A program made the position numbers and the translations under genes. Source: Chloroflexota bacterium (GTDB lineage Bacteria > Chloroflexota > Anaerolineae > UBA4142 > SHND01). From it: a stretch of 64,000 nt of DNA. The notes below the pieces were generated by a model, which saw only the letters and a program-made list of their open reading frames with translations, was not told the origin of the DNA and did not search any database. Each line of letters starts with the position of its first letter. Positions within the stretch are counted from its first letter, which is position 1. Where the stretch lies: NCBI GenBank assembly GCA_029778615.1, contig JAKOPZ010000085.1, positions 62,001-126,000 of the forward strand, given 5' to 3'. This document shows positions 1 through 64,000 of the stretch, piece by piece.

Positions 1-932
1 CGCCACAAATCGCGCAAGCCAAAAAACGCAAACAGGGTAATGAACAAATCGAACGAAAAAATAAAAACGCCGGGATGCCACGGCACTGCGCCAAATAACC
101 ACACGAACGGCTGCCATATGGGAAAGCCCGCGTCTTGTACCGCTTGGCTCTGCGCGTAGCTGCCGTGATAGGCAATCGAATCGCGCAAACGATGCACGGG
201 GTCGTTCCACAGGTACGGGTCGGCGAGAGCAAAAAACAGAAACGCCAGCAGAATCCAAATTCCGATGCGCGGAAAAATTCTGGCGGCGTCCGCGCGCCAA
301 TCCTTTTTCGCGGCGATGAACCAATCTGCCAAAATCGCAATGCCCACCACACAGTACATGTACTTCGACGCGGCAGTGAGACCCAGCGCGATGCCCGAGA
401 ACGCGAGCCAACCATTCCCTGCGCGTTTTGATTTCACGTACGCGAGGACACACAGCAGACTCGTCAGCGACGGCAATGCTTCGAGCATCACCTGACTCGT
501 GTATTTGATTGTCCACGTGTGCATTGCCAAGACAAGCCCGGCGAGGGGATTGAGCAACGCGAGCGCGAACACGGTGAGGACACCAAACAAGGCAGCAGTC
601 AGCCGCGCGAACAGCAAGTGCGGCTGCGGAAGTGAGCGCGCAGGGGATGCTGTTGTAGGCAGGTCGGGGATTTCGGGTGCGGGTTTTAGCGGGGCGAGGG
701 CGACGCCGTATGCGATTTTGGCAAGGGGGGGGTGTTCGGCGCGATAGTTCAGTTCGGTGAACGCGCGCCAATCGCCGTGTTGAATCGCCGTCGCAAATTC
801 TTGTCCCGCGCGCAAATAATCGTCTTCATCATAATCAATCGGCAGCATGTTGACCGCGCGCAAACGCAAGCCGAGCGCGAGGAGAATGGCAAGGACGATG
901 AGCAAAACGTGTGCGACGCGAGCGAACGACAT
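1..932 (-). CDS. GT-C family membrane glycosyltransferase (PMT/ArnT-like), 3' end outside window
   Basis: Reading the minus strand from the ATG at 932 gives at least 310 residues with no stop before the window edge, so the C-terminus is missing. An N-terminal membrane segment (about residues 5-24) is followed by an acidic loop with IDYDEDDYLRAG, then HPPLAKIAYG, the arrangement of the first periplasmic loop of GT39/ArnT-like (PMT_2) transferases, where the acidic pair acts in catalysis. Further hydrophobic segments follow. Such enzymes move a sugar from a polyprenyl-phosphate donor onto an acceptor outside the membrane. The start lies 10 bp after the stop of the hybrid binding lipoprotein, so the two are probably co-transcribed. 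Donor and acceptor cannot be told from sequence; the superfamily call is good. Confidence 0.82.
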   Translation of the reverse strand, partial: MSFARVAHVLLIVLAILLALGLRLRAVNMLPIDYDEDDYLRAGQEFATAIQHGDWRAFTELNYRAEHPPLAKIAYGVALAPLKPAPEIPDLPTTASPARSLPQPHLLFARLTAALFGVLTVFALALLNPLAGLVLAMHTWTIKYTSQVMLEALPSLTSLLCVLAYVKSKRAGNGWLAFSGIALGLTAASKYMYCVVGIAILADWFIAAKKDWRADAARIFPRIGIWILLAFLFFALADPYLWNDPVHRLRDSIAYHGSYAQSQAVQDAGFPIWQPFVWLFGAVPWHPGVFIFSFDLFITLFAFFGLRDLW

Positions 933-942
933 GAAAGACAAC

Positions 943-3258
943 TTACGGCAATTTTTCGACACACGCTTCCGCCGCAGACTGCATTGCGCGTGCGGCATCG
1001 TTCACGGGCGTATTCGCGTTGAGGACGCCGAGTTGGTTCGGGCGAATCGCATCCCAAATGCACGTGAGGATATTGGAATCGGGCGGCGCGATGCCGAGCA
1101 GCATTTGGTCGCTCATGCCTTTGAGAATCGCGTCGTTCGTAATCGTCGCGTCTTTGAGGGCGTCGTTCAGCGCGGGCAAGCGGCGGAATTTTTTCGCCAT
1201 ATCCAATTGAATGGGTTTGGAGGTGACGAATTGGATGAATGCTTGAGCGATTTCCAATTTTGGTCCCTCCGTGCCGGCAGGCAAGGCAAAATACACGCCG
1301 CCCGTGTAGGGACGCGGATTATCATTTTTTGAAACTTGCGGCAGGCGCGTTACGCCGAGGTCGCTGCCAAATTTTGCCGCGTACGCGGTGAGCGCTTCGT
1401 CACCGTTAATAATCATTGCCGCGCGTCCTTCGGAAAAAATCGCGTCGGCAATCGCATTGTCCGAATCGGGCGGCGAAACTTTTTTGTCCTTGAATGTTTT
1501 CAAGAGAGTGAGTGTTTCCGTCATGGCGCGTGTGTCGAGCGTCGGCGTTTTGCCGTCTTCCGCGACCACGCCGCTCTTGTACGCGCCGAGCCAGGGCATG
1601 AGCCAAAACGGATTCGTGGTGTCATAGACCAACGTGTATTGTCCGATGGGTTCTTTGGTCAACGTTGCGCCGAGACGAATCAACGCGTCCGTGTCTTTGG
1701 GTGGGTCTTTCAAGAGTTTTTTGTTGTAATACAAAACGAGATTGTTACCTGTCGAAACGGGCACGCCGTACAAAAAACCGTCGCGGGTTGCGCCGGCGAT
1801 GGATGGCGAAACAAACTGCGTCGGCGTGATGAAATCGGTGACGCGCAGCAAATCGCTCGCGGCGAATTGTTGGATTTCCTCATTCGTCGTCCACAACAAG
1901 TCCACGCCGCCGCTCGCGTCGGCAAACGTGTCGCGCACGGTTTGCGCGTCTTTGGGCAAGAGTTTGATTTCCACACCACGATTCGCCGCCGCGAACGCGC
2001 CCGCGAGATTCGCCAGATAAGCATACATGGGACTCGCGGCATCCTCTTGCGTCCACACCGTCAACGTGCCGCGCGCATTGACCTGCGGCGCGCTGGCGCC
2101 TGCGGCGAGCGGTGCAAAACACGCGCCCAGTTGGTTGGAGCTCACAATGCCGGTCTGTACGAGTGCGGCTTGAATGGTGTCCGATGTCACGGTGCGGACG
2201 GGAATGGCGATTTGAAAGACATCGCGGTCATCAATCCGAATCGTGTTGTTGGGAAAATGTGCGGCTGCGGCGCTTGTCCCATTCGCGAACGCGATGGCAA
2301 GCCGCGCGGCGGAACGCGCGAGTTCGGCATCGTCGAGCGTCAAATCCAAATTCTGCGCGCCGCTGCACAACGCCGCGTAATTTTCCGGGTCCGCGCCCGC
2401 GCCTGCGACAAACACCTTGCCCGTCAATTTGAGTTCGTCCAGCGCGCCCAGCGCGCCGCGCGCTAAAGCGGAATTGTTGGCAAGGACGGCTTGCACATTG
2501 TTTTTCGCTTTGGTCGCTTCTTCGTTCGTCGCGGTTTGTGCGGCAGCGGCATCACTCACCGCGCGGTCGGCAATGATTTTCACCTGACTCTTGGCAATCT
2601 GCGGGTCGAGAATGTCGTGATAGCCGCGCGTGATTTGCAAAGCAATCGGGTCGCCTGCCGCGCCTTCGAGCAGAATAAAGTTCCACGGCTTTTTTAAATT
2701 TTTCGCGGTGAGCCAATCGAGCGCGGCTTGCGCCTGCACGCGTCCCATTTGCGCGAGGTCATGCGAAACATACGCGTCAAGGTCGCGCGTGTTGATGAGG
2801 CGGTCAAACGAAATCACTTGGACGCCGGCTTTGTGCGCCGCGTCCACATACGACGCTGCCAAATCCGCGTCCACCGGCTGAATGACCAAAAGTTTTGCGC
2901 CGTCATCGAGCGCGGCTTCTACCTGCGCGCGCTGTGTGCTCACATCATTGTCCGCCGCTTCCACGCGCACCGTGCCGGTGATGCCCCGAGTTTCTTCGGT
3001 CAAAATTTGCTCGAACAATTCCTGACGCGGCGTATCAATGGACGCGAGCAGGAACGCAATTTTCAAACCGCTTGTCGTGACGCGCGTGGCAGTCGGTGTG
3101 GCGCGCGGCGCGACGGTTGTTGGCGTCACTTGCGGTTCGGGCGTGGTCGCGCCGGGCGTGCCCAAAGCGGGCGCGGTCGTCGGCGCGGGCGTCTGTCCGC
3201 CGCACGCGGCAAGCAAGAGCATTAGAAAAATAAAAACGGTAAGGCGTGATTCGTTCAT
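943..3258 (-). CDS. Hybrid lipoprotein: ribose/xylose-type binding domain fused to a MalE-type binding domain
   Basis: This 771-residue lipoprotein has its lipobox cysteine at position 19 (LLLAAC) and a Pro/Thr/Ala linker to about residue 60. The first half (about 65-390) reads as a type I periplasmic binding protein: LKIAFLLASIDTPR, then QPVDADLAASYVDAA and VQVISFDRLI, as in XylF/RbsB sensors. From about residue 397 (GTLTVWTQEDAAS) to the end it is a separate type II extracellular solute-binding protein of the MalE group (LYGVPVSTGNNLVLYYNKK, AAMIINGD). Either half alone has the length of a full binding protein. It starts 3 bp after the GH13 stop, so translation is probably coupled. A sugar capture or sensing role is inferred. 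The fusion of two unrelated fold classes is unusual. Confidence 0.85.
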   Translation of the reverse strand: MNESRLTVFIFLMLLLAACGGQTPAPTTAPALGTPGATTPEPQVTPTTVAPRATPTATRVTTSGLKIAFLLASIDTPRQELFEQILTEETRGITGTVRVEAADNDVSTQRAQVEAALDDGAKLLVIQPVDADLAASYVDAAHKAGVQVISFDRLINTRDLDAYVSHDLAQMGRVQAQAALDWLTAKNLKKPWNFILLEGAAGDPIALQITRGYHDILDPQIAKSQVKIIADRAVSDAAAAQTATNEEATKAKNNVQAVLANNSALARGALGALDELKLTGKVFVAGAGADPENYAALCSGAQNLDLTLDDAELARSAARLAIAFANGTSAAAAHFPNNTIRIDDRDVFQIAIPVRTVTSDTIQAALVQTGIVSSNQLGACFAPLAAGASAPQVNARGTLTVWTQEDAASPMYAYLANLAGAFAAANRGVEIKLLPKDAQTVRDTFADASGGVDLLWTTNEEIQQFAASDLLRVTDFITPTQFVSPSIAGATRDGFLYGVPVSTGNNLVLYYNKKLLKDPPKDTDALIRLGATLTKEPIGQYTLVYDTTNPFWLMPWLGAYKSGVVAEDGKTPTLDTRAMTETLTLLKTFKDKKVSPPDSDNAIADAIFSEGRAAMIINGDEALTAYAAKFGSDLGVTRLPQVSKNDNPRPYTGGVYFALPAGTEGPKLEIAQAFIQFVTSKPIQLDMAKKFRRLPALNDALKDATITNDAILKGMSDQMLLGIAPPDSNILTCIWDAIRPNQLGVLNANTPVNDAARAMQSAAEACVEKLP

Positions 3259-3261
3259 GGG

Positions 3262-4947
3262 TTAATCGAGTTGCAGAATGTTTGCGGAAAGCGGAGCGAG
3301 GGTAAAAGAAAATTGCGCGGCGTTTGCGGACGCAAGCGGATTGTGCGTAAGCAAATCGGTCAATGTGATTTCGCCGCGCGCGAACGCGCTCAAATCCAAA
3401 CTCACGGTCGCGGATTGCGACGCGGTATTGAGCGCAACGACGATAGTTTCATCATTGGTCACGCGCGCAAACGCAATCACAAGCTTGTGATTCGAATCGG
3501 CGAGGGGGACAAATTCACCATGACGCAATGCGTCATGCGTTGCGCGCAGCGCGACGAGCGCGCGATAGTGTTCGAGCAGCGAATCGTTTTTGTCCCGTTG
3601 TTCCTCTACTGAAATTCCATCGTTCGGTTGATTAAAGCGCGTTGCAGGTTTGTACCAACTTGTCATGCCCGCGCCGCTTTCGGATGCGTACCAATCCATC
3701 GGCTCGCGCACGGTCTTGTCGCCGTCGCTTTTGTCGCCGCGCATTCCAATTTCTTCGCCGTAATAAATCATCGGCGTCGCGGGGAGCGTGAGCAATAATG
3801 TTGCCGCCAATTTTGCACGCGGCATTTCTTGGTTTGTGCAATCTATTATCTGCGCTCCCGCTGGCGCGAGGCAATCTGCAAGCAGTTGCGACATGACGCG
3901 CACGGTGTCATGGTTGTTCAAGAATTGTACGGTTTGCGCGCCGGGATTGTACAAACGCTTTTGCGCTTTCAATGACGATTCAAATGACGCGGGAGAACCT
4001 TTGCCCAACAGCGCGCTGCTGCCCACGCGCTCGTGCGAACCCATCAGGTCAAAGTACACGGGAAAATTGAACGTCGCATCAAATTCATTGTCATAGTACG
4101 GCGCGATTTTCAATCCGCTTGTCCACACTTCGCCGAGCAAGAGAAAATCGGCAGAGACGTTTCCCCGAAACGTCTTTACTTGCGCGCGGAACGCTTTCCA
4201 AAAATCGTGTGAGACGCCCAACGCGTAATCGAGGCGATAACCGTCTATGTTTGCTTTTTCAATCCAATATTTTGCTGCATCAATCAAATACGCGCGCGTT
4301 TCGGGATTGTCTTGATTGAGACTCGGCAGGTCGGGCGACGCGCCAAAGTACTCGTACTTGCGGTGTTCGTCGTCGAGCCAGCGGTACCACTTGGCGTATT
4401 TCGATTGCGGATTGCCGAACGCGTCTTGAAAAAACGGATGCTTGTCGGATGTATGTCCCGCGACAAAATCCAGAATAATTTTTATATTGCGCTTGTGCGC
4501 TTTATTCGCCAAATCAATCAAGTCTTGTTCTGTTCCAAAATCGGGATTGATTTTGTAATAGTCGGTCGTGTCGTAACCGTGATAACTCGGCGACGGAAAA
4601 ATGGGTGTAAGCCAAACCGCGCCAATGCCTAAACCTTTCAAGTAATCCAGTTTTTGCGTGATGCCTTTCAAATCGCCAATGCCGTCGCCGTTTGAATCGT
4701 TAAAGCTGCGCGGAAAAATTTCATACAACACGACATCGTTGAACCACGCGGGCGTTTGGATGGATGGTTTCGCGGAGGTGGGAGAGGGAACGCGCGTCGG
4801 TCGAAGCGCGGTCGGTTGATTCGTTGCTGTTGCGACGGTTTGTAGAGTTGGGATTGACGTACGCGTTGCGGTGGGGGGAATATTTGTAAAAGAATTGCAA
4901 GACGACAACAGAGTCAAGCATACAGCAAACAACACGGGTTTGAACAT
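3262..4947 (-). CDS. Secreted GH13 alpha-amylase-family glycoside hydrolase (lipoprotein)
   Basis: The protein has 561 residues, with a lipobox cysteine near 17 (LLSSC) and a Thr/Pro linker to about residue 65. The GH13 barrel starts at VVLYEIFPRSF. Catalytic landmarks are visible: D240 (nucleophile, DGYRLDYA), E273 (acid/base, LLGEVW) and D347 (NNHDT). Region I reads DFVAGH, with Gly where Asn is usual. It should hydrolyse alpha-glucans or maltodextrins outside the cell and feed the upstream permeases. The gene lies 38 bp downstream of an intrinsic terminator that follows the permeases, so its expression probably depends on read-through or its own promoter. Residues about 256-266 (QVKTFRGNVSA) are encoded by a palindromic element at 4155-4175 and look like an extra loop before the acid/base strand. 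Confidence 0.93.
   Translation of the reverse strand: MFKPVLFAVCLTLLSSCNSFTNIPPTATRTSIPTLQTVATATNQPTALRPTRVPSPTSAKPSIQTPAWFNDVVLYEIFPRSFNDSNGDGIGDLKGITQKLDYLKGLGIGAVWLTPIFPSPSYHGYDTTDYYKINPDFGTEQDLIDLANKAHKRNIKIILDFVAGHTSDKHPFFQDAFGNPQSKYAKWYRWLDDEHRKYEYFGASPDLPSLNQDNPETRAYLIDAAKYWIEKANIDGYRLDYALGVSHDFWKAFRAQVKTFRGNVSADFLLLGEVWTSGLKIAPYYDNEFDATFNFPVYFDLMGSHERVGSSALLGKGSPASFESSLKAQKRLYNPGAQTVQFLNNHDTVRVMSQLLADCLAPAGAQIIDCTNQEMPRAKLAATLLLTLPATPMIYYGEEIGMRGDKSDGDKTVREPMDWYASESGAGMTSWYKPATRFNQPNDGISVEEQRDKNDSLLEHYRALVALRATHDALRHGEFVPLADSNHKLVIAFARVTNDETIVVALNTASQSATVSLDLSAFARGEITLTDLLTHNPLASANAAQFSFTLAPLSANILQLD
4153..4178. repeat. Palindromic element, AGACGTT family, copy 1 (inside GH13 gene)
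   Basis: The 9-bp arms AGACGTTTC (4155-4163) and GAAACGTCT (4167-4175) flank a 3-nt centre. The same AGACGTT..AACGTCT core is found inside the alpha-2-macroglobulin gene and inside pbpC. Here it is translated as KTFRGNVS; the other two copies are read in the other two frames. Confidence 0.7.
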
Positions 4948-4984
4948 TTCGCGAGAGATTATAAATTCTTTGGCGATAAAAGAA

Positions 4985-5017
4985 AAAAAATGCGAGTGCG
5001 GTGCACTCGCATTTTTT
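4985..5017 (-). terminator. Intrinsic terminator after malG-like gene, inside the operon
   Basis: A perfect 9-bp stem TGCGAGTGC/GCACTCGCA with a 3-nt loop is flanked by runs of A and T on both sides. On the minus strand it follows the malG-like stop at once and precedes the GH13 gene by 38 bp. It could lower expression of the hydrolase and hybrid-lipoprotein genes relative to the transporter. Confidence 0.85.
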
Positions 5018-5019
5018 GC

Positions 5020-5979
5020 TTAACCCTTCACGCCGCCGACCGTCAAACCGCCGACGATGTATTTTTGCAGTGCGAGATACACTGCCGCGACGGGGAGCGC
5101 GACGAGAATTGCCATCGCGGAAAATTTTGACCAGGGTGTGTTCGCCGCATATTGCCCGGTCATGTTCCACAGCGCCATCGCCAGAGTGAAATCTTGTGGG
5201 TTCGTGAGGAATTGCCACGAGAGCGCAAATTCCGTCCACCCCGTGAGAAAGCCGAGAAACGCGGTGACGGCGAGTGCAGGCAGCGCAAGGGGCAGCATGA
5301 TTTGGAAAAATGTCTGGTTCGCGCTGGCGCCGTCAATCATTGCCGCTTCTTCCAAATCTTTGGGAATCGTGTCAATGTATCCTTTGAGGTTCCAAATCGC
5401 GAAAGGCAGCGCGCCCGAAATCATTGCCAGTCCGACGCCGATGAGTGAATTGCGTAAATTGAAATTCACGTCGCCGATGGTGAATTGCACTTTGTTCAAC
5501 AGCACGAATAACGGCGCGAGGGACGCGACCGTAGGCAGCATCAGCACAATGATAATGCCGAGCATAATCACCTGCCGCCCGGTAAATTTGAATCGTGAGA
5601 ACGCGTACGCGCAAAACACGCCGACGAGGACGGACAATACCGAAACACTTGTCGCCAACGCGAGACTGTTGCGCGCGAGCGTCCAAAAGCCGACCGGATT
5701 GTTGGTGGGTTTGTCAATCACCGCCGCGTACGCGTCGAGCGACGCGTTGGCGGGAATCAGCGTCAACGTCAGCGGGCGCAAACCGCGCGGGTCGAGCGAC
5801 ATGCTCACAACCCACAAAATCGGAAAGAGGACGATGAATGAAATGAACAACAGCAGGAGCTGGAGCAGCAGCTGCCGTCGCAGTTTCATCTTTTTTTCTT
5901 GCGGCGCGAAACTTGCCGCGCGCTCTTTTTTGTCCGCCCCCAGAATGTCTTTGCCTAAAGATACGGTTGTCGTTGCCAT
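5020..5979 (-). CDS. Carbohydrate ABC transporter permease, MalG-like
   Basis: The protein has 319 residues with six predicted membrane segments, the first at about residues 36-57. The inner-membrane permease EAA loop that contacts the ATPase reads LEEAAMIDGASANQTFF near residues 215-231. An N-terminal cytoplasmic extension of about 30 residues precedes the first helix. With the MalF-like protein encoded just upstream it should form the membrane channel of a CUT1 family importer for oligosaccharides delivered by the binding lipoprotein. No ATP-binding subunit gene is nearby, so a shared MsmX-like ATPase encoded elsewhere is inferred. I see no strong Shine-Dalgarno sequence at the chosen ATG; an internal Met at about residue 31 is an alternative. 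Confidence 0.93.
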   Translation of the reverse strand: MATTTVSLGKDILGADKKERAASFAPQEKKMKLRRQLLLQLLLLFISFIVLFPILWVVSMSLDPRGLRPLTLTLIPANASLDAYAAVIDKPTNNPVGFWTLARNSLALATSVSVLSVLVGVFCAYAFSRFKFTGRQVIMLGIIIVLMLPTVASLAPLFVLLNKVQFTIGDVNFNLRNSLIGVGLAMISGALPFAIWNLKGYIDTIPKDLEEAAMIDGASANQTFFQIMLPLALPALAVTAFLGFLTGWTEFALSWQFLTNPQDFTLAMALWNMTGQYAANTPWSKFSAMAILVALPVAAVYLALQKYIVGGLTVGGVKG

Positions 5980-6062
5980 GAGTTTGCGGCTCGCGGGTCA
6001 CTTATCGCGTTGCGCGGAAAAAAATTGACTTGCGCTTGGCGATAAGCAACGTGCGTTTTGCG

Positions 6063-7082
6063 TTACACATCATAACTTTCGGTGGCGCGAGAAATGCGAT
6101 TGGTGCCAACCGTAATGATAATCAAAATAATCATGATAAAGACACTGAACGCCGCTGCCAAGCCGTACAGCCGCTGGGCGTTGACCAGATTGAACGCGGT
6201 CGTCACCAGAATTTCGGTTTGCCGCAGCGGTCCGCCGCCCGTGATAAAGTACACGAGATTGAACAAGTTGAACGTGACAATCATGCCATACATCGCAGCG
6301 GGAACCATCGCCGGGCGCAGGAGCGGAAGCGTGATGCTAAAGAATTGGCGCACCGGCGACGCGCCGTCCATCGAAGCCGCTTCATAATATTCTTTGTTGA
6401 TGGATTGGAGCGCACCGCTTGCGACAATGGTCATAAAGGGCCAGCCGAGCCAGATGTTGGTGATGAGCAGCGCATAGTACGCGAGCGGGAGAGGAATAAA
6501 AGGAATCGGCGGGTCTACCTGATCAATCCAGCGAATGTGGAACGCGGCTTCGGGCATCCCGAAGATACCACCAAACGCCGCGAGGACTTGATTGATAGCG
6601 CCGTAATCGGCATCGAACATGTTCCGCCACACGGTGCCGATGACGAGGGTGGGAATGACGATGGGCAAAACAAAAATCGCGCGATAAATTCCGCGAAACC
6701 ATAATCCTTGCGTGTTCAAAATTACTGCGATGATAATGCCGATGGCGACATGGAAAATAACGTTCGAAAACGTCCACCACAAGTTGAACGCGAGCGTGTT
6801 CCAAAAATTGAAATTCGGAATCAAGCTGGATACCGCGCCGCTCAGAATATCAATGTAATTCTGCAAGCCGACGGAATCAGGCAGGGGCGCGTCAACGCGT
6901 AAATTTTTGATGCCATAATTCGTGGTGGACATCCACAAGCTGTAGGCAATCGGATAGTACGTGATAATCGTCATGATTATCAACGCGGGGAGAATATATA
7001 AATAAGGAGTTATCGTGCGGAGAAAATTCGAACGTCGCGGGGGTGCGAGAGAATCAGCGCGTTCCTTGGTCATCGTCGCCAT
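6063..7082 (-). CDS. Carbohydrate ABC transporter permease, MalF-like
   Basis: The protein has 339 residues. The first membrane segment (about 27-48, TPYLYILPALIIMTIITYYP) is followed by a long periplasmic loop (about 50-105) typical of MalF-type subunits, then five more hydrophobic segments. The EAA loop reads EYYEAASMDGASPVRQFF. It pairs with the MalG-like permease 83 bp downstream. The start is supported by an AAGGAG Shine-Dalgarno sequence about 8 nt before the ATG. The preceding gap of about 280 bp holds a hairpin that may set the ratio of binding protein to permease. Confidence 0.94.
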   Translation of the reverse strand: MATMTKERADSLAPPRRSNFLRTITPYLYILPALIIMTIITYYPIAYSLWMSTTNYGIKNLRVDAPLPDSVGLQNYIDILSGAVSSLIPNFNFWNTLAFNLWWTFSNVIFHVAIGIIIAVILNTQGLWFRGIYRAIFVLPIVIPTLVIGTVWRNMFDADYGAINQVLAAFGGIFGMPEAAFHIRWIDQVDPPIPFIPLPLAYYALLITNIWLGWPFMTIVASGALQSINKEYYEAASMDGASPVRQFFSITLPLLRPAMVPAAMYGMIVTFNLFNLVYFITGGGPLRQTEILVTTAFNLVNAQRLYGLAAAFSVFIMIILIIITVGTNRISRATESYDV

Positions 7083-7291
7083 GGAGATTGCTCCTTTGCC
7101 GTTGCCGCGCGGGGCAACGAATCAAGCACCGGTTAACTAAAGAGAAACATCCTACACCATGCGCCAGAAACTTTTACGATGCGTTACACGTTCAATCGCG
7201 CGGAGGGTGAAACAAACGCGTTGCGTTGGGGGAACGATTGAGGCGTTGACGCAACGCGTTCATGCAATTATATACGCGATTCAATGTCATC

Positions 7292-7332
7292 ACTCGAAGG
7301 ATTACGACAGCCATTGTCGCAACCCTTCGAGT
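7292..7332. repeat. Stem-loop between binding-protein and permease genes
   Basis: The 9-bp arms ACTCGAAGG (7292-7300) and CCTTCGAGT (7324-7332) enclose a second 5-bp stem (CGACA/TGTCG). There is no T run on the minus strand, so it fits an mRNA-stabilising or partial-termination hairpin downstream of the binding-protein gene, as in many sugar ABC operons, or a palindromic repeat. The rest of the 7083-7363 gap shows nothing else I can support. Confidence 0.6.
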
Positions 7333-7363
7333 CAATCTGCTACTTGCGTACTATTTGTTCTTT

Positions 7364-9799
7364 TTATTTCCCGTTCGCTTTGTTCATGGCATCGCACGCT
7401 TCTTTGACGCCATCAACCGCAGTTGATTTTCCTTCGATGACTTTGGTCACCATGTCGCCGAACGGGCTCCAAAAGTTTCCAAATTCTTTGGACTGCGGGC
7501 GTGGGAAACCTGCCGAACCTGCGTTTGCGAAAGCGGCAACGAGCGGGTCGCTTGCGGTCACATCATTGCGAACCGTCGGCGCACCGGCTACGTCCGCGTA
7601 AATCTTTTGCGCGTCCGTGCTCGTGAGCCACAGCGACAAGTTGAACGCGTTCGTCAATTTATCGCCGGTGGTGTTTGCATTGATGTACCAGCCGTCAATC
7701 CCGGAAAGCGGATTCGCCGCCCCTTTGGGACCGGCGGGCATGGGCACAACGCCCAGTTTATCGCCGAGGTCAGATTTGTAATCGCCGAGCACCCATGGAC
7801 CATTGATAATCATGTCCACTTGTCCTTGGCGGAACAACGTGTCGGCTTTGCCGCCATCGGTTTCAAATTGTGCGCCTGCGGCTTTGAGGTCAACGAGATA
7901 CTGCATCGCATCCGCCCAGCCGCCTTGGTCGGCAATACACTTGCCCGTGTCGTCCATAAGCTTGCCGCCGAACGCGCCGCTGAAACCAAAGTTGTGGTAC
8001 GCGTTTTGATTGAGGACGAGTTTTTTGCCGCTCTTGACAAGCGCCATCAAATCATCCGTTGTCTTGGGCGGTTCGGGAACGGTGGACTTGTTATAGTACA
8101 ACGCGACCGCTTTGACGATGACGGGCGTGCCGTAAATTTTTCCATCTACGGTGAGTCCCTCAATCGCGAGCGGGGTGTATTGACTTTTGTAATCCTTGAT
8201 CATGTCGTCCACCGGAGTGAGCAATCCCGCGCGGACTTCGTTGCCGAGATTGTCGTTCGGGACGGTGAACATGTCGGGACCGCCACCTGCGGCGGCTTCG
8301 GTTTCGTACTTGTTGAAAACTTGGTCGAACGGAATTTGGAGCACGTTGATGGTCGCGTTCGGATTCTTGGCTTTGACCATATCCAAAACTTGGCTCAACG
8401 CTTTTTCTTCCGCGCTGCCCGTGCCGTACGCATTCCAAATTGTCACTTCGCCCTTGACTTCGGGCAACGTCGTGGTGGTGGTTGTCGTGCCGCCCGCCGT
8501 CTTGTTGTTGGCTTTGTTCATTGCGTCGCACGCTTCTTTAACACCCTGCTCGGGCGTGGACTTGCCTTCAAGAACTTTGGTGACCATATCGCCGAACGGT
8601 CCCCAGTAATTGCCAAACTCGGCAGACTGCGGACGCGGGAAACCGGTCGAGCCCGCGAGCGCGAATTGATTCACGAGCGGGTCAGTCGCTTGCACGTCAC
8701 TGCGAACGGAAGGCGAACCCGCAACGTCCGCGTAAATCTTTTGCGCGTCCGCGCTGGTGAGCGCGAGCGCGAGTTTCACTGCTTCGGCTTTTTTCGCATC
8801 CGAAGCGTTCGCGTTCACATACCAACCATCAATACCGGACAATGGACCGGCTGCGCCGCCGGGACCTGCGGGCATCGGCACGACGCCGAGCGAGTTGCCG
8901 AGGTCAGATTTGTAATCGCCGAGCACCCACGGACCGTTGATAATCATGTCCACTTGCTTTTGGCGGAACAACGTATCGGCTTTGCCGCCGTCGGTTTCAA
9001 ATTGTGCGCCTGCGGCTTTGAGGTCGAGCAAGTACTGCATCGCTTGGGCGAAACCGCCTTGGTCGGCGATACACGTTCCGTTCGCGTCCATCAATTTACC
9101 GCCGAACGCGGGAAAGAAACCAAAGTTGTGATACGCGTTTTGATTGAGGACAAGTTTTTTACCGCTCTTGACGAGGTCTAAAAGTTCTTGGGTCGTCTTG
9201 GGCGGAGTGGGCACGGTGTCTTTGTTGTAATACAACGCGACGGCTTTGACGATGACCGGCACCGCGTAGATTTTTCCGTCAACGGTCACGCCTTGAACCG
9301 AAAGGGGCGTGTAGGCATCGAGTTTGCCTTTGAGCAAATCGTCGAGCGGGGCGAGCAAGCCCGCGCGGACTTCGTTGCCGAGATTGTCGTTTGGCGCAGT
9401 CCACATATCGGGACCACCGCCTGCCGCCGCTTCGGTTTCGTACTTGTTGAACAATTGGTCAAAGGGGACCTGAAGCACGTTGATTGTGGCATCGGGATTG
9501 TCCGCTTTGATTTTGTCAATGATTTGAGTGAGAGCTTTTTCTTCCGAGCTGCCTGTGCCGTACGCGTGCCACAGCGTCAACTCGCCGGTGATTTTTTCAC
9601 CGCCGGCGGAGGGCGCTGTTGTCGGCTGTGCGGTCGCCGTAGTCGCTTGGGGTGCTGCGGTTGGTTGGGGTGCCGCCGTCGGTTGGACGGGGGCAGTCGT
9701 CGGTGCGGGCGCGGGAGTTGCCGGGGTGCCGCACGCGACAGCAATCAGCGTGAGCGCAAGGACGAGCGCGCTCAACGCAAATAGTTTATTGAATTTCAT
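7364..9799 (-). CDS. Tandem-duplicated MalE-type solute-binding lipoprotein
   Basis: This 811-residue lipoprotein has its lipobox cysteine near residue 23 (LIAVAC) and a long Thr/Ala/Pro/Gln linker to about residue 69. Two full MalE-type binding modules follow, residues about 71-435 and 449-811, nearly identical over long stretches (FDQ.FNKYETEAAAGGGPDM, KKLVLNQNAYHNFGF, KADTLFRQ.QVDMIINGPW). A Thr-rich hinge joins them. Each half has the length of a complete binding protein, so this is a two-module receptor rather than two genes. GGAGGAG lies about 8 nt before the ATG. It is the first gene of the transporter operon and should capture malto-oligosaccharides or related glycans. The two copies may differ in ligand or give avidity; this is inference. 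Confidence 0.93.
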   Translation of the reverse strand: MKFNKLFALSALVLALTLIAVACGTPATPAPAPTTAPVQPTAAPQPTAAPQATTATAQPTTAPSAGGEKITGELTLWHAYGTGSSEEKALTQIIDKIKADNPDATINVLQVPFDQLFNKYETEAAAGGGPDMWTAPNDNLGNEVRAGLLAPLDDLLKGKLDAYTPLSVQGVTVDGKIYAVPVIVKAVALYYNKDTVPTPPKTTQELLDLVKSGKKLVLNQNAYHNFGFFPAFGGKLMDANGTCIADQGGFAQAMQYLLDLKAAGAQFETDGGKADTLFRQKQVDMIINGPWVLGDYKSDLGNSLGVVPMPAGPGGAAGPLSGIDGWYVNANASDAKKAEAVKLALALTSADAQKIYADVAGSPSVRSDVQATDPLVNQFALAGSTGFPRPQSAEFGNYWGPFGDMVTKVLEGKSTPEQGVKEACDAMNKANNKTAGGTTTTTTTLPEVKGEVTIWNAYGTGSAEEKALSQVLDMVKAKNPNATINVLQIPFDQVFNKYETEAAAGGGPDMFTVPNDNLGNEVRAGLLTPVDDMIKDYKSQYTPLAIEGLTVDGKIYGTPVIVKAVALYYNKSTVPEPPKTTDDLMALVKSGKKLVLNQNAYHNFGFSGAFGGKLMDDTGKCIADQGGWADAMQYLVDLKAAGAQFETDGGKADTLFRQGQVDMIINGPWVLGDYKSDLGDKLGVVPMPAGPKGAANPLSGIDGWYINANTTGDKLTNAFNLSLWLTSTDAQKIYADVAGAPTVRNDVTASDPLVAAFANAGSAGFPRPQSKEFGNFWSPFGDMVTKVIEGKSTAVDGVKEACDAMNKANGK
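7367..9589 (-). repeat. Intragenic tandem duplication (two ~1.1-kb copies)
   Basis: Copy A is about 8500-9589 and copy B about 7367-8455, both inside the binding-lipoprotein gene. Long DNA stretches are the same in both, for example around 7857-7892 and 8992-9030. Synonymous and conservative changes show that the duplication is not brand new. Confidence 0.88.
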
Positions 9800-9954
9800 C
9801 GTTCTTCTCCTCCAGAGAATTCGAAAATTAGAGTTTGCGGGCAGGGTCGCTCACCTCGCCGCGCAAATTGGCGTAAGTTAGTAGGTTGGGATTGTTTAAG
9901 CTACACCTCCTCGGAGTTGGAATGGCTTTGTCGTCGAAGCTTATCGGAACCGTA

Positions 9955-9991
9955 CGCAGAAAAAAACTCGCGAATGTCCCCTTCCGGATAG
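9955..9991 (-). promoter_or_regulatory. Conserved upstream motif, copy 1 (upstream of binding-lipoprotein gene)
   Basis: On the plus strand the sequence has AGAAAAAAACTCGCG, then ATGT, a C/T run and TTCCGGATAG. A very similar block occurs at 56607-56644, also upstream of a minus-strand gene for an exported protein. A regulatory role (protein site or leader RNA) is inferred from recurrence and position only. Confidence 0.45.
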
Positions 9992-10211
9992 GAAATTTGT
10001 CCTACCCAATTTGAGACGCGCGCGAGCCGAAATTGGAACTTGTTGCTCGCGCGAAATTTGCGCGAGATGGTAAATCGAAAAGATACAAACCTACGTGGAA
10101 AATCATGGGCATCAGCTCCGCTGCTGAATCACACGCTGCGCTGCCTGTCACTCGCGTTACGCACCGTAGGCGCGAGTTGAATGTATCATGCAAGTTAGCC
10201 GACAACACACC

Positions 10212-10267
10212 AAATACCCCACGTTGGCAATCCAGCAGCACAAAGCTGAATTGAGCGTGGGGTATTT
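10212..10267 (-). terminator. Long inverted repeat behind ssb, probable terminator
   Basis: Perfect 12-bp arms AAATACCCCACG (10212-10223) and CGTGGGGTATTT (10256-10267) lie 38 bp beyond the ssb stop. A smaller CAGC/GCTG stem is nested between them. The T run on the minus strand is short, so a palindromic repeat is an alternative. Confidence 0.6.
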
Positions 10268-10305
10268 TAGAATCATGCGGCAAATCTAGTCGCACTCGAA
10301 ATAAA

Positions 10306-10740
10306 TCAAAACGGCAATTCCTCTTCGCTCATTGAACCGGCTTCGGACGAAATGGGAGTGACCGCGCTCAAACTGCCGTTGTCGCTGCTCTCGCCTTTCG
10401 GGCTGAGGAAACGAACTGTAGTGGCGCGCACTTCAAACGATGCGCCATACGTTCCATCTTTGCGCTGATACACGCGCGGTCCGCCGGTTTTTTCATCCAC
10501 CACGAGGTCGCCTTCAATCAACACCTTGCGCCCTTTGGCGAGATATTGATTGCACGTCTCGGCTTGTTTGCCAAAGACGGAAACGCGAAACCACGCGGTT
10601 TCTTCTTTTAATTGTCCCGACGCATCCGTCCATTTGCGGCTGGTCGCAACAGACAATTGGGTAACTGCGGTGCCGTTGGGGGTATAGCGCATTTCGGGGT
10701 CGCGCCCCAAATTCCCAACGAGAACAAGTCTTTGATACAT
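10306..10740 (-). CDS. ssb: Single-stranded DNA-binding protein
   Basis: The protein has 144 residues and a complete OB-fold: MYQRLVLVGNLGRDPEMRYT at the start, the FRVSVFGKQAE strand, then YLAKGRKVLIEGDL. The tail ends in EEELPF, the acidic tip through which SSB recruits replication and repair proteins. A strong AAAGGAGG Shine-Dalgarno sequence precedes the ATG. It stands alone here, not in the common rpsF-ssb-rpsR cluster, so it may be one of several SSB paralogues in the genome. The linker between fold and tail is short. Confidence 0.95.
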   Translation of the reverse strand: MYQRLVLVGNLGRDPEMRYTPNGTAVTQLSVATSRKWTDASGQLKEETAWFRVSVFGKQAETCNQYLAKGRKVLIEGDLVVDEKTGGPRVYQRKDGTYGASFEVRATTVRFLSPKGESSDNGSLSAVTPISSEAGSMSEEELPF

Positions 10741-10940
10741 GTGTCCTCCTTTGGCGACGTTTGTGCCGCCACGACTCGATTGGGTAAAAAAAATTTATAC
10801 GCAAGATTATAACACCATACAAGCGCGTGTCAAACAATTTACGCGTGCGCGTTCTATATGCGCCGCTTGTCGCGCACGCGCAGAGTTCATGCGGTGTTAA
10901 TTAAAGTCCAGACATTTCGCGCGTAATCGCAATATTTTTG

Positions 10941-10946
10941 TATAAT
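10941..10946 (+). promoter_or_regulatory. -10 box (TATAAT) upstream of aldo/keto reductase
   Basis: A perfect TATAAT lies 49 bp before the ATG of the aldo/keto reductase. I cannot assign a convincing -35 at the normal distance. The same GTATAAT word recurs upstream of several plus-strand genes in the window. Confidence 0.55.
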
Positions 10947-10994
10947 GCATAGAACAGCAAACAGATTCAGACTTGCTCAAAGGAGCGGGCAAAA

Positions 10995-11972
10995 ATGAAC
11001 TATACCAATCTTGGTCATACCGGCTTGAAAGTCTCGCGGATTTGTCTCGGCATGATGTCGTACGGCAATCCGAAATGGCGCGAATGGGTGCTGCCCGAAG
11101 AAGATGCGCGCCCGTTTGTGAAACGCGCGCTGGAGATGGGCATCAACTTTTTCGATACGGCGAACGTTTATTCCGCCGGCGTGAGCGAAGAAATTACCGG
11201 GCGAGCGCTGCGCGACATGGCGGCGCGCGATGAGGTGGTCGTCGCCACCAAAGTTCACGGCAAAATGCGCGAAGACCCGAATGGACGCGGTTTGTCGCGC
11301 AAACATATTCTCGGTTCCATTGACGATTCACTGCGGCGTCTCGGTATGGACTATATAGATTTGTATCAAACACATCGTTGGGATTACGATACGCCGATTG
11401 AAGAAACGATGGAGGCGCTGCACGATGTGGTGAAAGCGGGCAAAGCGCGCTATATCGGCGCGTCGTCCATGTACGCGTGGCAGTTTGCCAAAGCGCAGTT
11501 CGTCGCCGAGAAAAACGGCTGGACGAAATTTATTTCCATGCAGAATCATTACAATCTCGTCTATCGCGAAGAAGAACGCGAAATGATTCCACTGTGCCGC
11601 GACTTGGGCGTCGGCATCATTCCGTGGTCGCCGCTTGCGCGCGGTTTTCTCGCCGGCAATCGCAGCAAACAAGATTGGGGCGAAACCACACGCGCCAAGA
11701 CGGACCCCTTCGCGCAAGACATGTATTATCGCGATACCGATTTTCAAGTGGTGGACCGCGTGGTCGAACTCGCCGCGCGGATGGGACACAAACCCGCGCA
11801 GCTCGCGCTCGCGTGGCTGCTCAACAAACAGGGCATTGATTCGCCCATTATCGGCGCGACGAAAATGTACCAACTCGAAGACGCCGAAATCGCGACCACT
11901 ATGAAACTCTCGCACGAAGAAATGAAATATCTGGAAGAGCCGTACGTACCGCATCCCATTTTGGGACATTGA
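10995..11972 (+). CDS. Aldo/keto reductase
   Basis: The protein has 325 residues and an (alpha/beta)8 aldo/keto reductase with the full catalytic tetrad: D54 (FFDTANVYS), Y59, K86 (VATKVHG) and H127 (YQTHRWD). The NADPH-binding end has IIPWSPLARGFLAG and SPIIGATK. It reduces a carbonyl, often a sugar aldehyde or ketone, with NAD(P)H in the cytosol. It reads like the YajO/Tas-type subgroup. AAAGGAG precedes the ATG. It is the first gene of a plus-strand run with a sugar isomerase-like protein, a Gfo/Idh/MocA oxidoreductase and an IlvD/Edd dehydratase, suggesting sugar or sugar-acid turnover; the substrate is not deducible. Confidence 0.93.
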   Translation: MNYTNLGHTGLKVSRICLGMMSYGNPKWREWVLPEEDARPFVKRALEMGINFFDTANVYSAGVSEEITGRALRDMAARDEVVVATKVHGKMREDPNGRGLSRKHILGSIDDSLRRLGMDYIDLYQTHRWDYDTPIEETMEALHDVVKAGKARYIGASSMYAWQFAKAQFVAEKNGWTKFISMQNHYNLVYREEEREMIPLCRDLGVGIIPWSPLARGFLAGNRSKQDWGETTRAKTDPFAQDMYYRDTDFQVVDRVVELAARMGHKPAQLALAWLLNKQGIDSPIIGATKMYQLEDAEIATTMKLSHEEMKYLEEPYVPHPILGH

Positions 11973-11973
11973 A

Positions 11974-12038
11974 GCAACAAGTAGTACGTAGCAGGTAGTA
12001 GGAAAACCTTGCTGCCTACTACTTGCTCCTTGCTACCT
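11974..12038. repeat. Word-repeat tract (GTAGCAGG/CTACTTGC), partly inverted
   Basis: Imperfect 7-8 bp words (AAGTAGT, ACGTAGC, AGGTAGT) are followed by their reverse complement (CTACTAC, TTGCTCC, TTGCTACC), forming a weak hairpin between two genes. It is one of at least fifteen tracts with this architecture in the window. Confidence 0.65.
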
Positions 12039-12043
12039 CATCC

Positions 12044-12946
12044 ATGCACATCGGTTTCCTCACCAATTGTTTACATCATCGCGCGCTGCCCGAAATTATC
12101 GAATGGGCAGGCGCGCACGGTTTTGCTTCGCTCGAACTCGCGTGTTGGCCCCGCGAAGCAAGTGCCGTTGACCCATCGCTCGATGTCGTGAATTTTTCAC
12201 AAGGCGATGCGGAAGAATTGAACGCGCTCGCGCAAAAACATCACATCACGTTCACCTGCTTGACGTATTGCCCGAATACGCTCGCGCACAATCCGGCGGA
12301 ACGCGACGCCAACCTCCAACATCTGTATCGCGTGCTCGACGCAGCGCATTTACTCGGCGTCAACACGATTTCCACCTTTGTCGGACGCGACGAAACAAAA
12401 ACGCAGCGCGAAACTTTGGACGCGATGGCGCAAGTGTTCCCGCCGCTGCTCGATTACGCGGCAGCGCGCAACATTCGCATCGCGATAGAAAATTGTCCGA
12501 TGCCCGGTTGGCAGTTCGAAGGGCTCGCGGGAAACGTCGCGTATGCGCCGGTGATTTGGGATGAAATGTTTGCGCGTCTGCCGCACGAAAATTTTGGATT
12601 GAATCTTGACCCGTCGCATCTCGTGTGGCTCGGCGTCAACTATTACGACATGGTGCCGCGATACGCGTCGCGCATTTTCCACACGCACGCCAAAGACACG
12701 GAAATTTACGCTGACCAACGCGCGTACCACTCGATTCTCAATTCCGGTTGGGATACGTGGTGGACATATCGTTTGCCCGGCAAAGGCGAAATTGATTGGA
12801 AGCGATGGGCAAACGTGTTGCGCGCGAACGGTTACGATGGCGCCTTGTCCATCGAACACGAAGACCCCGATTACGAACACACGGAAGAGTTGGTCAAAGA
12901 AGGTTTGCTGCTCGGCAAGAAAAATCTAATGGAGGCAATCGCGTAG
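12044..12946 (+). CDS. TIM-barrel sugar phosphate isomerase/epimerase family protein
   Basis: With the start at the ATG of MHIGFLTN this has 300 residues; an in-frame ATG 21 bp upstream lies beside the repeat tract and is less likely. It is a xylose-isomerase-like (AP endonuclease 2 fold) barrel: EWAGAHGFASLELACWP, NTISTFVGRD, IAIENCPM (metal-ligand Glu), LNLDPSHLVW (Asp/His ligands), RIFHTHAKD and the last-strand Glu in ALSIEHEDPD. Such enzymes epimerise or isomerise sugars or inositols with a divalent metal. Its stop codon lies in the palindrome at 12943-12997, and a Gfo/Idh/MocA dehydrogenase follows, a common pairing in sugar and inositol catabolism. Confidence 0.88.
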   Translation: MHIGFLTNCLHHRALPEIIEWAGAHGFASLELACWPREASAVDPSLDVVNFSQGDAEELNALAQKHHITFTCLTYCPNTLAHNPAERDANLQHLYRVLDAAHLLGVNTISTFVGRDETKTQRETLDAMAQVFPPLLDYAAARNIRIAIENCPMPGWQFEGLAGNVAYAPVIWDEMFARLPHENFGLNLDPSHLVWLGVNYYDMVPRYASRIFHTHAKDTEIYADQRAYHSILNSGWDTWWTYRLPGKGEIDWKRWANVLRANGYDGALSIEHEDPDYEHTEELVKEGLLLGKKNLMEAIA

Positions 12947-12997
12947 GGGCAAAGCATTGACACGCGCCGACGACGGCGCACAATGCTTTGCCCCTAC
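12943..12997. repeat. 55-bp nested palindrome between isomerase and dehydrogenase genes
   Basis: Perfect 16-bp arms GTAGGGGCAAAGCATT (12943-12958) and AATGCTTTGCCCCTAC (12982-12997) enclose a second perfect stem GCGCCG/CGGCGC. Its first bases provide the TAG stop of the upstream gene. It has the form of a non-autonomous palindromic (REP/MITE-like) element, but could also act as an RNA hairpin inside the operon. Confidence 0.8.
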
Positions 12998-13004
12998 CTA
13001 TATC

Positions 13005-14021
13005 GTGGATAAAGTCCGCACAATTATCATCGGCACAGGCGGCATGGCGCGCTTTCACATCGAGATGATGTTGAAACAACAAATGACCACTGAAATCGTC
13101 GCCCTGTGCGACCCCTCGCAACAGCAACTGGAACTGGCATCCAAATTGTTTGAAAAAGCGGGAGTGCCCCTGCCCGCAACCGGTCCGCAGCTCGAACCAC
13201 TGTTGAAAGAATTTCAAGGCGAACTCGACGCGGCGTTGATTGTGACACCGCACGCGTTTCATTTGAAACAAGCGACCGCCTGTCTGGAAAGCGGGCTCGA
13301 TGTTTTATTGGAAAAACCGATGGTGATGAATGCGCGCGAGGCGCGTAAACTCATCAAGACGACGAAACAAACCGGCAAGCTGCTCGTCGTCGCCTTTCCC
13401 GGTTCGCTGTCGCCGCAAATCCGCGAAGCGAAAAAGATTTTGCGCGAGGGAAAGATTGGCGTCGTGCAAAGTGTGAACGGGTTCGTGTGGCAGAATTGGA
13501 AAACGAACACGGCGAACACGTGGCGACAAATGCCGAAACTTGCCGGCGGCGGCTTTTTATTCGACACGGGCGCGCATCTTTTGAATACCACATGCGATTT
13601 GGTGGGCGAAGATTTTGTCGAGGTTGCCGCGTGGCTCGACCCGCGCGGCGCGCCCGTTGACATTATCGGAACGGTGATGGCAAAAACGAAATCGGGTGTG
13701 TATGTGACAATGCACGGCTGCGGCGACGCGTTTCCCACATGGGCATCCGAAATCATTGTCGTGGGAAATGGCGGACTCGTACGCACAGGCATTTGGGGCG
13801 AACGCTTGCAGGTGCAAATCGGTAAAGCGCGCGGCTTTTCATTTCAACCGCGTACCGTCAAACTCCCGCCCTCGCTCGGAGTCTGGGAACAATTTCTCGA
13901 TGTCCGCGACGGCAAAATGGAAAATCCGTGTCCCCCGGAAGTGGGTTTGCGAATGGCAAAATTATGGGACGCGATCAATGAATCGGCAAGTCAAGGTGGC
14001 AAACCGGTGAAAACAAGCTAA
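13005..14021 (+). CDS. Gfo/Idh/MocA family oxidoreductase
   Basis: The GTG at 13005 gives 338 residues beginning DKVRTIIIGTGGMARFH, the N-terminal Rossmann dinucleotide-binding motif. A TTG start further upstream would be translated from the palindrome at 12943-12997 and is rejected. The family hallmark LLEKPMVMN appears near residue 107, followed by the C-terminal alpha/beta substrate domain with GGGFLFDTGAHLLN. These enzymes oxidise or reduce sugars, inositols or their acids with NAD(P). No good Shine-Dalgarno sequence is seen, so coupling or leaderless initiation is possible. Substrate unknown. Confidence 0.88.
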   Translation: MDKVRTIIIGTGGMARFHIEMMLKQQMTTEIVALCDPSQQQLELASKLFEKAGVPLPATGPQLEPLLKEFQGELDAALIVTPHAFHLKQATACLESGLDVLLEKPMVMNAREARKLIKTTKQTGKLLVVAFPGSLSPQIREAKKILREGKIGVVQSVNGFVWQNWKTNTANTWRQMPKLAGGGFLFDTGAHLLNTTCDLVGEDFVEVAAWLDPRGAPVDIIGTVMAKTKSGVYVTMHGCGDAFPTWASEIIVVGNGGLVRTGIWGERLQVQIGKARGFSFQPRTVKLPPSLGVWEQFLDVRDGKMENPCPPEVGLRMAKLWDAINESASQGGKPVKTS

Positions 14022-14027
14022 AAATCC

Positions 14028-14085
14028 AAAGTAAAAAGCTAAAAGTGAAAATTGAAATCACTTTGAGCTTTTAGCTTTTTACTTT
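14028..14085. repeat. Inverted word repeat upstream of the IlvD/Edd gene
   Basis: Perfect 18-bp arms, AAAGTAAAAAGCTAAAAG (14028-14045) and its complement (14068-14085), are built from the 7-8 bp words AAAAGTA, AAAAGCT and AAAAGTG. The structure ends 7 bp before the ATG of the dehydratase, so it may influence its translation. Confidence 0.75.
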
Positions 14086-14092
14086 TTACTTT

Positions 14093-15766
14093 ATGAACAA
14101 CGACACTCGCTCCCGTTCTCGCATTCTTCTCGACGGTGTAAATCGCACCGCTGCGCGCGCGTTTTTTCACGGCGCAGGTTATACCAACGACGATTTACAA
14201 AAACCGCTCATCGGCGTCGCCGTGCCGTATGCGGAAATGACGTGCAATTTGCATTTGCGCGATTTGGCGCAACACATCAAACAAGGCATCCGCGAAGCAG
14301 GTGGCACGCCGTTTGAATTCAACACCGTCTCGGCGCATGATGGCATCACGATGGGCACGGAAGGTATGAAGACATCGCTTATCAGCCGCGACCTCATCAC
14401 CGATTCGATTGAATTGATGACGCGCGCGTATTATTTTGACGCGCTCGTGTGTCTCGTCGGCTGCGACAAGACGATTCCTGCGGGCGGCATGGCGCTCGCG
14501 CGTTTGAACATTCCCGGCGTCGTGTTGTATGGCGGCACAATTATGCCCGGTCATTGGCGCGGCAAGGATTACGCGGTCGGTTCGATTTATGAAGCGATTG
14601 GAATGGTGTCGGCAGGCAGAATGACGGAACAAGAATTGTACGAATTCGAACAAGTCGTTTGCCCGGGACCCGGCGCGTGCGGCGGACAATACACCGCGAA
14701 CACGATGGCGACAGTGATGGAAATTATCGGACTCTCACCGTTCGGCGCGAATGGCGTGCCTGCCGTTGACCCGCGCAAAAAAGAGGTCGCGCGCAATGTC
14801 GGCGCGTTGGTGATGGAAACGCTCCAACGCGATATTCGTCCGCGTGACATTCTCACGCGCGCCGCGTTTGACAACGCGATTGCGTGTGTGGCAATGACCG
14901 GCGGCTCGACGAACGCGGTGCTGCATTTGCTCGCACTCGCGCGCGAAGCCGAAGTTCCTTTGGACATTGACGCTTTCGACCCCATCAGCGCGCGCACGCC
15001 TTTGATGGCAGACCTCGTTCCCGGCGGACAATACACCGCCGTCGAAGTGGACCGCGCCGGTGGCATTCCCGTGATTGCAAAACGTTTGCTCGACGGCGGT
15101 TACGTGCAAGGGGAAACGCTCACCGTTACGGGCAACACGTACGCGCAAGAGGCAAACAAAGCGCATGAAGTCGCTGGGCAAGTTGTAATTCGTCCGTTGA
15201 ACAATCCACTCAAAGCAACGGGCGGTCTCGTGATTCTCAAAGGCAATCTCGCGCCCGACGGCTGTGTGACCAAAGTCGCGGGACACGAGCGTCCGTATCA
15301 TCGCGGCCCCGCGCGCGTTTTCAATCGTGAAGAAGACGCGATGGACGCGGTGACGGATGGAAAAATTAAAGCAGGCGATGTGGTGGTAATTCGTTACGAA
15401 GGACCGCGCGGCGGACCGGGCATGCGCGAAATGTTGGGCGTCACCGCCGCGATTGTGGGACAAGGTTTAGGCGAAGACGTTGCGCTCATCACCGACGGAC
15501 GTTTCAGCGGCGCGACACGCGGCTTGATGCTCGGACACATTGCGCCCGAAGCATTTGTCGGCGGACCATTAGCCATCGTGCAAGAAGGCGATACGATTGT
15601 GATTGATGTGGACAGGCGCGAATTGAATGTGGAACTCTCGGAAGAGGAAATTCAAAAACGCTTGAACGCGTGGAGCGCGCCGCCGCCGCGTTACACGCAT
15701 GGGGTAATGGCACGCTACGCGGCAATGGTGACGCAAGCGAATGAAGGCGCGGTGTTGAAACCGTAA
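14093..15766 (+). CDS. ilvD: Dihydroxy-acid dehydratase / IlvD-Edd family dehydratase
   Basis: The protein has 557 residues, normal for IlvD. Three cluster cysteines are present at C51 (MTCNLHL), C124 (GCDKT) and C196 (GACGGQYTANTMA), the pattern of [2Fe-2S] dehydratases. FDNAIACVAMTGGSTNAVLHL and the C-terminal ITDGRFSGATRG are family signatures. IlvD converts 2,3-dihydroxy-3-methyl acids to 2-keto acids in valine, isoleucine and leucine synthesis. Sugar-acid dehydratases share the fold, and the neighbours (aldo/keto reductase, sugar isomerase, Gfo/Idh/MocA) make a sugar-acid role a real alternative. No other branched-chain amino-acid gene is nearby. Confidence 0.88.
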   Translation: MNNDTRSRSRILLDGVNRTAARAFFHGAGYTNDDLQKPLIGVAVPYAEMTCNLHLRDLAQHIKQGIREAGGTPFEFNTVSAHDGITMGTEGMKTSLISRDLITDSIELMTRAYYFDALVCLVGCDKTIPAGGMALARLNIPGVVLYGGTIMPGHWRGKDYAVGSIYEAIGMVSAGRMTEQELYEFEQVVCPGPGACGGQYTANTMATVMEIIGLSPFGANGVPAVDPRKKEVARNVGALVMETLQRDIRPRDILTRAAFDNAIACVAMTGGSTNAVLHLLALAREAEVPLDIDAFDPISARTPLMADLVPGGQYTAVEVDRAGGIPVIAKRLLDGGYVQGETLTVTGNTYAQEANKAHEVAGQVVIRPLNNPLKATGGLVILKGNLAPDGCVTKVAGHERPYHRGPARVFNREEDAMDAVTDGKIKAGDVVVIRYEGPRGGPGMREMLGVTAAIVGQGLGEDVALITDGRFSGATRGLMLGHIAPEAFVGGPLAIVQEGDTIVIDVDRRELNVELSEEEIQKRLNAWSAPPPRYTHGVMARYAAMVTQANEGAVLKP

Positions 15767-15777
15767 GAAAAAAAAAG

Positions 15778-15811
15778 GAAACGGGCGCTGGACATTGCGG
15801 CGCCCGTTTTT
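15778..15811 (+). terminator. Intrinsic terminator after the IlvD/Edd gene
   Basis: The stem AAAACGGGCGC (15778-15788) and GCGCCCGTTTT (15800-15810) is followed by further T, 12 bp beyond the stop codon. Confidence 0.9.
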
Positions 15812-15913
15812 GATTGCATTACCATATCCCCCTCTTGTCCCATCCTTCAAGCACCATTTTTGCGCTATAGTTTTCACTACAACGAATTCTCTTTTGCCGC
15901 GCGGAGGAAACCG

Positions 15914-17269
15914 ATGAAACTCTCCTTACAACCCTTTTCACCACTTTATCTTGCCATCGCTTTCGTATGCGCGCTCGGTCTTGTGATTGTGTTTGTGGGC
16001 GTCTCCACACTCGGCGCCGCGCCTGAAACCAAATTCTCGAAAACCCTTGCCCTCGGCGATAAACTTGTGGTCAAAGGTTCCGCGTGCGCGCTCCAAATTA
16101 AATCGCCAAGCGATTTGAAATTTGTGATTCGCTGCAAAACTCTGAATGGAATGGCAACGGCAAATCAATCGCCGCGCGCGAAAACGGTCATTCATCTCGT
16201 CGCAGGTGACCGCTTGATTGTCAAAGCAGACGCGTGCCGCCTTGACCCCAAGACAGTGACCGCTGCGAAAATCGTCATCAAATGCGCGGCGCTCGCGCAA
16301 TCCACGCCAACAGCCACCGCAACCGATGCGGCGCCACCGATGGCGACAGAAACCGCCACTGCATCGTCCACGCACACTGCGACCGCCACGCCAACGCTCT
16401 CGCCAACGCCAACCCTTACACCGACGCCGACGGGCACATTCGATTGGTTATCGTATGTCAATCAATATCGCGACATCGCAAACATTCCGCACGTCACCGA
16501 AAATCCGACGTGGAGTTATGGCGATTATTTGCATGCGCGGTACATGGTCAAAAACAATGTGATTGAACATACAGAAGACGAAAACAATCAATGGTATACC
16601 GCAGAAGGCAAAGCGGCTGCCGAGAACAGCGACCTGATTGTGAGCAGCAGTGCGTTCATGAGCGACGAGTCCGCGATTGATGGCTGGATGGGCGCGCCGT
16701 TTCACGCGCTGGGAATCGTTGACCCCGCATTGTTGGAAACGGGTTACAACAGCTATCACGAAGCGGACGGCGGCTATCAAAGCGGCGCGGGTTTGGATGT
16801 GCTGCGCGGTTTGGGCAGCGTACCGGGTTCGGTGACGTATCCCGTCATGTTTCCCGGCGATGGGAAATCCACCGCGCTTACGGTGTACAGCGGCAACGAA
16901 TTTCCAAACCCGCTCACAAGTTGTGCGGGCTATTCATCCCCAACCGGATTGCCCATCCTTTTGCAATTGGGGCATTGGACCATTACGCCGAATGTGACCG
17001 CTCATTCGTTCATGCAAGGCGCCAGCGCGCTCGAACATTGCATCTTTGACGAAACGAATTACACCAACCCCGACGCCGACCAACAGGATTTGGTGCGCGA
17101 CATTCTCAACGCACGCGACGCGATTGTGCTGATTCCGCGCGCGCCATTGGAAAGCGGCAAGACGTACACCGTTTCGATTACGACGAACGGCAATACGTAC
17201 ACGTGGAATTTTTCGGTTGCCAATTCTGCCGCACCCGCGCCAAGTGAATTTGCGCGCGAAATTCGATAA
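15914..17269 (+). CDS. Secreted CAP-domain protein with two cysteine-pair repeats
   Basis: The start at 15914 is chosen for GGAGG at the right distance, giving 451 residues. A membrane or signal segment (about 12-33) is followed by two copies of a short repeat, GD.L.VK..(A)C.L, with cysteine pairs C58/C74 and C108/C124. A Thr/Pro/Ala linker (about 129-175) leads to a CAP (SCP/PR-1) domain: WLSYVNQYRDIANIP, then EHTEDENN, with histidines as in the metal site, and a C-terminal beta-sandwich-like end (TYTVSITTNGNTYTW). Extracellular CAP proteins have varied, mostly unknown bacterial roles. The same cysteine repeat is in the 55757-56560 protein. Confidence 0.88.
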   Translation: MKLSLQPFSPLYLAIAFVCALGLVIVFVGVSTLGAAPETKFSKTLALGDKLVVKGSACALQIKSPSDLKFVIRCKTLNGMATANQSPRAKTVIHLVAGDRLIVKADACRLDPKTVTAAKIVIKCAALAQSTPTATATDAAPPMATETATASSTHTATATPTLSPTPTLTPTPTGTFDWLSYVNQYRDIANIPHVTENPTWSYGDYLHARYMVKNNVIEHTEDENNQWYTAEGKAAAENSDLIVSSSAFMSDESAIDGWMGAPFHALGIVDPALLETGYNSYHEADGGYQSGAGLDVLRGLGSVPGSVTYPVMFPGDGKSTALTVYSGNEFPNPLTSCAGYSSPTGLPILLQLGHWTITPNVTAHSFMQGASALEHCIFDETNYTNPDADQQDLVRDILNARDAIVLIPRAPLESGKTYTVSITTNGNTYTWNFSVANSAAPAPSEFAREIR

Positions 17270-17281
17270 CGCGGTGCAAAG

Positions 17282-17318
17282 AAAACGCCCTCGAAGGAAA
17301 ATCCTTCGAGGGCGTTTT
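17282..17318. terminator. Bidirectional terminator between convergent genes
   Basis: Perfect 16-bp arms AAAACGCCCTCGAAGG (17282-17297) and CCTTCGAGGGCGTTTT (17303-17318) with a 5-nt loop lie between the CAP gene and the alpha-2-macroglobulin gene. A/T runs on both sides suit both directions. Confidence 0.93.
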
Positions 17319-17320
17319 AA

Positions 17321-20300
17321 TTACTCTCCTGTCACTTGTAACTGCGCTCCCGCACTCCTTCCAAACACATCGGGTTCATACATCTGCTGCGCGAACGTGG
17401 GCAGCACAAAGAAATCTCCGCCGACGCTTGCGCGCATCAGGTACGTATATTCGTACGTGCCGCGCGGCAAGTCGTTTGCGAACAATGCAACTCTGTCGTC
17501 ACGCAATTCCGTGTTCGCCCAATAATACCAGTACGGATAGTAATAGTCCGCACAGCCGACACATTCACTGATTTGTTTTTCCAGTTCGGGCGACGACGCG
17601 CCAGCGGAGGTTGTCTTGAGAGAAGTGTCCACCGCTTCAAACCCACTTGGCAGCGGGTCTTCGACGAGCAAGTAATTCAAGTTCGTCGGCGCGATGATAG
17701 TGAGTTTTACTTGCACGTAATCACCAACCTTCGCCGTAGTGACCAATTCATTGGTCGGCTTGAGCGTCGCTTGGTCAACCTTAAAGTATTGACGCGCGAC
17801 GAGAATGCCGCGATCCAACGCTTTCATTTCACTCGCGGGCAAGTAGTAATTCAAGAACGCACTGTAATAGAGATTGCCCGCGCCGTCGGTCCGTGTGAAT
17901 AACAATTCGTTCGCGGTGTTCGTCAACAAATCTTTCATCGCGACGTTGAGCGATTGATTTTCCGTGACGTTTTCCTTTGTCACTTTTTGTTCGGTCAACG
18001 TCTTGCTATTCAACGCGACTTGGTACCCATAGTCCGCGTTCAGTTCACCGCTCGCCTTCATAAATTCCGAGAGACCAATGACAGACCACGCAGTCTCTTG
18101 CGTCGTTTCCCAATGTCCTTGCTGACGCAGCGTCATCAACCAACGCACCGCATTTTTCAACAACGCGTTTTGTGGATTCACGCGCGCGATGCCGTACAAC
18201 ACCATCGCCGTCGTCCGCGTGTTGGTGTTCATCATGTACCAACTCTGCTGTTTTTCTTCCCAATGCGTTCCCGTCGCGCTTGGAATCGCGGCGGCGGTGA
18301 GTTCTTGTTCCAGCGCAGTCGCTTGTGTTTTGTTATTCGAATCGAACAACGCGACCATCAACAACGCCTTCGCGTAATTGGACAATTGCGCGCGGCGTTC
18401 GTACAAATTCAACGCGCGTGCGCCGTACTCGTTCGTCACTTGCTGCATCACGTAAATTACAAACGCGCGTTGGTCATAGCCGTACGAGGCGTTCGCGTTC
18501 ACGGGTTCGTCGAGATATTGCGTGAGATAGTCGCGCGCGCGCTGCATCACATATTCGTCAACGGCGAATCCATTTTTGTTCGCCGCGTTGAGCGCGAGAA
18601 GCGCGTACGCGGTGGTGTGCGGAATCGAATTGTCGTTCGCCCACAAGCCCCAACCGCCGTCGCCGTGCTGCAATTGATACAAGCGTTGAATCTGCGCGCT
18701 GATGTTGGCGACGAGATTTTTTTCAAGATTCTCATCCTTGACGCCAAATTCCTTGAGCGCTTGATAGGTCACAATGTTCGGGAAGAATTTCGATGTGACT
18801 TGTTCCGAACATTCATACGGATACGCTTGCAAAAATTTCAGCGATTCCAGCGACGCGGCGGCGAGCGACGGACTGGCGGTAATTCGCAGACCCCCCGCGC
18901 TCGTGTCCACATTCGCAGGCACCTGAATTTTTTCCGCCACCTTCGCGTCCACCGTACCCGCCGTTCCAACCACTTCGGGCGAGGTCGGACGCACTATCGG
19001 CAGCGTTGCTTCGAGCGCGTCGCTGTATCCGTTTCCATTCGCGCTGAAATTCACTTTGACGTTTTCTGCATTTTTGTCAACCGTCGTTTGCCACGAAACT
19101 TTTGCGCGGTCGTTCGCTTTTACCGTCAACGGCTGCGTGGCATTACCGCTCAACGTGAGACCCGTCGCTTGCAGTTTCACATCAACGGTCACATCGCTCG
19201 ATGTGTTGTTGTTCACCACCGCTTCAATCACAACCGAATCGCCGGGGACGAAAAAGCGCGGGACGACGGGACGCACCAACACAGGTTTCGTCGAAACAAT
19301 ATCGAGTTTGCCCGTGCCGACGAGCGTTTCTTGAGTCACACCTTTTGCGGTGAGATTCCATGTTGTGAGATTGTCGGGGAGTGTCACTGTCACTTCGGCT
19401 TTACCGTTCGCGTCGGTAACAACATCCGCTTTCCAATACGCAGTGTCCTGAAAATTGCGCCGCACAGGCGATGCTTCGTCGGGCGCGCCGCCGCCGCCGC
19501 CTTTGGCTTCCGCTTGCACTTGAACGTTGATGCGTTCGACGGAGCGAATCCACGACGCGGCAGTTGTGATGCCGATACCGCGCGTGCCCCAGAACGTTTG
19601 CTCGAGCGGCTGCGAACGGTCATCCGCAAGCGCTTGCACCGCTTTGTCAACGAGCGCGAGTGAAAATTCCGTCTGCGCGGGTTTGCCTTTCGAGTCGGTT
19701 GCTTCGACGGTAAATTTCACATTGTCGCGCGGTTGAAATTCTTTTTTATCCGTCGTCAATTTCACCGCGAGAATTTTTTCGGCGGGATTGATGTTGAGGA
19801 CCGCGTAACCGAGTTTGAATTGCGGCGTCAGTAAAGACGTTCCGTCGGAACGTCTCTCCTCGCCGCGTCCTTTGACCAACATCACGGAAACATACGCGGT
19901 CGGCAATAAATCTTCGGTGATGGGAATCTCCAACGTCTCGCTATTGCCAATCACGCCAAGCGATTTCACCTGGATAATTTTTCCGCGTTCAATCGTCATC
20001 AACGCTTGCGCGTTTTTGAACGGCGCGGGAACGAGAACCTTTGCCGTTTCGCCGACGTTGTATTCTTTTTTGTCCGCGACCAAATCAATGCGGTCATTGT
20101 TTTCGATACGCCAATTCACGAATTGGTCGGTCGCAATCCATTGGTACGTCGCGCTGCGAATCGTATTTTTATTTTTGTCCTGTCCCTCGCCAACAATTTT
20201 ATAAACGCCTCCAACGGTTGGCGTGTAAAACATCGTCGCCGTTCCCAACTGATTACTGGTAACAGTGTCACTGATGACTAATGTGTCGGTGTACGAACTC

Positions 20301-23071
20301 GTCCAATAGAAATTTCCGTTTGCATCTTTTTGGCGCACACTGAACCATTGATGTTCGTACACCGAAATCGTGAGGGGTTGATTTGGATGCGGGTCGCCTT
20401 GCGGCGTGACGGTGATAATGTCAACACCTTGCTTTTCATTCACTTGTCCCACATACGACTGCGGTTTGAGCCCGATGTAGAAATTGCCCTTGTGTACGGG
20501 GACGACGACGCGCGACGAGACCGCCGCGTTGTTAATGTCGGTCACTTCGACATCAATCGTAAAGTTTTGCGACAATGGATAATCTTTGAGGTCGGCGGGA
20601 ATGGTGAATGAAAATTTTCCCTGCGAATCCGTTTTGCCTTTGCCTTCGCTCACGACACCGCCCGTGCGCTGACGATTGTTTGTCAAATCGTAATCGGTGA
20701 AATCCCAATATCCTTTCACCTTGTCCGTACTGAAAAACAAATCGTCGCTGAGCAATCGCCACTGCACATTCGCATTCGACACCGCGCCGCCAAAAAAGAA
20801 CGTCGTGGTGGAATCCACTTTAATCGTCTGTCCGTTGATGTACGAATCTTTGTCGGTTTTTACTTCCACTTGGAATTCGGGCGCTTTGTATTGCGCGACC
20901 TGAAAATCAACGCTGTTGTAAAAACGATTGTTGTCGGGACCGAATTCGAGAACGATACTGTAAAAGCCGAGCGATGCGCCCACGTTCAATTCGATGCTGC
21001 CGTTAAACGTGCCGTACGCGTCGAGCGGCAAATCTTGTTTCAAAATTTCGCGTCCGTTCGCGTCCATCACTTTGATGGGAACAGTTTTCATTTCTGTCGG
21101 CAACGTGTACCGCGCGTCGTTGTCTTTTCGCAAGATGCCTTTGAAATTCACCGTTTGCCCGGGGCGATAAATCGCGCGGTCGGTGTACATGTTCGCGTAA
21201 TAAAGCTGCGCGCCGTACTGGGTATTCAAATTGAAATCGTAGGTTTGAATCCCTTCCGCCCAATCGCTGCCCACTGCCGCGACGATTCCCGCATCATTGC
21301 CCGCTGCGGCGAGCGGGTCACTACTGATGGCAAAAATCGGTTCGTAGTATTCTTGCGCGCCGAACGTGCCTTGATAAATTCCATCCGCGTTCGTTTTGCC
21401 GGACGAACCTTCTTTGCCGTTCACACCAAAAATCGTAATCGGCAAATCCGCGACAGGTTTGCCTGTCGAAAGATTCGTCGCCCACACCAACGCTTCGCCG
21501 TTGCCGCGTTTCAGCGCGAGATTGTACGGCGTGACGATGAGAACGTGACGCGCGCGCGTTGTGCTTTTCACATTGCCTGCTGCGCGCGCTTCCAGATAAT
21601 ACGCGCCCGGTTTCAATCCGCCCGCGCTCGTGTCCACACCAAGCGAAGTCGAAACGACGCGCGACGCGTTCAACGGCGCGCTCACTTGTTGTCCCCAGCG
21701 ACGCAATAAATTGTTCGCGCTCGGTTTGTAATTGTCCCAGTACTGATAGCGGTCATTCCCAACCAGCCGCAGCAAATCCGTGCGCGGCACCGTGTACAAC
21801 GAGTATTCGATTTCGGGTACATTGCGATACGTGGTGTAAATCAACTGCGGCGCGTTCGCGTCGTACACTCCAAAATTTCCATTGACATTCAAATACACAT
21901 CGGGGTCGAGCGGCGCGGCGGTGAATTTCACAACAACATCTTTGCCCAACTCTTCGCCGTACACTGTTTTCGATTTGCCGCTTATCGTCACCGTGTACGT
22001 TTCCGACGCGAGCCAGCCGCCCGAAATGGTTTGCTGTGTGCTTTCATTCCAGTACGAATACTGATTCGTAATCGTCGGCTGAATCGTCACCGTCACCGCG
22101 TCTTGCGCCATTGGCGACGCATAGGTGATTTGAAAACCGTTGCGAATCGCGGTGGTGTTCGTGTCGCCATTTTTCGGATTCGTATTCAAAACGCCGGGCG
22201 CGCGCGTCGTGCGGAAATTCCATGTCGAATCTTTTAACGTCGCGGCTTGTTTGTTCACATCTTGCGCGCCCGCTTTCAACGTCGCGCGATATTGTGCGTT
22301 GTACGCAAGCGGCTGTTTCGGAATGAATTGCAGACGCGCGCCATTCCACTGATAATCGCCCGCAACATTCGCGCCATTGGAGACCGCGACGACGCTGAAA
22401 CGCGACTCGACGGACGCGCGGTCCATTTCGGTATTGAACGTCATGGAAATCGGTTCGCTCGCGCCCGCGTTTTGCGTACCACTTTCGGGATACGTCAAAA
22501 TAATTTCGGGCGACGACGTTTTGAATTTCCAAGAATAGCCATTCATTTTCGCGCCGAGCATGTCAGTCAACGCGGCAACGTTCACGGTATATTCCGTCGC
22601 CACGCTCAAGTTTTGCGACGGCGTGAACGAATAGGTGGACGTGTTCAACCAAACGCCGCTGCCCGCGAGCGTCGGCGAAATGGTCAACGGCTGCGGCAAA
22701 TCTTTTTGCGCGTCCACCGCAACGAGCGGCACGACAGGATGATTGAACTGGACAATAATTTTTGTCGCGTCTTGAGAAACCGCAATCTCCGTCGCGTCTT
22801 TCGCGGGCGAAGTGGAAATCACTTCGAGCGGCGCGTTGGAAATGTTCGCGGGAAACAACGCTGTCGTAGTGACGACTTGAGTCGTCGGCGTCGCCGTCGC
22901 TTGCGCGTGCGGTGATCGCTGCTGCGATGTTTGTTCTGCCGCAGACTGCGCGGCGTTTTCAATCTGCGCGCTTTGTACGTTGATGCTTTGTGGTGCACGG
23001 TTCTGTGGCGCCGCGCACGCGGCGATGAGCGCGAGAAATAAAATGATGGTGAGGTTGAGACGGGAGGTCAT
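17321..23071 (-). CDS. Alpha-2-macroglobulin family lipoprotein with intact thioester
   Basis: The ATG at 23071 opens a signal peptide with a lipobox (LFLALIAACAAP); an upstream TTG would add 14 residues lying in a word-repeat tract and is not used. At 1,916 residues it has the bacterial macroglobulin (YfhM) layout: Big-like and MG domains in the first 900 residues (YRPGQTVNFKGILRKDND, the bacterial MG motif), then the MG7/bait region, the thioester domain with YPYECSEQ (reactive Cys about residue 1421) and the terpenoid-like helical barrel (GDGGWGLWAND), ending in the receptor-binding-like MG10 region. It should trap attacking proteases at the cell envelope by covalent linkage. A pbpC-type gene lies 3 kb away on the same strand, the usual partner in other bacteria. 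About ten residues near 1087 (EERRSDGTSL) come from a palindromic element. Confidence 0.95.
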   Translation of the reverse strand: MTSRLNLTIILFLALIAACAAPQNRAPQSINVQSAQIENAAQSAAEQTSQQRSPHAQATATPTTQVVTTTALFPANISNAPLEVISTSPAKDATEIAVSQDATKIIVQFNHPVVPLVAVDAQKDLPQPLTISPTLAGSGVWLNTSTYSFTPSQNLSVATEYTVNVAALTDMLGAKMNGYSWKFKTSSPEIILTYPESGTQNAGASEPISMTFNTEMDRASVESRFSVVAVSNGANVAGDYQWNGARLQFIPKQPLAYNAQYRATLKAGAQDVNKQAATLKDSTWNFRTTRAPGVLNTNPKNGDTNTTAIRNGFQITYASPMAQDAVTVTIQPTITNQYSYWNESTQQTISGGWLASETYTVTISGKSKTVYGEELGKDVVVKFTAAPLDPDVYLNVNGNFGVYDANAPQLIYTTYRNVPEIEYSLYTVPRTDLLRLVGNDRYQYWDNYKPSANNLLRRWGQQVSAPLNASRVVSTSLGVDTSAGGLKPGAYYLEARAAGNVKSTTRARHVLIVTPYNLALKRGNGEALVWATNLSTGKPVADLPITIFGVNGKEGSSGKTNADGIYQGTFGAQEYYEPIFAISSDPLAAAGNDAGIVAAVGSDWAEGIQTYDFNLNTQYGAQLYYANMYTDRAIYRPGQTVNFKGILRKDNDARYTLPTEMKTVPIKVMDANGREILKQDLPLDAYGTFNGSIELNVGASLGFYSIVLEFGPDNNRFYNSVDFQVAQYKAPEFQVEVKTDKDSYINGQTIKVDSTTTFFFGGAVSNANVQWRLLSDDLFFSTDKVKGYWDFTDYDLTNNRQRTGGVVSEGKGKTDSQGKFSFTIPADLKDYPLSQNFTIDVEVTDINNAAVSSRVVVPVHKGNFYIGLKPQSYVGQVNEKQGVDIITVTPQGDPHPNQPLTISVYEHQWFSVRQKDANGNFYWTSSYTDTLVISDTVTSNQLGTATMFYTPTVGGVYKIVGEGQDKNKNTIRSATYQWIATDQFVNWRIENNDRIDLVADKKEYNVGETAKVLVPAPFKNAQALMTIERGKIIQVKSLGVIGNSETLEIPITEDLLPTAYVSVMLVKGRGEERRSDGTSLLTPQFKLGYAVLNINPAEKILAVKLTTDKKEFQPRDNVKFTVEATDSKGKPAQTEFSLALVDKAVQALADDRSQPLEQTFWGTRGIGITTAASWIRSVERINVQVQAEAKGGGGGAPDEASPVRRNFQDTAYWKADVVTDANGKAEVTVTLPDNLTTWNLTAKGVTQETLVGTGKLDIVSTKPVLVRPVVPRFFVPGDSVVIEAVVNNNTSSDVTVDVKLQATGLTLSGNATQPLTVKANDRAKVSWQTTVDKNAENVKVNFSANGNGYSDALEATLPIVRPTSPEVVGTAGTVDAKVAEKIQVPANVDTSAGGLRITASPSLAAASLESLKFLQAYPYECSEQVTSKFFPNIVTYQALKEFGVKDENLEKNLVANISAQIQRLYQLQHGDGGWGLWANDNSIPHTTAYALLALNAANKNGFAVDEYVMQRARDYLTQYLDEPVNANASYGYDQRAFVIYVMQQVTNEYGARALNLYERRAQLSNYAKALLMVALFDSNNKTQATALEQELTAAAIPSATGTHWEEKQQSWYMMNTNTRTTAMVLYGIARVNPQNALLKNAVRWLMTLRQQGHWETTQETAWSVIGLSEFMKASGELNADYGYQVALNSKTLTEQKVTKENVTENQSLNVAMKDLLTNTANELLFTRTDGAGNLYYSAFLNYYLPASEMKALDRGILVARQYFKVDQATLKPTNELVTTAKVGDYVQVKLTIIAPTNLNYLLVEDPLPSGFEAVDTSLKTTSAGASSPELEKQISECVGCADYYYPYWYYWANTELRDDRVALFANDLPRGTYEYTYLMRASVGGDFFVLPTFAQQMYEPDVFGRSAGAQLQVTGE
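19831..19859. repeat. Palindromic element, AGACGTT family, copy 2 (inside alpha-2-macroglobulin gene)
   Basis: The 9-bp arms AGACGTTCC (19835-19843) and GGAACGTCT (19847-19855) flank a 3-nt centre, with outer GTAA/CTCC remnants. It is translated in the host gene as RRSDGTSL, in a frame different from copies 1 and 3. Confidence 0.75.
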
Positions 23072-23098
23072 GGAAGAATCCTTTTTCGTAATCCGTAT

Positions 23099-23131
23099 TT
23101 CGTGAAACGTCAAACGTAAAGCGTGAATCCG
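23099..23131. repeat. Word-repeat tract (AAACGTC/AAACGTA)
   Basis: Heptamer-like words AAACGTC, AAACGTA, AAGCGTG lie just upstream of the alpha-2-macroglobulin start and next to the end of the UDG-like gene. Same architecture as the other tracts. Confidence 0.6.
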
Positions 23132-23134
23132 TTT

Positions 23135-23923
23135 TTAGATTGCCAACAATTCTTGTTTCCAAATAAAATGTGCTGCTTGATAAATTTTTGGTGCGGCAGG
23201 GTGCGCGAGGGGAAACCATTGCATCGCGTGACCCGAATTTGTATGAACAGTGATAGGTTTTCCATAGAAATTTACATCTGCGACAAGTTTTCGAGGCACA
23301 TCACTCTTTGTTTCGACAAGATTTGTCATAACGCGCAATGCCGCATTACCGAGCGTGATAATTTTATCAGGGCGCGCGTTTTCGATTTCATTTACCAAGC
23401 GCGTTCGATGCGCTTGGATTGCCTCTTTGACGATTTCATCTTCAGACGGATGCATCAAAAGACTTGCTCTTGGCAGCCCCAGTTTTTTGGGCAACTTCGA
23501 GTAAGTGTCTTGAATTCGTTTTGCCAACTTGTCGCTGCATCTGTACGTGTCAAGACAATCACTCAGCCAAACATTCGCGCGGCTAGTACGAAAGGCATCA
23601 ATCACCTGTTCATTCACCCATCTTCCTGAACTGCCATTTAACTCTTTCGCCAGCGCAACAGTGCCCCATTTGGGTTCAAAGCGAGCATAAATCATCCAAT
23701 CATCAACATGCTCAAATTCTTTATCGCCATTCCAGAAAATTTCAGGTTCGTTATCAACCGCAATTGCGCGGATTGGCTTGAACGGTTCGGGAGGAGGAGG
23801 AGTCCAACGAACATGCAACGCGCTTGGATATGCGCCCAAAACATAAATTGGACGCCGCTCGCTGATGTGTGGCACACACGGCTTGACACGCCGCCCGAAT
23901 GGAAAAATGTTATCTGCTTTCAT
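23135..23923 (-). CDS. Uracil-DNA glycosylase-like superfamily protein
   Basis: The ATG at 23923 is preferred because GAGGA lies 7 nt before it; a GTG 18 bp upstream is the alternative. The 262-residue protein has RRPIYVLGAYPSALHVRW near the start, which matches UDG motif A (GxxPs), an internal ARPDKIITLGNAALRVM strand and a C-terminal PLAHPAAP segment resembling motif B (H-P-S/A). The family includes repair enzymes and distant members of unknown role. Catalytic residues are not clear enough to claim uracil excision. A 15-bp palindrome CCGAATcaaATTCGG (23941-23955) just upstream could be an operator or hairpin. Confidence 0.62.
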   Translation of the reverse strand: MKADNIFPFGRRVKPCVPHISERRPIYVLGAYPSALHVRWTPPPPEPFKPIRAIAVDNEPEIFWNGDKEFEHVDDWMIYARFEPKWGTVALAKELNGSSGRWVNEQVIDAFRTSRANVWLSDCLDTYRCSDKLAKRIQDTYSKLPKKLGLPRASLLMHPSEDEIVKEAIQAHRTRLVNEIENARPDKIITLGNAALRVMTNLVETKSDVPRKLVADVNFYGKPITVHTNSGHAMQWFPLAHPAAPKIYQAAHFIWKQELLAI

Positions 23924-24071
23924 TTTGTCGTCCTCATTCACCGAATCAAATTCGGCGTCTCAAAAAAGGTCAAATGCCTTTGGCATTAAAATCATCGGCA
24001 AAAAACAATCTTTCTTTGTCCTCTTTCGTTCCATCGTTTGCCGTTGTTTTCTAGACAACGGTCAACCAGAG

Positions 24072-24077
24072 TATAAT
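24072..24077 (+). promoter_or_regulatory. -10 box (TATAAT) upstream of DUF433/PIN-like pair
   Basis: TATAAT in the context AGAGTATAATC lies 20 bp before the ATG at 24098, with GGAGG between. The same AGAGTATAATC context occurs upstream of the LuxR-type regulator. No clear -35 seen. Confidence 0.55.
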
Positions 24078-24097
24078 CATTTGCGGAGGTGATTTTC

Positions 24098-24430
24098 ATG
24101 CAACTCGAAGACTATTTCAATTTTCTTGCGCCCGATGACATTCGCGTACAAGGCACGCGTGTTGGCATCGAAACGATTCTGTACGATTACATTTATCGCG
24201 AGCGCACACCGCAAGAGATTGTCGAATCCTATCCGTCATTGAATTTGGAGCAAGTCCACGCCACCATCACGTACTATTTGCATAACAAAGAAAAAATTAA
24301 CGCGTACTTGGCGAATTGGCTGGAAACCACGCATCGACGTTGGGAAGAACAAAATCGGAACCCATCGCCCGGTATCTTGCGCCTTCGCAAACTCATGGCA
24401 GAGCGCGACGCCGCAAAAGAATCGGCATGA
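24098..24430 (+). CDS. DUF433 domain protein, probable antitoxin
   Basis: This 110-residue protein starts at the ATG 8 nt after GGAGG. The DUF433 core is visible: DIRVQGTRVGIETILYDY, RTPQEIVESYPSLNLEQVHATITYY, a helix-turn-helix-like fold found as the first gene of two-gene modules. Its last bases overlap the start of a PIN-like protein by 4 bp (ATGA), indicating translational coupling. By analogy with the VapB/VapC-like arrangement it should neutralise the downstream partner and repress its own promoter. The pair is inferred, not shown, to be a toxin-antitoxin system. Confidence 0.85.
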   Translation: MQLEDYFNFLAPDDIRVQGTRVGIETILYDYIYRERTPQEIVESYPSLNLEQVHATITYYLHNKEKINAYLANWLETTHRRWEEQNRNPSPGILRLRKLMAERDAAKESA

Positions 24431-24792
24431 GCATCAAATTCTTGCTCGATGAAAACGTGGATGACCTTTATCGCACGGGTCTTTTACGCCAGTTCCCCGA
24501 TGCCGTAATTTGGCGCGTGGGTTCGCCAGCTGCGCCGCCGCTCAATACGCTTGACCCTGATATTCTCGATTGGTGTGAACAACATCGCTTTGTTCTGGTC
24601 ACAAAAAATCGCGCCTCCATGCCCGTACACTTGCGAGACCATCTTGACGCGGGCAAGCATATTTTGGGAATCATTGTGCTGAATCCAAATCTCTCCATCG
24701 CCGACACGATGGATGAATTAGCATTGATTTTGGAAGCATCCAAACCCGACGAGTACGCTGACCAAATTCGATATCTGCCATTCAAGGGATGA
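24427..24792 (+). CDS. DUF5615 PIN-like protein, probable toxin nuclease
   Basis: Initiation at the ATGA overlap gives 121 residues. It starts IKFLLDENVDD, the N-terminal acidic motif of DUF5615 PIN-like nucleases, then LDPDILDWCEQHRFVLVTKNRASM (second acidic site and the conserved TKN/D segment). PIN-like proteins cleave RNA using clustered Asp/Glu and a metal ion. The upstream coupled DUF433 protein is the likely antitoxin. No frameshift or missing key residue is seen, so the pair looks functional. Confidence 0.85.
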   Translation: MSIKFLLDENVDDLYRTGLLRQFPDAVIWRVGSPAAPPLNTLDPDILDWCEQHRFVLVTKNRASMPVHLRDHLDAGKHILGIIVLNPNLSIADTMDELALILEASKPDEYADQIRYLPFKG

Positions 24793-24869
24793 ATGTTTTC
24801 TAATCCCCAAAAACTCCACCTTCACCACCCGTCCCCCATCAAACGTCACCAACCCAGTATCCGCATTGC

Positions 24870-24910
24870 CCCAAACTGCCAACTGCTACCTGCTACTTGC
24901 TACCTGCCAC
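24870..24910. repeat. Word-repeat tract (CTACTTG/CTACCTG) at HAD gene 3' end
   Basis: Seven-base words (ACTGCTA, CCTGCTA, CTTGCTA, CCTGCCA) run across the 3' end of the HAD hydrolase gene and supply its last two codons and its TAG stop. Confidence 0.68.
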
Positions 24911-25591
24911 CAACTCCGCCAACTCTCGCAAACTCCGCACCTCCACATCGGGCGTCGCTTCCGTCGGCGGCGTCGCACCCGCGCCTTGTTTATTCCAACG
25001 ACGATTCACCCAAACCGTGTGCAAACCCATTTCTTTTGCAGGCGCGATGTCATGAAACAAACTTTGCGCGACGTGAAGCCATTCGTTTTTTGGAACGCCA
25101 ACGCGTTTTTCCGCGATGCGAAAATTATTGAGCGATGGTTTGTACGAGCGACATTGTTCGGCAGTAATCACATCGTCAAACGCGACTTGCAACTTTTTCG
25201 CGGAATGGGCAAACAAATCATCGTCCACATTTGAAAGAATGACAAGTTTGTATTTTTTCTTTAGCGCAAACAACGCGTCCACCGTATCGGGAAACGGCTG
25301 CCAATGTTCGACGGATTGACCGAATGCGCTGATTTCCTCTTGCGTCGGCGTGAAATCCAATCGCTTGCCCATCGCGCGCAAAACATTTTCCAACACGGCG
25401 CGATATTTTTTGTACTCGCGTTCCTCCGCCGCTTCCAGTTCGCCAAACAATTCCAGTGCGTCGTCTTGCGAAATTTTTACCTGATGCGCGATGAACACGG
25501 GTTTCAGCGCGTTCAAAATTCCACTTTCCCAATCAATCAACGTCCCGTAACAATCAAACGTCAGCACGCGAAATTTGTTCCAGTTGAGCAT
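24893..25591 (-). CDS. HAD-superfamily hydrolase, 2-haloacid dehalogenase type II-like
   Basis: The protein has 232 residues. Motif I FDCYGTLID (Asp13 nucleophile) is near the N-terminus, followed by a helical cap (about 20-95), motif II LVILSNVD, motif III Lys in SYKPSLNNFRIA, and the final acidic motif in FHDIAPAKEMG. The closest group by pattern is haloacid dehalogenase type II, which acts by an aspartyl-ester intermediate. Motif IV reads AQSLFHDIAPA, so phosphatase activity is not excluded. The C-terminal AGSK and the stop lie in a word-repeat tract. It shares direction with the next two upstream genes but is separated from them by repeats. Confidence 0.85.
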   Translation of the reverse strand: MLNWNKFRVLTFDCYGTLIDWESGILNALKPVFIAHQVKISQDDALELFGELEAAEEREYKKYRAVLENVLRAMGKRLDFTPTQEEISAFGQSVEHWQPFPDTVDALFALKKKYKLVILSNVDDDLFAHSAKKLQVAFDDVITAEQCRSYKPSLNNFRIAEKRVGVPKNEWLHVAQSLFHDIAPAKEMGLHTVWVNRRWNKQGAGATPPTEATPDVEVRSLRELAELVAGSK

Positions 25592-25614
25592 ATCGCATCC
25601 TCACATATCGCAAA

Positions 25615-25690
25615 CCCTCATCACCCAATCACCTTGTCACCCAATCACCTAATCACCCTGTCACTGTTTCACCTTGGCACCCTGTCACCG
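25615..25690. repeat. Word-repeat tract (AATCACCC/TGTCACCC)
   Basis: About nine imperfect 7-8 bp words of the form xxTCACCy (ATCACCCA, ATCACCTT, GTCACCCA and so on) fill the gap between the acetyltransferase and HAD hydrolase genes. The same AATCACCC word recurs in leuS at 63611-63646. Confidence 0.75.
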
Positions 25691-25691
25691 T

Positions 25692-26243
25692 CTACTCACT
25701 CGCCACTTTCCATCGCCACTCGTCCTCCAACATCCCATACACCAATGTATCCCAATAGCGTCCTTTGAAAAATTCATCTTCGCGCAAATGTCCCTCTTGA
25801 CGCATTCCTAACTTTTCCAACAGACGTACCGAATTGCTGTTGTTTGCAATGACGCGCGCTACCACGCGATGCAGACGCAGTTGTTCGAATGCAAATTTCA
25901 ACATCGCCGTCGCCGCTTCCGTCGCGTAGCCGTTGTTCCATTCGCGCGGGTCCAGTTCATAGCCCAACTCGGCACTGTATGCTTTTACATTTGGTTTGCG
26001 AATACCCACGTTGCCGATCAATTTATTGCTGTTGGGCAAAACGATGGCGAGTTGAAATTTGATGCGCGGCGATTCTTGCTGCTGGTCAATGAATCGCTGC
26101 ACGAACGCTTTCACATCTTGTTCGCTGCGATGTTCCCAGTCGTAAAATTCCAAATAGCGCGGGTCATTGTGGTACGCGTACACCGCGCGCCAATCTTCAG
26201 GCACAAATTCGCGCAGTACAAGACGTTCTGTTTGAAGAAGCAT
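25692..26243 (-). CDS. GNAT acetyltransferase, RimJ/RimL-like
   Basis: The protein has 183 residues. It begins MLLQTERLVLREFVPEDW, the typical RimJ/RimL opening, then motif A with GYELDPREWNNGYATEAATAML (acetyl-CoA pyrophosphate loop) and NSNSVRLLEKLGMRQEGHLREDEFFKGRYWD, the C-terminal signature. These enzymes acetylate N-terminal amines of ribosomal proteins, other proteins or small molecules. The specific acceptor is unknown. It lies 18 bp downstream of pbpC and could be co-transcribed with it. Confidence 0.92.
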   Translation of the reverse strand: MLLQTERLVLREFVPEDWRAVYAYHNDPRYLEFYDWEHRSEQDVKAFVQRFIDQQQESPRIKFQLAIVLPNSNKLIGNVGIRKPNVKAYSAELGYELDPREWNNGYATEAATAMLKFAFEQLRLHRVVARVIANNSNSVRLLEKLGMRQEGHLREDEFFKGRYWDTLVYGMLEDEWRWKVASE

Positions 26244-26246
26244 AAC

Positions 26247-26283
26247 TATTGCACCACCGCACTATTGCACTATCGCACCAATC
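26247..26283. repeat. Word-repeat tract (GCACTATC) at pbpC 3' end
   Basis: The words ATTGCACC, CCGCACT, ATTGCACT and ATCGCACC span the end of pbpC and supply its last residues (GAIVQ) and stop. Confidence 0.6.
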
Positions 26284-28823
26284 ACGCGAAACCGCACCAC
26301 ATCACTCTCCACACGCGTTCCATCCATCGTTACTGCAATCGCTTGCGCCGTGTGTTCGCCCACTTGCAATTTCCACAGCACACGATACGGCACGCTTGTA
26401 AATTGTCCAATCGCGTTTCCGTCAATGAGCAACGTCACATTAGACAAACGTAATGCTTGATTCAACCGCGCGCTCACTTCAATCTTTTGCAAATCGGCAG
26501 GCAGCTGCGGACTAATTTCAAAAATCGAATTGTTTGCAGGCGAGACAATTTCCAACGCCTGACGTTTCACGTTTGACGTCTCACTCTTTGCCGTCTGTTG
26601 TCTGTCATCTGTGGTCTGCGCTCTGCCGAAACAATCCATCTCCGGCGCGAGCGTCAACTCTTTTTTCTTTGCCCAATCCATCGCGTCGGGTGGATACACG
26701 CGGAACACGCGCTCGATGCGCGGACCGCGACAGCCGTCCGCCCACAACAAATTGGTCGCCGCGTCCAATTCAAATTTTTGATACGCGTCGTCCGTACGTT
26801 TCGGTTCCGTGCCCTTGATAAAAACTTCGCGCCGCACGCGCGGACAATTTTCCGTTGGCAACAAGCCGGACGCGTCGCAAATTTCCATTTCCACAATGCC
26901 ATCGGGACGCGCAAAATTTTTTTCAGGAACACCGCGCAGTGCCGCTTCCATAAAATCATGCCAAATCGGACCCGCGCCCGTGATGCCGCTCACGCGATAC
27001 ATTGGCGCATTGTCCGCGTTGCCTGCCCAAACACCAACCGCCAAATCGGGTGTATAGCCCATTGTCCAATTGTCGCGAAAATCCGTCGTCGTTCCCGTTT
27101 TCGCCGCTGCCGGACGCGACAAATTCAAAACGCTGTCTTCGCCAAACGCGGGAATGCGCGCGCTGTCGTCCGAGAGAATAGAAGTGATGAGATAAGCGAC
27201 TTGGGGAGAAACAGATTGCGAATCTCCAGTCTCCAGTCTCCAATCCAATGAGATTGGAGATTGGAGACTGGAGACTGACAATATCGCGCGCGGCTCCACC
27301 CGCTTGCCCTCATTCGCAAACGCGGCGTACGCGGCAGTGAGTTCCAATAATTTTACTTCCCCCCCCCCCAACGTCAGCGCGAGACCAAAGCGGTCGGAAT
27401 CGTCGAATGTTGTAATGCCCAACGCTTTCGCTGTGGCAATCATCGCGTCGAGCCCCACGTGGTCGAGCACTTTGACCGCAATCAAATTGTCCGATGTCGC
27501 CAACGCTGCGCGCAGCGATATGGGTCCATGCCATTGGCGGTCAAAATTTTGCGGCGCGTAGGGTTCATTCTCTTTGGTTTGAAATGTTGTGGGAACGTCG
27601 GTCAACACCGTCGCCGCCGTGTAGAGACGTTCCGGCGGAACGTCTCGTTGTCCAAACGCCGTTGCGTACGTAATCGGTTTAATCGAAGAACCCGGTTGGC
27701 GCAAAGACAACGCCACATTCACCGCGCCGTCAATGCTTTCATCAAAATAGTCCGCGCTGCCCACCATCGCGAGAATTTCGCCCGTTGCAGGTTCAATGGC
27801 GACGAGCGCGGCGTCGTTCAAATTGTAATCGGGCGCGTTTTCGTTGCGCGTGCGATTTTTCAATTCTGCAATGTGCCGCTTGACAATTTCTTCCGCGCGC
27901 TGCTGCAAATTCAAATCGAGCGTCGTCGTCACGCGCAGTCCGCCCGCGTTCACCGCCTCCGCGCCGTACTGCTGCTCCAACAAATTTCGCACATACGCGA
28001 CAAAGTGCGGTGCGCGAATCAATTCGCGTTTGTCCGTCGCTTTGAAATGCAGTTCTTCATTTGCTGCCAGTTGCGCCTCGCTTGCGCTTATCAAGCCGTG
28101 CTTGAGCATCAAGTCCAAAACAATTTTTTGTCGCGCGCGCGCGGCATCGGGATTCACGTACGGGTCATACGCGTACGGCGATTGAATCATGCCCGCGAGC
28201 AGCGCGCTTTCCGCCAAATCCAAATCGCGCGCGGGTTTGCCAAAATAGGTGCGCGCCGCCGCTTCCGCCCCATACGCCAAATTTCCAAAATACACTTCGT
28301 TCAAATACATTTCCAAAATTTGGTCTTTGGAATAATTTTGTGAAATGCGTAACGCCAGCATCATCTCGCGCGCTTTGCGTGTGAGCGTGCGCGACTCTTG
28401 TTCCTCGCGCGATAACAGTACCAGCCGCGCCAATTGCTGTGTAATCGTGCTGCCGCCCGAAACAATTTGACCTTGCTGCGCGAATTGAAGCATTGCGCGC
28501 GCGACGCCAATCGCGTCCACGCCGGGATGTTCATAATAATTCGCATCCTCGACGGCGATGACGGCATTTTTGAAATGCGGCGCCAGTTCGCTCAGCGCAA
28601 CGCGCGTGCGTCGTCCCGCGCGCGGGTCAAGAATTTCGTACAACAGTTTTCCATTGCGGTCCAAAATTTTTGTCGTGTCGGGAGACGTGCGCGTGAGCAG
28701 CGCGTCGGGCGCGGGCAAATCGCCAAACAAAAAAATCGCCAGCGCGACGATGCCGATTCCCATCAGCGCGAGGGGAATCAAAAACCAACGGCGGCGGATT
28801 TTACGATGCGAAATGTTTGCCAT
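26262..28823 (-). CDS. pbpC: Class A penicillin-binding protein, PBP1C-type
   Basis: The protein has 853 residues with an N-terminal membrane anchor (about 13-34). The GT51 transglycosylase domain has E92 in VEDANYYEHPGV and GGSTITQQLAR. The transpeptidase domain carries S379xxK (GSSIKP), S444DN and K575TG. After about residue 770 a small Ig-like C-terminal domain (LEIVSPANNSIFEI) resembles the BiPBP_C domain of PbpC. It polymerises and cross-links peptidoglycan. PbpC genes are typically paired with alpha-2-macroglobulin genes; here five genes separate them. Three short stretches look like repeat-derived insertions: about 392-401 (palindrome), 517-537 (inverted words) and just before the C-terminal domain (words), all in frame and outside catalytic motifs. 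Confidence 0.92.
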   Translation of the reverse strand: MANISHRKIRRRWFLIPLALMGIGIVALAIFLFGDLPAPDALLTRTSPDTTKILDRNGKLLYEILDPRAGRRTRVALSELAPHFKNAVIAVEDANYYEHPGVDAIGVARAMLQFAQQGQIVSGGSTITQQLARLVLLSREEQESRTLTRKAREMMLALRISQNYSKDQILEMYLNEVYFGNLAYGAEAAARTYFGKPARDLDLAESALLAGMIQSPYAYDPYVNPDAARARQKIVLDLMLKHGLISASEAQLAANEELHFKATDKRELIRAPHFVAYVRNLLEQQYGAEAVNAGGLRVTTTLDLNLQQRAEEIVKRHIAELKNRTRNENAPDYNLNDAALVAIEPATGEILAMVGSADYFDESIDGAVNVALSLRQPGSSIKPITYATAFGQRDVPPERLYTAATVLTDVPTTFQTKENEPYAPQNFDRQWHGPISLRAALATSDNLIAVKVLDHVGLDAMIATAKALGITTFDDSDRFGLALTLGGGEVKLLELTAAYAAFANEGKRVEPRAILSVSSLQSPISLDWRLETGDSQSVSPQVAYLITSILSDDSARIPAFGEDSVLNLSRPAAAKTGTTTDFRDNWTMGYTPDLAVGVWAGNADNAPMYRVSGITGAGPIWHDFMEAALRGVPEKNFARPDGIVEMEICDASGLLPTENCPRVRREVFIKGTEPKRTDDAYQKFELDAATNLLWADGCRGPRIERVFRVYPPDAMDWAKKKELTLAPEMDCFGRAQTTDDRQQTAKSETSNVKRQALEIVSPANNSIFEISPQLPADLQKIEVSARLNQALRLSNVTLLIDGNAIGQFTSVPYRVLWKLQVGEHTAQAIAVTMDGTRVESDVVRFRVIGAIVQ
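26558..26627. repeat. In-frame word-repeat tract within pbpC (C-terminal linker)
   Basis: The words GTCTGTT, GTCTGTC, ATCTGTG, GTCTGCG, preceded by CGTTTCA/CGTTTGA words, encode a low-complexity linker (TTDDRQQTAKSETSN) between the transpeptidase and the Ig-like domain. Confidence 0.65.
27227..27277. repeat. In-frame inverted word repeat inside pbpC
   Basis: Perfect 19-bp arms CAGTCTCCAGTCTCCAATC (27227-27245) and the complement (27259-27277), built from CTCCAGT/CTCCAAT heptamers, encode residues about 517-537 in a loop of the transpeptidase domain. The reading frame stays open. Confidence 0.85.
27621..27649. repeat. Palindromic element, AGACGTT family, copy 3 (inside pbpC)
   Basis: The 11-bp arms GAGACGTTCCG (27624-27634) and CGGAACGTCTC (27636-27646) flank one base. 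On the coding strand it is read as RDVPPERLY, between the SxxK helix and a conserved TVLTDVPTTF segment. Confidence 0.8.
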
Positions 28824-28954
28824 GTACGCACAAAAGGAGCGCGGTGTTCAATCTGAACACAGCACTCTCCTCCAAAATTAGGACGCAGAACGATTCAAAA
28901 TAGTTCCGACAGACGTGACAAGTCTTGAGAGACCTGTCACGTCTCCAACCAGAG

Positions 28955-28960
28955 TATAAT
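28955..28960 (+). promoter_or_regulatory. -10 box (TATAAT) directly before the LuxR-type gene
   Basis: TATAAT ends only 6 bp before the ATG at 28967. A transcription start at the normal distance would fall on or next to the start codon, predicting a leaderless mRNA. No Shine-Dalgarno sequence is present. Confidence 0.6.
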
Positions 28961-28966
28961 CCCCAC

Positions 28967-31753
28967 ATGCCTACCCCGCGCGCACAATTGCTCACCACAA
29001 AACTTTATGCGCCGCCACCGCGTCCCGCACTTGTCACGCGCCCGCGCCTCACCGACAAACTCGACGCCGCGCTCAAATTACAACACAAGCTCATTCTCAT
29101 CTCTGCGCCCGCGGGCTTTGGTAAAACCACCATCATTAGCGAATGGCTGCAACAAGAACGAGGAGGGAGGAGAGTGGAGGGAGGTGCGCGTCCCTCCACT
29201 CTCCTCCCTCCACTCTCCACGTCCTGGCTCTCTCTCGACGCCGATGACAACGACCCCGCGCGTTTTCTCACCTATTTCATCGCGGCAATGGCGAAACTCG
29301 ACCCCGGGCTTGAATCGCTGTTTGACTTGATTCAACTTTTGCAGACGCCGACGCTGCCGCCCGCTGAAACCATTTTATTACAAATTCTCAATACCTTTGC
29401 CGAACAAATTCCAACCGCGCAGTGTCTTGTTGTGTTGGACGATTTTCATGTTGTGGAACGCGCGGAACTGCACAACGCGCTCGCGTTTTTTCTACAGCAC
29501 GCGCCGCCGAATTTATTGCTCGCCATCACCACACGCACCGACCCGGCGCTCCCGTTGGCGCGGCTGCGCGCGCGCGGACAATTGACGGAATTGCGCGCGT
29601 CCGATTTACGCTTCACCTCTGCCGAAGTTGCCGCGTTTCTCAAACAACTGATGAATTTGCAGCTCACCGCGCAGCAAATAAAACAACTCGAATCGCGCAC
29701 CGAAGGTTGGATTGCAGGTCTGCAGCTCGCCGCGCTCTCGATGCAAAACGGCGGCGACATTGAAAATTTTTTGCGCGCGTTCACGGGCAGCCATCATTAC
29801 ATTGTTGATTATTTGGTTGAAGAAGTTTTACAAAATCAATCCGTCGAGCGTCAACACTTTTTGTTACAAACTTCCATTCTCGAACGCATGAATGGCGCGT
29901 TGTGCGATGCGGTGACGGGCGGTTCAAACGGACAAGCGACGTTGGAACAATTGGAACGCGCGAATTTATTTGTCACGCCGTTGGACGCGGCGCGCAATTG
30001 GTATCGCTATCATCATCTCTTTTCCGAATTGCTGCGGCATCGTTTTCAAGCGCAATTCAAACCCGCCGAACAATTTTTGTATCACACGCGCGCGAGCGAT
30101 TGGTTCGAGCAGAATGGTTTGGAACGCGAAGCGATTCAACACGCGCTCCTCGCACAAGATTATGTGCACGCGGCAACATTGCTCGAGCGCATCACCGATA
30201 CAATTCTCAATCAAGGCGAAACGGCGACGCTGCAAGGATGGATGGATGCTCTGCCTGAAACCGTTTTACGCGCAAGTCCGCGTTTGTGTTTGGCGCGCGC
30301 GAACGCGCATGTGATTGTCGGCGAAATTGATAGTGCGGAAACGTGGATTCGGGCGGCGGAATCTTCTGCACAATCATCGCCCGAACGCGTGTTGCTCTTG
30401 AGCAAAGTGGACGCGCTGCGCGCGGGTCTTGCGCTCTATCGCAATGATTTGCCGCGCACGATTGAACTCGCCCAACGCGCGCTGAAGACATTACCCATCG
30501 AAGAAGTACGCTTGCGCGGCGCAGTGATGTTTTATTTGGGACTCGCGTACGGATTCAGTGACCACATTGCCGAAGCATACGCGACGTTCACTGCGTCCGC
30601 GCGCGAAGCATTTCAAGCGTCCGATTGGCACACCGCGTTGATTGCGTTGCAAAATCAAGCGTGGGTTTTATTTCTGCAAGGCAAATTGCGTCAAGCCGCA
30701 CAAATGTACAATCAAGCGCTCACGCTCGCCGTCGAACGCGGCGTCGCCCAAGTTCCCGCCGTCGGCGGTTTTCATTGGGAACTCGGACGCGTGTTGTACG
30801 AATGGAATGATTTGGCAGAAGCCGAACGCAAAATCGAAATCGGAATTGAAAATAGTACGCGCGGAAATTTGCCGCGCATGTTGCTTTTCAGTTGCGTGAA
30901 CATGGCGCGCCTGAGACTCGCGCAAAAAAATTTCGCGGCGGCGGATGAATTGTTGACGCGCGCGCAATCGCTCGTCGAAAAATACAATTTGTCGTTACGG
31001 TATGCGGGAACGGTCACCGCCGAACGCGTGCGTTATTGGATGGCGATTCACGATTACGCGTCCGCGAACGCGTGGCTGCAAACGATGAACACGGGCGACG
31101 ATATGCCGCGCGATTATTTGCACGAAGTTTTGCATCTCGCCATCGCGCGCGTCTTGCTCGCGCAAAACGAAACTGCGTCCGCGCTCGACCGCCTCGAACT
31201 TTTGAAACAAACCGCATTAGAAGTGGGACGCAACGGCACCGCGATTGAAGGTTTGATTTTGCAGGCGTTGGCGTTTCAACAGCAAGGCGCGCCAAACGAC
31301 GCGCTGCGCGCGCTCGAACACGCGTTGACATTGGGCGAGCCCGAAGGGTACACGCGTTCGTTTCTCGACGAAGGCGAAGCGATGCAAAAATTACTCGCAC
31401 AGCTTCACGCGCAATTGATTCACCGCGTTCAATCGGAAGAGGTCGCGCGGCGCGCAGCGTATTGCGAACGATTGCTCAATTCGTTTCCCCCCGCAACATC
31501 AACCGCTGCGTCTGCAATCCCACAACGCGCGGCGCGTCCCTTTGCTGCCACACTCGCCGAACCTCTCACCGAACGCGAACTTCAAGTGCTGCGCCTTCTC
31601 GCGCAAGGATACACCAATCAACAAATCAGCAATGCCCTCTTCATTTCTATCGGTACCACGAAAAAACACCTCAACAACATTTTCGGCAAATTGAGCGCCA
31701 CCTCGCGCACTCAAGCCCTCCTCCGCGCCCGCGAGTTGGGCTTGCTAGAGTAG
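28967..31753 (+). CDS. MalT-like LuxR-family regulator (LAL/STAND type)
   Basis: The ATG at 28967 gives 928 residues; an upstream TTG would lie in the promoter. Layout follows MalT: LLTTKLYAPPPRPALVTRPRL, Walker A SAPAGFGKTT, Walker B CLVVLDDFHVV, a winged-helix/arm region, a long TPR-like helical sensor (about 420-830), and a C-terminal LuxR helix-turn-helix (EPLTERELQVLRLLAQGYTNQQI...GTTKKHLNNIFGKL). It should bind ATP and an inducer and activate transcription. About 20 residues before WLSLDADDNDP (GGRRVEGGARPS...) come from an in-frame inverted repeat. The two downstream beta-helix proteins are candidate targets, but no operator can be shown. Confidence 0.93.
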   Translation: MPTPRAQLLTTKLYAPPPRPALVTRPRLTDKLDAALKLQHKLILISAPAGFGKTTIISEWLQQERGGRRVEGGARPSTLLPPLSTSWLSLDADDNDPARFLTYFIAAMAKLDPGLESLFDLIQLLQTPTLPPAETILLQILNTFAEQIPTAQCLVVLDDFHVVERAELHNALAFFLQHAPPNLLLAITTRTDPALPLARLRARGQLTELRASDLRFTSAEVAAFLKQLMNLQLTAQQIKQLESRTEGWIAGLQLAALSMQNGGDIENFLRAFTGSHHYIVDYLVEEVLQNQSVERQHFLLQTSILERMNGALCDAVTGGSNGQATLEQLERANLFVTPLDAARNWYRYHHLFSELLRHRFQAQFKPAEQFLYHTRASDWFEQNGLEREAIQHALLAQDYVHAATLLERITDTILNQGETATLQGWMDALPETVLRASPRLCLARANAHVIVGEIDSAETWIRAAESSAQSSPERVLLLSKVDALRAGLALYRNDLPRTIELAQRALKTLPIEEVRLRGAVMFYLGLAYGFSDHIAEAYATFTASAREAFQASDWHTALIALQNQAWVLFLQGKLRQAAQMYNQALTLAVERGVAQVPAVGGFHWELGRVLYEWNDLAEAERKIEIGIENSTRGNLPRMLLFSCVNMARLRLAQKNFAAADELLTRAQSLVEKYNLSLRYAGTVTAERVRYWMAIHDYASANAWLQTMNTGDDMPRDYLHEVLHLAIARVLLAQNETASALDRLELLKQTALEVGRNGTAIEGLILQALAFQQQGAPNDALRALEHALTLGEPEGYTRSFLDEGEAMQKLLAQLHAQLIHRVQSEEVARRAAYCERLLNSFPPATSTAASAIPQRAARPFAATLAEPLTERELQVLRLLAQGYTNQQISNALFISIGTTKKHLNNIFGKLSATSRTQALLRARELGLLE
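29162..29216. repeat. In-frame inverted word repeat inside the LuxR-type gene
   Basis: Perfect 21-bp arms (29162-29182 and 29191-29211; words GGAGGGA, GGAGAGT, GGAGGGA and complements) with an 8-nt loop sit within the NTPase domain coding sequence, adding about 19 residues without breaking the frame. Confidence 0.88.
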
Positions 31754-31866
31754 ATCTCTCCTCTCTCTATCTCTAAAAAAATAAACCTCACCTACACCTT
31801 TCGGATGCCGACAAGATGGGGGGTTGAGGCGTATGCTGTTGTTGCGAGTGAGTTGAGGCAAAGCAC

Positions 31867-32085
31867 ATGACCGCAGCGTACGAAATCCGCTTTTTGGGCG
31901 AATTGCCTACCGATTGGGCAGACTGGTTCGATGGGACAACCCATTTGGTCGCGACGAATGGGGAAACCATTTTGCACGGCACGTTTGACCAAGCCGCACT
32001 GCACGGTGTTTTGCGGCGGCTGTGCGAATTGAACCTGACGCTCATTGCACTGCAGCGCACCGCGTCGCAAACAGCAACGTGTTAA
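31867..32085 (+). CDS. Small conserved-type protein, unknown function
   Basis: A 72-residue protein with TAAYEIRFLGELPTDWADWFDG at the start and FDQAALHGVLRRLCELNLTLIALQR towards the end. I recognise this pattern (YEIR.xG.L...W..WFDG plus DQAALHGLL..(I/L).(D/E)L.L.L) from small proteins often found near LuxR-type or regulatory genes in Chloroflexota. It has no signal peptide and no membrane segment. It lies between the regulator and the beta-helix genes, in the same direction. Function unknown; the pattern memory is the main support. Confidence 0.72.
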   Translation: MTAAYEIRFLGELPTDWADWFDGTTHLVATNGETILHGTFDQAALHGVLRRLCELNLTLIALQRTASQTATC

Positions 32086-32167
32086 CGTCTTGCGCTTTTC
32101 TCGCTCGCTTGCCCAATCATTCATCTGCAAGTGGCACGTCCACAATTGAAATACAAGGAGGTCTGAC

Positions 32168-33706
32168 ATGCTTAACAAATTTTCGATTCTCGCAATCTTG
32201 GCGCTCGCGTTCCTTACCCTTACAACCACACACAGCGCGCACGCGGCGACCAACACATTTATTGTCACCAAAACTCAGGACGCGGCAGACGCGAATCCGG
32301 GCGACGGCAAATGCAAAAGCACAAGCGGCGGCTGCACGTTGCGCGCGGCGATTAACGAAGCCAACAGTAACGGCGATTCAAACGTGATTTATCTCAAACA
32401 AGGTTCGACCTATCAATTAAACAGCGCCGTCGCCATCGAGACAGACTTGACGATTCTCGGCGCGGGCGTGGACAGCACAACGATTCAAGGACCCGGACAA
32501 GCGAACCCGGATAACTTGTTTGAAATCACAGCGAACGCGGATGTGGTCATCATGGATGTTACGCTGCGAAATGGTGTGCAAGAAGAAGGTGGCGCGATTC
32601 GCGTGGGCAGCACATCTTCGCTTTGGCTCGAACATGTAACTTTACGCGACAACACCGCAACCGCAACCGGCGGCGCGCTGCACAATTCGGGTTCGCTCAT
32701 CATTGCCGAAAGCACATTCAGCAACAATACGGTGAGTGGTAATGACGGCGGCGCGATTTACAACGTAGGCACATTGGAATTGTATCGCAGCACACTCAAC
32801 AACAATCAAGCCGCGCGGCACGGTGGCGCACTCGCTAACAGTGGCACAGCGAATGTAGTGGACAGCACACTCGGCAGCAATCAAGCAAATAATTTTGGCG
32901 GCGCGATTTTCAATTTCCCGAACAAAGAAATCAATCTGCACAACACGACGATTGTGTTCAACACAGCCGATGCAAATAACGATAACGTCGGCGACGGCGG
33001 CGGCATCTACAACAATGGCGGCACGTTCCACACCATGAACAGCATGATTGTGTACAACAAAATTGAGAACGGCTTGATTGATGTGAACGACGATTGCGGC
33101 GGCACGATTACGTCCGAGGGATACAACGTGTTGCATGACGCCAACACTTGCACATTCAATCAGGCAGAACCCAACAGTGTGACTGATGGTTCGCCTTCGC
33201 TCGGCTCTTTGCAAGACAATGGTGGACGCACCAAAACCTACGCGTTGAACGCGGGCAGTCTCGGCATTGACTTGGGCAATCCGAATCGCTGCAACGACCC
33301 GCAGAACAATGAAATTCCGTTTGACCAACGCGGCTATGCGCGTTCGGTGGATGGCAACGGCGGCGGCGGAGCATACTGCGATATTGGCAGCTATGAATTC
33401 AATTCACCCGACCCATGCCAATTCAAACCCAACGCGGCGACACTCGCAACACCCGCAAATAATTCGTCGAGCAAAAAACGCGTCTGGTTAGTCACATGGT
33501 CAAGCGCACAGTGCGCGGATTCGTATCAAGTGACGATTAAGCAAGATTCAAAAAACGGAACAACGGCAGACCAAATGAGCGGACTCGAGGCAACCCATTA
33601 TCTCACCAAGAAATTGGCGAAAGGTCACACGTACTATCTGCGCCTCGAAGCATGTAACACACATGGCTGCACCAAAGCGCCGTGGAGCAAATTCACGATT
33701 CAATAA
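32168..33706 (+). CDS. Secreted right-handed beta-helix protein, CSLREA type (paralogue 1)
   Basis: The protein has 512 residues with a clear signal peptide (about 1-26, cut after SAHA) and AAGGAGG before the ATG. The CSLREA-like motif is GGCTLRAAINEAN near residue 57. A parallel beta-helix follows with repeats of the form GGAI.N.G.L.....TL..N.A (about 130-300). From about residue 417 a C-terminal domain with Fn3-like pattern has paired cysteines and ends with LRLEACNTHGCT. This tail is shared with the next gene. Likely an extracellular or surface adhesin or polysaccharide-binding protein; no catalytic residues are evident. Confidence 0.88.
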   Translation: MLNKFSILAILALAFLTLTTTHSAHAATNTFIVTKTQDAADANPGDGKCKSTSGGCTLRAAINEANSNGDSNVIYLKQGSTYQLNSAVAIETDLTILGAGVDSTTIQGPGQANPDNLFEITANADVVIMDVTLRNGVQEEGGAIRVGSTSSLWLEHVTLRDNTATATGGALHNSGSLIIAESTFSNNTVSGNDGGAIYNVGTLELYRSTLNNNQAARHGGALANSGTANVVDSTLGSNQANNFGGAIFNFPNKEINLHNTTIVFNTADANNDNVGDGGGIYNNGGTFHTMNSMIVYNKIENGLIDVNDDCGGTITSEGYNVLHDANTCTFNQAEPNSVTDGSPSLGSLQDNGGRTKTYALNAGSLGIDLGNPNRCNDPQNNEIPFDQRGYARSVDGNGGGGAYCDIGSYEFNSPDPCQFKPNAATLATPANNSSSKKRVWLVTWSSAQCADSYQVTIKQDSKNGTTADQMSGLEATHYLTKKLAKGHTYYLRLEACNTHGCTKAPWSKFTIQ

Positions 33707-33717
33707 TTTGAAAACAC

Positions 33718-33751
33718 GCGAGGCAGATGTGAAAGAAACCATCTGCCTCGC
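33718..33751. terminator. Hairpin between the two beta-helix genes
   Basis: Perfect 12-bp arms GCGAGGCAGATG (33718-33729) and CATCTGCCTCGC (33740-33751) lie 12 bp beyond the first stop. There is no T run, so it may be a weak terminator, an mRNA stabiliser, or a palindromic repeat. Confidence 0.5.
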
Positions 33752-33775
33752 ACAATGCAAGAAAGTTGAATTTCG

Positions 33776-35632
33776 ATGAAACAACACATACGCATATTTT
33801 CACGCTGGAGCATTTTGTTCGCCGCGTTCACGCTTTTACTTGTACTGCCCATTTCCAATGCGTTCGCGGCGACAGGCGCAACCATCACCGTCACTACCAA
33901 CCTCGACGAATTTGACCGCACGGGAACGGGACAAGGTTGTTCGCTGCGCGAAGCAATTCAAGCAGCAGAAGATGACCAAGCGTTCGGCGGTTGCCCAAGA
34001 GGGAATGGCGACGACACGATTCTTTTGCAAGCGACTACGTATCAAATCACGCGCGACTTTGACCCGTATGGCGATTCCGGTTCATTTTGGATTGCGACGA
34101 ATGTTGCTTTGCAGGGCGCGTGGAACGGCACAACCATTTTGGACGGTGGCGGCAACGCAATTCAAGACCCGGTGATTTCGGTGGGGATTGGTTACAAGCT
34201 CACCCTCAACAAACTCGTCATTCAAAATGGCGCATCCGACCATCACGGCGGCGGCATCGAAATTAGTCCCGAAGCGCAAGTCACCATCAACAACAGCACC
34301 ATTCGCAACAATCGCACGAGCAGCAGCGGCGGCGGCATTTATAATCAAGGCATCTTGAAACTCAACCATGTGATTGTCCGAAACAATCGCGCGAACGGTC
34401 CCGGCGGCGGCATTGCAAATGTTACGTATGACGATTCTCCTGCCGCGACCGCGCGTTTAAAAGACAGCACCGTCAACGACAATGATTCCGACAGTCAAGG
34501 CGGCGGTATTTTCAACCAAGACGCAACGCTCACCCTCATCAACAGCACGATTGACAAAAACAGCGCGAGCGCGAACGGCGGCGGCATTTGGAACGACAGC
34601 ATCGCCGTTTTGCGTTACAGCACCATCAGCAACAATTCCGCCCACGCGGGCGGCGGCGGCATCGAAACGTATGAACTGTTGACCGTCGTAAATTCAACCA
34701 TCAGCAGCAATCGCGCGCGTTACAACGGCGGCGGCATCAGCAATTACGGCGTAGCAGAATTTTACAGTTCGACGATTGCGTTCAATGTCGCGGATGCAGA
34801 TTGGGATAACAACAACGATGGCGGCGGCGGCATTTATAGTTCGAACGTAACTGCGGTTGTACGCAATACCATCATCGCCGACAATCGCAATCTCGATTCA
34901 CTACTTGGCGAACACAAGGACGATTGCAAAGGTGATTTGCAGCTCGAGTATTACAACTTGCTCGAATCCACCGACGGCTGCACGCTGCACATTCAGCAAA
35001 CAAACAATCTCTTGTTTCAAGACCCAAAACTCGAAGCATTGGCGGACAATGGTGGTGCAACCAAAACACACGCGCTAAAATCCAACAGCCCCGCGATTGA
35101 CGAAGCGCATCCGAACGGTTGCCAAGATACCAACGCAAGCAATTTGACCGCCGACCAACGCGGTTACGTCCGTGCGGTGAATGGTGACAATCTCGGCAAT
35201 CCGCGCTGCGACATTGGTGCGTATGAATACATTTCGTTTCCCTTGCCAATTGTGACGGTCACACCGCCCACAGCGACGGCGACCAAAACAGCATCGCCGA
35301 CTGCAACAAAAACGGCAACACCCGCCGCGACCAACACACCGCCGAATGGTCAATGCAATACGAAACCCAACGCGCCCACACTGCAATCGCCCGCGAACGG
35401 CGCGGTTGTCACCACGCCCAAAGTGAAACTCGATTGGGCAAACGTGAATTGCGCGACCAAATATAAAGTGCGCGTGCGGATAGATTCCAAGCAAGGCATT
35501 GTCGTCACAAGAAAAACACTCACACAATACAAAACGCAAGCGTTGGAAACAGGACACACGTATTTTGGAAAATTGCTCGCGTGCAACACACACGGCTGCA
35601 ACGCAACAAAATTCAAATTCAGCGTACAATAA
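33776..35632 (+). CDS. Secreted right-handed beta-helix protein, CSLREA type (paralogue 2)
   Basis: The protein has 618 residues with a signal peptide (about 1-32, cut near AFAA). The canonical CSLREAIQAAEDD motif is near residue 59. The beta-helix carries many GGGI.N.G.L.L..STI..N.A turns (about 150-360). A Thr/Pro/Ala linker (about 500-530) leads to the same C-terminal Fn3-like module with KLLACNTHGCN. It is a diverged tandem paralogue of the preceding gene, 70 bp downstream. Predicted to be exported and displayed, with unknown ligand. Confidence 0.9.
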   Translation: MKQHIRIFSRWSILFAAFTLLLVLPISNAFAATGATITVTTNLDEFDRTGTGQGCSLREAIQAAEDDQAFGGCPRGNGDDTILLQATTYQITRDFDPYGDSGSFWIATNVALQGAWNGTTILDGGGNAIQDPVISVGIGYKLTLNKLVIQNGASDHHGGGIEISPEAQVTINNSTIRNNRTSSSGGGIYNQGILKLNHVIVRNNRANGPGGGIANVTYDDSPAATARLKDSTVNDNDSDSQGGGIFNQDATLTLINSTIDKNSASANGGGIWNDSIAVLRYSTISNNSAHAGGGGIETYELLTVVNSTISSNRARYNGGGISNYGVAEFYSSTIAFNVADADWDNNNDGGGGIYSSNVTAVVRNTIIADNRNLDSLLGEHKDDCKGDLQLEYYNLLESTDGCTLHIQQTNNLLFQDPKLEALADNGGATKTHALKSNSPAIDEAHPNGCQDTNASNLTADQRGYVRAVNGDNLGNPRCDIGAYEYISFPLPIVTVTPPTATATKTASPTATKTATPAATNTPPNGQCNTKPNAPTLQSPANGAVVTTPKVKLDWANVNCATKYKVRVRIDSKQGIVVTRKTLTQYKTQALETGHTYFGKLLACNTHGCNATKFKFSVQ

Positions 35633-35638
35633 AAAAAA

Positions 35639-35700
35639 TGCAGCATAGCCCTTTGTGGGCGCCGAACGCGCACAGTGCGCGCACAAGGCGCTATGCTGCA
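35639..35700. repeat. 62-bp nested inverted repeat after beta-helix gene
   Basis: The arms TGCAGCATAGCC... (from 35639) and ...GCTATGCTGCA (to 35700) pair with small bulges around a perfect inner stem GCGCAC/GTGCGC. It begins 7 bp after the stop codon. It has the look of a mobile palindromic element; it may also terminate transcription although the T run is missing. Confidence 0.75.
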
Positions 35701-35843
35701 CAGATATAAATACACCATGTCACTCACACTCGTAATCAAACTCTTGCTTGTTCACATTGCGCGCGCTGATTTCGCATCCTCTCTCCCAACCAAATTCACA
35801 TCCGCTTCACACTTGCCGCGTTAAATGAGCGCGGAGGTAAAAA

Positions 35844-37223
35844 ATGTCACACAGTACGACTATGCAATCTGAACCACAAACAATCCGTCGCGAAATTCCC
35901 ACGCTGCCCTCGCCCCATCTTTTGGGCTGGCTGGGCGAATTTCGCAACGATCCACTTGCCGTAATGCTGCGCGCGCAACAAGCCGGTGACGTGGTGCGAA
36001 TGCGTTTGGGGCCGCGCCATGTCTATTTCGTCAATCATCCCGCGTACATCCAACACATTCTGCAGGACCATCATCGCAATTTCAGTAAAGATACGCGCGT
36101 GATGCAGTTGCTCAAATATGCGTCGGGCGAAAATATCTTTACAGGCGAAGGTGAGTTCTGGCTCCAACGCCGTCGCTTGATGCAGCCGATGTTCCATCGC
36201 AAGATCATCGAATCGTTCGGCGATGTCATGACGCAAACCGCAAATGAAATGTTGGCAGAATGGCAAACCGCGCCCAAAAATCAACCGTTGCGAATGGATC
36301 AAGAAATGACGCGCGTGACCTTGAAAATTGTCGGGCGCGCGTTGTTCAGTGTGGACTTGACCGGAGAGACGCGCACGTTGGGCGAAATGTTTGCTCGCGC
36401 CAACGACGATTTAATTTATCGCATCCAGCACCCGTTTTATCCGCCGCCATTCGTGCCAACCCCGCGCAATCGCCGCGCCAACGTCGCGCGCCGCACAACG
36501 CAACAAATAATTTTGCGGCTGATTCGTGAGCGCATGGCATCGGGGGAAAACAAAAACGATTTATTGTCATTGCTCATGTCCATGCGCGATGAGGAAACAG
36601 GCGAAGGTTTGAGCGAACAAGAATTGTATCGCGAAACATTGGTCATGTTATTTGCGGGACACGAGACGACATCCAATGCGTTGACGTGGGCGTGGTATTA
36701 CTTGTCACAAAATCCGCAGACGGAATCAACACTGCACGCGGAACTCGCGGCAGTGTTGCACGGACGCGCGCCGATAATGCAAGATGTTCCGCAATTGGTG
36801 TACACCCGCCGCGTGTTGGATGAAACGATGCGCCTTGCGCCGCCCGCGTGGATCATGTCGCGCTTGAGTTTGTGCGACGAAACGTTAGGTGAATATGCCC
36901 TCCCCGCGCGTGCGCCCGTTGTGCTTTCGCCGTATTCCATGCATCGCCACCCGCGCTATTGGAAAAATCCCGCCGCGTTCGACCCCGAACGGTTCGCACC
37001 GGAAAATTTAGGCAAGCAGCCGCGTTTCGTGTACATGCCGTTCGGCGGCGGACCACGTTTGTGCATCGGACAACCGTTTGCGTTAGCCGAAGCGACGTTG
37101 CTGCTCGCCGCGATTGCCCAACGCTACACGTTGCGCCTCGTTCCAAATACACGCGTCGAGGACGCGCCGATGATTACACTGCGCGTTAAAAATGGATTGC
37201 CGATGCAGTTGACGCGACGGTAA
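35844..37223 (+). CDS. Cytochrome P450
   Basis: The protein has 459 residues with all core P450 motifs: I-helix AGHETTSN (271-278), ExxR E327-R330, the PERF-like FDPERF segment, and the heme loop FGGGPRLCIG with ligand Cys407. AGDVVRMRLGPRHVYFV near the start is typical of bacterial CYP families with fatty-acid or terpenoid-like substrates (CYP102/CYP110-like by general pattern). GGAGG is placed 7 nt before the ATG. No ferredoxin or reductase gene is adjacent, so redox partners are elsewhere. Substrate unknown. Confidence 0.95.
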   Translation: MSHSTTMQSEPQTIRREIPTLPSPHLLGWLGEFRNDPLAVMLRAQQAGDVVRMRLGPRHVYFVNHPAYIQHILQDHHRNFSKDTRVMQLLKYASGENIFTGEGEFWLQRRRLMQPMFHRKIIESFGDVMTQTANEMLAEWQTAPKNQPLRMDQEMTRVTLKIVGRALFSVDLTGETRTLGEMFARANDDLIYRIQHPFYPPPFVPTPRNRRANVARRTTQQIILRLIRERMASGENKNDLLSLLMSMRDEETGEGLSEQELYRETLVMLFAGHETTSNALTWAWYYLSQNPQTESTLHAELAAVLHGRAPIMQDVPQLVYTRRVLDETMRLAPPAWIMSRLSLCDETLGEYALPARAPVVLSPYSMHRHPRYWKNPAAFDPERFAPENLGKQPRFVYMPFGGGPRLCIGQPFALAEATLLLAAIAQRYTLRLVPNTRVEDAPMITLRVKNGLPMQLTRR

Positions 37224-37364
37224 ATCAAAACAAACCTCCGCTGACAATAAGAGGAATTCGGACTGACAGCTGAGATTTTTATTTCTGCGGAACATTCATT
37301 CCCCGCGCATCGTCTTTTCCTCAATATCATGTAGAATTTGTTACGCTCTCTTTAGGAACTGACC

Positions 37365-38246
37365 ATGCCAAAACTTTTTCTCGGCGCTGCCCTGCTCTTT
37401 TTGCTCGCCGCGTGCAACGCATTCCCCGCCGCGAATCCAACGCCATTTATCATCGTCGTCACTGCCACACCGGAGGCGACCCGCGCGCCCGTCGTCACTT
37501 TTTTTACGCCAACGCCCTCGCCTACCGCGCGCGCCACACAAGCCGCCGCGAATGAAACGCCGCGCGCGTCCGATAGCGCGACATTGAATCTGAAACCAAC
37601 CGATGTGAAATATGTGCGCGCGAAACAGGACATCAACATTCGCAAAGGACCCGGCACAAATTTTGAAATTGTTGGTGGTGTGTATGCAGGACAGACCGCG
37701 CAAGTGACGGGCTACAAAAGCGCGGACGATGGCTGGTGGCGCGTCGTGTGTCCGATTGACGGCGTCACCGCTTGTTGGGTATCCGCCGATCCCGCGTTGA
37801 CGGAGGAAACGGACGCGCCGAATGTTTCGCCTACGAAAAGCGCAGATGCGACTGTCGAAACATTCACACGTCAGCTCGCGGCTGCCTTTCAATCGAAAAA
37901 CTATGACGCATTGCGTCAAATGATGGGCGACCCATTCACCATCGGCTATTGGCGTTCGGAAGGCACCACGCCGACGCGCGACGAGGCACTCGCGCAAATA
38001 AAGAAATGGGTCGAACCTGCGAACGAAATCGTGATTGATGTTGCCGGCAAGACCGATCAAACCAAATTGCTGGACGGGACGAATCCGTTGCACATGTGGG
38101 GTCCGAATGTTTCGGTGGCGCATTCCGTATATGTGACAGGCCTCGCTGACAAGAGCGAAGCGCTGTTGATCATTGCCAAACGCGCGGATGGCTCGCTCTA
38201 TTGGTACGGAATGTTGTACGCGGGGAATGGGGGCTTTGCGCATTGA
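37365..38246 (+). CDS. SH3-domain lipoprotein
   Basis: The protein has 293 residues with a lipobox at C17 (LFLLAAC), a Thr/Pro/Ala linker (about 25-75), then a bacterial SH3 (SH3b) domain (about 83-146): DINIRKGPGTNFEIVGGVYAGQTAQVTGY, ending in DGWWRVVC...CWVSAD. The rest (about 160-293) starts TVETFTRQLAAAFQSKNYDALRQMMGDPF, reminiscent of a small cone-shaped NTF2-like fold and of unknown ligand. Bacterial SH3b domains usually bind cell-wall peptides. No operon partner is clear. Confidence 0.85.
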   Translation: MPKLFLGAALLFLLAACNAFPAANPTPFIIVVTATPEATRAPVVTFFTPTPSPTARATQAAANETPRASDSATLNLKPTDVKYVRAKQDINIRKGPGTNFEIVGGVYAGQTAQVTGYKSADDGWWRVVCPIDGVTACWVSADPALTEETDAPNVSPTKSADATVETFTRQLAAAFQSKNYDALRQMMGDPFTIGYWRSEGTTPTRDEALAQIKKWVEPANEIVIDVAGKTDQTKLLDGTNPLHMWGPNVSVAHSVYVTGLADKSEALLIIAKRADGSLYWYGMLYAGNGGFAH

Positions 38247-38394
38247 AACGCCGAACAAAAGAGTCAAATGCGGCAAGCGTACTGTAGCGCAAACGGATCA
38301 AATTGCGTTACTATACATGGCAAATTCCAAGAAATTCTCGGGGAGTTGAGATGTGCGACCCGCACACCCACGCCAAATGAAAATGTGGGTGACG

Positions 38395-38421
38395 GTAAGA
38401 CAAATTTGAAATTTGTCGTAC
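38395..38421. repeat. Short palindromic element GTAAGACAAATTT..AAATTTGTCGTAC
   Basis: A near-perfect 27-bp palindrome lies 20 bp before the ATG of the membrane protein at 38441. A half-site with similar sequence (AAATTTGTCCTACC) is present at 9992-10005. It may belong to a repeat family or act as an operator. Confidence 0.5.
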
Positions 38422-38440
38422 ATTTTCAAGAGAGGCAGCC

Positions 38441-38953
38441 ATGGCATCTCAAAATCGCGGACGAATCATTTGGGGTTTGCTTTTGGTTTTTTTTGGGCTC
38501 TATCTCCTTGCCGTACAATTTTTTCCCGCACTGCGGGGGTTCGCCATCAACCAAGACACGTGGCCCCTGCTCATTGTCGCGCTTGGCGTCGCGTTTTTGT
38601 TGGTTGCCCTTTTGGCGTGGCGACCTGTCTGGATGATTCCCGCTGCTATCGTCGGTGGAATTGGCGCGATCTTGTTTTGGCAAAATCTCACGGGCAATTG
38701 GACGAGTTGGGCGTATCTGTGGACTTGGATTCCGGGCTTGATCGGAATTGGCGTCGCGCTGATGTATTTGATGCAAGGGAATTTGCGTCAGGCGATTGTT
38801 CAGGGCGGCGCGTTGATCTTGCTCAGTCTTGCCGCGTTCCTGCTCGTCGGTTCTTTTTATGGCGCAATTGGGATGTACGCGCAGTACTGGCCCCTCTTGT
38901 TGATCCTGCTCGGCGTGATCGTTTTGGCGCAAGCATTTTGGCGACGCGCGTAA
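38441..38953 (+). CDS. Small polytopic membrane protein, LiaI/LiaF-type topology
   Basis: The protein has 170 residues with about six hydrophobic segments beginning IIWGLLLVFFGLYLLAV and ending YWPLLLILLGVIVLAQAFW. The pairing of short helices with the WPLLLI.LG pattern resembles the membrane part of LiaI/LiaF and DUF5668-type proteins that modulate envelope stress signalling. It has no cytoplasmic domain. The start has a GAGAGGC sequence about 7 nt upstream. The function is unknown; envelope-associated role is a guess from the pattern. Confidence 0.75.
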   Translation: MASQNRGRIIWGLLLVFFGLYLLAVQFFPALRGFAINQDTWPLLIVALGVAFLLVALLAWRPVWMIPAAIVGGIGAILFWQNLTGNWTSWAYLWTWIPGLIGIGVALMYLMQGNLRQAIVQGGALILLSLAAFLLVGSFYGAIGMYAQYWPLLLILLGVIVLAQAFWRRA

Positions 38954-39121
38954 CGTACAAGACCCGTAGAGTTTTCAAATTGTTGTTTTACTTTTCATGC
39001 TCACGTACCCACAATCCAACCACGTCGCATAGAACGGTCTCGTAAAACCCTTCGGGTCTCGCACGCGCTTGAAACCTTGCGACTCTCCCCACGTAGAACA
39101 GGGCAGAAGGAGAAACAAATC

Positions 39122-39346
39122 ATGACTGCTGGAACTCGCGCCACGCCAATTCTGTTTGCTCCGTTCGTGTGGTTGTGGCAACTGGTAACATTCATCTTGG
39201 GGTTGACCGGACGATTGCTCGCCGTCGTGGTTGGTTTTTTGCTCTTGAGCGTTGGCTTGCTGCTGACCTTAACGCTGGTCGGCGCGATCATTGGCATACC
39301 TGTTTTGATTGTGGGGTTCGCGTTGGTCGTGCGCGGCTTGTTCTGA
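39122..39346 (+). CDS. Small membrane protein, unknown function
   Basis: A 74-residue protein; the ATG at 39122 is chosen for AAGGAG about 9 nt upstream. Two long hydrophobic segments (about 12-35, LFAPFVWLWQLVTFILGLTG, and 38-70) cover nearly all of it. It follows the LiaF-like protein in the same direction by about 170 bp. No family is recognised. Confidence 0.7.
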   Translation: MTAGTRATPILFAPFVWLWQLVTFILGLTGRLLAVVVGFLLLSVGLLLTLTLVGAIIGIPVLIVGFALVVRGLF

Positions 39347-39406
39347 GCAACCCACCAAGCTTGTTTTGCAAAAGATTCGTGGGTTGTGCTACACCAACGC
39401 GAAAAG

Positions 39407-39442
39407 GAAACGGGACAATGTTGCGAGGCATCGTCCCGTTTC
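39407..39442. terminator. Bidirectional terminator between convergent genes
   Basis: The 10-bp arms GAAACGGGAC (39407-39416) and GTCCCGTTTC (39433-39442) lie between the small membrane protein gene and dinB, abutting the dinB stop codon. Loop of 16 nt with an additional ATG/CAT pair. Confidence 0.75.
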
Positions 39443-40506
39443 TAGTTCTCACCCAACGCCAACTCCAGCTGCCACGTTCCCTCCTCTTGGACCAAATTAT
39501 GCACGCCCACACCGAGCAAACGCACTGCACGCGTCGAATCCCAATGCTGTTGCAATAATTCGCGCGCGTGTTTGCGAATGGTCGCTTCGTCCGCCATCGG
39601 AACGCGTAAAGTGACTTGACGCGTAATCGTCGTGAAATCTTCGTACCGCAATTTCAAAACAATCGTCCGCGCCTTCAGCTTTTCCTCTGCCAACTCGCGC
39701 GCCACACGCGCGCTCATCTCGTCGAGATATTTTTCCAAAACATCGCGCGCGCGAATATCACGCTCGAAAGTATTTTCTTGGCTGATACTTTTCGTCGCGC
39801 GATCGGTGACAATCGGCGAATCGTCCACCCCGCGCGCCGCGTCTGCCAAATAGGCGCCGTGTTTCCCAAATTCTGCGCGCAATTCGTCCGCGTTCACGCG
39901 CGCCAAATCGCCAATCGTCTCCACATTCCATTTCGTTTTCAATTTCGCCCGCGTTACCTGTCCCGCCCCGGGAATTTTCCTGACGGGAAGCGGCGCGAGA
40001 AATTTTTCCTCATCGCCATTGGCAATCACGATAAAGCCGCGCGGTTTCACTGTATTGCACGCAATTTTGGAAACGAGTTTATTCGACGCGACGGCAATCG
40101 TACAAGACAATCGCAATTCGTCGTGAATCCGTCGTTGAATTTCGCGCGCCACTTCCACTCCATCGCGCTCGGCTTTAATTTCCAAATACGCTTCGTCAAT
40201 CGAAACTTGCTCGACCAACGGAGACATTTCGCGCAACAAATTCATCACGCGCGCGGAATGTTCGGAATAAATTTTGTGGCGCACGGGTACGATGATGGCT
40301 TGCGGACACAACCGTTTCGCCTCGCGCAAACCCATCGCACTGTGAACGCCAAACTTGCGCGCCTCGTACGAACACGTCGCCACCACGCCGCGCGTATTTA
40401 TATCTCCCATCGCGACAATGAGCGGTTTGTCGCGCAGCGCGGGATTCAGCAGCATTTCGACGGTCGCATAAAACGCGTCGAGGTCGAGGTGTAGAATTTT
40501 GCCCAA
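39442..40506 (-). CDS. dinB: DNA polymerase IV (Y-family)
   Basis: The protein has 354 residues, normal for DinB. Palm-domain carboxylates are at D8 (LHLDLDAFYATVE) and D104/E105 (VSIDEAYLEI). The YEARKFGVHSAMGLREAKRLCP fingers segment, helix-hairpin-helix (IPGAGQVTRAKLKTKW) and little-finger region (FTTITRQVTLR) are in order. It performs error-prone bypass of DNA lesions. The C-terminal WQLELAL may be the sliding-clamp-binding peptide. No LexA-type box could be assigned in the upstream gap. Confidence 0.96.
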   Translation of the reverse strand: MGKILHLDLDAFYATVEMLLNPALRDKPLIVAMGDINTRGVVATCSYEARKFGVHSAMGLREAKRLCPQAIIVPVRHKIYSEHSARVMNLLREMSPLVEQVSIDEAYLEIKAERDGVEVAREIQRRIHDELRLSCTIAVASNKLVSKIACNTVKPRGFIVIANGDEEKFLAPLPVRKIPGAGQVTRAKLKTKWNVETIGDLARVNADELRAEFGKHGAYLADAARGVDDSPIVTDRATKSISQENTFERDIRARDVLEKYLDEMSARVARELAEEKLKARTIVLKLRYEDFTTITRQVTLRVPMADEATIRKHARELLQQHWDSTRAVRLLGVGVHNLVQEEGTWQLELALGEN

Positions 40507-40584
40507 AAGGATTTTCCCGCCGATCTTTGTTATCCAACGCGTAACGACGAATCTACCCGAATCATGTCATTCCGAACGGAGTGA

Positions 40585-40622
40585 GGAATCTCATTAGCGT
40601 TATTCGCGTAATTCGTGGATTG
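40585..40622. repeat. Word-repeat tract (TTATTCGCG/TAATTCGTGG)
   Basis: ATTAGCG, TTATTCGCG, TAATTCGTGG words lie in the divergent gap between dinB and the STAND pseudogene. Just before it, TCATTCCGAACGGAGTGAGG has the form of another common bacterial intergenic repeat. Confidence 0.55.
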
Positions 40623-40717
40623 AAATTGGATAAACGACAACGAACGATATTTATTATAGCCCAAATGCCCTTAGCAACTAGGCAAAATTGTATCGCTCCG
40701 CGCGCCTGATTTTCCGA

Positions 40718-40723
40718 TATAAT
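40718..40723 (+). promoter_or_regulatory. -10 box (TATAAT) before the STAND gene
   Basis: TATAAT ends 10 bp before the ATG at 40734; the expected transcript would have almost no leader. No Shine-Dalgarno sequence is seen. Confidence 0.55.
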
Positions 40724-40733
40724 ACCTGTCATC

Positions 40734-42503
40734 ATGTCGGATTCTAATCCATCTTCCAATACTCCATCTTCATCCAATTCTGTCGGTGGAATCAACGTCA
40801 GCGGCGGCAATTTCAACGTCGGCGGCGATGTTGTCGGCGGCGACAAATACGTTATCGCGGCGGAACTCGCCTATGACGTGCGCGGCTGCGAAAATCCGTA
40901 TCTCGGTCTCGCCGCGTTCACCTACAACGAACGCGCCGAATACGCGGGACGCGAAAAAGTAATTGCGGAAACGTTTGCGAAAATCACCGCGCCAGCATCA
41001 CCCGTCGCGCTCTTGTTCGTCACAGGCGCGAGCGGGAGTGGTAAATCGTCGTTCGCTCAAGCGGGTCTGCTCCCCGCGCTCGAAACATTTTACGAAAATT
41101 TCGCTGTCAAGCGCGCGGTCATGCGTCCCGCGGGGGACCCGCTCGCCGCGTTGAATGATGCGATGTGGCGCCAGTTACAGCTCAAGACCTTCGAGGTTTC
41201 GGCGAACTCGTTCGCAAAAAAACCTCGAAGGTCTCTTCCAAGACAATCCCCCCAATCAAATCAACCTCCTCATCCTCGACCAATTCGAAGAATTTTTTAC
41301 GCAATCGCCGCAAGCCGCGCGCGAACAATTTTTCGCGTGGCTGGTAAATCTGCCGCCATTCGCCAAAACGCGCACGCACATCATTGCGACCATGCGCGCG
41401 GACTATTTGCCCGAACTGTTCAATCATTCCGCGCTATATGACATTGCCAAACGCGGGGTGGACTTGCGCGCGATGAACGCGACAGAATTGAACGCGGCGA
41501 TTCAACAACCACTGCGCGCGTCACCTTACGCAAAAGAAAAACGTTTTGACCCCGCGCTCGTGGACAAACTCGCGGAGGATGCCGCACAAGACGCCGCGTA
41601 TCTACCGCTGCTCCAAGTGACGCTCCAAGAATTGTGGCGCAAAGGTTTTCTCAAACTTGAAGCATATACAAATCTCACCGACGCCATCGAACAGCGCGCG
41701 GACCAGGTGTTGGAGTTCAGCGATTTTGACGACGCGGTGCCCGACGAAAAACGTGAACCTGCACAACAGACCGCGCGGCTGAATCTCTTGCTCGACCTCG
41801 TGGACGTTTCCGCCGACGATGACATTCACCGAGATGTGCGAAAGCAGCTCGCGAAGACGGAACTGACGCGCGGCGAAATCACGCGCACGCGTTGGGTGGA
41901 CGAACTCGCCGCCGCGCGTTTGTTGCGCATCCAGAATCAAGACCGCGCGCCGAGGCATTGGAACAAGCCAAGCGCGAAGCAGATATGCGCGCACAGGAAC
42001 AGCTGAATGCAAATGCGCGCTTACGTCAACGCAATCTGTTTCTCGCGGGTGCGTTCGTCCTGGCATTGGTTGCGGTAGGCGCGGCAGTTTTCTTTCTTAC
42101 ACAATCGAACGAGCAACGGGACGCGGCGAATCAGGCAAACGCAGCATCACAAGCCGCGAACGCAACTGCCCAAGCGGAAGCAAAACGCGCAGATGATCAA
42201 GCAAAAATTAGCGATTCACGAGCCCTCGCCGCACAGTCCATTTCCAAGCACGATGAAGACTTGCCGCTCTCATATTTGTTGGGCATCGCGGCGTTCAAAA
42301 AGAGCGATACAGCAGAAGCGCGCACTAACTTGTTCAATCTCCGCTACGAAGACTCGCACCCTAGAACCTTTTTGCGGGCGGAATATGCACAATATATCAA
42401 GCGCGATGCGGCGGCGTACGATAACGAGTATGCCAAAAATCCGACGTGTTCCGATTTGCCCATCGAGCCGTTAGTCACGCCGACGCCCAGTCCGACGCCG
42501 TGA
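40734..42503 (+). pseudogene. STAND (nSTAND1-like) NTPase, broken by two frame changes
   Basis: Three open segments make one protein. Segment 1 (40734 to about 41190) has a Gly-rich start (NVGGDVVGGDKY), ENPYLGLAAFTYNERAEYAGRE and Walker A TGASGSGKSSF. Segment 2 (about 41220-41930, other frame) has Walker B LLILDQFEEFF, then MRADYLPELF and PLLQVTLQELW typical of nSTAND1. Segment 3 (about 41940-42503, frame of segment 1) has a coiled region, one membrane helix (LFLAGAFVLALVAVGAAVFF) and a short remnant where WD40 repeats normally begin. The first shift coincides with the palindrome at 41185-41234; the second probably reflects a deletion, since the normal spacing is lost. STAND proteins of this kind act in signalling, cell death or defence. 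Unless ribosomal shifting restores it, the gene is dead. Confidence 0.85.
41185..41234. repeat. 50-bp nested palindrome at the STAND frameshift
   Basis: Perfect 15-bp arms AGACCTTCGAGGTTT (41185-41199) and AAACCTCGAAGGTCT (41220-41234) enclose an inner stem GCGAAC/GTTCGC. Removing 49, 52 or 55 bp would rejoin the two frames, which fits a 50-bp element plus a 2-bp duplication. Confidence 0.85.
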
Positions 42504-42612
42504 AGGGGAAGATTGCCAGTGGATTATGCGTTGACATACAACGCGAGCGGATAAGCGGATGGGGGTGCGCGCTATCTGTTCATTCGCTAGTCGCGTCCCC
42601 TGCATCGTGGTG

Positions 42613-42618
42613 TATAAT
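42613..42618 (+). promoter_or_regulatory. -10 box (TATAAT) before the MazEF-type pair
   Basis: TATAAT in the context GTGTATAATC lies 20 bp before the ATG at 42639, with AAGGAGG between. No clear -35. Confidence 0.55.
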
Positions 42619-42638
42619 CGAACGGCAAGGAGGCGTAA

Positions 42639-42911
42639 ATGAGTGCTGAAGCGAATGTCGTCGTTCAAACGATTGTTTCCGAACTTGCCGAGTTGCCTGA
42701 CGAAAAAATCGTCGAGGTCTTGGACTTTGTTCGCTTTTTGCGTGTGCGGTATCGCATCAATGCAAAACGATATGCCCCGCGAACGGTGAATGAAGAACAA
42801 TGGGCGCGGCTCTATGCTGAAAGTGCGGAAGAAGATGTACAACTGGCAGAAGCAGGCATTGCCGACTATGACGCGCGCTTGAAGCAAGAGGACGCCGATG
42901 CAAAAGGGTGA
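42639..42911 (+). CDS. Probable antitoxin of MazEF-type pair (DUF2281-like)
   Basis: A 90-residue protein with a strong AAGGAGG sequence 6 nt before the ATG. It has VQTIVSELAELPDEKIVEVLDFVRFLRVRY, a pattern of small antitoxins (DUF2281-like), then a charged, partly disordered half (about 45-90) rich in Glu/Asp that would wrap the toxin. It overlaps mazF by 14 bp. The N-terminus lacks an obvious AbrB-type DNA-binding domain of classical MazE, so autoregulation is uncertain. Confidence 0.78.
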   Translation: MSAEANVVVQTIVSELAELPDEKIVEVLDFVRFLRVRYRINAKRYAPRTVNEEQWARLYAESAEEDVQLAEAGIADYDARLKQEDADAKG

Positions 42912-43233
42912 AATTTATTTGGCGAATTTGAATCCCGTTGTGGGTTCAGAACAAGCAGGACTGCGCCCCGTTGTCATTGTTCAAAATTCTTTATTGAATC
43001 GAGTTGCCCGAACCGTCGTAGTCATTCCTTTTACGACCAACTTGAAACGGGCGGAATTGCCAAGTGGACTGCTTGTTACTGCCGGTGCAGGCGGATTAAA
43101 ACAAGACTCGGTTGCATTGTGTAATCAGATTCGTGTCTTGGACAAATCGCGTTTGACAAATCATCTCGGAAAACTGGATGACGAATGGATGGAAAAGATT
43201 CAAGATACGTTGGCATTTGTTCTGGATATGTAG
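42898..43233 (+). CDS. mazF: MazF/PemK-family endoribonuclease toxin
   Basis: The protein has 111 residues. It begins [30 protein letters not shown], the hallmark MazF opening (G-E-I..A.L.P..G.E..G.RP.VIV.N), with the conserved Arg23 used in catalysis, then VVVIPFTTN and the C-terminal [20 protein letters not shown]. MazF toxins cut mRNA or tRNA at short sequences. The gene is intact and translationally overlapped with the upstream antitoxin. A terminator follows. Confidence 0.93.
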   Translation: [111 protein letters not shown]

Positions 43234-43251
43234 TCATATCGCACAAAATCA

Positions 43252-43288
43252 AACAGCGAAGCAACTCGAGTGCTCCGCTGTTTTTTTT
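43252..43288 (+). terminator. Intrinsic terminator after mazF
   Basis: The stem ACAGCG-AGCA/TGCT-CGCTGT around ACTCGAG is followed by eight T, 20 bp after the mazF stop. Confidence 0.9.
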
Positions 43289-43339
43289 GCCCTTGTCGGT
43301 TGTTTGGAATGCGAGAGACTTACACGGTTATTGTTCGCT

Positions 43340-44116
43340 CTACGTTTCGTTTTGCAACGCATACAAAATCGCCCGCCCACGTTTCCCCACTCTTTCCAAA
43401 ATCCCAATTTGGCGCATCACATACGTCATGCTTTGCGCGCGGGAATAATGTCCGCCCAATGTGCGCGCGAGGTCGCGGTTGGTGAATGGCGTCGGGAGAT
43501 TGCTGGGCAGAAACGCGCGGAGGTCGTCAAGCGATGTGATTACGCGCGAGTCAACGACTTGGAGCAAACGATGGTCGTGACGGTCCCAATCGCGCGGGAA
43601 ACGCGTCCGCTTGGCGGGTTTCTCGCCCGCGCCGCGCACGCGCCGAATTTCCTCTTCGTGAATTAACAAAATTTCGAGCGAAAAATTGGGATGGTCGAGC
43701 AACGCGGGGATGGAAACGAGTTCGTCGAAAATATCTTCGAACGTTCCGCGTTTTGGAGAACGCCGCCGCGAAATTTCGGTGATGCCGTCAGCGGCGACGC
43801 GCACGAGCCATTTTTCGGCGGCGATAGGATGGACAAGCCGCAAGCGATGCTGCTCAAGCAATTTGGGCAGTTTTTTTTTCAGCGCGAAAAAATTGCGCGT
43901 TTGAATTTCAATGAGCAAATCGCCGCGCACAAGATCAATGTGAAATCCTTCCAACGGCACTTCGATTTTATCGCCGCGCCGCGCGTACCATTTTTTCAGC
44001 GCAGCATGGAGTGAGCGTTCTTGCAAGAGACCAATGGTGCGCGGGGAATTTTTGATTTCTGATTTTTGATTTTTGATTTTTGATTTGGGTCTCGCGTTTT
44101 TCGTTTGTCGTTTCAC
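43340..44116 (-). CDS. Conserved-type protein of unknown function, possible nuclease-like core
   Basis: The protein has 258 residues, no signal peptide or membrane helix. Residues about 1-27 are basic (RQTKNARPKSKIKNQKSEIK) and encoded by a GATTTTT word-repeat tract, so the native start may be near SPRTIGLLQERSLHAALKKWY. GFHIDLVRGDLLIEIQTRNF is like the core of a PD-(D/E)xK nuclease with Asp and Glu-x-Gln, a variant of Glu-x-Lys. The C-terminal half (FTNRDLARTLGGHYSRAQSMTYVMRQIGILERVGKRGRAILYAL) reads as a winged-helix. A DNA-related role is inferred. I do not recognise a named family. Confidence 0.72.
   Translation of the reverse strand: MKRQTKNARPKSKIKNQKSEIKNSPRTIGLLQERSLHAALKKWYARRGDKIEVPLEGFHIDLVRGDLLIEIQTRNFFALKKKLPKLLEQHRLRLVHPIAAEKWLVRVAADGITEISRRRSPKRGTFEDIFDELVSIPALLDHPNFSLEILLIHEEEIRRVRGAGEKPAKRTRFPRDWDRHDHRLLQVVDSRVITSLDDLRAFLPSNLPTPFTNRDLARTLGGHYSRAQSMTYVMRQIGILERVGKRGRAILYALQNET
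44047..44115. repeat. In-frame word-repeat tract (GATTTTT) at start of unknown gene
   Basis: Five GATTTTT-like heptamers and then TCGTTTT/TCGTTTG words form the first ~25 codons of the 43340-44116 gene (KSKIKNQKSEIKN). Either an N-terminal extension created by the repeat, or the gene starts later. Confidence 0.75.
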
Positions 44117-44142
44117 TCTTTTGCGCCTTCACCAAAGGAAGC

Positions 44143-44176
44143 CGTTACTATTTCTCGTTACGCAGCCATAGTAACG
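44143..44176. repeat. Palindromic element CGTTACTAT..ATAGTAACG and half-copy
   Basis: The 9-bp arms 44143-44151 and 44168-44176 are followed by a related AACGAATGAATTCGTCACTAC half at 44203-44223. Together these fill the gap between two minus-strand genes. Confidence 0.55.
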
Positions 44177-44241
44177 TATGATGAACGCTACCGCCGCATC
44201 TTTAACGAATGAATTCGTCACTACGCCCGCGCGCGCAAGGC

Positions 44242-44290
44242 ACAATCAATCACCCAATCACCAATCTCCAATCTCCAGTCTCTAATCCCC
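44242..44290. repeat. Word-repeat tract (AATCACC/AATCTCC)
   Basis: ATCAATC, ACCCAATC, ACCAATC, TCCAATC, TCCAGTC words abut the 3' end of the enoyl-CoA hydratase gene and provide its stop codon. The words match tracts inside pbpC and leuS. Confidence 0.68.
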
Positions 44291-45055
44291 TTTGAACATC
44301 GGCGCGCGCTTTTCAATCCACGCGCTCAGCCCCTCTTGTCCGTCGTGCGAAGCGAACGTCGTAAGAATGGCGTCCACTTCCATCCGCAGCGCTGCGTCGA
44401 GCGACGCGTCCGCGCCGGCATCCAACAAATGTTTTTGTGTGGCGACGGCGAGCGGTCCGCGCGTTTTTATTTTTTCCGCAAGCTGCAACACGGCTGTGTC
44501 CAACGCGTCGCGCGGCACAACGCGATTGACCAAACCCATCGCGTGCGCCCTATTCGCATCCACCGGCTCGCCCGTCAACATCATTTCTTTCGCGCGCGCC
44601 ATGCCAATCAAACGCGGGAGCAAATGTGTCATGCCGCTGGTCGTCGTGAGACCGATGCCCACTTCGGGAAATCCAATGTGCGCGTCGTTACTCGCCACGC
44701 GCACATCGCACGCACACGCGATTTCCATTCCGCCGCCGAGACAATAGCCCTGCACCGCCGCAATCGAAACCGCGTCAATATTTTGCAGCGCGCGCGTAAT
44801 GTCCTGAATGTCGCTGACAAAATCACGATATTCGACGAGCGTGCAATTTTTCTCGACGCGAATGTCCGCGCCCGAACAAAAATTGGCGCCCGCGCCGCGC
44901 AAAATGACCACGCGCGTTTGTCCATCGCGCGCCGCGTCGCGCAGCACGCGTTTCAGTTCGCGCACCATTTCTTGTGTCAACGCATTCATCACGCGCGGGC
45001 GATTGAATGTAAGCGTGAGGATTTGATTTGTGGATTCAACAATCAAGTCGAACAT
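44282..45055 (-). CDS. Enoyl-CoA hydratase/isomerase family protein
   Basis: The ATG of MFDLIVESTNQ is chosen; an upstream ATG would add 12 residues from a word-repeat tract. The 257-residue crotonase-fold protein has SPALNFCSGAD-like GANFCSGADIRV (oxyanion hole), YCLGGGMEIACACDVRVA (second oxyanion Gly and catalytic Glu region) and HIGFPEVGIGLTTTSGM. It hydrates or isomerises enoyl-CoA esters. PaaK-type ligase upstream in the same direction suggests activation then hydration of an aromatic or fatty acid, as in phenylacetate catabolism; no ring epoxidase is nearby. Confidence 0.92.
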   Translation of the reverse strand: MFDLIVESTNQILTLTFNRPRVMNALTQEMVRELKRVLRDAARDGQTRVVILRGAGANFCSGADIRVEKNCTLVEYRDFVSDIQDITRALQNIDAVSIAAVQGYCLGGGMEIACACDVRVASNDAHIGFPEVGIGLTTTSGMTHLLPRLIGMARAKEMMLTGEPVDANRAHAMGLVNRVVPRDALDTAVLQLAEKIKTRGPLAVATQKHLLDAGADASLDAALRMEVDAILTTFASHDGQEGLSAWIEKRAPMFKGD

Positions 45056-45061
45056 GAGAGT

Positions 45062-45116
45062 GGAAAAATGACGCGTGACGGGACACACCACCGCTTACCG
45101 GTCACCGGTCACGGAT
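45062..45116. repeat. Word-repeat tract (CCGGTCA)
   Basis: CTTACCG, GTCACCG, GTCACGG words with a GACGCGT/GACGGGA lead fill the gap between paaK-like and hydratase genes and touch the stop of the former. Confidence 0.6.
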
Positions 45117-46416
45117 AAGTTTTCACAACGCGGCTCGTTTTGCCTTCGGTGCGCGGGAGTGTGCCGTGCGGGACGAGTTCAATCGCCGCGCGAAAATTGA
45201 GGCGTTCCTGGAGCGTGCGCACGAGCAGCGCGTTGAGATGGGACACATTGTCTTGCGCGGCGGTCGGCGCGAGTTCGACGCGCAGCGGGAGTTGATTGTA
45301 CGGCGGCGGCGTGTCGAGGACGACTTGAAATTCGCCGGACAATTCGGGAAACGACGCCAACACTTCGGCGATGGCAGTCGGAAACACATTGACGCCGCGC
45401 ACATGCACCATGTCGTCACTGCGTCCCAACACGCGAAACCGAAAACCGGTGCGCCCGCACGCGCACGGTTCCGCCGAAACAATTTCCGCCGCGTCGTGCG
45501 AACGATACCGTATCAACGGTTGTGCCGCGCGCGTTAGATTTGTGTACACCAATTCGCCGCGCGCGCCCGTTTCGATTGCGAGGGGTTTTAACGTCGCGGG
45601 GTCAATCAATTCGACGAGCAGCGCGCCCTGCCCGTGAAAATGCAAACCGTCGCGCCTTTCACATTCCGCGCCAAAAATCGAAAGCACGTCCGCCATGCCG
45701 TAATTGGCATCCATCGCGCGCAAATTCCATGTGCGTTCGATGGCGCCGCGCACGTTCGGATTTTGCAAGCCGGGTTCGCCGCCAAAAAATCCCTTGCGTA
45801 GTCCGAGTTCGTGCGGCTCGATGTGGAGTTCGCTCCGTACAATGTCCGCGAGATGCACGAGATACGAGGGCGTGGACGAAATCGCGTGGATGCCCAAATC
45901 GCGGATGGTGCGCAGCAAAACGTGAGTGTTGCCGACGCCAAATGGAATCACCGTCGCGCCCGCGCGTTCGAGCGAAAGATGGTCGGTCACGCCGCCTGCC
46001 CACATTTGGTAATTCAAACAATGCACTACACGGTCGCCGCGCTGCAACCCCGCGCCCACATACGCGCGCGCGCCGCACTCGTGCGTGGTTTCAATGTCGC
46101 GCGCGGTAAGCGCAATATACAACGGGCGTCCGGTCGTTCCCGACGTTTTGTGTACGCGCGAAACGTTTTCGATGGGCGCGGCGAGATAATTGCCGAACGG
46201 CGGATGCGTTTCCTGACTCGCGCGCAGTTCATCTTTTTCGGTAAAGGGAAGCGTTGCCAATTCCGCGCGCGTTATAGTTTTTTGTGCGCCGCGAAATTTT
46301 TCTTGATAAAACGCGCTGTGCGTCATCAGATACGCGAATTGATTTGCCAACGCGTTTTCCTCACGCGCCGCGAGTTCAGCACAAGAGAGCGTTTCGATTT
46401 CACGATTCCACATCAT
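45109..46416 (-). CDS. Phenylacetate-CoA ligase (PaaK) family adenylate-forming enzyme
   Basis: The protein has 435 residues. The ATP-binding P-loop reads HKTSGTTGRPLYIALT; YGMADVLSIFGAEC and ELVYTNLTRAAQPLIRYRSHDAAEIV are core motifs, and GRSDDMVHVRGVNVFPTAI is the C-terminal domain hinge. PaaK-type enzymes activate aryl acids to CoA thioesters through an acyl-AMP. The next gene encodes an enoyl-CoA hydratase. The upstream neighbour (phosphatase-superfamily protein) starts 10 bp away and is likely in the same transcript. The substrate acid is not deducible. Confidence 0.9.
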   Translation of the reverse strand: MMWNREIETLSCAELAAREENALANQFAYLMTHSAFYQEKFRGAQKTITRAELATLPFTEKDELRASQETHPPFGNYLAAPIENVSRVHKTSGTTGRPLYIALTARDIETTHECGARAYVGAGLQRGDRVVHCLNYQMWAGGVTDHLSLERAGATVIPFGVGNTHVLLRTIRDLGIHAISSTPSYLVHLADIVRSELHIEPHELGLRKGFFGGEPGLQNPNVRGAIERTWNLRAMDANYGMADVLSIFGAECERRDGLHFHGQGALLVELIDPATLKPLAIETGARGELVYTNLTRAAQPLIRYRSHDAAEIVSAEPCACGRTGFRFRVLGRSDDMVHVRGVNVFPTAIAEVLASFPELSGEFQVVLDTPPPYNQLPLRVELAPTAAQDNVSHLNALLVRTLQERLNFRAAIELVPHGTLPRTEGKTSRVVKTYP

Positions 46417-46426
46417 ACTCGCCGTG

Positions 46427-47689
46427 CTACAGCTCCATCAGCGCCAACGGAATTTCCATTTCGGTCGCGGTCAAGCCGCCGTGATGTCCGAAAAATTTTT
46501 GTACAAATTTATCTTGTTCGTACCACCACACGCAATTTTCGGGATGCGGCAGAATCACTAGATTGCCCAGCCGCGCGAGCAATTCCGCACTGACCGGCAA
46601 ATTGCCGAAATACCCCGCACGCAGCAAATCGTCAGTCTTGACCACGTCCGCGTAACCTTGCAGTTCGTTGGTCAAAAAGTGGAATGCCTCATCCAGATAC
46701 TCGTCGCGCACGTACAAGAACGGGTCGCGCGGTGAACCGGCGGGCACCAACACATCGCCTGCCGCGTCCGTACGAAGCATCGGCACAATTTTTTGCAGCG
46801 CGCGGTCCGTGTTGAGATAGCGCGTGTTTTGAGGCGTGACCGCCATGTGCCCGTGGTCCGCATACATGACAAACAAGGCGCGCATGTTCAAATTTTTCAA
46901 TTCAGACATGAACCATTTTTCCATCGCGTGAGCGAATGTGTTGATTTGCGCGCGCGTTTCCGGAGAGTACGGTCCGTGATTGTGACACATGGTATCCACA
47001 TCGCCATAATAGAAACAGAGATAGGTTGGACCGTGCGCGCGTTTCGCCTGAGACGCGATGTGCAAAATGCCCTCTGTGCCAGTCAGGAATGGACACAGCT
47101 CCGCGCCGCGCATGACGACGTTCGAATACGTTGAGGGTGTGAACGCGCGTGTACCAAAGACAAAACTGTTGATGCCCTGTGCGGCAAGCGTCTCGTAAAG
47201 TGTGACCTTTGGATACAACATGGTCGGGTCAATCGCCGTCGGGCGCAGCGTGTCACGTTCCATCGTCCCTGCAAAGGAAAACAACAACGGCGTAATCACC
47301 GCGTCGAGTTTGGGTTCATAGTACTGCCACTCGTACACGCCGCTTTGTCCGACGGGCAGTCCCGTATGAATGCACGTCACATGCGCGGCGGTAGTCGAAG
47401 GAAACTGCGCGGTGATTTTGCTAACGCGTCCATTTTGCGTGAGCCGTTTCAAAAACGGATTTTCATCCGCGTACATTTGAAACAATTCCCAGCCGAGCGA
47501 GTCAACAAAAAACGAAAACACAATATCGTACTGCTTGGCGTAATCGCGCGGATGCCCTTGCTCCGACAATACATCGGCGGCGAACGCGGGCTTGCCCTGT
47601 CCCGTCAACCAGTATTGAATCGTCGCGGGCAAATCGGCAAACGAATGTCCGTCGTAGCGGGGTGAAATAAAAGAGGGATGCAGATTCAT
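46427..47689 (-). CDS. Alkaline phosphatase-superfamily phosphodiesterase/pyrophosphatase
   Basis: The protein has 420 residues, no signal peptide. It has metal and nucleophile motifs of the type I phosphodiesterase/nucleotide pyrophosphatase group: FFVDSLGWELF (first Asp), QFPSTTAAHVTCIHTG (Thr nucleophile), YYGDVDTMCHNHGP (Asp/His), MYADHGHMAV (Asp-His) and FGHHGG. It should hydrolyse phosphodiester or phosphonate bonds with two metals. Its stop overlaps nothing downstream, but its start ATGA overlaps the stop of the upstream esterase, so these are coupled. Confidence 0.88.
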   Translation of the reverse strand: MNLHPSFISPRYDGHSFADLPATIQYWLTGQGKPAFAADVLSEQGHPRDYAKQYDIVFSFFVDSLGWELFQMYADENPFLKRLTQNGRVSKITAQFPSTTAAHVTCIHTGLPVGQSGVYEWQYYEPKLDAVITPLLFSFAGTMERDTLRPTAIDPTMLYPKVTLYETLAAQGINSFVFGTRAFTPSTYSNVVMRGAELCPFLTGTEGILHIASQAKRAHGPTYLCFYYGDVDTMCHNHGPYSPETRAQINTFAHAMEKWFMSELKNLNMRALFVMYADHGHMAVTPQNTRYLNTDRALQKIVPMLRTDAAGDVLVPAGSPRDPFLYVRDEYLDEAFHFLTNELQGYADVVKTDDLLRAGYFGNLPVSAELLARLGNLVILPHPENCVWWYEQDKFVQKFFGHHGGLTATEMEIPLALMEL

Positions 47690-48594
47690 ACAACGTTCAA
47701 CGTCAAACGCAGCGCGCTCATGGCATCCGAAAATGCTTGCGCGCCGAGATAACCGTGTACCATACCGGGATACAGCCGCGCTTGCACCGGCACCTCCGCC
47801 GCGCGCAGTTTTTCGGCATACGCTAACGCTTCGTCGCGCAAAGGGTCGTATTCGGCGGCGAGAATGAATGCGGGCGGCAAATTGCTCAAGGTGTCCGCGC
47901 GCAGCGGTGACGCGTAGGGATTCGCTCCTTCGCGCGGGTCATTCAGATAATGCCCCCAAAACCACCGCATGCCCGCGCGCGTCAGACCATAGCCCTCTGC
48001 ATTGTCCTGATACGAACGCGTTTCAAAATTATAGTCGAGCACCGGCACCCACAACACTTGGAGCGCGATGCGCGGACCGCGACGGTCGCGCGCAATCAAT
48101 GCCGCACTCGCTGCGAGTCCGCCCCCCGCGCTCATTCCCGCCACCGCGAGCCGTGACGCGTCCGCGCCGATTTCTGCGGCGTGTTCGCTCACCCACCGCG
48201 TCGCCGCATACGCGTCTTCGCACGCCGCCGGAAATTTGTATTCGGGCGCGTGATGATAATTGACCGAAACGACGAGGCATTGGGACGCATTCGCCCATTG
48301 CCGAGCCACCGCGTCCGTCGTTTCCAGATTGCCCAGCACAAACCCGCCGCCGTGAAAAAACACGACGACGGGCAGCTGGGACTTGGCGTTTGGATAATAC
48401 AAACGCGCGTCCACCATGCCGTACATGCCCGCAAATTGCGCGTCACGAATGCGCACCACCGGCTCGCGCGGCAAATTTGCGCTGAGCCGAATGGACTGCG
48501 CGCGCGCGTCGGCGACGGACAATTCTTCTACATTGCGCGCGCCTTGCGCGGCGCGGTCGTCCAGAAATTTTTGGGCATCCGGTGCAAGTGGCAT
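47686..48594 (-). CDS. Alpha/beta hydrolase, hormone-sensitive lipase family
   Basis: The ATG of MPLAPDAQKFLDD is selected, giving 302 residues with AAGGAA 8 nt upstream. Oxyanion motif FFHGGGFVLGN and nucleophile elbow GMSAGGGLAAS (Ser) identify the HSL/family IV esterases; EYDPLRDEALAY and GMVHGYLG supply Asp and His. It should cleave short-chain esters. Its last 4 bp overlap the phosphatase-superfamily gene, and msrB precedes it by 5 bp, so these form an operon. Confidence 0.93.
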   Translation of the reverse strand: MPLAPDAQKFLDDRAAQGARNVEELSVADARAQSIRLSANLPREPVVRIRDAQFAGMYGMVDARLYYPNAKSQLPVVVFFHGGGFVLGNLETTDAVARQWANASQCLVVSVNYHHAPEYKFPAACEDAYAATRWVSEHAAEIGADASRLAVAGMSAGGGLAASAALIARDRRGPRIALQVLWVPVLDYNFETRSYQDNAEGYGLTRAGMRWFWGHYLNDPREGANPYASPLRADTLSNLPPAFILAAEYDPLRDEALAYAEKLRAAEVPVQARLYPGMVHGYLGAQAFSDAMSALRLTLNVV

Positions 48595-48599
48595 GGGAA

Positions 48600-48998
48600 C
48601 TATTCCTTTGGAATTAATTTCAACGACGCGGAATTCATGCAATAGCGCAAACCGGTTGGCGCGGGACCATCGTCAAAGACGTGACCGAGATGCGCGTCAC
48701 ATTTGGCACAGTGCGTTTCCACGCGCACCATCCCGTACGAATAATCGCGCTCTTCTTCGATGGATTCATCGCCGAGCGGCGCGTAAAACGAGGGCCACCC
48801 GGTCCCCGATTCAAATTTGGTCTCGGACGAGAATAACGGATTGCCGCAGCAAACGCAAACGTATGTGCCCGGCGTTTTCGATTTGTTGTAGATTCCCGTG
48901 AACGCGCGTTCGGTGCCATGTTCGCGAGTGATGCGGTACTGTTCGGGCGTGAGCTGTTGACGCCATTCGGCATCAGATTTCTTGATTTTTTCAGTCAT
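48600..48998 (-). CDS. msrB: Peptide methionine (R)-S-oxide reductase
   Basis: The protein has 132 residues, full-length MsrB. Zinc cysteines C48/C51 (CVCCGN) and C97/C100 (CAKC) and catalytic C120 (RYCMNSASL) are all present, with GWPSFY and [10 protein letters not shown]. It reduces methionine-R-sulfoxide in proteins via thioredoxin. GGAGG lies 7 nt before the ATG. First gene of the minus-strand run through the esterase and phosphatase-superfamily genes. Confidence 0.96.
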
Positions 48999-49079
48999 GG
49001 TAACACCTCCAACTCTTTGTGTTTCCAGTTCTTACAAAAGTGTGAACGGATTCTTGTGCGTTTCAAACATTTTCGCACG

Positions 49080-49511
49080 TCAGGGGACAGACGCGTACGT
49101 CAATTTGCCACTGCCGTTCGCAAACGTAATGGTCAAACGGTCCGCGCGTTTTTCGTACAGCTGCGCGTTTTGCAGCGCGGTCAGATAGACAGTTTCAAAA
49201 TTCATCGCGTTTTCATCCGCGCACGCGCGTTCGGTCATCACCAATTCACCGATTTTCAAAATTTCGCCCTGCGTTTGATACGCGCCGCTGTACAAATTGC
49301 AACCCGAATTGCCGCTCACATGCCCATCGTTTGAAAATTCCAACGTGACCTGCATTCCTGTCACCGGCGTTTGCGTCGCGCCGCTTTGTGCGAGCGAAAG
49401 CAGATTCCACTTGGTATTCGCCAGCGCAGGTGCGGCAGGCGTTGGCGACGCGCACGCGGAAACTATCAATATGCACAGCGCGCCGAGCAAAAATCGGACT
49501 CGCATTCGCAT
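49080..49511 (-). CDS. META-domain lipoprotein (HslJ-like)
   Basis: The protein has 143 residues with lipobox at C20 (LIVSAC). The META domain covers about 33-140: NTKWNLLSL, the TLEFSNDGHVSGNSGCNLYSGAY segment and LVMTERACADENAMNFE with the conserved cysteine pair. META proteins are envelope-associated and poorly understood (HslJ is heat-induced). It ends 82 bp beyond the msrB start, same strand. Confidence 0.9.
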   Translation of the reverse strand: MRMRVRFLLGALCILIVSACASPTPAAPALANTKWNLLSLAQSGATQTPVTGMQVTLEFSNDGHVSGNSGCNLYSGAYQTQGEILKIGELVMTERACADENAMNFETVYLTALQNAQLYEKRADRLTITFANGSGKLTYASVP

Positions 49512-49570
49512 TCACTCCTTGCTTGATTGTACAGGTATTAACGTTTTGCAAGAGCGCTTTGTTCTGCGCG

Positions 49571-51640
49571 TCAAGAGAGAAACGCAAACATCAAGCCCGT
49601 CCACGCGAACCACGCGCTGAGCGCCAGCGCGGCGAAGGCTAACAATGAAAAATACGCGCGCAGCCAAACGCTCCAATAGCCGCGCTGCCATGCGACGACG
49701 ATGCCGAGTGTGTACGCCACCGCGCCCAGCGCGAACACAAAAGGCAGAATGTAAATGCTTGTCCACACGCGCGGCGCGCCCACCAGCAGCCCGACTATAT
49801 TTTCATTTTGCAGTGCCATAACCAAAACGAGCACAAACACAATGACAAAAAATGCGGGCGCAAGCAGCGAAAGCAGCGCGGCAAGCCAAGGCAGCGCGCG
49901 GGCGAGCCGCGCCGCTTCGGACGGAAGATGCCGAGAACGCCGCACGAGCCACGCGAGCGGCGCAATTAACCACACCGAGAGCAAAATCACACTCCACACC
50001 AACGGTACAATAAAGTAGGCGAGGTTGCCTTGAAGCATCGCAAACTGCATTTTGCCAATGCCCGGCGCGAGAACGTAATTCGACGGCGTGATGAAATTGA
50101 CGCGCGTCGCGTCAGCGGCAATGCACTGTGCGTTCGGCGCGCGTTCGGGATTTTCGACAAACGCCGCAATGATTTCCAACGGGCAATCGCCGTTTGTCAT
50201 TGCGCCGTGTCCGTACGCGGGAAATTCATACACATAGCTCGGCGTAATGTTTTCTGCCGCCGCGCTGCCGTTCGGCGGCGGTGTGATGGGGTCCAAGTCA
50301 CCGGAGAAAATCAGTGTCGGCACATTTGCTTTCACCGGTTCGTCCGCCGCCGCGCCCAATTGCGGCACGTTCCATTTTTGGCACAACTGAATGAACGCGG
50401 CAGTGTCGCGCGTTTGTGCGCGCGCGATGTGCACGTCCACGCCCGCGAGCGCCAAATCCGTTAGCACAAAGTCCACATCTTCCGCGCACATGACGGAATA
50501 GTACATTCCGCTCGCAAAGGTGCGGTCAAACAGCAGCACGGGATAGAACGCTTCAATCAAGGTGTAGCGTCCCGCGCGCGCGTCGTAAAGCATTTGCGGG
50601 AGCGCGGGGACCAATTCCGTATTGTAAATGAATTGAAACAGGATATCCATGTAATCGTCGCCGTTGATGACGGCGTTGTACGTTTTGCCTTCCGCGCCCG
50701 GCGGAGGATCGCGGTCGGTCAGCGGGATGCGCGCGGGCGATTGATTGAGCGCGTCCACCTGCGCGTAAAAAACCTGTTTCAAATTCGGATACGCGCGGTT
50801 ACAGTCCGCGTCGGCGGCACAGCGCGTAAACAATTCCTCGAACGCGCGATTTTGGGAAACGGCGATTTGTGAGTTGGGATTGATTTGGGCGGGCACCACC
50901 GCGTCCAGAACCACACTGCGAAACGTTTCCGGCGTTTCGCGCAAGCCGTGCAGCGCGAGCAACGTCCCATACGACACGCCGTAAAAATCAAATTTTTCGT
51001 ACCCCAGCGCGCGGCGCACATCCTCAATATCGCGCGCGTTTTCAAAACTGTTGTACGCGTCGAGATGAATTCCTTCGCGCGCCAAACGGTCGCGGCATTG
51101 CAGCGCGGCTTGTTCTTGTTGGCGCAGTGATTCTTCGGGTGCAAGCTCTTGCTCAATCGTTTGCAGCGTCAGCGCGAGTTCTTCGGGACATGTGAGCGCG
51201 GGCTGCGCGTACAACGTGCCGCGTTGGTCATACAACACAATATCGCGTTCCGCGCGCAGCGTTTCAATGGCAGGAAAATTGCCGTTTTGAAAAAACGACG
51301 CATAGCTGTCGAGCGTACTGCCGCCGGGTCCGCCTTGCGCGACGACAAAAGCATCGCGCGTGGGGGAACGGTTGGGGCTCGGCAAAATCGCGACCGCAAG
51401 CCGAAGCTGCGCGCCATCGAGCGCGGCGTGATATTCGGGCACGCGGACGTAACCGCATTCGTACTCGGCGCCGGAAATCTTGAAGGTCGCGCACGCGACG
51501 CGTTCAAAATTCTCGCGCTGCGCGTGCGTGGGGACGGCGGCAAGACTCGCCGCCGCGCCAACCCAAACCAACGCGGCACAAACAAACACGACGCGGAGAT
51601 TCAAAATCTTTTTTCGCAACAATTGGGATGAGGATTGCAC
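49571..51640 (-). CDS. Exported alpha/beta hydrolase fused to a C-terminal membrane domain
   Basis: The GTG at 51640 (QSSSQLLRKK) is chosen because any earlier ATG would read far into the upstream antiporter gene. The 689-residue product has a signal or anchor segment (about 17-36), then an alpha/beta hydrolase of the TAP/prolyl aminopeptidase-like group: AQGGPGGS (oxyanion), YGVSYGTLLAL (Ser nucleophile), FSGDLDPITPP (Asp), AYGHGAM (His). From about residue 525 four hydrophobic segments follow (FIVPLVWSVILLSVWLIAPL and so on), which is not part of the usual enzyme. The hydrolase should act outside the membrane on peptides or esters. The membrane tail may anchor it or add transport or channel function. 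Confidence 0.82.
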   Translation of the reverse strand: MQSSSQLLRKKILNLRVVFVCAALVWVGAAASLAAVPTHAQRENFERVACATFKISGAEYECGYVRVPEYHAALDGAQLRLAVAILPSPNRSPTRDAFVVAQGGPGGSTLDSYASFFQNGNFPAIETLRAERDIVLYDQRGTLYAQPALTCPEELALTLQTIEQELAPEESLRQQEQAALQCRDRLAREGIHLDAYNSFENARDIEDVRRALGYEKFDFYGVSYGTLLALHGLRETPETFRSVVLDAVVPAQINPNSQIAVSQNRAFEELFTRCAADADCNRAYPNLKQVFYAQVDALNQSPARIPLTDRDPPPGAEGKTYNAVINGDDYMDILFQFIYNTELVPALPQMLYDARAGRYTLIEAFYPVLLFDRTFASGMYYSVMCAEDVDFVLTDLALAGVDVHIARAQTRDTAAFIQLCQKWNVPQLGAAADEPVKANVPTLIFSGDLDPITPPPNGSAAAENITPSYVYEFPAYGHGAMTNGDCPLEIIAAFVENPERAPNAQCIAADATRVNFITPSNYVLAPGIGKMQFAMLQGNLAYFIVPLVWSVILLSVWLIAPLAWLVRRSRHLPSEAARLARALPWLAALLSLLAPAFFVIVFVLVLVMALQNENIVGLLVGAPRVWTSIYILPFVFALGAVAYTLGIVVAWQRGYWSVWLRAYFSLLAFAALALSAWFAWTGLMFAFLS

Positions 51641-51651
51641 GACACGACCAT

Positions 51652-52764
51652 TCACGATTCCGTTTTGGAAAACGAATTTCTTTTGCGTTCGGCGCGCACC
51701 GCGCGGAGGGTCGTGCCAAATAGGGTAATCACGGTAAGCGGAAGAATAAAAAACAAAACGGCGGCTTGGTACAAACTCAAAATGCTCGGCTGCGTCGCGG
51801 CGAGAATCACATACGTGGTGTACAAGAAATAAAACATCAAAAATAGTCCCCCCTCCCAGCGCGCAATCAAACGCCCCGTGAAAAAAATCGGCAGGCACGC
51901 GATGGACACACCAATCATCACTGGCAAATCAAAGCTCACCGCGCTCGCGGGCACAGGCAAACCATTCGGCGCGACGACGGCGGCAACGCCCAACACCAAA
52001 AGAATGTTGGAAAGATTACTGCCAATCGCATTCCCGACGGCAATGTCGCGTTCCTTTCGCAAACTCGCCACCACGGACGCGGCAACTTCGGGCAGGGATG
52101 TTCCAATCGCCACAATCGTCAGACCGATAATCAATTCACTGACGCCGAACGCGCGCGCAATGCTCGTTACGCTTTCTACCAACCACTGCGCGCCGAGAAT
52201 CAACGCACCGAGACCGACGACCAACAGTGTAACATTGCGCGCGTGGTCTTGCAGGCGGGCGCGCGGTTTTTCCACATACATCGCATCGTACTGTTGCTGC
52301 ACCGAACGTTTTTCCCCGCGACTGTAAAAAATCAAATAGGTCGTGTACAGCAACATGCCTACGCACAACAACACACCGTCGGTCTGCGAAATCACGCCGT
52401 CGAGCGCCATCACATACATTGCAATTGAGCTCGCGAGCATGACGGGCACATCAAAACGAATCAACTGCCCCGCGACGACGAGCGGCACCAACGCGGAGGA
52501 AATGCCGAGCAGGAAAAGAATATTGAAAATGTTACTGCCGATGACATTGCCGACGGCGAGCGCCGTTTGTCCACTGCGCGCCGAAGAAATACTCACCGCG
52601 AGTTCGGGCGCGCTCGTACAGTACGCCACAATCGTCAAGCCGACGAGCAGGGAGGGAATGCCCAACGCAACGGCGATACGCGCCGCGCCGCGCACCAACA
52701 TTTCCGCGCCGCCTGCCAAAAAAGCCAAGCCGAGGAGAAAAAAGAAAATCGTCGCGAGCGACAT
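51652..52764 (-). CDS. Calcium/sodium (CaCA) antiporter family protein
   Basis: Start at MSLATIFFFL gives 370 residues, normal for YrbG-like exchangers. Ten hydrophobic segments carry the two alpha repeats: TIVAYCTSAPELAVSISSARSGQTALAVGNVIGSNIFNI and TIVAIGTSLPEVAASVVASLRKERDIAVGNAIGSNLSNI, each with the conserved Glu. It exchanges Ca2+ or Na+ across the membrane. Its stop lies 11 bp before the hydrolase GTG; the start is 14 bp after the VWA gene stop. The three are likely co-transcribed. Confidence 0.94.
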   Translation of the reverse strand: MSLATIFFFLLGLAFLAGGAEMLVRGAARIAVALGIPSLLVGLTIVAYCTSAPELAVSISSARSGQTALAVGNVIGSNIFNILFLLGISSALVPLVVAGQLIRFDVPVMLASSIAMYVMALDGVISQTDGVLLCVGMLLYTTYLIFYSRGEKRSVQQQYDAMYVEKPRARLQDHARNVTLLVVGLGALILGAQWLVESVTSIARAFGVSELIIGLTIVAIGTSLPEVAASVVASLRKERDIAVGNAIGSNLSNILLVLGVAAVVAPNGLPVPASAVSFDLPVMIGVSIACLPIFFTGRLIARWEGGLFLMFYFLYTTYVILAATQPSILSLYQAAVLFFILPLTVITLFGTTLRAVRAERKRNSFSKTES

Positions 52765-52777
52765 GGTTAGCGAAACA

Positions 52778-53809
52778 TTACGTGAGCGAATTCCACCACA
52801 ACGACAGACCGATGGCGGCAAACAATAACAGCGCGGCGAACGCGGTGACATACGCGGTCAGTTCCGCTTGTTCCAATTTGAGCACGAGATTGAGTCCGAG
52901 GTCGCTGTAAATTTTTTCCAGTTCGCCCGCGCTCGCCGCGTAAAAATATTCGCCCGTCGTTTCCGCCGCAATCGCGCGCAAGGTCTCTTCATCCAATTCC
53001 GCGCGAAAACCGTTTCCGCCAAACGTTGCGCCGCCCAAACCGCCGGGAATTAGAGCTCCCTCGCGCGAACCAATGCCGACCGTGTACACACGGACGCCGC
53101 GTTCCGCTGCCAACTTGGCTGCCTCGAGCGGGTCACGCCCGTTACGATTCTGTCCATCGGTCAAGAGCACAACAATCGCGGGAATAAAAGTTCCGGGCGC
53201 AACGGGCGGCAGCAGCAATTCCTGTTCCTCATCGAGTGCCGAATTGATATTCGGCGGGGGCGCCTCACGTCCTGCCAACGCGATGGCATCAAGTGAAGTG
53301 ATGATGCCTTCGCCAATCGCGGTGCCGCGCTGCAAAAAGAGTGTGTTGAGGGCGGCGTTCAAGTCCCCCGTTTTCGCAGTGGGCATTTGCACAATCGCGG
53401 CGCTGCCGCCAAAGGCGACGATTCCGATTTCTGCACCGCCACTGCGTTTTTCGATAAACGCGCGCGCGGCTTGCCGCGCGGCTTCAAACCGATTGGGCTG
53501 GATGTCGGGGGCGCGCATACTCAACGACGCGTCGAGCGCAAGAATGATGATGCCCTCTTGTTTCGGCGTGCGCACCTGCGCGTACGGACGCGCGAGCGCA
53601 ATAAACATGGCGGTCAGCGCGATGAAAAACAACGCGGGCGGAATGTAACGCCGCCAGCGCGCGCGGGGGTCCAGCGCGGGTTTTATCAGCGCGAGACTCG
53701 CATACCGCAGCGCGGCTTGATGTCGTCGCCGCTGCATCCAAACATACAAACCAATCAGCAGGGGGACCGACGCAAGCAACCACAAAGCAGGCGCCCACAG
53801 GAATTGCAT
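52778..53809 (-). CDS. VWA-domain membrane protein, BatA-like
   Basis: The protein has 343 residues. Two membrane helices at the N-terminus (about 8-24, 56-72), a von Willebrand A domain with MIDAS D93-x-S-x-S (ALDASLSM), then VVLLTDGQNRNG and TVGIGSREG, and a C-terminal helix (about 318-338) flank a periplasmic domain. This is the BatA/Aer-type layout. BatA proteins work with MoxR ATPases in envelope stress or protease complexes; no MoxR gene is adjacent here. A -10 box on the minus strand (53851-53856) lies inside the loop of the terminator behind the upstream gene. Confidence 0.9.
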   Translation of the reverse strand: MQFLWAPALWLLASVPLLIGLYVWMQRRRHQAALRYASLALIKPALDPRARWRRYIPPALFFIALTAMFIALARPYAQVRTPKQEGIIILALDASLSMRAPDIQPNRFEAARQAARAFIEKRSGGAEIGIVAFGGSAAIVQMPTAKTGDLNAALNTLFLQRGTAIGEGIITSLDAIALAGREAPPPNINSALDEEQELLLPPVAPGTFIPAIVVLLTDGQNRNGRDPLEAAKLAAERGVRVYTVGIGSREGALIPGGLGGATFGGNGFRAELDEETLRAIAAETTGEYFYAASAGELEKIYSDLGLNLVLKLEQAELTAYVTAFAALLLFAAIGLSLWWNSLT

Positions 53810-53832
53810 GGCAGACCTTTCCGGCGCAGAGC

Positions 53833-53868
53833 GAAAAAAAACCTCAAGCCATTATACATGACTTGAGG
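53833..53868 (-). terminator. Terminator with an embedded minus-strand -10 box
   Basis: The stem CCTCAAG/CTTGAGG is followed on the minus strand by eight T, ending transcription from the 53891-54388 gene. The loop region reads TATAAT on the minus strand (53851-53856), 42 bp before the VWA start codon. Confidence 0.85.
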
Positions 53869-53890
53869 CAGAGGAGAACCAAGAAAAATT

Positions 53891-54388
53891 TTACGCAACC
53901 GCGTTTTGAATTTCGCGCAGGGCAGATTTTTCCGCGTCGTTCACCAGCGTTCCGCCGATGCCCATGAATCCGCCTTCCGTCGCCGCGTTCGCCACATTGT
54001 CGGCGGCATCCACGAGCAAATTTTTGTACGCCGCGATTTCGTCCGGTGAACCTTTTGCCGAGAGGATGGCAACCGCTTGCTTGATGTCCGCGAGCATTTT
54101 CGCTTTTGCCTGTTCCATGTCTTGCGCGCCCGCCGTGCTTGCCTGCGTTTCCTCTTGCATTTTGGTCTGCTGTGCCTTTATGTTTTCTTCCGAAAACAAC
54201 GCGCCGAGCAGCGAATCCGGCGCCGCATCTTTTGCCGCTTGCATAGCAGTTTCCACACCTGCCATCATTTCTTTGACCAGACCGATGGGTCCCGAAAGCG
54301 ACGCGCCCATGACGTACATGGAAACCAGCATTGGCGCCGCCATCATTTTTTCAATTTCGTCTTGCGTAAAATCGCCCAGCGCACTCAT
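53891..54388 (-). CDS. Soluble helical protein of unknown function
   Basis: A 165-residue protein without signal peptide; AAGGAG lies 8 nt before the ATG. It is predicted all-helical, with EIEKMMAAPMLVSMYVMGASLSGPIGLVKEM near the start, a Gln/Glu/Ala-rich coiled region (about 70-100), and an Ala-rich C-terminal half ending VNDAEKSALREIQNAVA. The TEGGFMGIGGTLVNDAEK segment looks conserved in form. No family recognised. It is 17 bp downstream of the multi-pass membrane protein gene, suggesting shared function. Confidence 0.75.
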   Translation of the reverse strand: MSALGDFTQDEIEKMMAAPMLVSMYVMGASLSGPIGLVKEMMAGVETAMQAAKDAAPDSLLGALFSEENIKAQQTKMQEETQASTAGAQDMEQAKAKMLADIKQAVAILSAKGSPDEIAAYKNLLVDAADNVANAATEGGFMGIGGTLVNDAEKSALREIQNAVA

Positions 54389-54405
54389 CCCGCATTCTCC
54401 TTGAT

Positions 54406-55518
54406 TTATTTGATGCTGATATGTTTAATCCAACCCGCGCGCTCCATCCTGTCAGCCACCCACGCACCGACGAGGACACTCGCGGTCCCGACCACGACAC
54501 CGACGGGAATCATCAGGAGCGTGTTTTGGATGGGCCACCACGGATAACGCGTGAGATACCACGCCCACAAAAATTCGGTTGCGTAAAAGACGAGGACAAA
54601 GACGGGTCCGAACCACACAAGCCATTTCAAGCCACGTCCAAACCGCATGAAAGCAACGTCGAGCAGCAGCGCGCTGACCAACCCCATAATCGGCAAACTC
54701 GCCGCGCGCGGAAAACCGAAACTCTTGACGATAAACGCAACCAATGCCGCGAGGATGAATCCGAGCAGCACGGTAAAGGTTGCTACGCCCGCGCGATTCG
54801 TGACGCGTTGCGCGACGACCAACAATGCGGGTCCAAACAACAGCGCGAGAATGGGATAGACGGAACCGTCGAACCGCAAGCGGTCATAAATCACATAGCG
54901 GTCCATCGAAATGGCCGAAAGCAAAAACGCGAGGTAACTGAAACAGAGTACCAAGCCCAACGCGGGAAAATTGAGCCGTTCCCAAAACCACAGCGGCTTG
55001 CCGTTCGCGCGCGTCGGAATGGGCACCTCGCGCAGGACAAACAACACCGCGCCGCCAAGCGTGCCCAATGCGCCGAGCAGTCCGAGAAAATGCGGCGGAC
55101 TCCACAGCACGACATCGCCTTCCACATGTCCGATGGTGTTGTGCCACCAATCGTCATACGCGGCAGATGCGAACATGACCACCATGCCCACAATCGAAAT
55201 CCAAATGCCGAGCGGCGCTTGCAAAAAGCCGAGCTGCAACATGCTCGGATCGCGAAGGCGGCGCGACGCCGTGACGAGAATTGCAACTGCCATCGCCATC
55301 GAAAGCGAAATGCCGCCGTACATCAAATCATGCGGTGGAATGAAAAAGGTATCTCTCCCCCACGACGCGTGCCACGCGCCATCCCACAACAAACCGATAA
55401 ACGAGCACAAGCCCGAAATGACAAATGCCCAACTTGCGAGCGAAAGTCCCCAGACGCGCCGCCAAATAATGCTTTCGCCCCACTGCATCGCCGTAGCGAC
55501 CATTGCCGTCATCTGCAA
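54406..55518 (-). CDS. Polytopic membrane protein with conserved His motifs, unknown function
   Basis: The protein has 370 residues with about ten membrane helices. Motifs rich in metal-binding type residues sit at helix ends: WDGAWHASWGRDTFFIPPHDLMYGG (about 45-70) and YDDWWHNTIGHVEGDVVLWSPPHFLGL (about 125-152), adding up to at least five histidines and several aspartates. The WSPPH..LLG pattern occurs in uncharacterised bacterial membrane proteins I have seen, not in any transporter I can name. The arrangement suggests metal or heme binding, or a membrane di-metal enzyme; this is inference. It precedes an unknown helical protein gene by 17 bp. Confidence 0.82.
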   Translation of the reverse strand: MQMTAMVATAMQWGESIIWRRVWGLSLASWAFVISGLCSFIGLLWDGAWHASWGRDTFFIPPHDLMYGGISLSMAMAVAILVTASRRLRDPSMLQLGFLQAPLGIWISIVGMVVMFASAAYDDWWHNTIGHVEGDVVLWSPPHFLGLLGALGTLGGAVLFVLREVPIPTRANGKPLWFWERLNFPALGLVLCFSYLAFLLSAISMDRYVIYDRLRFDGSVYPILALLFGPALLVVAQRVTNRAGVATFTVLLGFILAALVAFIVKSFGFPRAASLPIMGLVSALLLDVAFMRFGRGLKWLVWFGPVFVLVFYATEFLWAWYLTRYPWWPIQNTLLMIPVGVVVGTASVLVGAWVADRMERAGWIKHISIK

Positions 55519-55756
55519 CCTCCTACTGAGTTCAACATCGGCACGCGCCAGTATAACTCAAAAATGTATAAATGAATATTTATGCTTGCTTACAACAAAC
55601 GCGGCGCCAATTTCTTGACGTCGCGTTGCCGAGTCTTTTGTCTGTCGAAAAAAAAGCGTGCTTTGCTCGTGCATCCCTAACGAACTTGTTGCAAGTGCGT
55701 GGTGAGACGAATTTCAAAAGTTCTTGCGTCTCAACGTCACAGAACTTTTGGATGCG
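55519..55756. other. Gap of 238 bp with no gene
   Basis: Nothing convincing is seen. Short direct and inverted words (AACTTGTTGC/GCAAGTGCG; AGTTCTTGCG/GAACTTTTGG) are present, without an obvious hairpin. It separates the C-terminal end of the cysteine-repeat protein gene from the start of the membrane protein gene and should contain the latter's promoter. Confidence 0.5.
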
Positions 55757-56560
55757 CTAGGGTGGAAATTGGGTCACACGCTCTGACAAGCGATTCGCAC
55801 AGGTAAATGAGTGCAGCCAGGTTCCCGCCGGAAAATTTGCCGTGCCGCTGGCATTTCCGCAGACTGCGCTCACCGTCCACGCGTACGTGCCGGGCGAGAA
55901 GGAACCATACAGCGAATCGCCGCCGCCAAAACATTTCTGCCCGATGCCGGTATTTTTGATTTCGTAGCAGAGAGTACCGCCCGTGTTGTTTCGGACATAG
56001 ACGGTGGCACTGCTCGGAATTGGAGTCCGGGTGCGCGTTGGTACGGCGGTCGCAACCGTCTTGCAATTTATTTTGACCTTGCTCGCACTTTTGGACACGA
56101 GTTCCAATTTACACGCGACTCCTGACGCGGTGGACGCCAGCACTTTGAGTTTTTGTCCGCCGGAAAGTGTCCGTTTGAGTTTCGCGGCGGTTGAATTCAA
56201 GATGGCTACGCTTGAACCGGATTCCAATTGAGCAAACCCTGATTCCTGCGTACTTGTCGGTGTTGCCGTTTCGGTTTCAGTTGCAGTCGCCGTTGCAGTC
56301 GCCGTTTCCGTCGGCGTCGGCGTGAACGCCGCACATGCGACACGGATTTGGGTAGAGATATTTTTGGGGACAGACAGGTTGCAGTTTTTTGCTTTGACTA
56401 TCAATTGGTCGCCGCCGTTGAGGGTGAGTTGCGCGTCGGTGTCTGCTGTCACGGATTCGGAATTGCCAAGCATGAGCAATGCAAATGCGCCGACGACGAT
56501 GAGAGCTAACATCGTCACGCGCAGCCAAACTATTTTGTTGTGTGAGGTACGAGCCTGCAT
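55757..56560 (-). CDS. Secreted protein with two cysteine-pair (C-x15-C) repeats
   Basis: The protein has 267 residues with an N-terminal hydrophobic segment (about 11-32). Two copies of the repeat seen in the CAP protein occur: GGDQLIVKAKNC...C (C60/C76) and GGQKLKVLASTASGVAC...C (C150/C166), each with exactly 15 residues between the cysteines, joined by a Thr/Ala/Glu linker (about 80-106). The C-terminal part (about 184-254) is a small beta-rich module with four cysteines: ATVYVRNNTGGTLCYEIK, AWTVSAVCG, WLHSFTC. AAGGAG lies 8 nt before the ATG. Probably surface-exposed and disulfide-bonded; role unknown. The upstream motif at 56607-56644 recurs before the binding-lipoprotein gene. Confidence 0.85.
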   Translation of the reverse strand: MQARTSHNKIVWLRVTMLALIVVGAFALLMLGNSESVTADTDAQLTLNGGDQLIVKAKNCNLSVPKNISTQIRVACAAFTPTPTETATATATATETETATPTSTQESGFAQLESGSSVAILNSTAAKLKRTLSGGQKLKVLASTASGVACKLELVSKSASKVKINCKTVATAVPTRTRTPIPSSATVYVRNNTGGTLCYEIKNTGIGQKCFGGGDSLYGSFSPGTYAWTVSAVCGNASGTANFPAGTWLHSFTCANRLSERVTQFPP

Positions 56561-56606
56561 GAGTGTTCTCCTTGTTTCAAAATAGGTGCGCCAAACTAAA
56601 AATAAG

Positions 56607-56644
56607 AAAAATACTCGCGGATGTTTCCTCCTTTTTCCGGATAG
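56607..56644 (-). promoter_or_regulatory. Conserved upstream motif, copy 2
   Basis: AGAAAAATACTCGCGGATGT, a C/T run, and TTCCGGATAG lie 47-84 bp upstream of the secreted cysteine-repeat protein gene. It matches 9955-9991 in order and in most bases, including orientation with respect to the downstream gene. Confidence 0.5.
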
Positions 56645-56657
56645 AGTGGGATTTCGC

Positions 56658-59438
56658 TCACGCGTCGTCTTGTTCAGACGGTGCGAGCGAGTCTATCGCA
56701 TCCCGAATGAGCGCAACCGTGCCGCGCGTGCCGTCCACCACCACGTGTTGTCCGTCGCGCAAAATGTGCGTCGCATTCTGAATTGCCATGACCGCCGGAA
56801 TTCCGTACTCGCGCGCCACAATCGCGCCGTGCGAAAGAATTCCGCCAACCTGCGTAACAATGCCGCCCGCGATGGCGAATAACGGCGTCCACACCGGATT
56901 CGTCAACGGCGCGACCAAGATTTCGCCGCGTTTTAATTTATCAAATTCGTGCGGTCCGCGAATTACGCGCACGATGCCTTGCGCGATACCGGGGCTGCCC
57001 GCGATGCCGCGCAATTCGTCCCCGCTTGTGTGTTCCGGCGCGCGCGCGGTTTCGACCGCGAGGCCGTCGCGCACGATGGGGGGGGGTGTGAGCTGCGCGT
57101 TGCGTTCAAACTCGACGCGCCGCTGTTGCACCCGCGTTTGCATCGGACGCGGCGTTTCGGCGAGTGTTTGCATTTCGTCCAGTGTCAAAAAGAAAACGTC
57201 GTCGCTCGCCCCAAGTAAATTTTGCGCCTGCCAGCGCGCGCCCAGCTCCAACAGCGCGCGGCGAAACGGCGGGAACAAGCGCGTAAGTTCAAAGTGCATC
57301 GTGTCGCGTTCGCGTGTGTGGGTTTGCGTGTTTTTCAAGACCCAATGAAAGAGCGGCGCGACGGCGACGCGTCCGCGCAGGTCGCGCTGAACGTGTGCGT
57401 CCACCTCGCGCGCCAATTCCTCGCGTTCGCGCACAAGGCGCGCTTGCTGTGCCAGCGGGTTGGCGCGTTCGTCCATTTCAAAATAACCGCGCACGAATTG
57501 CAGCACCGGCGTCGGGTCCTGACTCCACGTCGGATACAAAATATCCATCTTTACTTCGCGGTGTCCGTACTGTTCCAAAAACGCGTCGAGCTCTGCCAAA
57601 AAAATTCTGCCGTTGCCGTCGGCTTGCAATTGTTCGCGCACATGTTCCGCCGGAGTGGTTTGTAAAATTTCGCGCACACGCGGGCTGCGTTTCGCTTCCT
57701 GCGCGAGTTTCCACAGTTGAATATTGGTCTGCATCGTGATGTTGCCCGTCACACCGCTGATGAGTTTTGCGCGCACCTGTTCGGTGTCATCGCCATAGTA
57801 GCGTTCCAAAAGCGTGCCGAGCATTTGATACGTGATGCCGATGAGCGCAATCATCAAAAAGTCGTAATTCAACAGTTTGCTCGCGTGTCCAAAAACCAAC
57901 TCGCGCACGTGCGTGACGATGGCGCGCTCCGAGAGTGTTTCAAAAGGCAGGGCGCTGAATGTATCAATCGCCGCGCGATATTCCGCAAGGAGTGACGGCA
58001 GTTGTTTGGGAAACCCTGTCATGAAATTCAACAAGCGCGCGACCATGCCCAAAAACGCGGGCGACGTTTCGGTGGGGAGTTTCCGTGCGTGCTTGCCAAA
58101 GGGGTTGACGATTTGGGTGACGAGCGCGGTTTGGACGGGCGGCGATAACGGGGCGAGCGCCGCTTGAATATATTCGCGATGAAAATACGGTTGGTTGTAA
58201 AAAACGCCGACGGCGGGAATGTCGCGGGGGGGGGTGAACCCCAATGTTTCAAACGTGAACGCGAGCATGGATTCAAACAACGGCGCAATGACCGAAAGGA
58301 ACGCGGGCGAAAGCGGGTCGGGAAAAATCTCCACAAACATTGTGCGGTTGTATTCGCCGGCATGAGGTTCGGAGGTCGGCGGCTGGGGCATCGAAAATTG
58401 GTCTTGCGTTTCCGCATTCCTTTTTATGTCGCTCCCTGTCCCTTGCCCCCTATCCTCTATTTCCTGCAATGTCGTTATCGGACGCGCTTGGAGCATAGAA
58501 AAATTCTCGCGCGCGAACGCCCATTCAATATCCATCGGACGCGCATAATTCTGCTGGACACGTGCGCCAATTTCAATCAATGCGCGCACCTGTTCGTCAT
58601 TCAAACTTGGGATTTCTTGTTTTGCGCGCGGCACGGCAACCTCGCGCGTCCCCCCCCCCTCCGCATATTCGATAGCGATTTCTTTGCGCGCAATTTCGCG
58701 TTCGAGAATTTCGCCGTCCTGTTTTACAATCCACGTATCGGGCGTGACCAGTCCCGAAACAATTGCTTCACCCAGACCCCAACTCGCGTTCAACACCATT
58801 TCGTCGCGTTGATGGTTGACCGGATTCGCCGTAAATAAAATTCCCGCGACCTCGCTTTCAATCATCGCCTGCACAACCACCGCGAGCGCCACTTGGTCTT
58901 GCGCGTAACCTTGCGTTTGGCGATACATCACGGCGCGCGCGGTCCATAGAGACGCCCAACATTTTTTTACATGTTCCAGCAGCGCGTCGCCGCCGCGAAT
59001 GTTGAGATACGTGTCCTGCTGTCCCGCGAACGAAGCGTCGGGCATGTCTTCGGCAGTGGCGGAGGAACGAACGGCGACGGGAAGGAATGAGGAATGAGGG
59101 ATGAGGGATGAGTAAATTTGTTTTTGCAATGCCGCATACGCGTCGAGTATTTGTTGTGCGATTTCTGGCGGCATCGGCTGCGCGATGAGAAATTCGCGAA
59201 GGCGCGCGGTTTTCAGTTCTATATCGTCCGCATCGTCCATACGCGTTTCGTTCAAAATTTGCGCGAGGGTTGCTTGCGCGTGCGCGGTAAATTCGCGATA
59301 CGCCTCCGCGCTCACACAAAAGCCCGGCGGCACGGGCAAACCTGCGCGCGTCATTTCGCCGAGGTTCGCGCCTTTGCCACCGACGAGCGCAATGTCCCGC
59401 GCGGTGATTGCTTCAAAGGTGTAAATGAGACGATTCAT
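56658..59438 (-). CDS. RPH-like phosphotransferase (ATP-grasp + middle domain + C-terminal His domain)
   Basis: The protein has 926 residues. An ATP-grasp/PPDK N-terminal domain (about 1-330) has GGKGANLGEMTRAGLPVPPGF, AVRSSATAEDMPDASFAGQQ and NASWGLGEAIVSGLVTPD. A unique middle domain (about 370-800) follows. The swivelling phospho-His domain is at the very end: TQVGGILSHGAIVAREYGIPAV with His870, about 57 residues from the terminus. PEP synthase instead continues with a PEP-binding barrel, so this matches rifampin phosphotransferase (RPH) and allied dikinase-like transferases. It should phosphorylate a small molecule using ATP (releasing AMP and phosphate). Two word-repeat inserts are in frame (about residues 110-118 and 336-345). 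Confidence 0.85.
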   Translation of the reverse strand: MNRLIYTFEAITARDIALVGGKGANLGEMTRAGLPVPPGFCVSAEAYREFTAHAQATLAQILNETRMDDADDIELKTARLREFLIAQPMPPEIAQQILDAYAALQKQIYSSLIPHSSFLPVAVRSSATAEDMPDASFAGQQDTYLNIRGGDALLEHVKKCWASLWTARAVMYRQTQGYAQDQVALAVVVQAMIESEVAGILFTANPVNHQRDEMVLNASWGLGEAIVSGLVTPDTWIVKQDGEILEREIARKEIAIEYAEGGGTREVAVPRAKQEIPSLNDEQVRALIEIGARVQQNYARPMDIEWAFARENFSMLQARPITTLQEIEDRGQGTGSDIKRNAETQDQFSMPQPPTSEPHAGEYNRTMFVEIFPDPLSPAFLSVIAPLFESMLAFTFETLGFTPPRDIPAVGVFYNQPYFHREYIQAALAPLSPPVQTALVTQIVNPFGKHARKLPTETSPAFLGMVARLLNFMTGFPKQLPSLLAEYRAAIDTFSALPFETLSERAIVTHVRELVFGHASKLLNYDFLMIALIGITYQMLGTLLERYYGDDTEQVRAKLISGVTGNITMQTNIQLWKLAQEAKRSPRVREILQTTPAEHVREQLQADGNGRIFLAELDAFLEQYGHREVKMDILYPTWSQDPTPVLQFVRGYFEMDERANPLAQQARLVREREELAREVDAHVQRDLRGRVAVAPLFHWVLKNTQTHTRERDTMHFELTRLFPPFRRALLELGARWQAQNLLGASDDVFFLTLDEMQTLAETPRPMQTRVQQRRVEFERNAQLTPPPIVRDGLAVETARAPEHTSGDELRGIAGSPGIAQGIVRVIRGPHEFDKLKRGEILVAPLTNPVWTPLFAIAGGIVTQVGGILSHGAIVAREYGIPAVMAIQNATHILRDGQHVVVDGTRGTVALIRDAIDSLAPSEQDDA
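58431..58466. repeat. In-frame word-repeat tract in the RPH-like gene (linker)
   Basis: CCTGTCCC, TTGCCCC, CTATCCT, CTATTTCC words encode part of the linker after the ATP-grasp domain (EIEDRGQGTGSDI). Confidence 0.58.
59081..59114. repeat. In-frame word-repeat tract in the RPH-like gene (ATP-grasp domain)
   Basis: GGAATGA, GGAATGA, GGGATGA, GGGATGA words encode SSLIPHSSFLP immediately before the conserved VAVRSSATAEDMP loop; the frame is preserved. Confidence 0.7.
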
Positions 59439-59537
59439 TTCTCTGTCCAGTAGAACATTGTCCGAGTGCCATTTCCATACACGACGCCGCCAATTTCCGC
59501 CGCATTATAGCGCGCCATCACACGTTGTACAGTTTCG

Positions 59538-59885
59538 CTACCGGGGACCACTCTCCAGATGAAGCACATGCAAAAAGCGATGAATGATAGGCGCAAACGC
59601 AATGCCGATGACGCCGATAAAGACCAGTCCCGATACGAGCGCATAGGCAGCAGTAAAAATTTTCGCTGCCGTCGTTGCAAATGGAAAAGCCGGTCCCATG
59701 TCACTCACAATCAGCGCCGCATTGTACAAAGCATCCTCCCACGACAAAGCGGCAAGATAGCGATAGCCAAGCGCGCCAATGCCGAGCCATAAAAAAACTA
59801 CGCCAAAGGCGATGGAAAAAAAGCGCATCACGCGCACCACAAACACGCGCCGCGAAGCAAGGGGCTCATTTTTGTTTTCAAACAT
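59538..59885 (-). CDS. Small membrane protein with two-helix ion-channel-like layout
   Basis: The protein has 115 residues. A basic N-terminus (about 1-22) precedes helix 1 (FSIAFGVVFLWLGIGALGYRYL), a loop (ALSWEDALYNAALIVSDMGP), and helix 2 (IFTAAYALVSGLVFIGVIGIAFAPIIHRFLHVLHL). This follows the helix-pore-helix design of two-TM ion channels and the FxxxxAxxSGxxF.xxxG second helix, but the potassium filter TVGYG is replaced by SDMGP. Similar proteins are known as uncharacterised. Channel function is speculative. The 3' end lies about 100 bp from the RPH-like start. Confidence 0.72.
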   Translation of the reverse strand: MFENKNEPLASRRVFVVRVMRFFSIAFGVVFLWLGIGALGYRYLAALSWEDALYNAALIVSDMGPAFPFATTAAKIFTAAYALVSGLVFIGVIGIAFAPIIHRFLHVLHLESGPR

Positions 59886-59914
59886 GCATCCGTTCCGTAT
59901 TGGGATAGATTAGA

Positions 59915-59920
59915 ATTATA
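59915..59920 (-). promoter_or_regulatory. -10 box (TATAAT) upstream of small membrane protein
   Basis: On the minus strand GACTATAATTC lies about 30 bp before the ATG at 59885. No convincing -35. Confidence 0.5.
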
Positions 59921-60030
59921 GTCTATTTCAGCCAATCCGAACGAGTATGAAATTTTTCTCGCACTCGATGAGTTGCATGGATACGTTTGGCGCACTTGCC
60001 AAGCGGCAACGCGTGGCATAGAATCTTGAC

Positions 60031-60498
60031 GTGTCGTCGGCTCGTCCCACTCTGAAAAACAAAAAACGCGTGGTGACGCGAAAACCGCGCGTTACACCGC
60101 GCCGCGCGCGCGAACGCCGCGCCGCGTATCGCACACCGCGCTGGAAAATCCCAAACGTCACGCCAATTGGTTCTGACGAACCCGTGAGCAAAACATTGCC
60201 GCTCGCGGTGAAACGCATTGCGGAAACACTGCACCCCGAAAAAATTATTTTGTTCGGCTCGTACGCGTACGGGAATCCGACGCCCGACAGCGATGTGGAT
60301 TTGTTGGTGGTGATGCAAAATCAAAAAAGCCATCGCGAAAATTATTTAGCAGTTTCCGAATGTCTCATCCCGCGCCCGTTCGGGGTTGATATTGTTTTGA
60401 GAACACCACAACAGATGCGCTCGGCATTGGCAAATGGAGATTTCTTGATTCAAGAAATCTCGGAACGGGGCAAAACGCTGTATGAGCAAGCCACATAG
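60031..60498 (+). CDS. MNT-type nucleotidyltransferase, probable antitoxin of HEPN partner
   Basis: From the GTG at 60031 this has 155 residues, the first ~50 very basic (KNKKRVVTRKPRVTPRRARERR). A second in-frame GTG at 60184 would give a more typical 104-residue MNT (SKTLPLAVKRIAETLHPEKII). The nucleotidyltransferase core reads ILFGSYAYGNPTPDSDVDLLVVM, with Gly-Ser and the paired Asp of the minimal NTase. MNT proteins of MNT-HEPN modules add AMP groups to the HEPN toxin to block it. The gene overlaps the HEPN gene by 17 bp. The start is uncertain; the core assignment is firm. Confidence 0.85.
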   Translation: MSSARPTLKNKKRVVTRKPRVTPRRARERRAAYRTPRWKIPNVTPIGSDEPVSKTLPLAVKRIAETLHPEKIILFGSYAYGNPTPDSDVDLLVVMQNQKSHRENYLAVSECLIPRPFGVDIVLRTPQQMRSALANGDFLIQEISERGKTLYEQAT

Positions 60499-60956
60499 TT
60501 TTCTCGACTTGGTCGCGCGGGCAGAAGACGATTACACGATTGCAGTTTCTTCGCTACGCCGCAAAACACCATTGACGTACCCAAGTACGTTTCACGCGCA
60601 ACAGTGCGCGGAAAAATATCTCAAGGCGATGATTGTTGCGCGCAACAGTGCGCGGAAAAATATCTCAAGGCGATGATTGTTGCGCGCAACAGTGCGCGGA
60701 AAAATATCTCAAGGCGATGATTGTTGCGCGCAACAAACGCTTTTCACTTGTTCACGATTTAGTCAAGCTCAATGCCGAGTGCGAAAGCGCAGGAATTTTT
60801 ACCGGGTTTTCGAATGCTGATTTAGCCATTCTTTCTGAATACGCGGTAAAAACGCGTTACGCAGGCGATGAACCAACACTTGAAGAAGCGCAGGAGGTTT
60901 TGGGAATTGCGAAAGGAATACGAAAATTCGCGCGAAAATTTTTGGGGCTGAAATAA
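60482..60956 (+). pseudogene. HEPN-domain toxin, out of frame because of a 44-bp triplication
   Basis: Segment 1 (60482 to about 60645) starts SKPHSFLDLVARAEDDYTIAVSSL and ends HAQQCAEKYLKAMIVARN, then runs out of frame to a stop at 60676. Segment 2, other frame, resumes QQCAEKYLKAMIVARNKRFSLVHDLVKLN and continues to a normal C-terminus at 60956. The RNase motif R-x4-H (RFSLVH) lies in segment 2. The breakpoint is three copies of a 44-bp unit (60599-60730). One copy would rejoin the frames to give about a 128-residue HEPN protein, normal for the family; four copies would also be in frame. So the toxin is off in this state, perhaps reversibly. Confidence 0.88.
60599..60735 (+). repeat. 44-bp tandem repeat, three copies plus a partial
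   Basis: Three identical copies begin at 60599, 60643 and 60687 (CAACAGTGCGCGG...), followed by a 5-bp partial CAACA at 60731. 44 is not a multiple of 3. The flanks of the unit carry TTGCGCGCAA, a palindrome that could help slippage. Confidence 0.95.
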
Positions 60957-60994
60957 AAAATTCGTTACGAATCCTCGTAACGAATTTTTTATTT
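60951..60994. terminator. Bidirectional terminator between HEPN locus and leuS
   Basis: Perfect 20-bp arms AAATAAAAAATTCGTTACGA (60951-60970) and its complement (60975-60994) with a 4-nt loop lie between the convergent genes; A/T ends suit both directions. Confidence 0.92.
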
Positions 60995-63669
60995 CACTTT
61001 ACCACCACATTCATCAACCGCCCCGGCACATACACCACGCTCGCAATCGTTTTTCCCTCAATCCACTTTTTTACGCTCGCGTCGTCGAACGCTTTTTGTT
61101 TCGCGTCCTCTTCACTCACACCAACGGGCAGTTCGATTTTGCCGCGCACTTTGCCGTTCACTTGAACGACCAATGTGAACATTTCTTCTTTTGCCGCGTC
61201 CGCGTCGTATACGGGATACTTTTGTTGATGAATGCTGTACGTGCCGCCCAAGCGCGCCCAGATTTCTTCTGCCATGAACGGCGCGATCGGCGCCATCATC
61301 AACAGTAATGTTTTCATCGCTTCGCCCCACACCGCGTCGGGATACATTGCCGTATCTTTTGCTTTGACCAACACATTCGTCAATGTCATCAACGACGAGA
61401 TGACTGTATTGAATGCAAACGCGTTAATGTCATCTTCCACTTTTTTCAATGTTTGATGCAGCGCGCGGCGCAGCAATTTGATTTGTTCCTCATTCGCTTG
61501 CGGCAAATTTTCGCGCGCGGGTTCCAAAAACAAATTCCATACGCGCGTCAGCCAGCGATGCGTGCCTGCCAAACCATCGGTCTGCCACGGCGTCGCCGTT
61601 GAAAAATCACTGATGAACATTTCGTACGCGCGCAGCGCATCCGCGCCAAACTGCGCGACCATTTCGTCGGGCGTAATAACATTGCCTTTGGACTTGGACA
61701 TTTTTTCGTACTTGCCGTTATTCATCTGCGGCGACAAAATCATGCCCTGATTTCTGAGACGCATGAACGGTTCGATGAATGCAATGATGCCCAAGTCGTA
61801 CAACACTTTGGTCCAAAAACGCGCGTACAACAAATGCATAACCGCGTGTTCCGCGCCGCCGACATACGTATCAACGGGCAGCCAGTAATTCACCTCTTTT
61901 GTTTGAAATGGTTCTTGGTCATTATGCGGGTCGGTGAAACGCATAAAGTACCACGACGAACACGCGAATGTTCCCATCGTATCGGTTTCACGTCGTCCGC
62001 GCGTGCCGTCGGGCATCGTCACATTCACAAATTCGGGAATGGTTGCCAATGGCGATTCGCCCGTCGCGGTCGGCTCGTACGAATCCACATTCGGCAACTC
62101 GACAGGCAAATCTTTTTCGTCAACCGCGACTTCGCCCTCGTCAGTATGAATAATCGGAATCGGCGTGCCCCAATAACGTTGGCGGCTGATGCCCCAGTCG
62201 CGGAATTTGTAGTTGATACGTTTTGCGCCATAACCTTTTTCTTGCAACCACCGCGTTACTTGCTCCACCGCTACATCCGCGTTCGTTCCATCAAAAATTC
62301 CCGAATTGACCATCACCCCTTCGTGCGGATACGCTTGCTCCATTTTTTCCGCGTCCAATGTTTCGCCTGCGGGTTGAATCACGACGCGTATCGGCAAATT
62401 GAATTTGCGCGCGAATTCAAAATCGCGCTGGTCATGCGCGGGCACGCACATAATTGCGCCCGTGCCATAGTCCATCATCACGTAATCGCCAACCCAAAGC
62501 GGCAGACGTTCGCCGTTCACCGGATTCGTCGCGTACGCGCCAAGGAACACGCCCGTTTTGTCTTTGCCCTCTTCTGCGCGCTCGACCTGGGTTTTCGATT
62601 TCGCTTCTTTCACATACTGATTCACGCGCGCTTTATGTTCCGGTGTCACCAATTTTTCGACGTACGGATGCTCGGGCGCCAACACTCCGAACGTCGCGCC
62701 CCACAACGTGTCGGGACGCGTGGTAAATACGCGCAACGGACCCGCATCGGTTTGGAAATCCACTTCCGCGCCAACGCTTTTGCCAATCCAATTTCTTTGC
62801 ATCAGCTTGATGTGTTCGGGCCAATCAATCGTGTCCAAATCCGCAATCAAGCGCTCGCTGTATTCGGTGATGCGAAAGAACCACTGCTGCAAAACTTTTT
62901 TCTCGACCAACGCGCCGCTGCGCCAGCCGCGCCCGTCAACGACTTCTTCATTCGCCAACACCGTTTTGTCAACGGGGTCCCAATTCACGACGGACGGTTT
63001 GCGATACGCCAACCGAAAATTGGACAAAAATTGCGTGCGCTGTTTCTTGTCGAACGCGTTCCATTCGTCCGCGCTTGTTTGTACGCGCGCGTTCGGAATG
63101 TCGCGCGTGCCTTTTTCACTCAACTCTTTTTCCAATTCCGCAATCGGGCGCGCGCGATTTTCGCGCGGGTCGTACCACGCGTGGTACAGCTTCAAAAAAA
63201 TCCACTGCGTCCATTTGTAGTATTCGGGCGTGGATGAATTGATTTCGCGCGACCAATCGAATGAAATCCCAATCAAGCGAAATTGACGTTTGTAATTCGC
63301 CGCGTACTGCGCGATCAATTTCGCGGGATTTGTTTTCATTTTGATTGCCGCGTTTTCCGCAGGCAAACCAAACGCGTCCCAACCCATCGGATGCAAAACG
63401 TTATAGCCCTTCATCCGAAAATAACGCGACATCACATCCGTCGGCACGTAATTGCGACAATGCCCTACGCTCAAGCCGTCGCCCGACGGATAGGGAAAGA
63501 AATCCAAGATATACGCTTTGGGTCGTTCGTCGGCGGGCGCGGTTTTGTACAATTCATCCGCTTCCCATTTTTGCATCCAACCCGCTTCAAAATCTTGCGG
63601 AACGTATTTTGGGGATTGGGTGATTGGGTGATTGGGTGATTCGGTTAGTACTTGTGTATGCGTTTCCAT
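60994..63669 (-). CDS. leuS: Leucyl-tRNA synthetase
   Basis: The protein has 891 residues, class I synthetase. ATP signature 1 is PYPSGDGLSVGHCRNY (HxGH-type, here with Gly-His-Cys-Arg-Asn), editing domain CP1 includes FTTRPDTLWGATF and CVPAHDQRDFEFA (conserved Asp for mischarged tRNA hydrolysis), signature 2 is KYEKMSKSKGN. The anticodon-binding and C-terminal domain follow to KLMNVVVK. It charges leucine onto tRNA-Leu. The N-terminal ~20 residues (ETHTQVLTESPNHPITQSP) come partly from a word-repeat tract and the usual bacterial start would be near YVPQDFEAGW. Follows a GNAT gene by 3 bp. Confidence 0.97.
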   Translation of the reverse strand: METHTQVLTESPNHPITQSPKYVPQDFEAGWMQKWEADELYKTAPADERPKAYILDFFPYPSGDGLSVGHCRNYVPTDVMSRYFRMKGYNVLHPMGWDAFGLPAENAAIKMKTNPAKLIAQYAANYKRQFRLIGISFDWSREINSSTPEYYKWTQWIFLKLYHAWYDPRENRARPIAELEKELSEKGTRDIPNARVQTSADEWNAFDKKQRTQFLSNFRLAYRKPSVVNWDPVDKTVLANEEVVDGRGWRSGALVEKKVLQQWFFRITEYSERLIADLDTIDWPEHIKLMQRNWIGKSVGAEVDFQTDAGPLRVFTTRPDTLWGATFGVLAPEHPYVEKLVTPEHKARVNQYVKEAKSKTQVERAEEGKDKTGVFLGAYATNPVNGERLPLWVGDYVMMDYGTGAIMCVPAHDQRDFEFARKFNLPIRVVIQPAGETLDAEKMEQAYPHEGVMVNSGIFDGTNADVAVEQVTRWLQEKGYGAKRINYKFRDWGISRQRYWGTPIPIIHTDEGEVAVDEKDLPVELPNVDSYEPTATGESPLATIPEFVNVTMPDGTRGRRETDTMGTFACSSWYFMRFTDPHNDQEPFQTKEVNYWLPVDTYVGGAEHAVMHLLYARFWTKVLYDLGIIAFIEPFMRLRNQGMILSPQMNNGKYEKMSKSKGNVITPDEMVAQFGADALRAYEMFISDFSTATPWQTDGLAGTHRWLTRVWNLFLEPARENLPQANEEQIKLLRRALHQTLKKVEDDINAFAFNTVISSLMTLTNVLVKAKDTAMYPDAVWGEAMKTLLLMMAPIAPFMAEEIWARLGGTYSIHQQKYPVYDADAAKEEMFTLVVQVNGKVRGKIELPVGVSEEDAKQKAFDDASVKKWIEGKTIASVVYVPGRLMNVVVK
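63611..63646. repeat. In-frame word-repeat tract (AATCACCC) at start of leuS
   Basis: Three GGGTGATT octamers in a row (reverse complement AATCACCC) encode TESPNHPITQSP at the N-terminus of leuS. It matches the tract at 25615-25690 and at 44242-44290. Confidence 0.8.
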
Positions 63670-63672
63670 GTT

Positions 63673-64000
63673 TCACGCTCCGATTTTTTCTTTTGAATTC
63701 AGGCGTTCAATTAACTCGCCAATGTTTTTCCAACTGTATGCAACTTCCGTCACCTTCATTTCATCCACATCATAACTTTTTTCGCCAACGAGCTCGCCGC
63801 CCAGGCGTTCATAGAACGCGCGGACGGGATTCTCCTTGATAGTCCACAACATCAATGCCGTTTTGCCGCGTCGTTTCATTTCACCTGCCATCGCTGCGAA
63901 TAGTTTCGAGCCGATCCCTTGACGTTGATATTCGGGCAACACAGGCAACGCGACGAGTTCACATTCCCACGCTTCAAAATCTTGACGCTCCGCTTGCCCC
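63673..64000 (-). CDS. GNAT acetyltransferase, 5' end outside window
   Basis: The frame is open to the right edge, so only the C-terminal ~108 residues are seen. Motif A (acetyl-CoA loop) is LPVLPEYQRQGIGSKLFAAM with Arg/Gln-x-x-Gly-x-Gly, then LMLWTIKENPVRAFYERLGGELVGEKSYDV, the typical NP..A..FYE..G motif. It acetylates an unknown acceptor. The stop is 3 bp before leuS ATG, so they are co-transcribed. The start lies beyond 64000. Confidence 0.88.
   Translation of the reverse strand, partial: GQAERQDFEAWECELVALPVLPEYQRQGIGSKLFAAMAGEMKRRGKTALMLWTIKENPVRAFYERLGGELVGEKSYDVDEMKVTEVAYSWKNIGELIERLNSKEKIGA

Follow-up and report, generated by a model that had tools for sequence, protein, structure and literature searches.

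A MalE-type lipoprotein with two solute-binding modules encoded beside MalF/MalG-type permeases in a Chloroflexota bacterium, and related tandems in its class

Most work on how many binding sites suit an ABC importer, and on whether additional ones raise its rate or broaden its range, concerns fused amino-acid and betaine systems. OpuA has one substrate-binding domain per polypeptide, fused to the transporter. Its ligand is glycine betaine. Each translocator is served by two receptors (PMC11065425). The tandem domains of GlnPQ from Lactococcus lactis are connected by a 14-residue linker, bind independently and provide four sites per transporter (PMC8025302). Tandem binding domains are already known for fused amino-acid importers; the present case differs in having a pair of MalE modules on a separate lipoprotein. 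We found no description of a natural MalE tandem in the largely open-access literature searched; the tandem MBPs that appear there seem, by their titles, to be engineered fusion tags.

Here, we describe such a receptor from a 64,000-nucleotide stretch of Chloroflexota DNA (contig JAKOPZ010000085.1), referred to as the window. Positions 7364-9799 are a single minus-strand ORF (9799..7364) of 811 amino acids, composed of the following parts:

9731..9799, minus strand: signal peptide and lipobox, aa 1-23, with Cys23 (direct reading of the ORF sequence)
9593..9730, minus strand: Pro/Ala/Thr-rich tether, aa 24-69 (sequence; pLDDT <50 at residues 14-66)
8498..9592, minus strand: module N, MalE-type solute-binding, aa 70-434 (Pfam SBP_bac_1 at aa 84-354; VIA-align to GacH 3jzj)
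8459..8497, minus strand: Thr-rich linker, aa 435-447 (sequence; pLDDT <50 at residues 436-442)
7367..8458, minus strand: module C, MalE-type solute-binding, aa 448-811 (Pfam SBP_bac_8 at aa 473-753; NCBIfam MalE model at aa 449-806, below cut-off; Thermus 2gh9, 141 bits)

The sequence-only reading had proposed one lipid anchor, two full MalE-type modules from an internal duplication and a Thr-rich hinge, and all three are borne out. The lipobox cysteine is followed by the tether, and both modules lie in the same ORF. The modules align over 364 residues with zero gaps and 283 identities (77.7%), and Pfam finds SBP_bac_8 (276 bits against a gathering score of 27) and SBP_bac_1 (202 bits against 26) in two stretches each, which places the protein by sequence among the MalE-type carbohydrate solute-binding proteins. 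The MalE equivalog model NF007011 of NCBIfam scores 241 bits for the whole two-module protein, under its curated cut-off of 291 bits. The hinge is 13 residues long and includes seven consecutive threonines. The architecture resembles that of GlnPQ (PMC8025302) in that a single polypeptide carries both binding domains, joined by a flexible linker of similar length (14 residues in GlnPQ, 13 in the window receptor), and serves one importer. In GlnPQ the ligands are amino acids and the binding domains form part of the membrane protein, whereas the tandem of the window is a separate lipoprotein: the 811-residue ORF has only solute-binding-protein matches, and the permeases are separate ORFs.

The AlphaFold2 model (13 sequences) has a mean pLDDT of 82.8 and a pTM of 0.55, so that it does not define the position of the modules relative to each other. 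Over most of the two modules pLDDT is close to 90 or higher, and the tether and linker fall below 50. Foldseek and VIA-align place the model among maltose-type receptors. The VIA alignments span residues 71-433, which correspond to module N, and match GacH 3jzj (Z 43.5, rmsd 2.0, 362 aligned), Streptomyces MalE 8art (Z 41.6, rmsd 2.4, 365 aligned) and Thermotoga 2gha (Z 40.9, rmsd 2.1, 351 aligned). Module N thus has the MalE fold. Module C was compared by sequence; its best natural receptor is Thermus 2gh9, and its sequence relatives and order of strands and helices agree with the MalE fold. The nearest relatives, by structure and by sequence, have maltose, maltotriose, cyclodextrin or acarbose as ligands. 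The window receptor shares with the MalE-type receptors Thermus 2gh9, Thermotoga MalE1-3, GacH 3jzj and cyclo/maltodextrin-binding protein 2zyk the SBP_bac_8/SBP_bac_1 families, the fold of module N, malF/malG neighbours and probably an alpha-glucan ligand. However, those receptors are single-module, and the window receptor carries two modules on one anchor.

An assembly error is ruled out as the origin of the tandem. The copies are 75.3% identical in nucleotides, and their longest identical run is 35 nt of the 1092 compared, so an assembler could not derive one copy from the other. The same tandem, with 80% identity over residues 3-811, is present in a separately assembled sister genome of the same genus (G001 and L026, counted as one record because their ORFs share length and domain scores; L026 is JACQWQ010000133.1, 12884 bases). 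Relatives that bear names are Chloroflexota MAGs, and their class is probably Anaerolineae. L042/L062 were likewise counted with L027, and L043/L063 with L028. The comparison of the two copies that had been suggested as a check gives dN 0.168 and dS 1.08 (NG86), and a dS of about 1.1 rules out a recent duplication. In a maximum-likelihood tree of 29 modules, window module N groups with sister module N (support 95/91) and window module C with sister module C (100/98), and all four are joined at 100/99. The pairing of N with N and C with C indicates that the tandem is older than the split of window and sister; this positional conservation is seen against one sister tandem.

Against the sister, dN/dS is 0.117 for module N and 0.113 for module C, values that are rough because dS, at about 1.1, approaches saturation. 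Both modules are under equal purifying selection. Of the sites that group the copies, 52 do so by species, 46 by position and 15 in a crosswise pattern. When each codon contributes a single site, species-type and position-type sites are clustered: they form 24 runs, where shuffles give 39.8 (p 0.00025), and as many as 11 species-type sites follow one another (p 0.038). The most extended species-type tract spans codons 195-243 of the module. Such tracts are best read as homogenised between the copies, presumably by gene conversion, in a comparison of two species.

Ligand contacts were mapped from E. coli MBP at 12 sugar-contact positions. The contacts were transferred by hand through alignments; Asp14 and Lys15 could not be aligned. 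The equivalents of Asp65, Tyr155, Trp230 and Trp340 are retained in both modules. Positions 66, 111, 153, 210, 330 and 344 differ from MBP and are identical between N and C. The modules are the same at 10 of the 12 mapped positions, the exceptions being 62 (Ala/Val) and 341 (Gly/Ser). Because only four of the 12 contacts match MBP, the ligand class is assigned indirectly: the pocket is only partly like that of E. coli MBP, and the modules would bind a malto-oligosaccharide-type ligand. A dead ligand site in one half was looked for, and none was seen in either the four retained contacts or the constraint, which is equal on both modules.

It had been suggested that the copies differ near ligand contacts and could bind different glycans. 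A division of this kind, with modules that differ in glycan or affinity and broaden the range of the importer, has a precedent in GlnPQ, whose tandem domains differ in ligand (PMC8025302). Modules N and C have been distinct since before the sister split, and 18 amino-acid positions separate them in both species. However, none of the 18 lies at a mapped contact, the equivalents of positions 62 and 341 show no N/C difference in the sister (aligned by hand), and parts of the modules look homogenised, which opposes divergence. The suggestion is therefore unsupported at the mapped positions, and we regard split specificity as unlikely. Dosage is favoured over split specificity by the agreement between the two pockets and by the homogenised tracts. 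We lean towards reading the protein as a double-headed receptor for an alpha-glucan-type importer that would double the capture sites per anchor and not the ligand range. This dosage reading is tempered by the 22% residue difference and by the grouping of modules by position; the two modules may have retained partly separate roles.

The receptor gene is followed downstream, on the same strand, by a permease pair and two further lipoprotein genes:

7083..7363, minus strand: 281-nt gap between the receptor gene and malF, with strong stem-loops (MFE -95.4 kcal/mol, z -2.88)
6063..7082, minus strand: MalF-type permease (BPD_transp_1 3.5e-16; MalF is the best NCBIfam model, below cut-off)
5020..5979, minus strand: MalG-type permease (BPD_transp_1 6.5e-22; MalG is the best NCBIfam model, below cut-off)
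4985..5017, minus strand: terminator-like 15-pair hairpin after malG, the longest stem among the terminator-like sites listed
3262..4947, minus strand: alpha-amylase-family lipoprotein (PF00128 1.6e-87)
943..3258, minus strand: another receptor with two modules, a fusion of xylose-type Peripla_BP_4 and MalE-type SBP_bac_8 (Pfam, NCBIfam)

The sister has a comparable perfect hairpin shortly past the receptor stop codon, as seen by eye. The hairpin layout in the gap between receptor and malF would allow production of receptor in excess of permease. Terminator-like sites number 17, against 16.9 expected in shuffles. No ABC ATPase was seen among the 18 window ORFs given to Pfam; the MalK-type domain OB_MalK has four matches on other contigs of the genome, which makes it likely that the importer uses a shared ATPase encoded elsewhere. 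A MalT-like regulator with TPR_MalT (4.3e-72) and a LuxR-type domain is encoded at 28925-31753 on the plus strand, about 19 kb from the receptor gene.

We propose that the single lipid anchor would carry two functional MalE-like modules, flexibly tethered, and that each would close on a malto-oligosaccharide-type ligand. Either module could dock on the same MalF/MalG pair, and a MalK-type ATPase encoded elsewhere would power the importer. The closest system worked out in detail is GlnPQ, with its independently binding tandem domains (PMC8025302). The main effect would be twice the capture sites per anchor close to the translocator. The neighbouring amylase invites a different view, in which the two modules together hold a single long alpha-glucan, by its chain or by two branches, for that enzyme to cut, so that the gain would be avidity and not dosage. 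The position of the amylase gene and the predicted flexibility of tether and linker fit multivalent capture of this kind. MalE-type clefts, however, accommodate short ligands, and several tandem loci (for example L028 and L076) have no amylase homologue in the limited stretches read. We consider multivalent capture highly improbable.

Tandems related to the window receptor recur in its class. Among 396 class genomes, 56 contain a match at E <= 1e-60, and in at least 17, counting that of the window, a match extends across both modules; at all 17 loci the two module matches lie within a single open frame. A sample of 400 genomes of the phylum yielded 57 matching genomes, 13 in the class and 44 outside it. 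Among the two best candidates per genome, no match in these 44 extends across both modules. The tandem counts are lower bounds, since only these two candidates were scored. G004, G011, G019, G040 and G204 were excluded from the count, because in each the gene or its contig is interrupted within a module or next to it. The tandems fall into five sequence groups, given here with the identity between modules N and C:

Group A (window, L026, L027, L028): 78-90%
Group B (L077, L078, L080, L086, L088): 83-98%
Group C (L079, L081, L082, L084, L085, L087): 26-38%
L076: 87%
L083: 90%

Homologues of malF and malG adjoin the tandem at 11 of the 17 loci, the window included; the six loci without them in the stretches read are group C.

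The tree of group A forces three changes of tandem label, for which one gain and two losses would suffice, and a single simple ancestral duplication for all tandems is not supported. The sisters of L027 and L028 in the tree are L044 and L035, respectively, each with a single module; both single genes are complete with stop codons. The first tree omitted L013, L018 and L019, which are cut, and L022. The second tree includes L030 as its sole single-module row and does not separate the origins of groups B and C, L076 and L083. The alternation of tandem and single forms, with close single relatives of L027 and L028, is what would be expected of a neutral, unstable passenger, a duplication repeatedly gained and lost through unequal recombination without any functional advantage. 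However, the window lineage kept its second copy until dS approached 1, with both halves strongly constrained, and the group C tandems, with their low identity between modules and largely position-specific clades, are far older. A neutral passenger is accordingly a very unlikely explanation. The recurrent tandems and their close single relatives beside homologous permeases (for example L027 and L044) constitute matched pairs for measuring the effect of a second module.

The hinges of group B are alike, yet most of its modules cluster by protein and not by position, as expected from homogenisation. The most homogenised pair seen is that of L077 (6272-8785, plus strand), with halves 98.3% identical. 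The modules of group C cluster largely by position, except for the C modules of L079 and L082, which indicates an old duplication. In the stretches read around group C, some of them short, malF and malG homologues are absent, and this family may be a sensor or orphan receptor.

The second two-module receptor of the window, the lipoprotein at 943-3258, combines a xylose/ribose-type Peripla_BP_4 domain with the MalE-type domain. Each of the five further genus genomes examined has a match of 70-80% identity over nearly the whole protein, and Pfam shows both domains in the four of these relatives submitted to it (L104, L106, L107 and L108). The remaining matches in the 396 class genomes begin at query residue 333 or later. 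We tentatively speculate that sugar receptors with two modules have arisen again and again in this Chloroflexota class as a means of multiplying receptors, comprising five homotypic MalE groups and, in the same locus of the window, the xylose-type/MalE-type fusion matched in all six genus genomes examined. Gene conversion would keep young halves alike, in line with dosage, and the one old group, diverged by position and not beside permeases, would possibly act as a sensor or adaptor.

The contigs of L013, L018, L019, L115 and L040/L041 start or stop inside the receptor gene, two of them at the identical module position, 264. Repeated modules seem to break assemblies, and tandem copies may be undercounted. 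L017 (373-2529, minus strand) encodes a MalE-type module followed in frame by Phosphonate-bd (PF12974, 3.3e-40). The gene lies at the end of its contig and includes a short internal repeat; it is either a further double receptor of mixed type or a chimera made in assembly. L027 encodes a 709-residue permease (7815-9941, plus strand) with BPD_transp_1 at C-terminal residues 504-701, preceded by an N-terminal part of about 500 residues in which Pfam finds no domain. The window also contains a tandem repeat at 60595-60735, with a 44-bp unit in 3.2 copies and 100% matches.

Follow-up and report, generated by a model that had tools for sequence, protein, structure and literature searches.

We here ask whether a palindrome that sits exactly where a STAND NTPase gene changes its reading frame is what broke that gene. 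The window, i.e., the whole stretch of 64,000 nucleotides analysed, comes from the genome of a Chloroflexota bacterium (6.0 Mb in 372 contigs, with the assembly 95% complete) and contains at 41185-41234 a 50-base palindrome whose two 15-bp arms pair perfectly around a 20-nt loop that itself holds an inner stem. Both the arms and the inner stem are as originally predicted, and the fold is very stable (z of -6.4 as RNA and -6.9 as DNA), with no shuffled sequence reaching the same stability. Palindromes with perfectly matching arms of 13 bp or more and loops of up to 25 nt number 44 in 435 kb of the genome and zero in sequence simulated with its dinucleotide content, and the palindrome at 41185-41234 is far beyond chance. 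When the region 40500-43300 was searched against Rfam, no match was found.

The change of frame at the palindrome, which had also been predicted, was borne out. The two parts of the nSTAND1 domain lie in two frames and match PF20703 with 71 and 123 bits (gathering score, 27.1), and the codon-usage score is +14 on one side of the palindrome and +18 on the other, again in different frames; this score and the gene predictions come from a simple codon-usage script of our own and not from a standard tool. At least three lesions mark the gene as a remnant (Table 1). Indeed, the two lesions other than that at the palindrome are large and not of the homopolymer type, so that the gene would be a remnant anyway. 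PADLOC gave no match for the two STAND fragments of the window. Directly 3' of the remnant, a small gene with a sub-threshold match to DUF2281 is followed by a gene for a PemK/MazF-like toxin (42639-43233).

Table 1. Coordinates, in the window, of the STAND gene remnant, its lesions and the palindrome
Feature	Position	Strand	Remark
nSTAND1 N part with Walker A (GASGSGKSS)	40734..41184	+	PF20703 positions 1-88
Left REP-like unit AGACCTTCGAGGTTT	41185..41199	+	
Loop	41200..41219	+	inner 5-bp stem formed by 41202-41206 and 41211-41215
nSTAND1 C part with Walker B (LLILDQFEE), shifted frame	41215..41942	+	PF20703 positions 115-329
A7 run spanning the loop/arm boundary	41216..41222	+	candidate site of a 1-nt change or assembly error
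Right unit AAACCTCGAAGGTCT	41220..41234	+	100% complementary to the left arm
C6 run	41248..41253	+	second candidate site of a 1-nt change
Second lesion	41937..41960	+	about 74 residues (413-486 of the G001 protein) absent, and frame change
Later remnant and C-terminal end of the STAND gene	41961..42503	+	last stretch again matches the end of the G001 protein
Third lesion	42333..42362	+	WD40 repeat region absent (about residues 606-1237 of the G001 protein)

Orthologues from the same genus were available in the two genomes G001 (two parts 57 and 68% identical; intact open frame of 1318 aa) and G005 (51 and 66%; open frame of 1335 aa). At the corresponding place, G001 has a 51-bp nested palindrome, namely AGACCTGTGAGGTTT, 21 nt and AAACCTCACAGGTCT, which is in frame and read as ETCEVSAMEFIAKTSQV; the left arm in the window is read as KTFEVSA, in a phase identical to that of the G001 element. 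Measured from the codons for RQL to those for QINL, the linker is 79 nt long in the window and 78 nt in G001, both with the element, and 93 nt in G005 without it. A decayed palindrome was suspected in the G005 linker, and its fold showed nothing beyond chance (DNA fold z of -0.25). When the 50 bp are taken out of the window linker, 29 nt are left, compared with roughly 63-93 nt in the relatives measured. What is observed between the window and G001 is thus a net difference of +1 nt, i.e., one base gained or two lost, for which the A7 and C6 runs are candidate sites. The element is also placed slightly differently in the two genomes, by 3 nt at the left flank and about 5 at the right, and given these offsets, two independent insertions are possible.

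It had been proposed that removal of 49, 52 or 55 bp would restore the frame, which is right modulo 3; removing 1 bp or adding 2 works equally well, however, and the coincidence of element and frameshift therefore does not identify the cause. The tempting inference that a palindrome coinciding with a frameshift must have caused it is corrected accordingly: such a coincidence is no evidence of the palindrome as the cause. Furthermore, the claim that an insertion killed the gene is not supported, given that G001 carries the 51-bp counterpart within an intact open frame, that the linker without the element would be far shorter than those of the relatives, and that the gene has two further large lesions. 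G001 is in substance the case named beforehand as refuting that claim, a relative with the corresponding element in frame and in the same phase. Since this sister species has an element of the same kind in frame at the equivalent position, the arrival of the element probably did not break the gene, and the frame break is probably not an effect of that arrival.

The palindrome at the STAND site is one of many. We searched for pairs of ACCTnnnAGGT units, the second no more than 30 nt past the first, with the reversed pattern as the control, and found 21 matches in the window's own genome (control, 0), 50 in G001 and 125 in G009; across ten related genomes the counts ranged from 0 (G029) to 125 (G009), with the reversed pattern matched only once, in G046. 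Among the distinct pairs in the own genome and G001, 62 of 65 had complementary triplets, compared with the fraction of 0.21 that is expected when the triplets are drawn independently. The three other pairs (L153 among them) are probably decayed or chance matches and were left out. The dominant triplets were CAC/GTG in G001 (33 of 44 pairs) and CGA/TCG in the own genome (10 of 21). The elements are mostly preceded by CAAR and followed by YTTG-like sequence, and are mostly intergenic, with 8 of the 62 complementary pairs located within predicted genes. G001 has a pair of identical 51-bp copies whose flanks are unrelated, and with these the copy in its STAND gene agrees at all but three of the 51 positions. 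Palindromes of this kind were predicted to be mobile; they are dispersed, and the identical copies in unrelated surroundings, together with the recurrence of the arm among the 21 matches in the own genome, indeed point that way; we thus regard them as a family of small, probably mobile hairpins across these Chloroflexota genomes.

As to what might mobilise the family, a RAYT-like gene of G001 (L188:4035-4688) is flanked by an element on either side and contains a third. Including this gene, 12 homologues with at least 51% identity were found in 60 relatives, and in all 12 the open frame is bordered by an element on at least one side. In 10 of the 12, a further element lies in frame within the gene, at a similar position past the HUH motif, with dialects differing by genome, and no inner element was found in the RAYT genes L251 and L254; for two of the homologues, the inner copy (L252) and the place of the copy in the gene (L253) were read from the homologue and element lists. 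The alignment of these proteins shows the HUH motif HFHLL and YIHxNP with the catalytic Tyr of the Y1 family. They match NCBIfam NF047646 (REP_Tyr_transpos) with E values of 6e-13 to 3e-14, at 49-53 bits and thus below the 80-bit cut-off, and one of them matches TnpArep (PDB 4er8) with an E value of 4e-6. Upstream of one RAYT gene in G004, we noticed an alternating array of elements (L252:2136-2540), several of them with inner stems of the GACGACATCGTC type.

Predictions on dialects were drawn from the RAYT loci prior to the counting. The GTC dialect, which was predicted to be commonest in G008 and G009, where the RAYT carries GTC, has 23 and 34 copies there and at most 6 elsewhere. The TCG dialect was predicted to be highest in G018, where the RAYT carries TCG, and has 22 copies there, followed by 14 in G005; it also has 10-14 copies in genomes in which no TCG RAYT was seen. 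The association of RAYT dialect with genome-wide abundance is hence sharp for GTC and weak for TCG. In the window's own genome, no close homologue of the L188-type RAYT was found, and the gene may be lost or may be missing from the 95% complete assembly. The PF01797 loci fetched from the own genome have no element pairs beside them; element pairs adjoin only the divergent RAYT found from L188 and no fetched PF01797 locus. Taken together, the two are associated in the relatives, and RAYT probably mobilises the element, an activity that we read from sequence.

We accordingly favour, with a probability of about two in three, the following course of events. The palindrome would be one copy of a REPIN-like element, in which two inverted REP-like 15-mers could each form a mini-hairpin and, by virtue of complementary middle triplets, could also fold as a pair into one long hairpin. 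The element probably spread via RAYT, an HUH/Y1 transposase that would work on the single-stranded hairpin. The copy in the nSTAND1 gene is most likely older than the break and would have been carried in frame at first; a net 1-nt change within the element or next to it, for example in the A7 or C6 run, would have destroyed the frame afterwards, while the gene also lost other parts. This order in the STAND gene, the element first and the break later, is what we infer, as is any function of the hairpin. Within the same reading, the 1-nt change may alternatively be an error of the assembly.

If the 1-nt difference is taken wholly as an assembly or sequencing error of this metagenome-assembled genome, the element is real and the break at that place is not. 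Such errors would arise readily where an A7 run borders the loop of a perfect palindrome; the coding signal is intact on both sides, and the break is known from one genome. The other two lesions are nonetheless large and no homopolymer errors, and we consider an error as the whole account rather unlikely.

Whether the palindrome arrived from elsewhere or was formed in place can be asked also at other coding sites. Most copies within coding genes keep the frame: besides that in the G001 STAND gene, five complementary pairs have an open frame and coding signal on both sides, namely one in an NB-ARC/TPR gene of the own genome and, in G001, one in an Eco57I-type methylase gene, one each in two membrane-protein genes with no Pfam match, and one in a RAYT-like gene. 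Another pair flagged as an in-frame case (L161) has an internal stop and was left out of the count. At the methylase site, AGACTTCCGATGTTTCCGGAAACATCGGAAGTCT is found in G004 and AGACCCGAAGGGTTTTCGAAAACCCTTCGGGTCT in G010, nothing is present in G030, and no palindrome is found in G009. At L194, one of the membrane-protein sites, a palindrome of equal length with other arms is found in G004, G002 has a segment of equal length without a significant palindrome, the homologue in the own genome has no palindrome, and the segment in G005 is 21 nt shorter. The net differences in length are multiples of three for the methylase (G001 and G004 compared with G030) and for L194 (G001 compared with G005). 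In these comparisons, a palindrome score of p 0.003 is the floor of 300 shuffles, and the search for empty sites used one concatenated query of four gene pieces. The palindrome of the G004 methylase gene, ACTTCCGATGT, was looked for as a dispersed family and found only at that site in 327 kb of G004, so that no source for that dialect was seen. Also, an NB-ARC paralogue in the own genome (L306, G000:C321, matched at 1064-1826) was noticed to have interrupted palindromic arms, AAACGTGACAG, at the corresponding place, with an inner stem, GGCGAAC..GTTCGCC, that resembles the loop of the window element; its palindrome score has a p of only 0.04.

These orthologous sites can be read in two ways: as one old insertion with the arms rewritten together, or as repeated insertion in tolerant linkers. 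About 20 related genomes have orthologous coding sites at which a hairpin persists with a sequence differing by genome, and insertion and in-place rewriting could therefore be separated by comparison. We would suggest, at somewhat less than an even chance, that there is an Anaerolineae RAYT lineage whose own gene contains, always at one position past the HUH motif, an in-frame copy of the element that its product probably mobilises, and that copies at orthologous coding sites (the STAND linker, methylase and RAYT) often show the local dialect and yet remain palindromic. The hairpin would be kept while both arms are rewritten together, through either conversion in place or renewed insertion at an unchanged position. 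Another proposal is that the palindrome was formed in place by template switching between the arms, outside any mobile family. The linker is about equally long with and without the palindrome, and palindromes with other arms occupy the orthologous sites, both of which are in line with this proposal; it is nonetheless improbable, given that the arm is common to dispersed copies in the own genome and to the RAYT-flanking copies of a relative, and that identical copies are dispersed in G001 with unrelated flanks.

Similarly, there is little likelihood that the hairpins are ordinary intrinsic terminators with a common sequence, the copies in genes being accidental. While intergenic copies in the own genome lie between convergent or same-direction genes, many just past a stop codon, and many copies have A/T-rich ends, 9 of the 43 G001 copies examined sit between divergent genes; moreover, copies are in frame in RAYT, methylase and STAND genes, and the dialects are element-specific and matched to RAYT. 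Very unlikely is the idea from which we started, i.e., that some 50 bp, perhaps together with a short duplication, were recently inserted into an intact gene and broke it by shifting its frame: the frame does change at the element, but the in-frame counterpart at the same place in G001 largely refutes it, and the element-free linker of 29 nt and the two further lesions also speak against it. Expression across the site by transcriptional slippage or programmed frameshifting, in spite of the A7 run and the coding signal kept by both halves, would require a +1 (or -2) shift with no known +1 signal and would still meet a second frame break at about 41942, and can practically be dismissed.

Descriptions of RAYT-linked REPs come mainly from Proteobacteria, and those of palindromic elements in frame mainly from Rickettsia. 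As far as the accounts of REPINs and RAYT/TnpAREP consulted go (PMC3116915; PMC2817692), the elements described here resemble REPINs in that two inverted REP units form a hairpin, are dispersed and have genome-specific sequence types, and in their link, here in relatives, to an IS200-like HUH/Y1 transposase gene flanked by copies. They differ in their 15-nt units, in a length of only about 30-50 bp and in their Anaerolineae host, and, unlike GTAG-type REPs, they have no GTAG/GTGG head beside the hairpin. No description of an in-frame element at a constant place inside a RAYT gene was found in the portions of the REPIN/RAYT literature searched. Being palindromic, dispersed and in frame in unrelated protein-coding genes, they also resemble the Rickettsia palindromic elements (RPEs) as presented in a review (PMC10969869) and in PMC3733652, which reports GTAG and CGTC repeats within genes as well as RAYT-like genes flanked by TIRs and regards RPE-4 and RPE-6 as CGTC repeats. 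RPEs are about 150 bp long or CGTC-tagged, however, whereas the units here are shorter and have no CGTC tag; CGTC repeats, in addition, are given there as having no association with a transposase gene, unlike our elements with their link to RAYT. With inverted repeats that lack GTAG on the borders of a RAYT-like gene, some of them in high copy number, the system can be likened, in arrangement rather than by phylogeny, to the TIRtrons/TIRYTs and to class 3 of the TnpAY1 classification (PMC3733652; PMC6006769).

Other palindromes were noticed in the window. One at 27215-27282, with 31-bp arms at 87% and of the TCTCCAGTCTCC type, lies with an open frame in a linker before SPQVAYL, in a gene on the minus strand (26262-28823) that reads like a penicillin-binding protein. 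Another at 28911-28944, AGACGTGACAAGTCT / AGACCTGTCACGTCT, has the layout of a REPIN-like element with the arm core GTGACAG, and resembles palindromes at L316:9636 in the own genome and at L334:1561 inside a predicted gene of G004. Finally, a palindrome at 12943-12997 that starts with GTAGGGGC resembles those at L321:7390 and L324:15344, and this type is possibly a GTAG-tagged REP family in the same genome.
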